From: Prochlorothrix hollandica PCC 9006 = CALU 1027
GTDB taxonomy: Bacteria > Cyanobacteriota > Cyanobacteriia > Prochlorotrichales > Prochlorotrichaceae
Length of the DNA: 32,397 bases
Assembly (NCBI RefSeq): GCF_000332315.1
Contig: NZ_KB235933.1
Coordinates: forward strand, 1,252,921-1,285,317
Reading direction: 5' to 3'
Shown here one piece after another: positions 1-32,397 of this stretch (positions are counted from its first letter, which is position 1; each line of letters opens with the position of its first letter). The notes under the pieces were generated by a model. It was not told the DNA's origin, did not search any database, and saw nothing but the letters and a program-made list of their open reading frames with translations. The translations under genes and the position numbers were made by a program.

Positions 1-259
1 TATGAAACAGATCAAGAACCTGAAGTAGCTAAAGTCAAATTAGAAGAATGGTTAGCCAAAGCATCCAAATTTTATAGTCAAGTAATCACGACAATCAAAA
101 ATCATTTTGATGGAATCTGTAATTACTTTTATAACCGTACAACTAGCGGTAAAAATGGAGGGAATTAATAACAAAATAAAGGTTATCAAGCGTCAAGCTT
201 ATGGATTCACAAACTTTGATCATCTGAGAATGAGACTCCTCATAGCCTGTTCTCATTAG
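1..259 (+). pseudogene. ISL3 transposase C-terminus, frameshifted
   Basis: The reading frame from base 1 matches the last ~85 residues of the transposase at 10130-11284, starting at YET and including the ICNYF block. It then stops at 166-168. An extra A in the run at 151-155 shifts the frame. From 155 onward the +1 frame continues as MEGINNKIKVIKRQAYGF and ends at the TAG at 257-259. The catalytic glutamate of the DDE triad (in MEGINN) lies exactly after the shift, so a product of the upstream frame would be inactive. The 5' part is outside the window. Confidence 0.85.
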
Positions 260-290
260 TTTTACTTATCAGCCTCATTCCCAGAGAGCC
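1..290 (+). mobile_element. 3' end of a decayed ISL3-family insertion sequence
   Basis: This is the right end of an ISL3-like element that enters from outside the window. The terminal 40 bases (251-290) align without gaps to the transposase-side end of the complete element at 10099-11346. Both share TCTCATTAG near the transposase stop and finish in GAGAGCC. The outer terminal repeat, read inward, starts GGCTCTC. The inner bases differ enough to make this a related but distinct element rather than a recent copy. It inserted into the 3' part of the glycosyltransferase gene that begins at 1297. The other end and any target duplication lie outside the window. Confidence 0.85.
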
Positions 291-1297
291 CAGTTGGTGA
301 GTTGCCCGCGATCGATCGCGGCCCGGAAACCCTGGTACTTGGCCCCGCTGCCAATGAACACAAACTGAATGGGATCATCCCGCAGCAGATCAACCATTGT
401 CAGCAGGGTTTCAACATCGTGACAGCGGCCCATATTACCGGAATAGAGCACCGTAAACTGGCGATCGAGGTGGTATTGCTGGGCAAACCAGTTTTCAGTT
501 TTGGGCAACGGTTGAATGAACTGGGGATCAGACCAACTGTGAATAATGGCAATTTTCGATTTCACCGTCGGACAATGGGCCACAATGCGATCGCGCATGG
601 TGGAACTGAGGACGATCAAAGCTTGGGCTTCCTGCCAGATTTTTCGATTGAGAAACACCCAAAACCGAGTCAACCAGTGGCTGGGCTGCAGCACCTTCAA
701 CACCACCGCCACATCGGGATAGAGATCATACATCAGGCAAATGTAGGGAATGCCTAAGATGCGACTGGCTAAGTAACCCAGTAGGTTGAGATAGGGCGGC
801 TCGGTGGTAATTAACAACACATCCACCCGATGGCGCGGATCCAGTAACCGCACTGCTGCCCGCAGGGCAAACAGCAACCCATTAATGGCCCGTCCCCGAA
901 TGCGGTGGGGCCACAGGCGGGAGGTCTGGGACCGTCGCACCGACACAGAGCCAGCTCGTTCCCAGGTGGCGGCGGCAGCGGTTCTAAAGGCATAACCGGG
1001 CTGACCCGAAAAAATCTTGACTTCTAAACCCGTTGCCCCCAAATGCTGGGCTAATTCCTCGATTAACTGTCCCGTAGCGGCATAATCAGGGGGATAAAAC
1101 TGCGTCAAAATACCTAAGCGTATAGGCTGCTTTGGGGGTGATTTGGCTCCAGAAGGGGACTGGAACTCACGGTTATCGGAGCTAACAGCATCAGGGCCAG
1201 AAGCCGGACCGTGGGTTGCTCCGTTTTGGATCCAGTTCTCGGTGGAAGCGTGCCAAAGATTCACGTTAAAAGTTTCATCTCTAGAGTTGCTAGTCAT
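275..1297 (-). pseudogene. GT4 glycosyltransferase, C-terminus removed by IS
   Basis: GT4 (GT-B fold) enzymes transfer a sugar from a nucleotide-sugar donor, typically in surface polysaccharide synthesis. The N-terminal Rossmann domain is clear from about residue 58 (GILTQFYPPDYAATGQ), after an unusual low-complexity N-terminal extension. The start at 1297 is chosen because AGGGGA lies a few bases upstream; an in-frame GTG at 1312 is the alternative. The protein ends shortly after VLYSGNMGRCHD and FIGSGAKY, just inside the C-terminal donor-binding domain. Its final four residues and stop are encoded by the IS end at 275-290. Roughly 100 residues, including the usual E-x7-E donor motif, are missing, so it is probably inactive. 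galE lies upstream on the same strand. Confidence 0.85.
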
Positions 1298-1381
1298 ATC
1301 TTCCCCTATCACTGATTGTACCCTCAGAGTCGGGCTGAGTCATGGCAAGGGGTGCTTTATTGCTATATTGCCCACTGCTAT

Positions 1382-1400
1382 AGGGGGAATGTTACCCCCT
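1382..1400. other. Short GC hairpin in the galE-GT4 gap
   Basis: AGGGGG and CCCCCT flank a seven-base loop in the gap between galE and the GT4 gene, both on the minus strand. There is no T-run, so a terminator role is uncertain. It could be an attenuating or mRNA-stabilising hairpin. Nothing else was recognised in 1298-1526. Confidence 0.3.
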
Positions 1401-1526
1401 CAGTCAGGACTGATCTGTATATCCCAGCCCATACCCTAGGCCGAACCAGGGACTACACTGCCATTCTCTCACTGGAAGAACTGAACCTTCATCTGCCCTA
1501 GTCCTCCGTAGAGAACCCCGGAAACC

Positions 1527-2522
1527 TTAACCATGACGCTGTTGGTGCCATTGCCAAGCATGGGTAACCATGAGGTTTAGGTTAGCATATTGGGGTAGCC
1601 ATCCTAGGATGGCGTGGGCCTTGGCACTGCTACCCACGAGGGCCGGAGGATCGCCGGGACGACGATCGCTCTCCACCACTGGAATCCCATGATTCGTAAT
1701 AAACCGCGCGCTGTCAATGACTTGGCGCACCGAAAAACCGTTCCCATTGCCCAAATTAAAGGTATTGGTCTCCCCCCCCGCCAATAAATACTCCAGTCCC
1801 AACAGATGGGCCTGGGCCAGGTCAGTGACATGGATATAGTCCCGCAGACAGGTACCGTCGGGGGTGTCGTAATCGGTGCCGAAAATTGTAATGGCCGATC
1901 GCTGCCCCAGGGCCGTTTGCAACACCAGGGGAATTAAATGGGTCTCAGGCTGGTGATCTTCCCCAAGGCGACCCTGGGGGTCAGCCCCTGCCGCGTTGAA
2001 ATAGCGAAAAATCACTGATTTTAGCCCATAAGCCCCTTCAAAATCCCGCAGAATCTGTTCTACCATCAACTTACTGTGACCATAGGGGTTGATGGGAGCT
2101 TGGGGATGATCCTCCGTCAGGGGTATGGCCTGGGGAACCCCATAGGTGGCACAGGTGGAGGAAAACACAAATCGGGAAATACCCGCCGCTACCATAGCTT
2201 CCAGCAGGGTCAGGGTTCCCATCACATTATTACGGTAATACTTGGCCGGATCTGTGACCGACTCCCCCACATAGGCATAGGCGGAAAAATGCATCACTGC
2301 CCCAATGGGATAGTCCTGGAACAGGCGATCGAGGAGGGTCCTGTCGCTGATATCCCCCACCACTAAGGGCACCTGTAGCACCGTCTCCACCAAGTCCCGA
2401 TGACCATAGACCAGATTATCGAGAATCACCACCGGATAACCCTGGTCCTGGAGGGCTAACACGGCATGGGAGCCAATATACCCCGCCCCACCGGTGACTA
2501 AAATGGTTGGTCGATCGTTCAT
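1527..2522 (-). CDS. galE: UDP-glucose 4-epimerase
   Basis: Extended short-chain dehydrogenase that interconverts UDP-glucose and UDP-galactose (or the GlcNAc/GalNAc pair) with bound NAD, supplying donors for the neighbouring glycosyltransferases. From the chosen ATG it has 331 residues, a normal length. The NAD-binding GGAGYIG is at residues 11-17. The active site has serine/threonine at 121-123 and the YGHSK motif with Tyr147 and Lys151. RYFNAAGADP and the RPGDPPALVGSS segment are also typical of GalE. The ATG at 2522 is preceded by AGGAGAGG at good spacing. The longer GTG/TTG-type reading upstream adds 12 unlikely residues. The gene appears intact, unlike most of its neighbours. Confidence 0.95.
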   Translation of the reverse strand: MNDRPTILVTGGAGYIGSHAVLALQDQGYPVVILDNLVYGHRDLVETVLQVPLVVGDISDRTLLDRLFQDYPIGAVMHFSAYAYVGESVTDPAKYYRNNVMGTLTLLEAMVAAGISRFVFSSTCATYGVPQAIPLTEDHPQAPINPYGHSKLMVEQILRDFEGAYGLKSVIFRYFNAAGADPQGRLGEDHQPETHLIPLVLQTALGQRSAITIFGTDYDTPDGTCLRDYIHVTDLAQAHLLGLEYLLAGGETNTFNLGNGNGFSVRQVIDSARFITNHGIPVVESDRRPGDPPALVGSSAKAHAILGWLPQYANLNLMVTHAWQWHQQRHG

Positions 2523-2524
2523 TC

Positions 2525-2713
2525 TTACCTCTCCTGCGGGCAACACCCTAGCCAGCATAGCCCACTCCCCCCCCCCGATCCGTCTGGGAACCCCAGCCTC
2601 AGAGGGTTGGGTTCTGAAGGAGTCTCTGGATCAAACTTAAGACTAGGCCAGCGTTTCGCCAATGACTCGGCCCGTTGGCGCTCCTGCTCGGCTTGCTCTG
2701 CACTCCACAACAA
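2525..2713 (-). pseudogene. Tail remnant of a Uma2-family gene
   Basis: The frame begins LWSAEQAEQERQRAESLAKR, which resembles the C-terminal coiled-coil tail seen in many cyanobacterial Uma2 proteins (compare the tail of the gene at 5724). It continues into unrelated proline/glycine-rich sequence. The nuclease-like domain is missing. The upstream edge coincides with the repeat end at 2716-2775, suggesting that insertion or deletion at this repeat removed the rest. It lies immediately upstream of galE and probably makes no functional product. Confidence 0.4.
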
Positions 2714-2715
2714 CG

Positions 2716-2775
2716 CCTAAGGTCTGTTGTCTAGAGCCTGAAACCCTCACTTTCCTGTGGTTCCCTGAATAATTA
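2716..2775. repeat. Single end of the ~280 bp MITE family
   Basis: About 60 bases closely match one end of the elements at 26122-26404 and 28097-28375. The shared stretch includes GCCTAAGGTCTGTTGTCTAG and the terminal AATAATTA. Only one terminus is present, so this is a truncated third copy. It abuts the Uma2 tail remnant at 2713. Confidence 0.8.
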
Positions 2776-2793
2776 CCTTCCCCGCCCGCCACC

Positions 2794-2809
2794 ATTAATC
2801 GAGGTGCCC
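2794..2809. repeat. Isolated terminus of the CGAGGTGCCC repeat family
   Basis: The 16 bases ATTAATCGAGGTGCCC match the ends of the short elements at 3357-3445 and 7624-7722. This terminus supplies the last codons and the TAA stop of the Uma2 gene at 2795. Confidence 0.6.
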
Positions 2810-3355
2810 GCTAAGGATTCGTTTAATATTTAAGGTGATTTCAGGAAAAGCACAAGGGGAAACAGTTCCGGTAGTTAGGGCTAAAGCTTCACAATACTGT
2901 CCATCACTTAATGCTCGAAAGACCTGAAGTTGAGAATTCTGTAAGTCTACAACCCAGTATTCTCTGATGCCTGCTTCAGCATAAATAGTCTTTTTTTCTC
3001 CTAAATCCTTGTTTAAGGTAGTTTTAGAAATCTCAATAATCAGGAAAATATTTTCAGGATAGGGATGATGGTGGAGATATTCTTGACCAAGATTTTGGAC
3101 GACAGCGATATCAGGCTCTGGTTCAGAGTTGTTGGGTAGAGTAACCGGTTTAGCATCTCGGATTTTGGCTTTGCTCCCTAACTTGAGCCGCAAGTAGTCA
3201 GCAATCTCTGTGTTGTAATAGGCATGGGATTCCCCTTCTGGTGTCATGACGACGAGATCGCCCCGGAGTAGCTCCACTGGCTCATCATTGAATAGCCCCT
3301 GCTCGATCGCTTGGTGATATTTTTGATGGGTCCATGTATAAGTCGTAAGTACCAT
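2795..3355 (-). CDS. Uma2-family (DUF820) PD-(D/E)XK-like protein
   Basis: Uma2 proteins have a restriction-endonuclease-like fold and are hugely expanded in cyanobacteria; their in vivo role is not settled. This 187-residue copy keeps the family signature: EPEPD with Asp82, the hydrophobic strand FLIIEIS with Glu108, then EKK at 120-122 and YAEAGIREYWVVDL. The ATG at 3355 is chosen because GAGGTG precedes it at five bases. A longer frame to 3430 reads through a repeat element and is rejected. Both gene edges coincide with copies of the same short repeat terminus. The last residues (SGHLD) and stop come from one of them. Confidence 0.85.
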   Translation of the reverse strand: MVLTTYTWTHQKYHQAIEQGLFNDEPVELLRGDLVVMTPEGESHAYYNTEIADYLRLKLGSKAKIRDAKPVTLPNNSEPEPDIAVVQNLGQEYLHHHPYPENIFLIIEISKTTLNKDLGEKKTIYAEAGIREYWVVDLQNSQLQVFRALSDGQYCEALALTTGTVSPCAFPEITLNIKRILSGHLD

Positions 3356-3356
3356 G

Positions 3357-3445
3357 GGGCACCTCGAAACAATCCAAATTTTTGTGGGGTGGCTCCCGCA
3401 GGAGTAAGGGTTTGGGGTGGGCCACCCCAATTAATCGAGGTACCC
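3357..3445. repeat. MITE-like element A with CGAGGT termini
   Basis: An 89-base segment has inverted ends GGGCACCTCGA and TCGAGGTACCC. The right-hand end extends as AATTAATCGAGGT, as in element B at 7624-7722. The interior is C/G-rich and partly palindromic (GGGTGG and CCACCC blocks). Its left end, read on the minus strand, is the ribosome-binding site of the Uma2 gene at 3355. Confidence 0.65.
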
Positions 3446-3459
3446 TCTAGGAAATTCCC

Positions 3460-3537
3460 GTAGGATGCGTTAGCGATAGCGTAACGCATCAAAACCTGAC
3501 TCTGCGGTGCGTTACGGCTACGCCTAACACACCCTAC
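3460..3537. repeat. GTAGGRTGYGTTAG inverted-repeat element
   Basis: A 78-base element is bounded by inverted GTAGGATGCGTTAG and GTAGGGTGTGTTAG ends. It contains two internal hairpins, at 3464-3490 (GATGCGTTA / TAACGCATC) and 3506-3533 (GGTGCGTTA / TAACACACC). Such GCGTTA hairpin repeats are common between cyanobacterial genes. This one sits just downstream of the broken GT2 gene. Confidence 0.75.
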
Positions 3538-3564
3538 AAGCTGCGTTTATTTTTTCTGTTCTAC

Positions 3565-3792
3565 TTACTTAATTTGGGAAAGTCCAAAGTTGCATTGATC
3601 TGCAAAACTGTCAAATTGGCGCTGTAAAACTCTAACCTTAGAATAAGATTGGGTAATTTCTAAAGTTCGATCGGTGCTATAGCTATCAATAATTAGAATC
3701 TGAGAAGCCCAGGTAAGCTTGGAGAGGGTTCGATCGATATTTTCTTCCTCGTTATAGGTGAGGATGAGAGGCGTAATATCAGCTAAGTTCAT
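3565..3792 (-). pseudogene. GT2 glycosyltransferase, N-terminal fragment
   Basis: The 75 residues match the start of a GT2 (GT-A fold) transferase: LILTYNEEENIDRTL, then ASQILIIDSYSTDRT with the first nucleotide-binding aspartate. Family members usually run to about 230-300 residues and contain a DxD metal site and a catalytic base, all missing here. The frame stops at 3565, and a hairpin repeat begins about 30 bases later. The 3' part was probably lost when this DNA was rearranged. Its ATG overlaps the stop of the nucleotidyltransferase-like gene as ATGA, so the two were once translationally coupled. Confidence 0.75.
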
Positions 3793-4370
3793 GGGACTTG
3801 ATAGCCAGATTCTGTGAGTGCTTTTTTTAAAGCTGGGGATACGTTTAAAACCTCTGCCCAGTGATCGAGATATATCCTATCAAGGCGATTGTTTTGCAGC
3901 TTCAGAATTCCTAAAATGTCACGCCATTGTTGTTCAGATTGGTTTTGGGATAGGTGATACCAGATAATCTTTTGGAGAATCATATCTTCAGCGCTGGAAA
4001 ACCAAAGGGTATGGTTCTGTTCATCAACGGTTAGGATTTGTCGCCGTTGAAATTGATTCTGATGAAATAAATCTAGAGCAAGGACAAAGATATCAATCTT
4101 CCATCCGGTATTATTATCGATTAAGTTAAAGGATTGTCTGCGATCGATCGCCTCTTGTATGGCAATTTCACTCACGTAAAACCGAGGCGAAAAAGCCGTG
4201 ACTAGATCCTGAAGATGGTGAGGTTGAATATCAGCGATGAGATCGAGGTCTTGGGTGTAGCGCAATTCTCCCCAAATACCACTGGCTACGGATCCACCAA
4301 TGAAGTAATCAATGCCTAGGGACTCTAGAACTGGGATGACTACCAAGGCTTCTTCAATCACACCAAGCAT
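3789..4370 (-). CDS. Nucleotidyltransferase-fold protein
   Basis: The 193 residues from the ATG at 4370 carry the polymerase-beta-like signature: FIGGSVASG, then DLDL about ten residues later, with a possible third acidic residue in KIDIF. This superfamily includes toxin-like nucleotidyltransferases (MNT, AbiEii/MenT types) and proteins annotated as DUF6036; I cannot assign the subfamily. The open frame extends to 4667 from a TTG, adding 99 plausible residues that overlap the upstream VEAKK fragment, so a longer form is possible. The gene ends in an ATGA overlap with the GT2 fragment. No antitoxin-like partner was recognised. Confidence 0.65.
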   Translation of the reverse strand: MLGVIEEALVVIPVLESLGIDYFIGGSVASGIWGELRYTQDLDLIADIQPHHLQDLVTAFSPRFYVSEIAIQEAIDRRQSFNLIDNNTGWKIDIFVLALDLFHQNQFQRRQILTVDEQNHTLWFSSAEDMILQKIIWYHLSQNQSEQQWRDILGILKLQNNRLDRIYLDHWAEVLNVSPALKKALTESGYQVP

Positions 4371-4648
4371 GGTTAGCTGTTGTGGAGGAGTCGGAACGGA
4401 GCTAGGCAGGGGGAACAAACCAACTTTTTTGAGAAAGTGAGCAACTGGATGTTGTTGTTCGAGGGAGTTGGATTGAGATTGAACAAAATGCCAGATGCTT
4501 AACCGGCTGCTATAGGTTGTATGGTTAAGATGAGCGATTTTTTGGAGTGAGTCCCACGATCGCCACAGCGCAAACAGATGGGCTTCCGCATCAGGTGTGG
4601 TATCGAGGGATTGAGTTTGATAGCACACCCTTGGCGGTCTAAACTCTC

Positions 4649-4927
4649 TCAATTCTGAGCCATCCAAACCAGATCCCGGAGCAGTCTTGCGATCGGCTGG
4701 AGGGCATAATCATTGAGGTCGATCGTTAACGTGGTCTCTTGCAATTGCAAAAAGCGCCACTGGGTTCCACTACTGACACAGCCATAGACCGTATCAATCC
4801 CTTGGCCTTGGGTTTGGTTAAAGCGCTGGGCTGCGATCATTTCGGCAGCGCACTGACCTAGCCCTAATTTTAGATCCGCTTTTTTGGCTTCCACCAAAAT
4901 GAAAACGGGAGCTTCAATTTCCAGCAA
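4649..4927 (-). pseudogene. C-terminal half of a VEAKK-family PD-(D/E)XK-like protein
   Basis: This 92-residue frame is a paralogue of the C-terminal half of the gene at 6942-7556. It shares VEAKKADLKLGLGQCAAEMI, AAQRFN, YGCVSSGTQWRFL and LNDYAL with matching spacing. The N-terminal half is gone. Immediately upstream on the minus strand the sequence becomes the C-terminus of a Uma2 gene. The only initiator is a TTG. It is probably a remnant created by recombination. Confidence 0.7.
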
Positions 4928-4930
4928 TGC

Positions 4931-4964
4931 GGGCGATCGACTGCGGAACGAGGGTGACGATGGG
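4931..4964. repeat. Duplicated Uma2 3' end, copy 1
   Basis: These 34 bases match 5065-5098 with three mismatches by eye. In the minus-strand frame they encode PIVTLVPQSIA, against PIITLIPQSIA in the Uma2 gene at 5000-5638. The 88-base repeat element at 4970-5057 lies between the two copies. Confidence 0.75.
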
Positions 4965-4969
4965 GGTCC

Positions 4970-5057
4970 ATCCCACTTTAGACGGGCCAGAGGCCCATCC
5001 TACCCAAGAGGTTGTTGTGGGATAGCCGTCTCGGCTGTCCATCTGCGAAAGTGGGAT
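4970..5057. repeat. 88-bp MITE-like element in the 3' end of a Uma2 gene
   Basis: The segment is bounded by the inverted repeats ATCCCACTTT and AAAGTGGGAT. It contains two more hairpins, GGGCC-AGA-GGCCC near 4984 and AGCCG-TCT-CGGCT near 5024. It supplies the last residues and stop of the Uma2 gene at 5000-5638 and separates the duplicated Uma2 tail at 4931-4964 from its source. Confidence 0.75.
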
Positions 5058-5638
5058 ACACCCTGGGCGATCGACTGCGGAATGAGGGTAATGATGGGTA
5101 AGTCTGGGAAAATTTGGCTACTTTGGCTGTCGGTGTAGCCTTGGTCTGAGTATAGGTAAATCTTGAGGTGATCCTTGGCATAAATCCAGACTTCAGGGAC
5201 TTGAATCGCTGCGTAGGCTTGGATGACGGTTTGAGAGGTGAGATCACATTCGATCGCCAGGTCGGGGGGTGGACATTGGCTTAAATCGAGGTTTTGGCTT
5301 GGCCGCATCAGGGCAGCATTTTGGATGTAAAAGCAGGTGTCCGGCTCTACACCAGCGATCGGGGGGCGTTTCAAGGTCGTGGAGCCAAAGTCTTCCCAGT
5401 CTCGACCCTGACATTCGAGAATCGCTTTCACAATATCAGCAATCAGGCGATTTGGTTTTTCGTGAAGGGCCAGGGGAGACATGATTTCGAGCAAACCTTG
5501 ATAGTAAGCCAGTCGGGAATGGCGGTTCTCTCCGAGGTCTTCTAGCAAACTGGTAAAGTCTGTCCAGGAGATATCTGGGATGCTTAAGTGACTGCCGGGA
5601 GCGATTTGGATCCGGGGCAGGGAAATGGTTAAGGGCAT
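5000..5638 (-). CDS. Uma2-family (DUF820) protein with altered C-terminus
   Basis: This 212-residue protein has the Uma2 layout: RLAYYQGLLEIMSPL near residue 43, VEPDTCFYI with Asp100, then PPDLAIECDLT with Glu130 and Asp132. The position where family members usually have the conserved Lys (as in DKFPIYAALGVPEVW) reads TVIQAYAAIQVPEVW, so the catalytic-type lysine seems to be lost. The final ~18 residues (VSHFRRWTAETAIPQQPLG) are encoded by the 88-base repeat element, which replaces the native end. The ATG at 5638 is preferred over a TTG three codons upstream. The gene may be translated, but a nuclease activity is doubtful. Confidence 0.75.
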   Translation of the reverse strand: MPLTISLPRIQIAPGSHLSIPDISWTDFTSLLEDLGENRHSRLAYYQGLLEIMSPLALHEKPNRLIADIVKAILECQGRDWEDFGSTTLKRPPIAGVEPDTCFYIQNAALMRPSQNLDLSQCPPPDLAIECDLTSQTVIQAYAAIQVPEVWIYAKDHLKIYLYSDQGYTDSQSSQIFPDLPIITLIPQSIAQGVSHFRRWTAETAIPQQPLG

Positions 5639-5723
5639 GGGTGACAACCCCGGTGAGGTAAGGGATGGGGAGCAATTCTGACCGGGCAGTGGGGTTATAG
5701 TGCATCAGGCATAGTGCATCAGG

Positions 5724-6443
5724 TTACAGGGCATCGGGATCAACGCCCAATTCCCGCAATTTATCGGCTAGCAGCTTAGCCCGTTGCTGGGCTTGGTCTG
5801 CCTGTTGCTGGGCTTGTTGGGCGAGTTCTTTGCCCGTGGCTAAAAGGTCTCCATCTAGGGTGGCCCAACGTAACCAGGTGGTGTTCACTCCCCGATAGGT
5901 TCCAGTCCAGCGGATGAGGGCTAGCCCTAGGGCATGACTGAGCAACCAACCCTGTTCATTGAAGGGTTTGGGTTCATATTGGCCATGGTTGAGGCTAAAC
6001 CCTGCAAAGTCTTCGGGGTTCCAGGGATCATACCAATAGTATTCACTGACCCGCATTTTATCTTGGTAAACCTGCTTTTTTTCGGTTTTATCGTATTGGG
6101 CTGTGCTTTCGGAGAGGAGTTCAATCACCACATCGGGGGCTTTTTCTTCTTGCCAGACGACCCAGGATTTCCGTTCTCGGTTGGGCACGCCGGTGACGGC
6201 GAAAAAGTCTGGCCCTTTGAAGTCCTGGGATTTAATTTGGGCTTGACTGTAATAGATAAACATATTGCCGCCAACGTAACCCTCAGCCCGTTGCTCTAGC
6301 CAACTGTCTAGACCTTCAATGAGCAAATCCATCTGCATTTTATGGCGCTGGGTTTCCATGGTTTGGTTATCGTCGGAAGGAAGTTGGTCTTGGCCGGGTA
6401 GGAGGAGTTCGGCTTCGGGGGGGGGAGACAGGAGGGTGGCCAT
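5724..6443 (-). CDS. Uma2-family (DUF820) protein with coiled-coil tail
   Basis: The 239-residue protein belongs to the longer Uma2 subgroup. The core shows GNMFIYYS, FKGPDFFAV (acidic residue 1), APDVVIELLSEST (acidic residue 2), DKTEKKQVYQ (lysine) and VSEYYWYDP. The tail is Gln/Ala/Leu-rich (AQQAQQQADQAQQRAKLLAD) and ends RELGVDPDAL, a very common cyanobacterial ending. All catalytic-type residues are present, so this is the most complete Uma2 copy here. Function in vivo is unknown. DUF29 lies just upstream, about 20 bases away. Confidence 0.9.
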   Translation of the reverse strand: MATLLSPPPEAELLLPGQDQLPSDDNQTMETQRHKMQMDLLIEGLDSWLEQRAEGYVGGNMFIYYSQAQIKSQDFKGPDFFAVTGVPNRERKSWVVWQEEKAPDVVIELLSESTAQYDKTEKKQVYQDKMRVSEYYWYDPWNPEDFAGFSLNHGQYEPKPFNEQGWLLSHALGLALIRWTGTYRGVNTTWLRWATLDGDLLATGKELAQQAQQQADQAQQRAKLLADKLRELGVDPDAL

Positions 6444-6464
6444 GGGGATTGAGGGGGGAAAAAT

Positions 6465-6893
6465 TTAATCGGGCAGAAATTGTTGGTTCAACAGTTCTTC
6501 TGGGCTATAGGGGCAAGAGTCGGGATAGTGGGATAGGCCGGTTTCTCGTTCGGCACTGATGACCGCTAGGGGGTAGGCTGATAGGATTGCCTCTGCTAGG
6601 CAGGGTTGAAGACTGGGGTTTTCTTGCAGTAGCTTGGCTAGGCGTAGTCGTTGTTCTTTGAGGGTCAACTGCCAACTCCGCGATCGTAAATTGGGTTGAA
6701 ATTGCCATTTGAGCAAGTGCATGATGAGGACTTCTAGTCGGCTAGCAAGTTGACGTTTTTCCGATCGCCCCATATCTTCAATTTCTTCTGCAATCTGAGT
6801 CCAGTCGATGTGATCAAGTTGGCGATTCTTTAAAAACTGAGCCTGTTGTTGAGTCCAGCCATAGAAATCTTGTTCAAAACAGATTTTTTGCAT
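6465..6893 (-). CDS. DUF29 domain-containing protein
   Basis: DUF29 proteins are small, abundant in cyanobacteria and of unknown function. The 142 residues from the ATG at 6893 show the signature in order: DFYGWTQQQAQFLKNRQLDHIDW, IAEEIEDMGRSEKRQL, SRLEVLIMHLLKWQFQP and the RSWQLTL / ENPSLQPCL region. The frame can be extended to a TTG at 6941 directly after the stop of the upstream gene. The shorter start is preferred because DUF29 members usually begin only a few residues before the DFY motif. It probably forms an operon with the genes on both sides. Confidence 0.85.
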   Translation of the reverse strand: MQKICFEQDFYGWTQQQAQFLKNRQLDHIDWTQIAEEIEDMGRSEKRQLASRLEVLIMHLLKWQFQPNLRSRSWQLTLKEQRLRLAKLLQENPSLQPCLAEAILSAYPLAVISAERETGLSHYPDSCPYSPEELLNQQFLPD

Positions 6894-6941
6894 TACTGGA
6901 ATGAGGTGTAGGGAATCGGGCGATCGTTTATTTTTATACAA

Positions 6942-7556
6942 TTAGTGCTCAGATTCAATAGTTCTAATAGGGATGGACAAAATGCCCAAAATCTTGGGCA
7001 AATTAATTAGATAATGTTCTGTCAAATCCAGAAAAACTTGGTTTTCAACTAATTTAAGAAATTTCCATATCGTACCTGAGGTGATAACGCCATAAATTTC
7101 ACTAATGTTATTTCCTTCTTGTTGATTAAAGCGTTGGGCGGCAATCATTTCGGCAATGCACTGCCCTAGTCCGCTATTTAAGTCTTCTTTCTTAGCTTCT
7201 ACTAGGGTGATAATCGGTGCAGTCAATAACATCAGTTCTTGTGAATAACTGATTAAAAAATCACAATTGCCATTCAATCCTTGGCTGGCATCTACAGTAA
7301 AATTGATACCAGAAAAAATACTAATGTGGTTTTCTAACTGCTTTCTTAAATCAATTAAAATTGGAGCAATAATCATTTCCGATCGTGATTTTTCGGTGTT
7401 ACTGGCTAAAGCGATCGGTAGGTTGTCTTTGAGTATAGCCGTAAGAAATGGACTTGGGTTTAGGTCTGGGGTTGACATAAACAAGTCTATTTGTTCAATT
7501 AAGTGTAACTGAAATGCTTTTTTTACAGAGCTAAGGCTAAAATCACTGTAGGACAT
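6942..7556 (-). CDS. VEAKK-family protein, PD-(D/E)XK nuclease-like
   Basis: A 204-residue protein of a family without a characterised member that I can name. The order CDFLIS (Asp) followed by TLVEAKKED (Glu-x-Lys) and then an amphipathic helix (GQCIAEMIAAQRFNQ) is the classic PD-(D/E)XK layout, as in the N-terminal regions of type I restriction HsdR-like proteins. The C-terminal part (YGVITSGTIWKFLKL) is typical of proteins predicted from DNA-modifying loci. A truncated paralogue is at 4649-4927. A 20-codon ORF ends two bases before its ATG and may couple its translation. There is no strong ribosome site of its own. Confidence 0.7.
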   Translation of the reverse strand: MSYSDFSLSSVKKAFQLHLIEQIDLFMSTPDLNPSPFLTAILKDNLPIALASNTEKSRSEMIIAPILIDLRKQLENHISIFSGINFTVDASQGLNGNCDFLISYSQELMLLTAPIITLVEAKKEDLNSGLGQCIAEMIAAQRFNQQEGNNISEIYGVITSGTIWKFLKLVENQVFLDLTEHYLINLPKILGILSIPIRTIESEH

Positions 7557-7558
7557 GG

Positions 7559-7621
7559 TTACTTTGTACTTTTTTGCCTGATGGCATAGTCGATCGCTTG
7601 TTCCAAATCGATTTTTTGCAT
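7559..7621 (-). CDS. Possible 20-codon leader ORF
   Basis: ATG at 7621 starts MQKIDLEQAIDYAIRQKSTK and stops two bases before the ATG of the gene at 7556. GAGGTG lies five bases upstream and is part of repeat element B. It could be a leader peptide that couples translation, or the start of a gene lost by rearrangement. The first residues resemble those of DUF29 at 6893 (MQKI-EQ). There is no independent support for expression. Confidence 0.35.
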   Translation of the reverse strand: MQKIDLEQAIDYAIRQKSTK

Positions 7622-7623
7622 TA

Positions 7624-7722
7624 GGACACCTCGATTAATTGTGGCGGGCCGCTTCGCCGCCCTCGACATCCCCTATTCTTGCGTTGGTACAGGGGCGAGA
7701 ATTTTGATTTTTCGAGGTGCCC
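7624..7722. repeat. MITE-like element B with CGAGGT termini
   Basis: A 99-base element with inverted ends GGACACCTCGA and TCGAGGTGCCC, the same family as 3357-3445. The interior contains the palindromic GGGCCGCTTCGCCGCCC block. On the minus strand the end at 7624 carries GAGGTG just before the ATG at 7621. Confidence 0.65.
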
Positions 7723-7764
7723 ATTAATAAAATAAGGTATAGGGAATGGGGCGATCGTGCGATA

Positions 7765-8961
7765 CTATTCAACTGGTTGAAAGAAATTACCCTTAAATTC
7801 TCCGCTCAGGATTTGTTGATAAGCTTGGATGAGACTTTGGGTAATCGTAGGCCAATGGTATTTTGTCTGGGCTAATTTTTGGGCGTTTGCTCCTAGGGTT
7901 TTGCGAAGCTCAGGCGATCGGATTAGCGTCTCAAGGGCCGATCGCAAGCTGTCTAAATCGCTTTGAATGACTAAACCGGCTTGGGCTTTCTGAACATCGG
8001 GTGAGAGTTGAATCCCTTCGGTGATAATTGTGGGTAAACCGGCCAGCAGTGCTTCAGCGACAGCAATGCCAAAGTTTTCGGAAAAGGAAGGGAGTACAAA
8101 GAGGTCTGCTCCCTGGAGGAGTAGGGCTTTTTGGTGACCGGTGACAAATCCTGTAAAGGTGACTTGATGGGTTAATCCCGCTTTTTCAACGCAGGTCTGG
8201 AGGTAGCGGCTGTAATCAGGGTCACCCGATCCCGCGAGGATGAGGTGGGTTGGCGGTAGATCGGAAGGCAGTTTGGAGAGTGCTTCCAGGAGGAGATCAG
8301 GCCGCTTTTTGTAGTGGAGGCGAGAGAGGAAAAGAATGATGAGGCGATCGTCAGGGATGTTGTAGGTTTGGTGGAGTTGTTGGGGGGCATTGGGTAAGGT
8401 TTCTTGGGGGGAGACTCCTAGGGGCAAAATCAGTTTTGGTGTTTGAATGCCAAAGTTAGTAACATCTTGGGCTTCACCGATCGTAGTGCAGTGAATTGCA
8501 GCGGCATAATTCAGGTTCTTGCGTTCAATGAAGTGAGTATAAACTTTTTTTCTGAGACGACTTTGGGCTAAAGCCCAGGGAGTCAGTTGACCGATCGTAC
8601 TCATAACATAAGGGATATGGTGCTGACGAGCTAAAGAGGCTGCAATAGTCGGAGCATAGGAGAAGAGATAATGATTATGGATTAAATCATATTCAAACAA
8701 ATTTTGCTGAAGCCAAGTTTTCAGACGTAGAGAGGGAGCAAAGGCTTTGAAACGAAGGGTACAGGGAAAAAAGCAAACAGGAATTTTTTGATATTCGATC
8801 CACTTTTCTAGGGAAATTTCCGGGGAGGAGAAGCTATCATTGGTTGTAATGACTTCAGCTTCCACCCCAAGTTGGCGTAAATGATAGACAAAATTAATCA
8901 GTGCATCTGTAGGCCCGCCCCATTCTGGGCTTAAGGAGGGAATGATATGAAGAATTTTCAT
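7765..8961 (-). CDS. GT4 family glycosyltransferase
   Basis: A complete 398-residue GT-B enzyme, probably adding a hexose to a lipid-linked or surface polysaccharide intermediate. It starts naturally with MKILHIIPSLSPEWGGPTDA, where the GG loop contacts the acceptor. The C-terminal domain has FLSRLHYKKRPDLLLEAL, AGSGDPDY and SFSENFGIAVAEALLAGLP, whose two glutamates form the E-x7-E donor-binding motif. The ATG lies three bases after the stop of the upstream GT4 gene, so the two were one operon. It is the only intact glycosyltransferase in the window, and its acceptor and sugar cannot be told from sequence. Confidence 0.9.
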   Translation of the reverse strand: MKILHIIPSLSPEWGGPTDALINFVYHLRQLGVEAEVITTNDSFSSPEISLEKWIEYQKIPVCFFPCTLRFKAFAPSLRLKTWLQQNLFEYDLIHNHYLFSYAPTIAASLARQHHIPYVMSTIGQLTPWALAQSRLRKKVYTHFIERKNLNYAAAIHCTTIGEAQDVTNFGIQTPKLILPLGVSPQETLPNAPQQLHQTYNIPDDRLIILFLSRLHYKKRPDLLLEALSKLPSDLPPTHLILAGSGDPDYSRYLQTCVEKAGLTHQVTFTGFVTGHQKALLLQGADLFVLPSFSENFGIAVAEALLAGLPTIITEGIQLSPDVQKAQAGLVIQSDLDSLRSALETLIRSPELRKTLGANAQKLAQTKYHWPTITQSLIQAYQQILSGEFKGNFFQPVE

Positions 8962-8964
8962 TGC

Positions 8965-10098
8965 TTAGTTCACAAGGTCAGTTGTTTGAAGTAAGCCTAG
9001 TAACTTATCTTGAAAGGCTTGAAAACCATAGACTTCAATTACCTTTTGACGCAGGGCTTGGGGTTGGTACATGAGAGGATGAGGATAGCTACCTTGAAGG
9101 ATTTGAATTAAGGTATGGGCAATTTCATCAATATTATCTGGATCGACTAGAGCGCCAAGCTCACCCTGACACAGGGCATCGATACCACCATCTTGATTGC
9201 CACCTAATGTTGGTTTTCCACAGGCAAGGGCTTCGAGATAAACAATACCGAAGCCCTCCCCTTTACTCGGCATGGCAAAAACATCGCAAAGATTATAGTG
9301 GTCACAAAGCTCTTCATCAGGAATAAATCCTGTAAGAGTTACACAAGCTTCTAAGTTGAGATCGTGAATTAATTTTTCAATACGGGATTTATCATTTCCT
9401 TTCCCGACCAATATGTAGTGAACGTCAGGAACTTCAGCTTTAATTTGAGGTAAGGCTTTGATAATTTGATCATAACCTTTATACCGCTCTGTACTATCTA
9501 GGCGTGCAACTGTGAGAATTATTGCTTTTTGGTATTCGATCTGGTACCGATCTAAAAGTAGACTAGGTTTTGAAGAAATTTGAAATGCTTGAGCGTTGAA
9601 AGTATTAGGTAGCAGCTTAACTTGCTCAGGCTGTAAGGTCTGTTCCCGTAAGAGACGATGACGAGTATATTGCCCTACGGATAGTATCAGTTCTGCATTA
9701 GATAGGGATTGTCGCAACCTAGAATCCTGAATATCCCATGCATCTACCCCATGAGCAATAGTCCAGTATGGAATTTTGAAAAAATACTTGAGATAGTAAG
9801 CTAGAGGGGTAAAATTAAGATGAGTAGTAATAATAAGCTTGGGTCTATCTATAAGTGCAACCCAAAGTAATTGGGCTGAGAAGACTAAGGTTCGTAGGAA
9901 TAAAGGCCACTGACCTAGACAGTGAAACTGAAAAGAATTAAAGTGTATAAGAGCAGAAGTTGGTATCCTACGATCATGTTTGAGGATTATTCTGCCAGTG
10001 ACAAATTTAAAGGAGTGTAAAGCTTCTAAAAAAAATCTAGAATATACTTGTATGCCACCTTTAAACTCGAATATATTGGGAATCCATACATGAATTTT
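8965..10098 (-). pseudogene. GT4 glycosyltransferase missing its start codon
   Basis: The frame is open from the IS junction: KIHVWIPNIFEFKGGIQVYS is a natural GT4 N-terminus with the acceptor-loop GG. The C-terminal domain has ARLDSTERYKGYDQIIKAL, LVGKGNDKS and PSKGEGFGIVYLEALACGKP with the E-x7-E motif. So nearly the whole protein (377 residues) is present, but the IS at 10099 sits exactly before the AAA codon that should follow the ATG. In the IS the frame runs into a stop without an initiator. The first usable start is the TTG at 9717, which would remove the acceptor-binding domain. Probably inactive. Confidence 0.85.
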
Positions 10099-11346
10099 GG
10101 CTCTCCGTAACTTATGGTGATAAGTTTATCTAATGAGAGAAGGCAGCTAGAGTTCTGGAGCGGAAGTTTTCAAAATTCAAAAAGCCGTAAGCCTGCCTTT
10201 TAATTAACTTAATTCGATTGTTAATACCTTCCATAGTACCGCTTGTCGTTCTACTAATAAAGTAGTTACAAATTCCTTCGAGGTGATTACGAATGGTTTT
10301 TATAACTTTACCATATACAGACCGGGCTTTCAGAAGCCATTGTGTGAACCTCTCTTTACCCTCTTCAATCGTTGTACTAGTTTCGTATATGCCCCTAAAC
10401 TCTTCTTTTAATTGATATGCCAGATCTAAACGCTCTGAAAGAGCTAAAATTTCCGTCAGTTTCACTTCTTCTTTCTCTGTCAAGTCTTCTCGATTCTTGA
10501 GGAGAATAAACTTGACTCCTTTATCTGTTGCTCCCACCTGTGTACGAATCTTATTTAATTCCATATTTACAGGTTTCATTACATGAAATCGGTCAATGAC
10601 AATTTTGGCATTAGGAAAGACTTCTTCCACAACTTTTGGGAAACCACCCCACATATCTACACTCACCTCCTCAATTTGCTCCCGAACCTCAACTGGTTGC
10701 TGCATAAGGGTTTCAATGATATCCTCTTGTTTGTGACTGTTGATCATTTCGATCAGTTTGCCCTGATCAATATCTGCCACTACAGTGACAAAATCTTTAT
10801 GGCCTTTGCGTTGACTAATCTCATCAATACTTAGTCGTTTCACATTACCCCAGGTTTCTGTTTTTTTTTGATCCCTTTGATGGTTAAAAATCCCTTGGAT
10901 CTGGGTAAAACTCAGGTTTTCCTCTCGCCCGACTTGTGTGATATTTGAACTCTGCACCCGCTTATAAATATATTCTTCGTAGCGTCGAGTATATCGGCGC
11001 TCCCAGTCCGCAAAATGTAGATCCTCTGTAAAGTAACGCTGGCAATCAGAGCAGTAGAACTGACGACGAGGAGTCCTGAGATAAACTGGTTGACCAAAGA
11101 CTGGTAAATCTCGCATTAAGATGGGGCGGTTTTGATGAATATCGGCAGTCTGTGTGCCGCAGTGAGGACAGCTACTCTCTTCAGTCAATAGCCGCAATGT
11201 TAGATAAACTTCATTATTTTGATAAGCACAAGTCTCAACCGTAACTCCTGGTATATTTAGAAGATTATCTAGATGAAAAGCCATGGTAAGCATCCCCTGC
11301 TAAATGTATCGCTCTATACAGTTTACACCAAGATCATCGGAGAGCC
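10099..11346 (-). mobile_element. Complete ISL3-family insertion sequence
   Basis: The element is 1248 bases and is bounded by imperfect inverted repeats. The inward readings start GGCTCTCCG at both ends and share TGGTG further in. It contains one intact transposase gene. ISL3 elements normally duplicate 8 bases, but the flanks (TGAATTTT on the left, ATCTCTTC on the right) do not match. The gene on each side is truncated at the junction. The element may therefore mark a recombination or deletion joint rather than a simple insertion. Confidence 0.9.
10130..11284 (-). CDS. tnpA: ISL3 family transposase
   Basis: DDE transposase of 384 residues that cuts and pastes its element by recognising the terminal repeats. 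An N-terminal zinc-finger region has CPHC (Cys39/Cys42) and CSDC (Cys78/Cys81). The catalytic core has SIDE with Asp154, VSVDMWGGF with Asp210, the family block DRFHVMK, and TMEGINNRIK with Glu352. All three acidic residues are present and the frame is unbroken, so it may be active. The ATG at 11284 is chosen over a start three codons earlier by comparison with typical ISL3 N-termini (MAFHLDNLL). Confidence 0.95.
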   Translation of the reverse strand: MAFHLDNLLNIPGVTVETCAYQNNEVYLTLRLLTEESSCPHCGTQTADIHQNRPILMRDLPVFGQPVYLRTPRRQFYCSDCQRYFTEDLHFADWERRYTRRYEEYIYKRVQSSNITQVGREENLSFTQIQGIFNHQRDQKKTETWGNVKRLSIDEISQRKGHKDFVTVVADIDQGKLIEMINSHKQEDIIETLMQQPVEVREQIEEVSVDMWGGFPKVVEEVFPNAKIVIDRFHVMKPVNMELNKIRTQVGATDKGVKFILLKNREDLTEKEEVKLTEILALSERLDLAYQLKEEFRGIYETSTTIEEGKERFTQWLLKARSVYGKVIKTIRNHLEGICNYFISRTTSGTMEGINNRIKLIKRQAYGFLNFENFRSRTLAAFSH

Positions 11347-13931
11347 ATCTCTTCATGGGGGGCGATCGGGCCGTGGGCCAAGGGGCTTCCCGATCGACCC
11401 GTGCCCTGGGGGGGGACAGCCTCAGCCTCCGGGCCAGCTACACCGACAACCCCAATTTCCAGGCCCAAGTGCAGTATGAGTACCGCAACAGCAGCGGTAG
11501 CCAAACCTCCAATGTGTCTGCCTCCCTCATGGGTAAGCTGTCCCCCTCGTTGACGGCGTTGTTTGATGCCGATCGCCGCTTTGCGTCCGGCAGCGCCAGC
11601 CGGGGCTTACCCGCCACCACCCAGGTGCGCCTAGGTCTGGCCTATCGCAATCCCTACAGCGATCGCTTTAATGCCCTGTTGCGCTACGAATATCGCCAAA
11701 ATCCCAGCACCACCCCCGAAAGTCTCCTGGATGGCAGCGGGGTGGGCACCACGGAACACCTGTTTGCCGGGGAAGCCATCTATTCCCCCAACTGGCAGTG
11801 GGAGTTCTACACCAAGCTGGGCTTCCGCCAGTCCACCCTGAACCTGGCAGACAGCTTCACCGCCAGCAGCACCGTTACCCTGGCCCAAATCCGGGCCACC
11901 TACCAGGTCAACCGCCGCTTCGACCTGACCGGGGAAGCCCGCTGGATTGGGCAACCCAGCGCTGGCTACAGTGAAATGGGCTGGGTGGGGGAAGTGGGCT
12001 TCCATGCCACCTCCAATTTGCGCCTTGCCCTAGGCTATAGCTCCGGCAGCATTAATAACGATCGGGACTTCAGCGGCAGTCGATCCGCCGGGGGCATCTA
12101 TGGGGGCGTGACCCTGAAGCTGGATCGCCTGTTCCAGGGCTTCGGTCTCCAGCAGCCCCTGGCCCAAACCCAACCCCGTCGCCAACTGACGGCCCAGGAT
12201 CCCAACCAACCCACCCCGGCCCAACTCCAAGCCGCCGCCCCCAGCCCTCCCCTGCGGCTCCAGGTCTCCCAGGCGGTGGAATTCACCCCCAACAGCGCCG
12301 TCATGTCCCCGGAAGGCCGGGTGGTGTTGGATAGTCTGGCCACGGTCATGGGGCAATATGGCGACCTGAAGCTGGACATGGAGGCCGTGCTACCCCCCTT
12401 GGCGGAGTTGACCCCGGACAACCTGGAGGCGCGGCAATTGCAGGCGGCTCGCCAGTATCTCCTCAGCCGAGGGGTGGCGGGCGATCGCATTACCATCCGC
12501 GCCCTCAACACGTCCGCCGCAGCCACGGGCAACACCCCGGTGACCTTTGCCCTCAAGGGACCCACCACCACCTTCCAACTGCTGTCGTCCCAATTGGGCA
12601 GCGGCTTAGTGGGCAGTCTCCTGGGCCAAGAACTGCCCCAACTGGCCAACCTGCCCCGCCCCAGTGCTGCCCCTGGCACCCCCACCGCTGCCCCCGCCTC
12701 AACGGCGATCGCCGCCCCGGCAGCGACCCCCGCCCTCCCCAATCTCTTGGCCCTGGTGAATGGGGTGGCTATACCCCTGGATCAGGTGCCCTTGGATGGG
12801 GCCGAACCCAGCCCGGTGCGCCTGCCCCTGTTGCCCCCCCCCGCTGACGACCTGCAAGCCGCGATGCCGAGAATCACGGGTCAGTTTGGATCCCTAGCCC
12901 AAGCGGCGGTGCCCAACGGCATCACCCTGGCCCAGGGCAACCCCGATCGACCGGGCATCACCCCGATCGGCCTCAGTCTGAACCCCGATCGGGCCTTCTG
13001 GCAAGCCTTCGTCGATGCCGCCACCCCCCTACGCACCGCCCAACGCTTGGATAACCCAGCCAATGGGGGAGAAACCCCCGACACCCGGGTGTCGGCAGTG
13101 CCCAACCCCTCGCTCTCGGCTACTGGCCAAGGCTCGGATCCTGGGATCACCGCGATCGCCAGGGACACCGAGCAACGCCTGAGCGTTGTCCCCCGTGCTG
13201 AGCTGGGGGATGCCCAGGGCAGCACCTCGATCTGGAGCATTGGCCAACTCCTGGGCAGCAGCCTGGGAGAACTGGCTCCCCAGCCTACCCTGACGGGCTT
13301 GAACCCCACGGCCCTGCGCCTGTCCCTGGTGCCCAGCCTGGGAGCGATGCCCGCCCCAACCCTCACCGCTGAACCCACAACGGCCCTGGATCTGGCCCAA
13401 GCCCCCACCGCAACCCCTGGCTTTAGCCCCACCTTACCCAGCACCGCCGGGAGACCCGACTCCATCGCCCTTTGGCAGACCCTGAGCCTGTGGCAAGCCC
13501 TGGCCCTCAATACGGAAGAGGCCACGCCCGACACCTTCGCCCTCAATACTGAAAACGAGACCCCCGACACCTTCGCCCTCAATACTGAAGGGACCCCGGA
13601 CAATACCCTAGCCACGGGTAACACCACGAACCCAGACAACACCACAGCCCTCAACCTGGCGGTGGATCGGGCCTTCTGGCGGGCCATGGCCGAGGCAACC
13701 ACTCCCCTCCGCACCGCCCAACGGCCCACGGCTAACCCCAATGGCTTCGACATCAGCCTCATGGAAGCCCGCCGCCTAGAAGCTGCCCTCACCTTCCTCC
13801 TCAGCCGCGACCTCAACGCCCTGGATGCCCTGCTCCAGGCTTCCGGCACCCAAGCGCCGGAGATTCGAGGGGAACTCATCGATCTTGATGCGTTGATGCA
13901 ACAGAACCAAGCAGGGGAGGGAGCCTTATGA
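11304..13931 (+). CDS. Outer-membrane beta-barrel/OmpA-like protein, 5'-truncated
   Basis: The first 14 codons come from the IS end; native sequence starts at 11347, and the true N-terminus and signal peptide are missing. Residues ~30-290 are rows of alternating polar/aromatic segments (VQYEYRNSSG, LGLAYRNPYSDRFNALLRYEYR, WEFYTKLGFRQ) closing with GGVTLKLDRLF, as expected of an outer-membrane beta-barrel. Next comes an OmpA-like stretch (VEFTPNSAVMSPEGRVVLDSL, then RQYLLSRGVAGDRI). The rest is Pro/Ala/Thr-rich, with a repeated motif DRAFW-A-TPLRTAQR at ~12983 and ~13663 and three copies of FALNTE or LALNTE. Its stop overlaps the next ATG (ATGA), so it is co-translated with the beta-helix gene. 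Probably a cell-envelope assembly or adhesin scaffold protein. Confidence 0.7.
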   Translation: MYRSIQFTPRSSESHLFMGGDRAVGQGASRSTRALGGDSLSLRASYTDNPNFQAQVQYEYRNSSGSQTSNVSASLMGKLSPSLTALFDADRRFASGSASRGLPATTQVRLGLAYRNPYSDRFNALLRYEYRQNPSTTPESLLDGSGVGTTEHLFAGEAIYSPNWQWEFYTKLGFRQSTLNLADSFTASSTVTLAQIRATYQVNRRFDLTGEARWIGQPSAGYSEMGWVGEVGFHATSNLRLALGYSSGSINNDRDFSGSRSAGGIYGGVTLKLDRLFQGFGLQQPLAQTQPRRQLTAQDPNQPTPAQLQAAAPSPPLRLQVSQAVEFTPNSAVMSPEGRVVLDSLATVMGQYGDLKLDMEAVLPPLAELTPDNLEARQLQAARQYLLSRGVAGDRITIRALNTSAAATGNTPVTFALKGPTTTFQLLSSQLGSGLVGSLLGQELPQLANLPRPSAAPGTPTAAPASTAIAAPAATPALPNLLALVNGVAIPLDQVPLDGAEPSPVRLPLLPPPADDLQAAMPRITGQFGSLAQAAVPNGITLAQGNPDRPGITPIGLSLNPDRAFWQAFVDAATPLRTAQRLDNPANGGETPDTRVSAVPNPSLSATGQGSDPGITAIARDTEQRLSVVPRAELGDAQGSTSIWSIGQLLGSSLGELAPQPTLTGLNPTALRLSLVPSLGAMPAPTLTAEPTTALDLAQAPTATPGFSPTLPSTAGRPDSIALWQTLSLWQALALNTEEATPDTFALNTENETPDTFALNTEGTPDNTLATGNTTNPDNTTALNLAVDRAFWRAMAEATTPLRTAQRPTANPNGFDISLMEARRLEAALTFLLSRDLNALDALLQASGTQAPEIRGELIDLDALMQQNQAGEGAL

Positions 13932-16555
13932 AGACCTTAATGCACCAGGGAGCGATCGCCAGAGCCGTGAGTCCCTCCGGATCCCAGGGCGTAGTCCGGA
14001 AATCCCGACGACGGGGGGCTATCGCCCTTTCCCTGGGCTGGACCCTAGGACTGGGATCCGCCGGTCTGGCCGCCGAGATTCCCCTGCGATCGGCCAACCC
14101 CCAGACCTACACCATCCAGGTCAACAGTAGCCAGGATGGGGCGATCGCCCCCGATGCCGCCCTGACCCTACGGGAAGCCATCGCCCTGACCAACGGCGAT
14201 CTCAGCCTGGGGGATCTGTCCACCGCTGAACAGGCCCAGATCCAACCCCTCAGCCCCGGTAGCCCCTCCCAGATCACCTTTGCCTTGTCCACCGATGCTC
14301 CCCAGATCCTAGAACTCCACAGCCCCCTGCCCCCCCTGCGCCAGTCCGGTTTAATCCTGGATGGCCTGGGGGAAAAATCCCCGGCAAACTCCCCGCGCCT
14401 GATCCTGCGACCCGCCCAGATCAACACCATTCCCTGGGGCTTGCTGGTGTTGGCCAACGACATCACCATCCGGGGCTTGGGCTTCCAGGGCTTCCACAGC
14501 GCCGATCCCAACCTCTATCCCTTTGTGGGCAATGTGGTGGTGACCACGGGGCAAATGCTCTATGACCTGGGGCATTTGGCCGATGTGGTGCAGTTGGATC
14601 CCCCCCGCAACCTGCTGCTGGAGGACAACCAGTTTGGCACCGTTCCCCAGGGCGATCGCCCCCGGCCTGCCTCCGCCTTTGGGGTGGTCATTTTTGACGG
14701 CCTTGGCACCACCCTGCGCCATAATCAGTTTCTCTACCACAGCGGCAGTGCCCTGTTGACGGGGAAGGTGGCCCGATCGACCACGGTGCTGGATAACTTG
14801 TTTGTGGGCAATGGGGGGGCAGAATTGGCGGATGCCCTGCGCCTGGAGGGATCCATTGGCGACAGCACCATGGTGGGCAATACCTTTTGCCACAACCGGG
14901 GCCAGGGGATTTACCTGTTTAAGCCGGAGGGGGCGATCGCCGTGGAAAATAATCTCTTCTATGGCAATGGCAGCGCCAGCGGCACGGGCAACGGCACCCC
15001 CGCCCAGGATGCCGCCGTTTACCTGATGGGTTCGGGCCATCGGGTGCTGGACAATCGTATTGTGAACCAGGGGGGTCCGGGCATTGCGATCGCGGGCTAT
15101 CCCCGCAGTGTGGGCAACCGGCTCCAGGGCAACACCTTTGCCCAGGTGCAGGGGCTGAGCATTGATCTGGTGACCCGCCGCGACACGGGTTTCCACAGCC
15201 TCCGGGGGGGCGATGGACCCAACCCCCCCCGCAATTCCCACAACCGCCGCCTGGATACGGGCAATGGGGCGGTGCTGGCTCCCCAGTTTGTGGGGCTGGA
15301 GTTTTTCCCCCTGGGCGATCGGGTGCGGGTGTCGGGGACGGCAGATCCGGGGGCGACGGTGGATCTCTACCGGGTGTTGGAACCGGGGCAAGCCTTCGGT
15401 CCCCTCAATGAACTGTGGGTCAGCACCACCGCCGATGGGGAGGGACGGTTTACGGTGGATCTGGTGACCTGGGAACTGGGCGATCGCCTGTCGGCCATAG
15501 CCACGGATCCCGTTGACGGCACCTCGGAACCGGCTGAAAATGCCGTGATTCGCGATTTTTCGCCCCGCCCTCTGCCAGGAGGGGCCACCATGACTCGCAC
15601 ACCCTTCGATCAGTTTGCCAAGCAATTCCTAGAAGAACTGCTCACCCCCTATGGCCAAGTGGAAATTAGCCGTGAAATTCCCGGTGAACCGCGCTTCATT
15701 GACCTCTGGTTTAGCCCTAGCCCCGCTTCCCAGCCCAGGGTCCCAGATTTGGGGTTACTCGGCCAAATAATCCAAACCCCCTGCCTCCTAGAACCCTACC
15801 GCAACCCGCCGGATCCACCGGAAATCAATAGTTGCTTGCTCAAGCGCTTTTGGCTTGTGGCGGACTGCTACCGCCAAAATCAAGCCGATCGCCTCCCCCA
15901 ACTCTGGGTTATCACCCCCACGGCCCCCCCGGCCCTGCTGGCCAGCCTGGGGGCAATTCCTAGCCCTGACCATCCGCCTGGTATTTATCGCACCCCCAGT
16001 GCCCTTGGCACCCAGATTCTGGCCGTTCATCAGCTTGATCCCACCCCCGAAACCCTATGGCTGCGCCTCCTCGGTCGTGGTTCGGTGCAACGGCAAGCCA
16101 TTGGGGAAGTTCTGGCTTTACCCCCCAGCAATCTACGCTTCCAGGCTCTGCGCCTCTTGGTAAACTGGAAAATTACAGTAGACACCACCAACATCCTGCA
16201 AACAGAAGAGGAGGCTAATCTGATGGCATGGTCCCAAGCACTATTAGACCTTGAAGCGCAACTGCGGGCAGAAGGCCGCCAAGAAGGCCGCCAAGAAGGC
16301 CGCCAAGAAGGCCGCCAAGAAGGTCGCCAGGAAGGTCGCCAGGAAGGATTTCGGGAGGGGCTGCGAGAGACGCTCCAGAATTTGTTTTTGGCGCGATTTG
16401 GTGCGGTGGATGGGATATTAGAGGCCACGATCGATCGCATCCTCACCCTCTCCCCCGAAACCTATACCCAGATCTTTCCCCAACTGCTCACCCTCTCTGC
16501 GGCGGAACTCGCGGAACGAGTGACCCAACTTTCTGACCCAATCTCCCTGGACTAA
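13928..16555 (+). CDS. Secreted beta-helix protein fused to an EGRQ-repeat PD-(D/E)XK-like protein
   Basis: One uninterrupted 875-codon frame. Residues 1-50 form a signal peptide with RRR, a hydrophobic core and GLAAE. Residues ~55-470 are a right-handed beta-helix with repeated N-x-F/I rungs (LEDNQFG, LRHNQFLY, LDNLFVGN, VGNTFCHN, VENNLFYGN, LDNRIVNQ). A short Ig-like segment follows (VRVSGTADPGATVDLY). At residue 555 a second protein starts with MTRTPFDQFAKQFLEELLTPYG, a cytoplasmic family common in cyanobacteria and often annotated DUF4351/Rpn-like, with IDLWFSP and LLEPYRNPP. Six EGRQ repeats follow, then a helical tail. AGGAGG stands 7 bases before codon 555, so the second half can also be made alone. 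Reading through would export a cytoplasmic-type domain. Confidence 0.75.
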   Translation: MKTLMHQGAIARAVSPSGSQGVVRKSRRRGAIALSLGWTLGLGSAGLAAEIPLRSANPQTYTIQVNSSQDGAIAPDAALTLREAIALTNGDLSLGDLSTAEQAQIQPLSPGSPSQITFALSTDAPQILELHSPLPPLRQSGLILDGLGEKSPANSPRLILRPAQINTIPWGLLVLANDITIRGLGFQGFHSADPNLYPFVGNVVVTTGQMLYDLGHLADVVQLDPPRNLLLEDNQFGTVPQGDRPRPASAFGVVIFDGLGTTLRHNQFLYHSGSALLTGKVARSTTVLDNLFVGNGGAELADALRLEGSIGDSTMVGNTFCHNRGQGIYLFKPEGAIAVENNLFYGNGSASGTGNGTPAQDAAVYLMGSGHRVLDNRIVNQGGPGIAIAGYPRSVGNRLQGNTFAQVQGLSIDLVTRRDTGFHSLRGGDGPNPPRNSHNRRLDTGNGAVLAPQFVGLEFFPLGDRVRVSGTADPGATVDLYRVLEPGQAFGPLNELWVSTTADGEGRFTVDLVTWELGDRLSAIATDPVDGTSEPAENAVIRDFSPRPLPGGATMTRTPFDQFAKQFLEELLTPYGQVEISREIPGEPRFIDLWFSPSPASQPRVPDLGLLGQIIQTPCLLEPYRNPPDPPEINSCLLKRFWLVADCYRQNQADRLPQLWVITPTAPPALLASLGAIPSPDHPPGIYRTPSALGTQILAVHQLDPTPETLWLRLLGRGSVQRQAIGEVLALPPSNLRFQALRLLVNWKITVDTTNILQTEEEANLMAWSQALLDLEAQLRAEGRQEGRQEGRQEGRQEGRQEGRQEGFREGLRETLQNLFLARFGAVDGILEATIDRILTLSPETYTQIFPQLLTLSAAELAERVTQLSDPISLD
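15590..16555 (+). CDS. Probable internal translation product: EGRQ-repeat PD-(D/E)XK-like protein
   Basis: The in-frame ATG at 15590 is preceded by AGGAGGGGCC, a strong ribosome-binding site, and starts exactly where free-standing homologues start (MTRTP-DQFAKQ-LEELL). The product would have 321 residues. Conserved features are RFIDLWFSP, LLGQIIQTPCLLEPYRNPP, CLLKRFWLVADCYR, PQLWVITPTAP, TLWLRLLGRGSVQRQAIGEVLAL and a C-terminal helical bundle after the EGRQ repeats. Members are often annotated as Rpn-like nuclease or DUF4351 proteins, with activity mostly unproven. I cannot see a clear catalytic lysine. Confidence 0.6.
   Translation: MTRTPFDQFAKQFLEELLTPYGQVEISREIPGEPRFIDLWFSPSPASQPRVPDLGLLGQIIQTPCLLEPYRNPPDPPEINSCLLKRFWLVADCYRQNQADRLPQLWVITPTAPPALLASLGAIPSPDHPPGIYRTPSALGTQILAVHQLDPTPETLWLRLLGRGSVQRQAIGEVLALPPSNLRFQALRLLVNWKITVDTTNILQTEEEANLMAWSQALLDLEAQLRAEGRQEGRQEGRQEGRQEGRQEGRQEGFREGLRETLQNLFLARFGAVDGILEATIDRILTLSPETYTQIFPQLLTLSAAELAERVTQLSDPISLD
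16271..16342 (+). repeat. Six 12-bp coding repeats (EGRQ)
   Basis: Six tandem units of GAAGGCCGCCAA encode EGRQ. The last two units differ at the third codon positions (GGTCGCCAG), so the first four are the more recent expansions. The alternating charge would give a flexible or helical linker. Confidence 0.95.
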
Positions 16556-16557
16556 GG

Positions 16558-16592
16558 CGGATCTAGCCGCAACCGTAGATCCGGTTTCTTCC
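16558..16592 (+). terminator. Hairpin after the beta-helix fusion gene
   Basis: CGGATCTA and TAGATCCG form an eight-base stem around a 10-base loop three bases after the stop codon, followed by GTTTCTTCC. The T-tract is weak, so termination may be partial. Confidence 0.5.
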
Positions 16593-16637
16593 CTCCCTCC
16601 CTGTGACTTATTTCCTCCATTAGGTTGGTATATCTGA

Positions 16638-17636
16638 ATGGCATCGCGTAAACCCTCTCCTCCTGCCCATCCCTGGTTTATTCTCTGGTTTCTGGCCCTG
16701 TGGACCCGTATCCAGACCGTTTTGCGTTGGACGATCGCAACTCCGGGCTGGTTAGGGCGGTGGGTGCTGCGGGGGGGACAGGGGGCGATCGAGGCGGGCC
16801 TGCGCCCCTATCTCCACAGTGTTCGGCAGACCCGCCAGCGACAACGGGAGCGCCGCAGACGCTGGTGGCGCAAAAATGGGCCTTTGAAGCCGATCGATCA
16901 GCTTCTGGGTCTGTGGGGCATCCGTCCCGTTGAATGGCGACGGTGGTTGAAGCGATCGAGCCTGTTTCTGTTTACCTGCGTCTTTACCCTACTCTTTACG
17001 GGGATTCTGGGTTGGTTTTTGCTCCCCGCTGGTGCAGCAGATCCCGGCAATGTGGTCTTTGTGAAGCGGATTACGGCGGTGAATACGACCGATATCACGG
17101 GCTTTGTCGAGGATGCCACGACTAACGACAATGAACCCGACTGGCCTAGCCCTAATACCACCTATTTGCGAGGAGAAATTGGGAATACTGGACTACCCAA
17201 CGGAGGCGTGCAACCCGGCGATGAACTGGAATACACCATCTATTTCCTCTCCAACGGCGGTTCTGACGTGCGGGATGTGAAATTCTGTGACCTGATCCCA
17301 GCGAATACAACCTATGTCACTGGCAGTATGCGCTTGGGCTATGACGCGACCAACACAACCTTGCCTGATCCGAGCGGGACAGGAACAGTCCTAACCGATG
17401 CCGATGATGCACCGACTGATGGTGCTGTGTTCTATGCAGGGGGTACTACGCCACCCACTATTTGTACCAACGCTAATGCCAACGGTGGTAACGACAACGA
17501 TCCCAGCACCAATGACACGGGTGCTGCCTTTGTCCAGATCGTTGATGCTGCCACCCCTATGCCCGCTGCCACGGGAGCAGGAACGCCCATCAGCTCCTAT
17601 GGCTTTGTGCGCTTCCGGGTCAAAGTAGTGGATTAA
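16638..17636 (+). CDS. Membrane-anchored DUF11-like surface protein
   Basis: A 332-residue protein. Residues 1-110 are unusually Trp/Arg-rich (RQRQRERRRRWWRKNG, EWRRWLKR) with one hydrophobic stretch near 12-32. A strong membrane segment lies at about 112-130 (LFLFTCVFTLLFTGILGWF), followed by PAGAADPG, a possible cleavage site. From ~137 the exported domain begins NVVFVKRITAV and includes ELEYTIYFLSNGG, VKFCDLIP, a second cysteine in PTICTN and a final FVRFRVKVVD. The same module ends the giant protein at 22341. DUF11-type domains are Ig-like and occur in adhesins and cell-wall proteins. The two cysteines may form a disulfide. The N-terminal basic extension is not a standard signal peptide. 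Confidence 0.7.
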   Translation: MASRKPSPPAHPWFILWFLALWTRIQTVLRWTIATPGWLGRWVLRGGQGAIEAGLRPYLHSVRQTRQRQRERRRRWWRKNGPLKPIDQLLGLWGIRPVEWRRWLKRSSLFLFTCVFTLLFTGILGWFLLPAGAADPGNVVFVKRITAVNTTDITGFVEDATTNDNEPDWPSPNTTYLRGEIGNTGLPNGGVQPGDELEYTIYFLSNGGSDVRDVKFCDLIPANTTYVTGSMRLGYDATNTTLPDPSGTGTVLTDADDAPTDGAVFYAGGTTPPTICTNANANGGNDNDPSTNDTGAAFVQIVDAATPMPAATGAGTPISSYGFVRFRVKVVD

Positions 17637-17710
17637 GGTTTCCCACCGCCTTGCCCAGCATCTGTCTCCGTTCCCCTGATTCCCAATTCTTCCCTGTCCT
17701 GTAGGTTCCC

Positions 17711-20182
17711 ATGAGTGACAACAACACGATCGATCGCCAACCGTCGCCAGCCTCAGGATCCTGGAGTGCTGGAGCATCAGCCATCCAACCCTGTCCCGGG
17801 GATCGCCGGGGCTGGTGGACCCAGGTGCAACGCAAAACCATCGCAGTCCTGGCTCCAGGGCTGCTGCTAGGGGCACAGTTCTGTCTCGATCGTCGCCCCG
17901 CCTTCGCCCAAACTGCACCGGGCACCCTCATCGAAAACACCGCTACCGGTAGCTTCATCGACACCGCCACCTCAACGGAAAAAACCCTCACCTCTAACAC
18001 CGTAACCGTCCAAGTGCTGGAAGTAGCGGGCATTGGGGTCACGGCCCAGACCCCCATAGAGGCTAACCTTGGGGAAGCAGAGGCCATCTTAGGGACGGGT
18101 AACGCAGGGGACTATCAGGGCTTTGATGGGGTTAATACCGGGGACTTAATCTTCTTTGACTTTGTGGTGAAAAACCTAGGCAACGATCCCACCGCGTTTT
18201 TCATCCCCCTCCAGCCATTTAGTGTAACGGGGGCCACCTTTAACGCAACAGCCCCGATCCAGATCATTGCCATGGACCCCGATGGTGCGGGCATAGGCTA
18301 CAGCGCTGTGACGGATTTTGATGGGGTGGGCACCCAAAATAGTATCAACGTCACCACGGCAGGGCTAACCACAACCCTACTAGAAGCCCCCAATGGTTAT
18401 ATTCCAGCAGGTGGAACTGTTACGGTGCGGGTTCCGGTCATTGTCACCGAAACAACCCTTACTAATCCCATTAAAGTGGTTTTAGGCAACACGACGCCGG
18501 TGGGTGACCAAAACCAGGTCTATAGTGCCGGTACCCATGATCTTTATACCCAAGATCTCAGCAATAGCACCCCTAATCCCTACACCAGTCCCACCAGCAC
18601 GACACCGGAAGCAGACGGATCCCCTGTTGCCGAAAAAGAAGCCAGTGCCGAAGGATCGACACCCTTAACAGCAGCCTATGCCTTAAACGGCTATAAATCC
18701 GCCAAACTCACCACTGATATCAACAGTGATGGCACCGTCAATGAAGGGGAGACGGTGACCTGGACAGTGACCTATGTGAACACAGGCAGTGGGGATATTA
18801 CCAACCTGCAAATCACCGACAATTTAGCCACCCTGGCAACCCCCGGCACCACCTTTGCCGGTCCCTTAACGATTACGCCCAACCCCAATCCTTTAGCAGG
18901 GGGCAATCCCACGGCCAACCCTAGCTATGATGGCAATACAGACAGCAATGCCAACCCCACCGACATTAACCTGTTTGCCAGTGGCATTACCTTGAAACCG
19001 GGGGAAGTGGTGACAGTGGCCATTCCGGTGACGATCGCCAATCTGATCCCCGATACCCGCACGGAGTCCAACCAAGCCAGCGCCACGGGCCTAAAAAATG
19101 GGGGTGCTGCCCTGACAGCAGTCCTCACCGACAATGTGGATGATGTACCCGCCGAAACTCTGCCCACCAATGTCACCATTCCCGCCAGCAGTATTACCCA
19201 AACCGAAAATACAACCTCCATCGATCCCACGACGCTGGATGTGGTCACAGGAGTCACCCTGGTTTTAGGCGATCACGGGGATGCCCCTAACACCTACGGC
19301 ACCAACACGGCGGTCCACACCGGCACCGGATCAACCCTTTACCTGGGATCGGTGCAGCCGGATACAGAAACCGGCCCTTCTACGCCCCTCAATGGCAGCG
19401 GGGATGATGGGACGGGCACCGACGAGGAAGCCGTCACCACATTTCCCATCCTCAACACCACTGGCGGAGCCACCTATAGCGTTCTGGTCAATGCCTCTAA
19501 TACCAGCGGCAGTAATGCTTATCTGGCGGGCTACATCGACTTTAACGGGGATGGGGACTTTAACGATACCAATGAGCAGTCCGCCACGGTGACCGTGCCC
19601 AATGCCGCCAGCAACCCCCAGGGCTTTTTGGTCACCTTCACCACCCCGGCGGCGGGCATGACCGCTGGCAGCACCTACGCCCGTTTCCGCCTCAGCAGCA
19701 CCCAAAGCGAAGTGCAATCCCCCACCGCCGCCGCCAGCAGCGGGGAAATTGAAGACTACCCCCTCGCCATCACCGCTGATAACCGGGACTATGGGGACGC
19801 GATCGACACCGGATCTGGAACCGCATCCGGCAACTACCAAACCACCGCAGCGGATGGGGGACCCAGCCACGGCATTGTGGCCGGACTGCTCCTGGGAACC
19901 GCGATCGATGCCGATGATGGCACCTTGCAAAATAACGGAGCCAACGCCGACGATGCCAACAATGTTATGATGATGAAGATGGGGTTGGTAGTTTTTCAAC
20001 CTTGGAGGCGATCGGAGATCCAACCTATAACATCAAAACTTCGGTCACCAATTCCACGGCGAGTGCTGCCTATGTGGTGGGATATATTGACTTTAACCGG
20101 GATGGGGATTTTGGCGACAGCGGTGAGAAAAGCGCCACGGTCACGGTTACAGCCAACAGCGGCACCGCCGACCAAACCTTAA
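17711..20182 (+). pseudogene. N-terminal part of a giant DUF11/GEVED surface protein (frameshifted)
   Basis: Starts with a long signal region: basic RRGWWTQVQRK, a hydrophobic core and cleavage after PAFA near residue 66. Then come DUF11-like Ig domains (TGDLIFFDFVVKNLGNDPTAF near 140; ETVTWTVTYVNTGSGDITNLQITD near 350). A GEVED domain at ~520-692 has DHGDAPNTYG, AGYIDFNGDGDFND and SGEIEDYPLAI. A second GEVED repeat begins RDYGDAIDTG near 695. At 19966/19967 one G is missing, so the frame leaves the domain after NANDANN-like sequence and reads unrelated residues to 20182. Restoring it gives one protein of 1543 residues ending at 22341. GEVED and DUF11 domains are known from secreted bacterial surface proteins. 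Confidence 0.8.
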
Positions 20183-22341
20183 GTTTCACCACGCCATCGG
20201 GGATTACCACCGGCACAACCTACGTCCGCATTCGTTTGGCTTCTGTGCAAGGGGAAGCAGAAGTGTCCACAGGGGCCGCCACTGCCGGGGAAGTGGAGGA
20301 CTATCCCATCACCATTTTGCCCAATCTAGTCGGCACAGGGCCGCAGTTTACCTGCGATGCCACTTTAAAGTTGGTCACAGGTGCCTCAGGCACAAGTTCA
20401 AGCTTGCATCAAATCAATCGGGGCGATCTCTTTCCCGACCTCAGCGATCCCACAGCCTTTGAATTTGTCAAGACTAAAGTTCTCACAAACAGCCAAACCT
20501 ATTCCATCAATGCCCTAGCCTATAATCCCGTTGATAATTATCTGTATGGGGTGATTATTCAACCGAACTCTGGAGCCAATAGTAATATCGTGAAAGGAGG
20601 GATTGTCCAAATTGACTCCACTGGCAACGTTAGCTTTTTAGGAATCCCTGTCAAAGCAGATGGCACAGCTTCCCTGGTGGCTGATGATGATGATGACTTG
20701 CAAGCTCGGAATAACTTCATCGCAGGTAATAACCAGGGCTATCCAGCCGGTACGTTTTTGTTGGATGGAACCTATGTAGTCATGGCAGAGGAAGGGAATG
20801 ATCGCAACCAGGTTCCTATTTACTTACTGGATGTGACCACTAGCCCTCCCCAATATGACTACAAGGGAACGATCTCGGGACCGTTCTTCGATGACTTCGC
20901 CGTCAATCCCCAAGACACCACACCGAATCGAGTTTACGGTATCGATGATCAGACCGATCGCTTAGTCTATTTTTCCGTCGATCCGTTAAGTGCCTCAGTC
21001 ACCAACGCCACCAGCGGCACCACCAGCGACACGGAATTCACCCGCAACTATGGTTCTCAATTTTTTGACAGCTTTGGCCGGATGCTTTTCCGCACCGGGG
21101 ATTCCCCCAATAATTTATATATCCTCAACGGCACCACTGGAACCGCGACTTCCTTGCTCACGGGTCCCAGTGGTGGTCGCCATGATGGCACCTCTTGTAA
21201 CAGTGTGGAACTCGAAAAAGCCGTCAACCCAACGACCGTTGCTGCGGGTAGCACGGTCACCTATACCTATCGCATTGCTAACAGTCGCCTCACCCCCATT
21301 ACCCTCACCTTTGAAGACAGTTTAGCCAGCGTTAATAATTTCCCTGGCACTGCCCGCAATGAAAGCACCACCCCCGTGAAAGGCACATTTACGGGAGTAT
21401 TCCCCAGCCCCCCTAGCGGTGGTAGCATTTCCCTTTTGGATAGCAACAGAACCCTACGCATTTCGTCCTTAACTGTACCGGCCCAAAGCATTATTAGCTT
21501 TTCCGCAGATGTGTTAATTGATCCCACCATCGCGATCGATCCCGGCGGTGACCCCGATGGCGACACCAATAATGACAAGACCCCCTATTTTAACCAAGCA
21601 GAACTCACCGGTCTGCCCAGTCCCCTTCCCGCCTCGGTTCTGTCCGATGACTTCACCACAGATTTAGCCGCAGACCCCACCATCATCACCATCACCCCCG
21701 CCACCGCCACCACCCCAGAACTGCTCCTGGTGAAGCGCATCACAGCTTGGCTCCCTGGGAATGGTAGCCCCAGCACAAGCTATACCAGCTTTGTGGATGA
21801 TGGCATCGCCAACAATGGAGATAATGATTCCGGTTGGCCCGGTGCCAGTGGCGGGACAAACACCTACACCCTGGGGGTAACGGGTTTAGAGGCTAGTCCC
21901 GGCGATACGGTGGAATACACCATCTATTTCCTCAATACGGGGAATGGACCGGCAACGAATGTCAAGATCTGCGATCGGCTCTCGCCCTACCTCACCTATA
22001 TACCCACTACCTACGGCATCGCCCCTGATTATGGCATCCGCCTGGTTTTTGGCAATGGCAGCGATACTCGCAGTCTCACAGGGTCCAATGATGGGGACTT
22101 GGGGCAATTGGTTGGGGCAGGGGTCGATTTAACGGGCACCTGCAAGTTTCTCAATGACAAGGGTACATCTACCCCTGATGATGACACAGTGGATGATGTA
22201 GGTGCAGTCCAAAACGTGAATGGGGTTGTGTTAGTCACGCCCACGGGTGGGTCTTCGCCCAGCCAACTGGAGGTTTCAACGGGCGCGGGAACCCCCAACA
22301 CGTCCTATGGTTATATTCGGTTCCGGGCGACGGTGAAGTAA
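19967..22341 (+). pseudogene. C-terminal part of the giant DUF11/GEVED surface protein
   Basis: This frame continues the second GEVED repeat (DDEDGVGSFSTLEAIGDP, VGYIDFNRDGDFGD, AGEVEDYPITI). A ~300-residue region follows that resembles a DUF6923/beta-propeller-like domain (NALAYNPVDNYLYGVI, GTFLLDGTYVVMAEEG). Then come a DUF11-like domain (VAAGSTVTYTYRIANSR) and the terminal module LLLVKRITAW ... DTVEYTIYFLNTG, VKICDRLS, TGTCKF, YGYIRFRATVK. It has no ribosome site; the first TTG at 20002 is only the start of the open frame. Separation from the upstream part is most simply a one-base deletion or a sequencing error. Expression of this part alone would lack a signal peptide. Confidence 0.8.
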
Positions 22342-22551
22342 AGAGGGGTTGGCTAGGGCACTCAACTAGGACCGGATGGATTCACCCCCTCCAGGCTCAA
22401 CCCAGAACCCTTGGCGAAACCCAGCATTCAGGGCATGATAAGGCCGAGACCCATTGATCCCCAGAAGGGCGATCGCCCCAACCGTGCCCCTGCCCCACCC
22501 TAGGATGCAGCCCCATCGTCTCCCTGATCCTTGCCTGAGGCCATTGCTCCC

Positions 22552-23373
22552 ATGCCCATCCTGCCGCCCCCCCTAGCCACCAAACTGCACAACCGTTGGC
22601 GCAAACTGCTAACGGCCTACTACCACGCCACCCACCAGGAATTTTATATCCTGTCCTACCCTAAAACCGGGAGAACGTGGCTACGGGTGCTGTTGGGCAA
22701 ACTCCTCCAAGACCTGGGACATTTGCCAGCAACAGCCCTGATTCAGCATGATTCCTTTCCCCCCTCCTGGCGACAGCCCCCCATCTACTGGTCCCATGAA
22801 GATGCGGCCATGGTCTTGCAACAGCCCTACACCAGCCTCTCCGCCGATAAATCCAGCTATCAGGGTAAAAATGTCATTATTCTGAGCCGTGACCTCAAAG
22901 ATACCTTGGTATCAGCCTATTTCCAGGCCACGAAGCGCATTCATGTCTTTGAGGGATCGATCGCGGAGTTTATTCGGGACGATCGCTATGGGTCCAAGAA
23001 AGTTTTGACCTACTACCAACACTGGGAACAGAACTTAACCGTACCGGGGCGGATCCATCTGCTGCGCTACGAAGCCCTGCATCAGGATCTCGATGGGGAA
23101 CTGGAACGCCTACTCACGTTTCTGGGTCTGCCCGCCACCGATCCACAACTGCGCCGCCAAGCCATGGATTTTGCCTCCTTCGGCAACCTCAAGAAGTTGG
23201 AACAGCAGGACCATTTCAAAACGGAGATCCTGCGACCGGGCGATCGCGACGATCCCGACAGCTTCAAAGTCCGCCAAGGCAAAGTGGGAGACTATCACAA
23301 CTACCTCAGCCCTGAAGATATCGCCTATCTGGATGACCAAATCGCGGCCTTTGGCTGTTCCCTCCTCTCCTAA
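22552..23373 (+). CDS. PAPS-dependent sulfotransferase
   Basis: A 273-residue sulfotransferase-family protein that would move sulfate from PAPS to a hydroxyl or amino group, in this setting plausibly on an exopolysaccharide or glycolipid. The 5'-phosphosulfate loop is LSYPKTGRTWLR at ~35-46. The 3'-phosphate motif is IILSRDLKDTLVSAY. The C-terminal motif VRQGKVGDYHNYLS closes the PAPS site. The ATG at 22552 is preferred over a TTG seven codons earlier because the preceding residues are not conserved-looking. It ends convergently with the next gene. Confidence 0.85.
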   Translation: MPILPPPLATKLHNRWRKLLTAYYHATHQEFYILSYPKTGRTWLRVLLGKLLQDLGHLPATALIQHDSFPPSWRQPPIYWSHEDAAMVLQQPYTSLSADKSSYQGKNVIILSRDLKDTLVSAYFQATKRIHVFEGSIAEFIRDDRYGSKKVLTYYQHWEQNLTVPGRIHLLRYEALHQDLDGELERLLTFLGLPATDPQLRRQAMDFASFGNLKKLEQQDHFKTEILRPGDRDDPDSFKVRQGKVGDYHNYLSPEDIAYLDDQIAAFGCSLLS

Positions 23374-23453
23374 GAGCGCCCGGTCTAACCCACCCCTAAC
23401 CCCGATTCGGAGAGGAAAATTGCCCCAATGACTGACCGGCGGTGACGGTTCGA

Positions 23454-24353
23454 TCAGAGATCTTGAGGATCGGGGCTGGATTCGGGAGTGGGGCTGGGTT
23501 CTGGGCTAGGACTAGAGTCGGGGCTAGGGCTGGGTTCTGGGGTGGGACTGGGTTCTGGGGCGGGATCTGTCTTGACCCCTTGGACCGTGTAGCGGCCATC
23601 GGGGAGCGGGTTCACCGTCCCCCCCAAGGCTTCAATGTTTTGAATGGCAAATAACTGGGTCGGTTCATCAAAGGCATTGCCTAAAATCGAACCCCAGGCG
23701 GAAATTTGGGCGTTGCGACTGTCGGGGTTTTCCGCCAGAAAGTCAGCGGTTTCCTGGGAGTTTCGGGCAATCTCCAGGGCTTCCGCCGAACCATCGATCG
23801 TGGCCCACTCTGCCGCCTTGGTATAGGACTCCTGGGCATCGGCTTTGCGACCCAGAAACAGCAATTCATCGGTGCCCTTATAGCGCCAGACATAATAAGC
23901 TCCCTCCGGCACCTGGGGAGACAACAGGGGCAATTTTTCCGCCATTAAGGCCACCGCTAAATCAGGGCGACCGGCATACATGGACGTACTGGCCGACAGA
24001 AAGAAATAGGCATCGCGGAAATAGGGATCATGATCAAGAATCACCTGGAAATAGTCAGGGCTGAGGGCATAACTGGTGCGATCGCGGGTTTCCCCGTCGC
24101 CAAAATAGGCCAGAAAACTGAGCATGGCCCAATCCGCCACCAGGTTATCAAAACCAAAACTGGGGATCACCTTCATCACTTGCAGCCGATCGCGATCCTG
24201 GGCAGAAGCCCGATCGAGCTGTTCCTGGGTGGGGTTTTGCACAGACTCCACCAGGGTCCCAAACCGTTGGGTTTGCAAGGCCAACGCCCCAACACCGCTG
24301 GCCACCATCACCAAGCCGAGGATGAGAAGTTGTTTCCAGTTCTGTTGACGCAT
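23454..24353 (-). CDS. Conserved cyanobacterial membrane-anchored protein, Pro/Ser tail
   Basis: The 299 residues begin with a signal anchor (KQLLILGLVMVASGVGALAL). A conserved helical domain follows (VADWAMLSFLAYFGDGETRDRTSYALSPDYF, then repeat-like segments DPYFRDAYFFLSAS and EELLFLG-RKADAQESYTKAAEWA) that looks TPR-like. The last ~40 residues are Pro/Ser/Glu repeats (PEPSPTPEPSPSP). This pattern suits an anchored periplasmic scaffold protein. I do not recognise a named family. The gene lies 48 bases downstream of the hydrolase gene and probably shares its transcript. Confidence 0.7.
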   Translation of the reverse strand: MRQQNWKQLLILGLVMVASGVGALALQTQRFGTLVESVQNPTQEQLDRASAQDRDRLQVMKVIPSFGFDNLVADWAMLSFLAYFGDGETRDRTSYALSPDYFQVILDHDPYFRDAYFFLSASTSMYAGRPDLAVALMAEKLPLLSPQVPEGAYYVWRYKGTDELLFLGRKADAQESYTKAAEWATIDGSAEALEIARNSQETADFLAENPDSRNAQISAWGSILGNAFDEPTQLFAIQNIEALGGTVNPLPDGRYTVQGVKTDPAPEPSPTPEPSPSPDSSPSPEPSPTPESSPDPQDL

Positions 24354-24401
24354 GACTTCAAGGATTCAGGGTTAACCAAAGGGAAGAACTCAGAATGGGG
24401 G

Positions 24402-25070
24402 TCAGTCCGGGAGAGATTGAGCACCCAAGGGAGCCGGGGGTAAATCACAGAAGACCTGAATGGCTTGCCAAATCTGGAAGACTTGATTCCCCAGGCTATG
24501 ATCACTGTCCAGGAGATCCAGGTGCACCCAGGGCCGCGATCGGGCAAACTCTTCACTGGCCTGGGGGGGGATGGTGTCATCATAGCGGCCATGGGCGATG
24601 TAGGTGGGCAGCGATCGCCCCAGCCCCGCCGTTTCATAGTGGCCACAGTCCCGCCAAAACTCAGAGTGGAGGGGCACAAATTGGCCTTCCCCATAGTGGA
24701 ACTGGGAGCGCCAGCCGGTGGTGTGCCACTGGGCCAGGGCCGTTTCCCCCAACTGCCGCCGCCAATGGGTCCGGAAATCAAAGGCAGGAGCCAACAGCAC
24801 CACCTGGATTACCTGGGGCTGGCGTTGGGCCACCCAAGCCGCCGTCAACCCCCCCAAGCTGGATCCCAGCAACACCGCCGGCTCATCGGGGGGTAACAAT
24901 TGCTCCACCTGCTGGATTTGCCGCGTTAGGGTCAGGTGGCTAAAGTCCCCTTGGTTCAAGTCTGGAATCTGGAGGGTCAGCCCTCGGCTACGGAAGCGAT
25001 CGCGGAAATACTTGGCTTTGGCCGATCGGGGGCTGGAGGCGAAGCCATGGAGGTAGAAGTAGGCCGTCAT
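24402..25070 (-). CDS. YqiA/YcfP-like alpha/beta hydrolase
   Basis: A 222-residue alpha/beta-hydrolase of the small esterase group. HGFASSP at 8-14 forms the oxyanion region. LLGSSLGGL places the nucleophile Ser71. The charge-relay acid and histidine are in AHGRYDDTIP and DSDHSLG. Related enzymes are carboxyl esterases; the substrate here is unknown. The ATG at 25070 is preceded by AGGA, which belongs to the repeat element starting at 25076, so a repeat provides part of the translation signal. The gene is co-directional with the one ending at 23454. Confidence 0.85.
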   Translation of the reverse strand: MTAYFYLHGFASSPRSAKAKYFRDRFRSRGLTLQIPDLNQGDFSHLTLTRQIQQVEQLLPPDEPAVLLGSSLGGLTAAWVAQRQPQVIQVVLLAPAFDFRTHWRRQLGETALAQWHTTGWRSQFHYGEGQFVPLHSEFWRDCGHYETAGLGRSLPTYIAHGRYDDTIPPQASEEFARSRPWVHLDLLDSDHSLGNQVFQIWQAIQVFCDLPPAPLGAQSLPD

Positions 25071-25075
25071 ACAGC

Positions 25076-25170
25076 AGTCCTAAATGGGTCGTGGGGTGTG
25101 CGCCCGGAGGACACACACCACCCCAAGAGTTTCAGCCATCGAGATCCTTAACAACTGATTTTAGAATTGC
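25076..25170. repeat. Intergenic inverted-copy repeat D, copy 1
   Basis: The segment matches the reverse complement of 26472-26562 over nearly its whole length. Shared blocks are AGTCCTAAATGGGTCGTG, GCGCCCGGAGG, GTTTCAGCCATCGAGAT and AACTGATTT. It contains a local hairpin around the GTGTGCGCC segment. It begins five bases upstream of the hydrolase start codon. Confidence 0.75.
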
Positions 25171-25194
25171 TATAGCCATGATTCAGGGAACTAT

Positions 25195-25767
25195 CTAGGC
25201 AAGCTCAGCCTTGCGCCGCATCACCTCTTGGTAAATGGCCACCAGGTTCCGAGGCAACCCCACACTTAAGTGGCACTCCACCAACTTCACGGGCATGGTG
25301 CGCTTGGGGTGGATGGTGAGGTGGTAGCTGAGGCGCGTTCCGGCCTGTCCCTCTTGGACTTGGGGAGCCAGGAGCCAGGATCCCGCCATTTCCTTAAAGT
25401 CCCCCTGCACCATGGTGAAGTGGATGGCCTGGGGGCGATCGGTGACCATATCCAAGACCACCTTGGCGGAAAAGGTAAGCTTCCAAAAGCGCTCCGCCCC
25501 CACCTGCTCCAGGCGCACCCGATCGCCCTCCTGCTCCAGAATCCGGCTACTGGTGAGGTTGGGGATAAAGGTGGCCAAGCCTTCATAATCCGTCAGCACC
25601 TCCCAGACGCGATCGACCCCGCAAGGAATCCAAATCTCCGCCTCCAATCGCCGCCGCCGTCCCTCTAGGGCTTCGGTGCGGATGGCAACCTGGGACAGAA
25701 GATCGGTGAGGGGCAGACCGTCGCTCCCCAGGGATTCGGCAAGCAGAGGCAAAGAGGATGCGTCCAT
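25195..25767 (-). CDS. SRPBCC (START/cyclase-dehydrase-like) protein
   Basis: A 190-residue helix-grip-fold protein with a hydrophobic cavity, of the polyketide-cyclase/coenzyme-Q-binding (COQ10-like) group. The signature IWIPCGVDRVWEVLTDYEGLATFIPNL lies near residue 45, followed by a beta-strand ladder (RVRLEQVGAERFWKLTFSAKVVLDM) and a C-terminal helix. It may bind a lipid or a quinone. The ATG at 25767 is preferred. A GTG at 25845 gives 26 more residues of poor quality. It reads into repeat D, with no other gene on its side. Confidence 0.75.
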   Translation of the reverse strand: MDASSLPLLAESLGSDGLPLTDLLSQVAIRTEALEGRRRRLEAEIWIPCGVDRVWEVLTDYEGLATFIPNLTSSRILEQEGDRVRLEQVGAERFWKLTFSAKVVLDMVTDRPQAIHFTMVQGDFKEMAGSWLLAPQVQEGQAGTRLSYHLTIHPKRTMPVKLVECHLSVGLPRNLVAIYQEVMRRKAELA

Positions 25768-26022
25768 GGCAAGGTGCGGCTCGTAACGGAGGATGACCAA
25801 TGACGAGAACTGAGGGGTTGGGTTCTGGCAAGTTGTGTCAGTCACGCAACCTGAGAAGTCTGGTGATGCTGGGGGAGGGCAACCGAAGGAGTCTGGCCCT
25901 AAGGAATCTGGCCCTGATTTCCCCTGGGCTGATTTCCCCTGGCCCTGATTTCCCTCGATCTCTAACGATAGAGGTACCGTTTTTCCAGTTTACCGCCTGA
26001 CTCGATCGTTCCGGTGTATCCC

Positions 26023-26098
26023 TTGGAAATTGGGTTTGCAACTGGGTTTGCAATTGGGCTGGAAATTGGGTTGGAAATTGGGCTGGAAATTGGGTTTA
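26023..26098. repeat. ~13-bp degenerate tandem repeat (GGAAATTGGGYTT)
   Basis: About five copies of a unit like GGAAATTGGGTTT with drifting bases precede the MITE. A shorter trace recurs near 26575-26595. It lies upstream of the SRPBCC gene on the opposite strand. Apart from the features listed, 25768-26883 holds nothing I recognise. The stretch 25860-25960 is a loose run of CCCTGATTTCC-like repeats. Confidence 0.6.
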
Positions 26099-26121
26099 CC
26101 GCTGAAGACGGGACAAGGTAA

Positions 26122-26404
26122 GTAATTATTCAGGGGTCCACAGGAGAATGAGGGTTTCAGGCTCTAGACAACAGACCTTAGGCGATTTGAGAGGGTCCAT
26201 TTCCCTGGGGTGGGTTCACCGATTTTGGTAGGGGCAATCCCCCCGTGGTTGCCCCGGCTGTGGGTCGCCAAGAGGGTCGGCACGGGGGCGCGACCCCTAC
26301 CCGAGGTCGAGGGTTCCCCAGTAAACTGAACCCCTTTGAGACGGTCCTGACCGGCGATCGTCGGGCTGAAACCCTACTAACTTCGTCCCCCCCTGAATAG
26401 TTAC
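26122..26404. mobile_element. MITE-like element with 9-bp target duplication
   Basis: A 283-base element without a gene. Its ends read GTAATTATTCAGGGG and, inverted, GTAACTATTCAGGGG. On both sides the same nine bases ACAAGGTAA occur (26113-26121 and 26405-26413), as expected for a target-site duplication. The interior has the hairpin-rich GGGGCAATCCCCCCGTGG segment. A near-identical inverted copy is at 28097-28375 and a fragment at 2716-2775. Confidence 0.85.
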
Positions 26405-26471
26405 ACAAGGTAAACAGGACCATGGGGCACGGAACGACCCACGATCCCGACTTCAGCCAACTGACGTTACA

Positions 26472-26562
26472 GCAACCCTAAATCAGTTGTAGGCATCTCG
26501 ATGGCTGAAACCCTTGGTGTGGTGTTCCCCCTCCGGGCGCACCACACGACCTATTTAGGACT
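26472..26562. repeat. Intergenic inverted-copy repeat D, copy 2
   Basis: Reverse-complement partner of 25076-25170. The aligned region begins in GCAACCCTAAATCAG and ends in CTATTTAGGACT. The two copies face each other across the SRPBCC gene and the MITE. Confidence 0.75.
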
Positions 26563-26673
26563 CCTGTAAGAGCCTGAAATTGGGTTTGAAATTGTGTTAA
26601 GGCTTCCTGGGGTTCGGGCCGTCCGATCGCCCCAACCTGCTATATAGTGAGGATTGCCAAAATTGTCAAGGTT

Positions 26674-26762
26674 CCTGTCACGGTTTTCCCTGGCACGGTT
26701 TTCCCTGGCACGGTTTTCCCTGTCACGGTTTTCCCTGGCACGGTGTCCCTGGCACGGTTCTA
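26674..26762. repeat. Six 15-bp tandem repeats upstream of the aminotransferase
   Basis: Six units of CCTGGCACGGTTTTC occur with small changes; the fifth unit has 14 bases. A TATATA box-like element lies ~30 bases before the array (26641). The array separates the possible promoter from the gene and has no conserved reading frame, so I do not regard the overlapping ORF as coding. Confidence 0.8.
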
Positions 26763-26883
26763 GGGAAACCTGCCCTAGATGGCGGCAATCCTACAGCCCC
26801 AGTCCGGCGGAATCATCCCGTCACCCCTCCCCTGTCCCACCCTGTCCCACCCTAGCCCCCCCGCAAAACGGCCCCGATCGCCT

Positions 26884-28050
26884 ATGAAACTCGCTGCCCG
26901 CATTGGTCAAGTGTCCCCTTCCCTCACATTGGCCATTTCCGCCAAAGCCAAAGCCATGGCCACCGAGGGACTCGATGTCTGTAGTTTCAGCGCGGGAGAA
27001 CCCGACTTTAATACCCCGGATCATGTCAAGGAAGCAGCCAAAACAGCCCTAGACGAAGGCAAAACCCGCTATGGCCCAGCGGCAGGGGAACCCAAACTGC
27101 GGGAAGCCATCGCCCGGAAGTTGCAGCGGGACAACGGACTCACCTACGACAGCAGCCAGATTTTAGTCACCAATGGGGGCAAGCAATCCCTCTATAACCT
27201 GATGCAGGTGCTGATCGAGCCGGGGGACGAGGTGATCATTCCCAGCCCCTACTGGGTCAGCTATCCGGACATGGTGAAGCTGGCGGGGGGAACCCCGGTG
27301 TTAGTGCAAACCGATGCCAGCAGCAACTTCAAGATTTCCCCGGAGCAGTTGCGCCAAGCCATCACCCCCCGCACCAAGCTGCTGGTGTTTAATTCCCCCT
27401 CTAACCCCACGGGCATGGTCTACAGCCCCGATGAGGTGCGGGCCTTGGCGGCGGTGGTGGTGGCAGCGGATATTTTGGTGGTCTCCGATGAAATTTACGA
27501 GAAAATTCTCTACGACGGAGCCGAACACCTCAGCATCGGAGCCGTCAGCCCGGAAGCCTTCCAGCGCACCATTATCAGTAACGGGTTTGCCAAAGCCTAT
27601 GCCATGACGGGCTGGCGCGTGGGCTACCTGGCGGGGGATCCGGCCCTAATCAAAGCGGCCACCTCGCTCCAGGGCCACAGCACCTCCAATGTCTGTACTT
27701 TTGCCCAATATGGGGCGATCGCGGCCCTAGAGGGTCCCCAGGACTGTATTGGAATCATGGGAGCCGCCTTTGCCGAACGGCGCAAGGTGATGATCGATCG
27801 CCTCAATGCCATTCCCGGCTTCAGTTGCCCAACACCGGGGGGGGCGTTTTATGCCTTTATTCAGTTGGATCCGGCCCTGGGTCTGGATTCTATGGACTTT
27901 TGCACCACCCTGCTAGACCAGCATTATGTAGCCACCATCCCCGGTGTCGCCTTTGGAGCCAGTGACTGTTTCCGTATGTCCTATGCCACGGATTTGGGGA
28001 CGATCGAAAAAGGTCTCGATCGTCTCACCCAGTTTGTCAAAAGTCTCTAG
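26884..28050 (+). CDS. aspC: Aspartate/prephenate-type aminotransferase
   Basis: A class I/II pyridoxal-phosphate aminotransferase of 388 residues that would move the amino group between aspartate or glutamate and an oxo acid (aspartate or arogenate/prephenate route). The start [20 protein letters not shown] is typical; the 35-codon extension to 26779 is low-complexity. Motifs: [10 protein letters not shown] at ~96 for cofactor phosphate, SPSNPTG with Asn174, VSDEIY with Asp202 and Tyr205, [17 protein letters not shown] with the Schiff-base Lys237, and FRMSYA near the C-terminus with the substrate-carboxylate Arg. It lies between two inverted copies of the MITE element. Confidence 0.93.
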
Positions 28051-28096
28051 GTCTCTAGGGCACCCTGCAAGGCTCATGTTCCCCTAAGTTAGGTTG

Positions 28097-28375
28097 GTAA
28101 CTATTCAGGGGGCAAGTGAGTAGGGTTTCAGCCCCACGATCGCCGGTCAGAGCCGGATCAACGGGGTGCGTTTCACCTCGGAACCATTGACCTCGGGTAG
28201 GGTTCTCGCCCCCGTGCCGACCCTCTTGGGGACCCACAACCGGGGCAACCACGGGGGGATTACCCCTACCCAAATCGGTGAACCCACCCTAGGGCAATGA
28301 ACCCTCTCACATGGCCTAAGGTCTGTTGTCTAGAGCCTGAAACCCTCATTCTCCTGTGGACTCCTAAATAATTAC
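28097..28375. mobile_element. Second copy of the MITE-like element, inverted
   Basis: The reverse complement of this 279-base segment follows the element at 26122-26404 throughout. The ends are GTAACTATTCAGG and (inverted) GTAATTATTTAGG. Shared blocks include ACCTTAGGCC and CGACGATCGCCGGTCAG-like sequence. No flanking duplication is visible here. It ends 31 bases before the start codon of the gene at 28407, so it supplies most of that gene's upstream region. Confidence 0.85.
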
Positions 28376-28406
28376 CCCTTGAAGAACCTATCAACCCTCT
28401 GTAACC

Positions 28407-29303
28407 ATGGCTAAGATCCACAGAGCATCGTTTTCAGTGCAGATCCCCAACGATCTGCTAGCAACCATCAAAACCCAATGCACTGAGGCCAATCTCTCCA
28501 AGATTGAGTTTGCGGTTAACGCCTTTAATTTATATCTCGATGTTTTAACCCAGGCCAATGCCAGCGCTGAAACCAGCGACCCTGAAATTAGCGACCCTGA
28601 AACTAGCGACACTCAGGCCAGCGACACTCAGGCCAGCGACCCTCCGACCGGTGACACTGAGATTAGCGACCCTGAAATTAGCGACACTCAGGCCAGCGAT
28701 ACTCCGATCGGTGACCCGATCCCAACTCCCGTGGCATCTGCCGATGACGATCGCCTAGCCCAGATGGAAGCCCGACTAGCCGCCCTGGAGGAAGCCCAAG
28801 CCCAGATGGCCGCAACCCTGAACCCGACCCTGGCTCTGGTGACAGCGCTGAGTGCTGAGGACGAGGAAGTTGAACCGGACGAGGAAGTTGAACCGGACGA
28901 GGAATTTGAGCCGGACGAGGAATTTGAGCCGGACGAGGAGGCTGAGCCGGACAACACGCTGGAGACTGACCTAGAGGCTGACCCTGGGGAACCGGTGTTG
29001 AAATTGGACGCGATCGCCCAAGCAGTAGCCAACTTCCAGGCCCAAAGCCAATCCTTAGCCGAAAATCGCCAGAAATCTGGGGATCTAGCACCGCTACCCC
29101 CCGCAGCACCAGAACTCTACCTTAATGGCGATCAAGCGTATTTACTGGCCCGCCAGCGGGGCTATAAGGGGGCAGGGGAGGGAGCATTTCTCAAACGCTG
29201 GGAGCGATTCCAGGCCAAGGGCGATCGCAGTTTCCAGGAGGTTTGGGGTCTGGAAAAACTGGAGGAATCCAACCAGTGGCTGGATTTGTGGGCAGAGACC
29301 TGA
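28407..29303 (+). CDS. Repeat-rich protein with possible RHH-like N-terminus
   Basis: A 298-residue protein I do not recognise as a whole. The N-terminus (RASFSVQIPNDLLATIKTQC, then LSKIEFAVNAFNLYLDVL) has a strand-helix-helix pattern like ribbon-helix-helix DNA-binding domains. Residues ~56-105 are five-residue repeats (ISDPE, TSDTQ, ASDTQ types), then a coiled coil (RLAQMEARLAALEEAQAQM). Next are five six-residue acidic repeats (EEVEPD, EEFEPD). The C-terminal ~60 residues are a compact conserved-looking module (YLLARQRGYKGAGEGAFLKRWERFQ, then SNQWLDLW). The start codon lies 31 bases after the MITE end. A DNA-binding or filament-like role is only a guess. Confidence 0.6.
   Translation: MAKIHRASFSVQIPNDLLATIKTQCTEANLSKIEFAVNAFNLYLDVLTQANASAETSDPEISDPETSDTQASDTQASDPPTGDTEISDPEISDTQASDTPIGDPIPTPVASADDDRLAQMEARLAALEEAQAQMAATLNPTLALVTALSAEDEEVEPDEEVEPDEEFEPDEEFEPDEEAEPDNTLETDLEADPGEPVLKLDAIAQAVANFQAQSQSLAENRQKSGDLAPLPPAAPELYLNGDQAYLLARQRGYKGAGEGAFLKRWERFQAKGDRSFQEVWGLEKLEESNQWLDLWAET
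28575..28718 (+). repeat. 15-bp coding tandem repeats (SDPE/SDTQ)
   Basis: About nine units of AGCGACCCTGAAATT and its variants are tandemly arranged in frame, giving five-residue peptide repeats. Variants alternate (CCTGAA, ACTCAG, CCTCCG), which shows older divergence with some recent duplications. Confidence 0.9.
28863..28952 (+). repeat. 18-bp coding tandem repeats (EEVEPD)
   Basis: Five units of GAGGAAGTTGAACCGGAC are tandemly repeated in frame. The first two are identical, as are the third and fourth (GAGGAATTTGAGCCGGAC), pointing to stepwise doubling. Confidence 0.95.
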
Positions 29304-29311
29304 ACCTCGAT

Positions 29312-29364
29312 CGCCCCAAACTCGCCCCAAAAAAACCGCCCCAAAAAAACCGCCCCAAAAAAAC
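29312..29364. repeat. CGCCCCAAAAAAAC tandem repeats
   Basis: Three exact 14-base units (29323-29364) follow a shorter CGCCCCAAACT unit, just downstream of the stop at 29303. Apart from this array and the one at 29531, the 350-base gap to 29656 shows no clear gene or promoter. Confidence 0.85.
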
Positions 29365-29530
29365 ATGAAGGAACGTTGAGCCTTTGTTTCGTTATATCTA
29401 GAACCCTTCCGTCCCCCCAAAGACCCCGATACTCTAAAGAAGTACGGACTCGCACCTATATTACGTTTGACCCATTACGTTGAACCGCCGGGGTTGCGGC
29501 GCAGGCTTCTGCCCCCCCTGTGCCTCCCCA

Positions 29531-29598
29531 CCGTGCCCCACTGTGCCCCACTGTGCCCCACTGTGCCCCACTGTGCCCCACTGTGCCCCACTGTGCCC
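29531..29598. repeat. 10-bp tandem repeat CTGTGCCCCA
   Basis: Seven units of the ten-base CTGTGCCCCA lie in series; the first has CCGTG and the last ends in CTC. The period is close to one helical turn. The gap to the next start codon (29656) is about 58 bases, so it lies in the 5' region of the DUF4149 gene. Confidence 0.95.
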
Positions 29599-29655
29599 TC
29601 AGCCTGGGTTCCGTCCCCTCAACCATTATCAAGATCTTCGGGATCACCAACCCCT

Positions 29656-30147
29656 ATGAACACCACAACTCGCATTCAACCCAAAGCCATCGACTGGCTC
29701 ACGGTCGTTTCCTTAACCCTCGCCCTGTGGCTAGGGGCTAGCCTGCTGCTGGATCTGGTGGTCATGCCGTGCTTATCCCAAGCGGGAATGCTCCATGAAG
29801 CCGGGTTTGCCAGCGCAGGCTACGCTATCTTTGGCATTTTTAACCGCATGGAAGTGCTGTGCGGGGCCGTGGTCGTCAGTGGCTTTTTGGCCGTGGAAGG
29901 GGTCAGCCACCGCCCCGTGATGTATCCCCGCGTCGCCCTGGTTTTGGCGGGGTTGCTGTTGCTGATTCCCCTGGCCTATCTCTATGTCCTTAGCCCCAAC
30001 ATGAGCGCCCTGGGCCTGAGCCTCAACCAGTTTGCCGAGGCCGAGACACCCATGGCCATGAACCTGATGCACGCCTCCTACTGGATTTTGGAAACCTTTA
30101 AGGTGGCGGCGATCGGCTCTCTCCTCGGCATTGCCAACCGCACCTAA
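29656..30147 (+). CDS. DUF4149 integral membrane protein
   Basis: A 163-residue membrane protein with about four transmembrane helices: WLTVVSLTLALWLGASLLL, YAIFGIFNRMEVLCGAVVV, VALVLAGLLLLIPLAYLYV and a C-terminal ETFKVAAIGSLLGI segment. The pattern and the ASLLLDLVVMP motif fit the DUF4149 family, of unknown function. The ATG at 29656 gives the usual family start. The long open frame from 29467 reads through the 10-bp repeats and is rejected. A strong terminator follows. Confidence 0.75.
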   Translation: MNTTTRIQPKAIDWLTVVSLTLALWLGASLLLDLVVMPCLSQAGMLHEAGFASAGYAIFGIFNRMEVLCGAVVVSGFLAVEGVSHRPVMYPRVALVLAGLLLLIPLAYLYVLSPNMSALGLSLNQFAEAETPMAMNLMHASYWILETFKVAAIGSLLGIANRT

Positions 30148-30176
30148 GCCTCTCCTCAGCCCCCTGAAGTGGCAAC

Positions 30177-30226
30177 AAAACCCACCCCAACAGCCGATCG
30201 CCGGTTCCCTGGGGGTGGGTTTTCTG
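30177..30226 (+). terminator. Rho-independent terminator after the DUF4149 gene
   Basis: A perfect 12-base stem, AAAACCCACCCC (30177-30188) with GGGGTGGGTTTT (30212-30223), is spaced by 23 bases and ends in a T-run, 29 bases past the stop codon. On the minus strand the same stem could end the TPR gene's transcript. Confidence 0.8.
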
Positions 30227-30270
30227 CATTCTGGTTTTCTACATTCTGGTTTTCTGCATTCTGGTTTTCT
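30219..30270. repeat. 15-bp tandem repeat TTTTCTGCATTCTGG
   Basis: Three units follow directly after the terminator stem; the middle one has TACATT for TGCATT, and a partial fourth ends at TTTTCTAG. This is a short slippage-type array with no coding support. Confidence 0.85.
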
Positions 30271-30324
30271 AGTCAGCGTTACCGATCGCGACTGCCTGCG
30301 ATCGCCAGCAGAGAAGGGCAACGA

Positions 30325-31896
30325 CTAGCTGCGACCCTGTTCCGTGGCGCGATCGCCCAGGAACCACCAAGTTTTGAGCCAATTCCGCAGACTATCCCCC
30401 ACCACCTCCTTGGCTCTACGCCAGGTCAAAGCACCATTGACACTCTGCCAGGGGGGCAAAATCCAGAAACACCGCACCAAGGTCCAAAAACAGCGCAGAA
30501 CCTGTCCCTGCTGCCAGTGCCACAGGGCAAATAGGGTCAAAATCATGGCTTTGTTGAAACTGGTTTCAGCCTGGGGATAGAGGGCAAGAGCCTGGTTGTA
30601 GTGGAACGTAGCCCGATCGATCTGGCCCAACCAGCGATAGCACTGGGCCAAGTGGCAATGGAGCACGGGGGTTTCCTGGAAGGCTGACTGTAGGGCTAAG
30701 GCAGGCTGGAAATAGCCCAAAGCTTCACTGTGACGGTGGAGGACATAGCTATAGAGAACACCTAGTCCATTCAACACCGCCAACTCCTGGTAGCCATAGC
30801 GCTCCTGCTGGGCCAGGGCCAAGGCGTGACCCAGGGCAGAGTCAGCCTGATCCGCATCCCCTAAACCCACATAGCTGATCCCCAGGATCTCCCAGGCCGC
30901 ACACTGGTAATAGAGGTGACCCTGATCCAAGGCTAAAGCCAAGAGCCGTTGACCCTGATCAAGGGCAGACTCATGCTGCCCCAGCATAGCGAGGCTTTTC
31001 CCCAGACTAGATAGAAGACTTAGGGATACCTGATGATCAGGCAACTGCGCCCCATAGACCTGGGCTTTGCGCACACAACGGAGGCATTGCCGGGGGTGCT
31101 CATCTGAATAGGCACGGGCCAAAGCGGACCAAGCCCTAGCACAGGCCAAGGCATCTTGCAGTTGCTCCCCTAGGGCCAGTTGACGATGGCAACAAACAAG
31201 CGCAGTGGCCAGATCCTGAGCCATCAGCCTGACATACCCTAGGCTGTGCCACAGTTCCAATTCCAGGGAGGGATCCTCTCCAGGGGGTAACTCGGCCAAG
31301 GCTTCTTGCAGCAGATCGGTCGCTTTCTGCAACTGTCCCCCCAAACCATAGGCGGTGCCCAGTTGCTGCAACATCTGCCACCGCTGTCGCCCCTCTATGG
31401 TGTCCAGGGCTGTGCTATAAACCCGGATTTGCTGGTGATACAGACCCAACTCCCCCAACTGTTCATGCCAGGGCTGGGGCAGAGCACCAGGGCGATCGCC
31501 GCCGGGAGGCAGGGCGGGGGGCTGGGCCAACAGTTGCCCCATCAGCGATCGGGCCTCCGCCTGGGCCAACTGGTCATGGGCCTCCACATAGGGTTCCAGC
31601 CGTTGCCAAGGGGTTGCCTCGGCGGGCACCTGGTAGCGATGGAGCCAATAGTAGGCCGCTTTGAGGTGGGCCTTCTGTTTCAGACCCAGTTTGCGGGGGG
31701 CCGTGGCACCGGCACTGGATCCCCCCAGCACCATGGACCCCGTTGCCGTCATCTGCACCTGCCGCAGGGCGCGGGGATGCAACTGCTCCAAAGACAGGGG
31801 GGACTCCAGCGGGGAATCAGCCGGGGGCGCAACCCTAGGGGACTGAGGCGAACCCTGGGCAGCGCTCCCTTGGGGACGGTTATGGGTCAGGGTCAT
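30325..31896 (-). CDS. TPR-repeat protein
   Basis: A 523-residue protein that is mostly helical. The first ~60 residues are Pro/Ser-rich. From ~165 there are repeated helix pairs of TPR type (LGTAYGLGGQLQKATDLLQEAL, LGYVRLMAQDLATALVCCHRQLAL, LGKSLAMLGQHESALDQGQRLLAL, LGISYVGLGDADQADSALGHALAL, LGVLYSYVLHRHSEALGYF, LAQCYRWLGQIDRATFHYNQALAL). A Trp-rich C-terminus follows (LFALWHWQQGQVLRCFWTL). TPRs bind partner proteins; the partner is unknown. The ATG at 31896 is preceded by GGGGGC, a weak ribosome site. It ends near the DUF4149 terminator, transcribed convergently. Confidence 0.85.
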   Translation of the reverse strand: MTLTHNRPQGSAAQGSPQSPRVAPPADSPLESPLSLEQLHPRALRQVQMTATGSMVLGGSSAGATAPRKLGLKQKAHLKAAYYWLHRYQVPAEATPWQRLEPYVEAHDQLAQAEARSLMGQLLAQPPALPPGGDRPGALPQPWHEQLGELGLYHQQIRVYSTALDTIEGRQRWQMLQQLGTAYGLGGQLQKATDLLQEALAELPPGEDPSLELELWHSLGYVRLMAQDLATALVCCHRQLALGEQLQDALACARAWSALARAYSDEHPRQCLRCVRKAQVYGAQLPDHQVSLSLLSSLGKSLAMLGQHESALDQGQRLLALALDQGHLYYQCAAWEILGISYVGLGDADQADSALGHALALAQQERYGYQELAVLNGLGVLYSYVLHRHSEALGYFQPALALQSAFQETPVLHCHLAQCYRWLGQIDRATFHYNQALALYPQAETSFNKAMILTLFALWHWQQGQVLRCFWTLVRCFWILPPWQSVNGALTWRRAKEVVGDSLRNWLKTWWFLGDRATEQGRS

Positions 31897-32116
31897 GGCA
31901 AAAAAGCCCCCAAAAGGACATCAGCTTAAATTCAGGGGCTGAAAACGGGGACAGAGCCACGGGCGGAAGCTGACCGAAACGACATCGCCCAGGGCCAGAC
32001 CTGACCAGTATTTCCCAGTGGAGCCTCGTTCAACCTAAATTTAAAGCTGACATAACTGCTACTTAACTCCTGCATTGTATAGCCGATCGGCCCCGACCTA
32101 CGCAATCTATGGGGGT
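31897..32116. other. Upstream region of the TPR gene
   Basis: The 220 bases between the TPR start codon and the next fragment hold no gene. A short hairpin-like AAAAAAGCCCCCAAAAGG segment lies just upstream of the TPR start on the minus strand. No confident -35/-10 pair was found. Confidence 0.3.
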
Positions 32117-32275
32117 TTAGTCTGCTTCATCCCAGTCATCTTCCATCTGCTCCAAGTGATCCAAGGCCACCCGTCGCACCAAACTATGCAAGCGGTAGCC
32201 CATCCCCGACGCAATGGTATCCCGTTCCAACAAAAAGCGCCGTTGCAGAGATTGAAACCCACATTCAGCAGGTTT
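32117..32275 (-). pseudogene. C-terminal fragment of an unidentified protein
   Basis: A minus-strand frame reads QSLQRRFLLERDTIASGMGY, RLHSLVRRVALDHLEQ and MEDDWDEAD before a TAA at 32117. The sequence is protein-like and hydrophilic, with an acidic end. It has no ribosome site. A TAG at 32276-32278 closes the frame upstream, so the 5' part has been lost or the junction is a rearrangement. I do not recognise the family. Beyond 32276 to the window end I see nothing. Confidence 0.35.
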
Positions 32276-32397
32276 CTAAGATAAACAGAAAATTAAGGGA
32301 ACCCAGAGCCAGAGGGGGATAGAGCAAGATCAAGGGGATAGAGCTGTTCCTCCCTTGAGAGAGCAGGATGCTCAACTCAAGCAATAGTATTTTTGAC

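Follow-up and report, generated by a model that had tools for sequence, protein, structure and literature searches.

Does the long open reading frame at positions 13928-16555 of this DNA encode a single protein that is made as such, or two genes that share a frame? The window, i.e., the whole stretch of 32,397 nucleotides of Prochlorothrix hollandica DNA that was analyzed, contains in this place (plus strand) 875 sense codons, with no internal stop in either half. The first part of the frame reads as a beta-helix protein, and the second as a cytoplasmic-type protein with EGRQ repeats. A preliminary description, made from the sequence alone, offered two readings of this arrangement: one locus may give two proteins in different locations, or a stop codon may have been lost by accident. 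The comparisons reported here support the second of these readings better than the first.

The two parts of the frame

At its start, the frame overlaps the preceding ORF (11304-13931) by ATGA. The ATG at 15590 forms its codon 555, and 321 residues remain from there; these values, given earlier, were confirmed on the sequence. Residues 1-554 (13928-15589, plus strand) begin with a basic and hydrophobic stretch that by inspection is predicted to be signal-peptide-like. They match the beta-helix family PF13229 with an E-value of 9.8e-10, contain a Big_6-like domain at residues 466-537 that scores below its cut-off, and end at TSEPAENAVIRD. These matches bear out the earlier assignment to the beta-helix proteins.

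Homologues from many Cyanobacteriia align across residues ~40-545 at 38-46% identity, and the order of the operon is the same in the window and in these relatives. Past residue ~545, most homologues continue with a proline-rich linker and then an OmpA domain. Shorter beta-helix forms without OmpA occur in about eight loci, where they end 12-43 residues past a conserved TSEP motif. The beta-helix and the Ig-like C-terminal domain that ends near TSEP are both present in the window, whereas the C-terminal OmpA domain, which is common in the relatives but not defining, is absent. A second difference from the cyanobacterial beta-helix/OmpA proteins is the extra, unrelated gene in frame behind the window's protein. 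Counted from the T of TSEP, the tail up to the ATG is 23 residues long, and the short forms have tails of 16-47 residues by the same counting. Because this tail falls within the range of the short forms, and because the second part's homologues begin at the position of the ATG, the boundary drawn by the preliminary description is right, as is its judgment that the beta-helix region comes to a natural-looking end. The junction (15546-15589, plus strand), delimited by the tails of the relatives and by a deletion simulation (see below), comprises ~12 codons without homology; in the fused form the sequence spanning it is RDFSPRPLPGGATMTR.

The second part (15590-16555, plus strand) is a DUF4351-related EGRQ-repeat protein of 321 residues. 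It shares the N-terminus MTR.P.DQFAK and full-length similarity with its family, at 38-53% identity and with alignments from residue 1; the window's copy begins with MTRTPFDQ. In nearly all of the matches listed, the alignment begins at residue 1-5, and of 17 genes inspected, nearly all have an ATG, GTG, or TTG start codon at the same point, with little or no open frame upstream. The statement that this protein elsewhere starts exactly at this position thus agrees with the family. In the family alignment, every invariant residue is retained in the second half of the frame, which fits a recent fusion or the continued use of the short form.

The AGGAGG motif that had been noted before the ATG is present at 15577-15582 (plus strand), seven nucleotides upstream of 15590. 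However, Shine-Dalgarno-like matches of at least 6 nt, located 4-12 nt upstream, also precede 4 of the 112 in-frame ATGs inside the window's genes (~3-4%), so the motif by itself is weak evidence for an internal start, and we dropped it as proof of one. One of these four ATGs is at 16223-16225 (plus strand), within the second part, where AGGAGG lies 8 nt upstream; homology gives no support for 16223 as a start. Judged from sequence comparison, the start at 15590 is fixed by homology and not by the Shine-Dalgarno motif. A scan for promoters and terminators between 11200 and 17800 returned matches at chance level only. The third-position GC content (GC3) is ~0.77 in the two genes that precede 15590, which encode the beta-helix protein and a barrel-type outer-membrane protein, and ~0.60 in the EGRQ gene. 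The change is located at the boundary, which fits two genes with different histories.

Cyanobacterial DUF4351-type proteins with EGRQ or QGxQ repeats are often annotated as Rpn-like or DUF4351 proteins. The window's copy resembles them in length, start, and invariant residues, and putatively in a PD-(D/E)XK-like fold. Pfam DUF4351 matches the C-terminus of 10 of the 19 aligned relatives, whereas the window's copy has no significant match to it at E 0.01 and, unlike the relatives, has a beta-helix gene in frame before it. The single Pfam match of the 321-residue part itself is weak and driven by the repeats. A structure model calculated with nine sequences (mean pLDDT 71) has the order alpha-beta-beta-beta-alpha-beta in residues 5-109 of the 321-residue part, where the conserved D38 adjoins the strand 40-43 and E68, likewise conserved, is on the strand 65-69. 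In a second structural comparison, the top matches of the N-terminal region were 2vld (Z 9.1, rmsd 3.0, 104 residues aligned) and 5gke (Z 8.4). Further matches were Can2, Card1, and XisH; the best ones are repair and restriction-type nucleases. A Foldseek search gave nothing significant (best E-value 0.24), and a sequence search of solved structures with the family profile gave no match. The label PD-(D/E)XK nuclease-like is thus reasonable for the second part, with moderate support from the structural comparison, but not proven. We found no publication on DUF4351 in cyanobacteria in the literature searched.

Occurrence of the fusion in other genomes

The comparison set consisted of 390 Cyanobacteriia genomes, in each of which the two to five top candidates were scored. 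Homologues of the second part with an E-value of 1e-22 or better were present in 90 of the 390 genomes, and none of those listed in the other 89 genomes is joined to a beta-helix. The ~150 homologues listed have open frames of 222-439 amino acids; the window's own stands alone at 888. When the full 875-residue protein was compared with the 390 genomes, as the preliminary description had suggested, 189 contained one part or the other; among the matches listed, none elsewhere spans both. A peptide-pattern scan of the genome contig collection found nine loci, with the second part alone in all of them and no fusion. The same fusion was not found in viral contigs. A homologue in the genome with the handle G167 lies in an open frame of 1009 amino acids; this candidate was rejected, as that frame results only from reading through a TAG, and the gene begins right behind it.

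These searches indicate that, among the genomes examined, the fusion is unique to this one. The two genes are separate in the relatives, and in the relatives examined they are not even neighbors, which is a stronger separation than the preliminary description had envisaged as evidence against its proposal. The taxonomic order to which the window's genome belongs is represented by one genome in the comparison set, so that the comparison is with more distant relatives and the ancestral junction is not directly visible. As a side observation on the family, the EGRQ/DUF4351-family gene is repeated in tandem at 1975-5915 of locus L096 in genome G327, in at least four copies, which indicates that the family expands locally.

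The operon and its damage

In the neighborhoods of the relatives, a barrel-type gene of ~1200-1300 codons usually precedes the beta-helix gene, and DUF11-type genes follow it in most. The window shows the same setting, a barrel gene immediately before the beta-helix gene and DUF11 genes behind it, with the extra gene between. Where the barrel and beta-helix genes meet, they overlap by ATGA, in the window as well as in 12 of 21 relatives. None of the operon neighborhoods compared from the relatives contains the EGRQ gene, which marks it as an intruder in the operon.

The operon is damaged on both sides of the fused frame. The barrel-type gene (11304-13931, plus strand) is a C-terminal remainder that lacks ~900-1000 N-terminal residues of its relatives, and a search of the whole 5.6-Mb assembly recovered the missing 5' part nowhere. 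An ISL3-type insertion sequence (10102-11349, plus strand; transposase at 10130-11293 on the minus strand) lies at the point of truncation, and homology to barrel proteins begins ~20 nt past its end. Elsewhere in the genome, copies of this element are flanked by 8-bp target duplications, e.g., GCTTCCAC, AAACAAAA, and TAATGTTT, whereas the copy at 10102-11349 has none. The truncated gene and the element without a duplication point to the removal of the 5' end of the operon by an IS-associated rearrangement, or to an assembly misjoin; this 5' end would carry the signal peptide and promoter region of the operon. Downstream, a DUF11-type gene (16638-17636, plus strand) is followed by a large DUF11/GEVED gene (17711-22341, plus strand) that is split into ORFs 17711-20182 and 20002-22341. 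The alignment with a single homologous protein from locus L129 runs in frame 2 as far as 19963 and resumes in frame 1 at 19969, so the large gene is frameshifted in this interval.

Three further observations concern these genes and their genome. The consecutive overlapping ORFs 11304-13931 and 13928-16555 are identical in length, at 875 amino acids each, which is apparently a coincidence. At its C-terminus, the barrel remainder is extended by a long segment that includes a degenerate OmpA-like stretch (residues ~317-416), and the beta-helix gene of the window is without OmpA; in locus L129, the barrel gene is extended similarly, and the beta-helix gene there has OmpA as well. For a cyanobacterium, the genome has few matches to the phycobilisome family PF00502: four in all, of which one is strong.

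Origin and meaning of the fusion

We simulated single-base changes before the ATG at 15590. At 44 of the 50 positions tested, a one-base deletion causes the beta-helix frame to end at a TGA at 15591, which overlaps the ATG; after a one-base insertion, the frame runs to a TAG at 15667. The fused state is thus one base away from the ATGA arrangement of the preceding junction. This argument is only about one-in-three specific, because the second part begins with M-T and ATGA is therefore built in.

Overlaps of the four nucleotides ATGA are known from translationally coupled gene pairs (reviewed in PMC12548453; for the dependence on distance, see PMC10666635). The previous junction of the operon, at 13928, and those of the 12 relatives are of that kind, with the Shine-Dalgarno sequence inside the upstream gene. 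The junction at 15590 has the Shine-Dalgarno motif, the ATG, and an out-of-frame TGA; however, the upstream frame misses this TGA; without a stop, termination-reinitiation does not take place, and the ribosome continues. In the separation of the genes in relatives and the old second start kept inside, the case is the same as other fusions in which adjacent co-directional genes were joined through stop loss or a frameshift. We see no special difference from these, except for the truncation of the operon by an insertion sequence and its downstream frameshift.

We consider it likely, with a probability of roughly 0.78, that two adjacent genes were fused accidentally by a recent one-base indel or the loss of a stop codon, through mutation or sequence error. 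In this lineage, a DUF4351-related gene for a cytoplasmic-type protein would have entered the operon of barrel, beta-helix, and DUF11 genes. This EGRQ gene most likely lay close behind the beta-helix gene before the fusion arose, possibly in an ATGA overlap, with its Shine-Dalgarno sequence inside the first gene. The loss of a stop or an indel of one base within the ~12 codons before 15590, either a real mutation or a draft error, would then have joined the frames; substitution of the stop codon is an equally possible route. Initiation at 15590, aided by the Shine-Dalgarno motif and by translation from upstream, may still yield the 321-residue protein, which is probably made from its own start. 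Ribosomes from 13928 would run on and produce some 875-residue chain, whose nuclease-like half may be exported or degraded. A point against accidental fusion is that both halves are free of stops and the second keeps all residues invariant in its family, so that, as far as the sequence allows judgment, neither half appears to be far decayed.

Within the accidental reading, the fusion may be confined to the assembly, with the genes separated by a stop in the living strain, for example in an ATGA overlap. The normal arrangement is one base away, the assembly is a gapped draft with gaps of 100 N at IS copies, and another frameshift of the single-base type lies ~4 kb downstream in a gene with intact homologues. 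However, the data examined contain no sign of a read-level problem at 15546-15589, and the frameshifts may be real in a genome as rich in pseudogenes as this one: a published draft of Prochlorothrix hollandica (5.5 Mb, 54.6% GC) has 515 pseudogenes, which are 12% of its genes (PMC5069947); two drafts of the species, AJTX02 and GCF_000332315.1, are named in that paper. We regard an error as possible but somewhat doubtful; mutation and sequence error are not distinguishable from the sequence examined.

The anatomy given in the preliminary description, namely an exported beta-helix part, a nuclease-like part, and a retained internal start, was supported; its proposal of two proteins in different locations gained no comparative support. 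Under that proposal, the locus would be under selection to give an 875-residue product, exported or bound to the surface with its nuclease domain, together with a cytoplasmic form of 321 residues from 15590. The open frame, the internal start kept with AGGAGG at a good distance, the intact family residues in the second half, and the signal-like N-terminus in the first (by inspection) are compatible with it. However, the arrangement is confined to one of the genomes examined, the operon that carries it has lost its 5' end and is frameshifted downstream, motifs like AGGAGG precede internal ATGs by chance at the rate given above, and no exported members of the EGRQ family are among those seen. 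Signs of selection on the 875-residue form were absent from the data examined. We therefore consider a selected dual product very unlikely, and we think just as little of a recent, real fusion in which one mRNA yields both an exported beta-helix-nuclease chimera and, through the retained internal start, a cytoplasmic nuclease-like protein. Also very unlikely is that the secreted fusion alone is functional, with the nuclease-like domain replacing OmpA and acting outside the cell like a surface nuclease or a contact-type toxin, and with the internal start as a leftover. Most relatives do have an OmpA domain at exactly this place, and the window's gene has none; however, the short forms show that OmpA can be lacking naturally, so a replacement is not needed. 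The next gene is of the DUF11 type, no immunity-like gene lies behind, and no other genome examined has the fusion. Contact-dependent toxicity was set aside for lack of such a gene and of relatives with that architecture.

An annotation that takes 13928-16555 at face value would call it a secreted nuclease chimera. As the locus is better read as two ordinary genes sharing a frame in a damaged operon, 15590 should remain annotated as a start. Should the fusion be real, it would be a fresh gene fusion caught before the old start decayed, and it may help in a modest way to study how closely spaced genes become fused.

Follow-up and report, generated by a model that had tools for sequence, protein, structure and literature searches.

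We found here that two neighbouring surface proteins of Prochlorothrix hollandica, encoded in a window of 32,397 nucleotides (the whole stretch of DNA analysed), end in the same C-terminal module, and we think it probable that this module is one half of a split-domain joint, namely a donor-strand acceptor that would be completed by the N-terminal strand of a partner protein. In the mechanism that we propose, the module would be a beta-sandwich of the DUF11/CLIPPER kind that is one strand short, its chain ending with the penultimate strand. The absent final strand, whose Asn forms a bond with the first-strand Lys in complete CLIPPER domains, would be supplied as a free N-terminal strand right behind the partner's signal peptide. 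Since acceptor and donor lie on separate proteins, a complete domain could arise only across two polypeptides, and donor and acceptor halves would be joined head to tail, possibly covalently. The resulting fibre would run from an outer-membrane barrel to a base protein (about 320-550 aa, with an N-terminal donor and an SdrD_B-like end, its gene directly upstream of the barrel) and on to a tip or giant adhesin, which ends in an acceptor and usually has no donor; shaft subunits, each with an N-terminal donor and a C-terminal acceptor, may be inserted between the two.

The first-pass annotation had proposed a shared C-terminal module for the two window proteins, and it proved to be real and correctly placed. 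Copy 1 (17043-17633, + strand; residues 136-332 of a 332-aa ORF, modelled with AlphaFold) carries VKRIT with the Lys at 17061-17075, FCD with the Cys and Asp at 17283-17291, and its last strand SYGFVRFRVKVVD at 17595-17633. Copy 2 (21706-22338, + strand), with which the giant protein (ORF 20002-22341) ends, has VKRIT at 21730-21744, ICD at 21967-21975 and SYGYIRFRATVK at 22303-22338. The copies are homologous over their full length (65 of 210 positions identical, blastp E 7e-18; Smith-Waterman score 213, against 77 for the best of 500 shuffles) and share all of the motifs that had been noted, that is VKRITA, an acidic stretch, (L/V)EYTIYFL, V.(F/I)CD, a second Cys and YG(F/Y)(V/I)RFR. A sequence search of the genome at E up to 0.01 returned no third copy.

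The 332-aa protein (16638-17636, + strand) consists of a long N-terminal part with one hydrophobic stretch, followed by the module alone. This stretch (about residues 109-129, ending LLPAGAA from 17019, then D) had been taken for a membrane anchor; the hydrophobic segment is there, but a long signal peptide cleaved at an AXA site would account for it just as well, which leaves the anchor doubtful. Sequence matches to the N-terminal part were no better than E 0.001, and one of them adjoins transposase-like ORFs. The gene ends 75 bp upstream of that for the giant (17711-22341, + strand), which encodes two GEVED domains, DUF6923, DUF11-like repeats and the terminal module. Although the giant does end in the module, the 1.5k-residue adhesin described earlier does not occupy a single open frame but is split into two overlapping ORFs, 17711-20182 and 20002-22341, and the frame changes near 19960-20000, within a repetitive stretch separating the two GEVED domains, through what may be either a sequencing error or a real lesion. 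Near its start lies an orphan N-terminal donor-like strand, GTLIENTATGSF (17921-17956, + strand), followed by SNTVTVQV. With a donor at one terminus and an acceptor at the other, the giant would thus be expected to carry the 332-aa protein mounted on its N-terminus.

The window locus itself is broken: the barrel gene is cut short where an insertion sequence lies, no base gene was found and the giant is frameshifted. The barrel gene fragment (11304-13931, + strand) covers just residues 938-1245 of a 1271-aa relative, with a weakly matched OmpA-like tail after that part, and the front of the gene was not found anywhere in the genome. Abutting the fragment is an ISL3-family insertion sequence (10099-11346, - strand; transposase 10130-11293; matching ends GGCTCTCCG) without an 8-bp target duplication. 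A parallel beta-helix gene of the LTLREAI type (13928-16555, + strand; 486 bits with a family model built here) follows; its end, from about 15593, differs in kind and carries RQEG repeats.

Beyond the window, sequence comparison establishes the C-terminal position of the module, its conserved Lys, Asp and two Cys, and the donor motif at partner N-termini. An HMM search bore out the expectation that proteins would end with the module: all 123 full-length matches were terminal, 0-3 residues before the stop, with a model whose first alignment (33 copies) was itself chosen on terminal position and score. An HMM of the N-terminal half gave 127 full matches, 124 of which lie 60-140 aa before the stop, and a random position of the domain is rejected on these two counts. 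The exceptions were one full internal copy (L038, 84 bits) among 34 with a broader model and one partial internal copy (L106) with the module model. Named loci are the best 80 of 241; some genomes are present twice, and one exact duplicate was removed. The passengers are diverse, the module being more similar than the passenger in 147 of 150 random pairs. Lys9 and Asp84 are invariant (92/92) among 13 invariant columns, 68 columns are conserved at at least 75%, and exactly two Cys occur in 88 of 92 copies. The chain stops at YGF(V/I)RFRxxV(K/N), and only 2 of the 123 proteins have the Asn motif within their last 40 residues.

The module is related to DUF11 but is not an ordinary DUF11 domain. 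With Pfam DUF11 (PF01345, cut-off 24.6) the first window protein scored 18.1 bits, below the cut-off, and the second 27.3, just above it, with the best stretch in the module; both exceeded the cut-off of 24 for NCBIfam TIGR01451 (39.2 and 46.0). The Pfam scores speak against its being merely an ordinary member. The DUF11 repeats inside the giants (131, from 39 proteins) have the Lys in 86%, the Asp in 94% and an Asn in the NTA of the last strand in 98%. By alignment, we equate these residues with the isopeptide bond of CLIPPER, reported as Lys715-Asn806 with Asp748 (PMC12617251). Structural comparison of the AlphaFold module with the PDB was weak (best Foldseek E 0.017, best Z 7.3; Z 6.5 and rmsd 2.1 over 91 residues with 9IFR). 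RrgB D2 aligned with its residue 187 on model residue 3 and 308 on 198, and read without gaps this puts Lys9 on 193 and the module's end before 318; the bond of RrgB is K193-N318. PDB sequence searches gave nothing convincing for the module and trans-sialidases (E about 0.1) for an internal repeat, and PHROGs yielded one weak match.

A candidate donor strand with the Asn is found on the base gene product beside the barrel, on a shaft-like subunit and on some giants, including that of the window. A strict motif matched 53 of 61 base candidates (shuffle mean 1.25; other ORFs 7/599) and a loose one all 59 members of the base family (background 58/599), rows cut by contig starts having been dropped; the motifs were written after the termini had been seen, so these counts serve for description, the shuffles and the other ORFs being the controls. 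Explicit motifs were used because a generic last-strand position matrix separated base proteins poorly (22/61 at at least 6, shuffles 9). The donor Asn itself is present in 11/11 diverse base proteins and in 52/59 of a wider alignment. Loci in Deinococcus, Thermus and Acinetobacter resemble the cyanobacterial one, and part of the barrel was matched on a plasmid of T. thermophilus HB27; the proteins upstream of the barrel in T. thermophilus HC11 and Devosia lack a donor as annotated, and that of Roseovarius was cut at an edge and read out of frame.

Fit between donors and acceptors was gauged from the bits gained on the internal-repeat HMM when a donor N-terminus was added. Repeats cut before their last strand gained 4.84 bits with donors against 0.14 with control N-termini (40/40 better), and complete repeats did not gain (-3.03 and -1.80). 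Shaft ends gained 3.77 against -0.74 bits (better in 34/36), and Deinococcus, Thermus and Acinetobacter ends 7.2-8.4 against 0.25 (6/6). The cyanobacterial module gained only 0.75 against -1.29 bits (16/20 better), and when its last strand was compared with the internal repeats by profile alignment (hhalign), the result was not significant; the suggestion that the module really lacks one strand therefore draws mainly on the residue pattern and on the other phyla. We infer from these comparisons that the donor strand inserts into the module, after which a Lys-Asn bond may form.

Gene order points the same way. All six donor-bearing giants have another module gene 75-206 bp upstream, and loci with more than one module number 12 of 110 (Fisher 4e-7, or 4e-5 with three near-identical loci merged; one of them, L135, was entered on the strength of a cut ORF). 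Six of the 12 have no detectable donor giant. The shaft subunits, seen as ORFs in 36 of the 48 loci with a 190-aa gene, all share an FQRKVN-type end (36/36), and a donor also stands in front of the 3/3 that are uncut and of that from NIES-970; the Asn motif within the last 40 residues of 10/36 counts against the split-domain reading. The 190-aa protein, whose copies were taken only if ending in R, K or N (46/48), has a similar end strand, but in 30 of 46 copies Asn stands where the catalytic Asp is presumed to be, the other 16 being unreadable by pattern.

Genome surveys likewise establish the barrel linkage and co-occurrence, together with the gene-order correlation and the similar loci in other phyla. 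Of 289 genomes in the class, 113 have module and barrel, five the module only (with no barrel even at E 1) and three the barrel only. As for neighbours expected of the module, a barrel gene does lie upstream within 6.5 kb for 92 of 100 testable copies, a count that leaves out 22 proteins whose upstream sequence was too short, but an anchored stand-alone copy is not the rule: among the rows listed, only three other module frames are shorter than 400 aa (G008, G028 and G202), and these lie at an assembly gap, at a contig edge and near a contig start, respectively. The barrel is uncharacterised. It is conceivable, though in our judgement unlikely, that it recognises the module as a tag for export or retention while the fibre proteins exchange no strands, a sorting role with which the C-terminal position, diverse passengers and barrel co-occurrence would all agree. 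A structure model of the barrel has 39 strands of at least 8 residues after residue 300, and its first Foldseek match is a type 9 secretion chain (8gl6_A, E 2.6e-8). However, the model is poor (pLDDT 67.9, pTM 0.41) and its TM-scores to T9SS chains are 0.16-0.18, so that the match says only 'large barrel'; TM-scores this low do not support placing the barrel in the SprA family, and no sequence match to a translocon of that type was found. FimD appeared as a generic barrel match only, and a PDB sequence search with the barrel gave glycoside hydrolase chains only (best a beta-galactosidase, E 0.0011). Neither Por_secre_tail nor another T9SS sorting domain was detected in the window module proteins (Pfam, NCBIfam) or the L044 giant (Pfam). 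Sorting would also leave the orphan N-terminal strands unexplained and offers no reason why all six donor giants follow another module gene. The earlier suggestion of a docking, sorting or polymerisation module therefore stands in outline, with docking or polymerisation favoured, whereas its likeness to a C-terminal secretion tag gives way to strand donation rather than a cleaved tag. The barrel, we infer, exports or anchors the fibre.

The module could instead be a terminal cap, the last DUF11 stalk repeat turned into a disulfide-stabilised, partnerless end domain, perhaps with an internal Lys-Asp bond; the DUF11 relation and the two Cys suit this idea, which we nevertheless regard as distinctly improbable. 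In the structural comparison, the range aligned to BcpA (3kpt) would fit a bond of the Lys-Asp type. Against a passive cap, the 68 conserved and 13 invariant columns seem excessive, and donors, complement test and barrel linkage would go unexplained. That the module is a tip adhesin, a head that binds a single conserved ligand (the strain's own polysaccharide, for instance), is highly improbable: it is highly conserved and ends adhesin-like proteins, but heads that bind ligands tend to be more variable, the module is linked to shaft subunits, base and barrel, and comparable protein ends occur at similar loci of other phyla.

A wider form of the split-domain joint can be offered only tentatively, and we would sooner doubt than assume it: that a CLIPPER domain split over two proteins, with the Lys/Asp half C-terminal and the Asn strand N-terminal, is a widespread sortase-free means of covalent fibre assembly in outer-membrane bacteria, self-locking like SpyCatcher/SpyTag and joining tip, shaft and barrel-bound base in Cyanobacteria, Deinococcota and Gammaproteobacteria. 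The open-access literature searched held no account of such a locus, module or split CLIPPER joint, and PMC13297417 (on the signal peptide of a cyanobacterial DUF11 protein), PMC4390845 and PMC11952670 did not bear on it. DUF11 proteins are common, little-explained surface proteins, and how they attach to each other or to the outer membrane was not described in the papers searched. If the split-domain reading is true, the gene set in 113 of the 289 sampled genomes of the class would encode a fibre system whose joint is clearly defined. Orthogonal pairs for protein ligation could then be drawn from nature, with Thermus providing heat-stable ones.

Several known systems share parts of this design. 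Chaperone-usher pili have incomplete Ig-like domains, N-terminal donor extensions, a tip, shaft and base, and an outer-membrane barrel. The proposed fibre would share these features, which are outlined in PMC9715654, but the pili have no covalent joint and a Pfam scan of two full barrels (L044, L059) found no usher family. Type 11 secretion likewise has a barrel gene adjoining diverse cargo with a common C-terminal domain; its cargo domain is, however, an eight-stranded barrel and its translocon a DUF560 barrel (PMC12282271), and neither was found in Pfam scans of the window, L044 and L059. In the TasA/TapA fibres of Bacillus subtilis an N-terminal donor strand also completes the next sandwich, and TapA has been suggested as a starter offering the first donor, much as the base protein would; the organism is Gram-positive, DUF11 is not involved and the accessible part of the paper reports no covalent link (PMC9674648). 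The archaeal thread of Saci_0406 likewise combines head-to-tail donor-strand complementation with an intermolecular isopeptide bond, the latter as proposed by its authors (PMC9715654). It differs in belonging to Archaea, in not being a Pfam domain, in having no outer membrane or barrel, and in its bond, which links the side chain of an Asn with the N-terminal amino group of the subunit two places further on (PMC9715654). CLIPPER itself (DUF11, PF01345; 9IFR, Acinetobacter silvestris B9T28_05395) is of the same family, and the module keeps the Lys and Asp of its triad; as described, CLIPPER domains are complete, are mostly stalk repeats and form their bond within one chain, whereas the module is terminal and seemingly without the Asn strand (PMC12617251).

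The two neighbouring surface proteins do end in a shared module, as the first-pass annotation had proposed: one copy closes the 332-aa protein (197 residues; ORF 16638-17636), the other closes ORF 20002-22341 (211 residues), and the two align end to end (65/210 identical, blastp E 7e-18). No third copy was found in this genome by sequence search or profile survey. Both proteins score above the cut-off of NCBIfam TIGR01451, and Pfam DUF11 (cut-off 24.6) gives 18.1 bits for the 332-aa protein and 27.3 for the second ORF of the giant adhesin. The giant had been taken for a single protein; it comprises two overlapping ORFs in different frames (17711-20182 and 20002-22341; two GEVED domains and DUF6923 in Pfam), the second of which ends with the module as described. 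The frame change lies at 19960-20000, inside a repeated ATG/GAT stretch, and is a real lesion or a sequencing error. A sulfotransferase gene (22531-23373; Pfam Sulfotransfer_1, E 2.6e-23) follows directly downstream.

In a first survey of 59 genomes of the class, this one included, relatives occurred in 24, and an HMM built up from the sequences around them returned 34 full matches, of which 33 are terminal and one is internal (locus L038; 84 bits, 311 residues before the stop). The 33 terminal matches formed the seed alignment. A scan of named genomes then found 256 pattern stretches, 241 of them relatives; we retained the 80 best, all cyanobacterial by title. Over the retained loci and the window, a stop follows 0-3 residues after each of 123 full-length seed-model matches (122 distinct sequences from 109 loci), and one of 42 partial matches reaches the model end away from a stop (L106). 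Because the seed alignment was itself all terminal, we retested with the N-terminal half of the model: in 124/127 full matches the distance to the stop is 60-140 residues. The module is therefore not strewn at random positions in unrelated proteins, the distribution that had been named as speaking against it. Across 92 copies Lys9, Arg10, Thr12, Trp35, Gly45, Glu64, Tyr65, Tyr68, Cys83, Asp84, Gly161, Gly188 and Arg191 are invariant, and 88 have exactly two cysteines; the final residue of 81 modules is Lys (58) or Asn (23). Median normalised similarity is 0.359 for the module versus 0.029 for the protein parts in front of it, the module being more similar than its passenger in 147/150 random pairs (111 proteins, a sample picked by module similarity). 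AlphaFold predicts a beta-sandwich (pLDDT 84.8, pTM 0.84) whose matches, mostly pilin and adhesin domains, are all weak (Foldseek E at least 0.017, best Z 7.3).

Upstream of the module gene, on the same strand, lies the gene of an uncharacterised barrel (open frames 1,100-1,800 aa, N-terminal Ig-like domains), the barrel part of which had no Pfam family above cut-off in the two examples scanned. A model of one barrel (L096, 1182 aa) has low confidence (pLDDT 67.9, pTM 0.41); in it we counted 39 strands of at least 8 residues past residue 300, and its matches are glycosidase Ig domains and large barrels of a generic kind. After exclusion of 22 of the 122 distinct module proteins for too little upstream sequence, a barrel lies within 6.5 kb upstream in 92/100, and within 500 bp in 55 of those 92. 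Of 289 genomes surveyed in the class, this one among them and all with a completeness of at least 95, 118 have the module, 116 the barrel, 113 both, five the module alone and three the barrel alone (phi 0.94; the Fisher value is too strong because the surveyed genomes are related); at genus level each occurs in 48/128. The named loci are what identifies the surveyed genomes as cyanobacterial. On the suggested check, an adjoining barrel is common but not universal. No barrel was found even at E 1 in the five module-only genomes, and two of the three barrel-only genomes have weak or partial module matches. G028, G042, G077 and G086, of one genus, have the module and no barrel that we could find; in G028 a long Pro-Thr linker precedes the module (L033). 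The 8/100 module proteins without an adjoining same-strand barrel fall in tandem arrays (L058, L078, L134), beside an opposite-strand barrel (L049) or alone (L074, L116, L133, L138). A beta-helix gene lies directly 5' of the module gene in 21/123 cases, its product in L042 having an OmpA domain (Pfam).

DUF11 has been renamed CLIPPER, and the domain has been demonstrated to carry an internal Lys-Asn isopeptide bond, with Asp presumably assisting (PMC12617251). In the giants' internal repeats (131 full copies, 39 proteins) Lys, Asp and Asn are conserved at 86%, 94% and 98%. The terminal module retains Lys and Asp, and its chain stops after YGFxRFRxxV, which we read as the next-to-last strand of the CLIPPER sandwich; an Asn motif falls within the last 40 residues of 2/123 modules. 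Structural alignment places residues 3-198 of the module model on RrgB 187-308. RrgB has its isopeptide bond between Lys193 and Asn 318; an ungapped reading would set Lys9 at RrgB 193 and the module end before Asn 318, in agreement with a missing last strand. Profile alignment of the last-strand region with the internal repeats was not significant. We lean towards the view, built on sequence, that the module is the acceptor half of a split CLIPPER domain, which a partner's N-terminal donor strand would complete.

The candidate donor is an orphan strand directly after the signal peptide of the base protein (~320-550 aa), encoded immediately upstream of the barrel (e.g. LINQATYTYTD or ILNTASYSFQD). 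A strict donor motif occurs in 53/61 base candidates versus 1.25 in shuffles and 7/599 other ORFs, and elsewhere in 2/50 190-aa proteins, 0/78 barrels and 5/114 module proteins; a loose motif occurs in 59/59 base-family members, picked by C-terminal signature, versus 58/599 other ORFs. The donor Asn is invariant in 11/11 diverse base proteins, within a variable region, and present in 52/59 in a wider alignment. The 190-aa protein, encoded farther upstream, ends in a similar strand (46/48 pass our end filter) and has Asn at the presumed catalytic Asp position in 30/46, with Asp in NIES-970; it may serve to hold or cap the donor strand. This family (L044 18317-18889 and 45 relatives) is conserved, secreted and DUF11-like, with an end strand such as YQVKVR. 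A larger (shaft) subunit, present in 36/48 loci with the 190-aa gene, has an FQRKVN-type end in 36/36 and the donor strand at the front of 3/3 uncut copies (595-822 aa); the Synechococcus NIES-970 shaft protein (910 aa) likewise starts with it.

When donors were attached to internal repeats truncated ahead of the last strand, the repeat-HMM score rose by 4.84 bits, versus 0.14 with control N-termini (better in 40/40), and complete repeats gained nothing (-3.03 with donors, -1.80 with controls). Shaft ends gained 3.77 versus -0.74 bits (better in 34/36), and six Acinetobacter, Deinococcus and Thermus ends 7.2-8.4 versus 0.25 (6/6). The small gain of the cyanobacterial module, 0.75 versus -1.29 bits (better in 16/20), is the weakest link of the case. 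Six giants, the window's included, carry an N-terminal donor, and each of them is preceded, at 75-206 bp, by another module gene; with multi-module loci at 12/110, the association has a Fisher value of 4e-7, or 4e-5 when three near-identical loci are merged. No donor giant was seen in the other six of the 12. Separately, two or three module genes stand in tandem in L078, L134, L139 and L140, where a donor was not detected.

With the barrel as tblastn query, matches came from 36 plasmid records, which include distant relatives from Acinetobacter, Deinococcus, Thermus, Vibrio and alphaproteobacteria. Acinetobacter haemolyticus has base and barrel in one fusion protein with the base first, starting AGQIIQNIAYASY, and after its gene come those of an OmpA protein and of a DUF11 giant. 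In both Deinococcus sp. QL22 and Thermus brockianus some proteins combine a donor-like front with a similar end; in addition, donor-like proteins are encoded just upstream of the barrel, and proteins with that kind of end lie downstream of it. T. thermophilus HC11 has an acceptor-like end on a protein downstream of the barrel; no donor was seen in its upstream protein, as annotated, or in that of Devosia. Thermus plasmids L153 and L156 have a similar locus, which in L156 adjoins type I-C CRISPR genes. That split CLIPPER halves might lock themselves covalently into barrel-bound surface fibres across several phyla is a tentative proposal, judged from sequence comparison, in which we place rather less confidence than in the acceptor reading. 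Confidence in both is slightly reduced because the module also occurs internally in L038 and L106, and because T. thermophilus and Devosia show no donor.

In P. hollandica itself, the only barrel piece found matches residues 938-1245 of a relative and adjoins an ISL3-family insertion sequence (10099-11346), which lacks an 8-bp target duplication and whose ends match GGCTCTCCG. G+C is 0.47 to its left and 0.64 to its right, and a rearrangement or deletion therefore probably accompanied the insertion. No base gene was found in this genome by a search that recovers it in 5/5 control genomes. The RQEG-repeat tail of the beta-helix ORF (15593-16552) is foreign-looking, weakly Rpn-family nuclease-like (TIGR01784, 14 bits) and has partial relatives at 8 further sites of the genome; it looks like an insertion or fusion. 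Given the barrel piece, the base not found and the giant's change of frame, the fibre system is probably not working in P. hollandica.

We did not find the locus, the module or a split CLIPPER joint described in the open-access literature searched. Chaperone-usher pili are donor-strand fibres. So are TasA (PMC9674648) and the archaeal thread, for which an intermolecular isopeptide bond has been proposed (PMC9715654). Beside these systems, what appears to be new is the use of a putative split CLIPPER domain, with its link to a barrel and its occurrence in several phyla.
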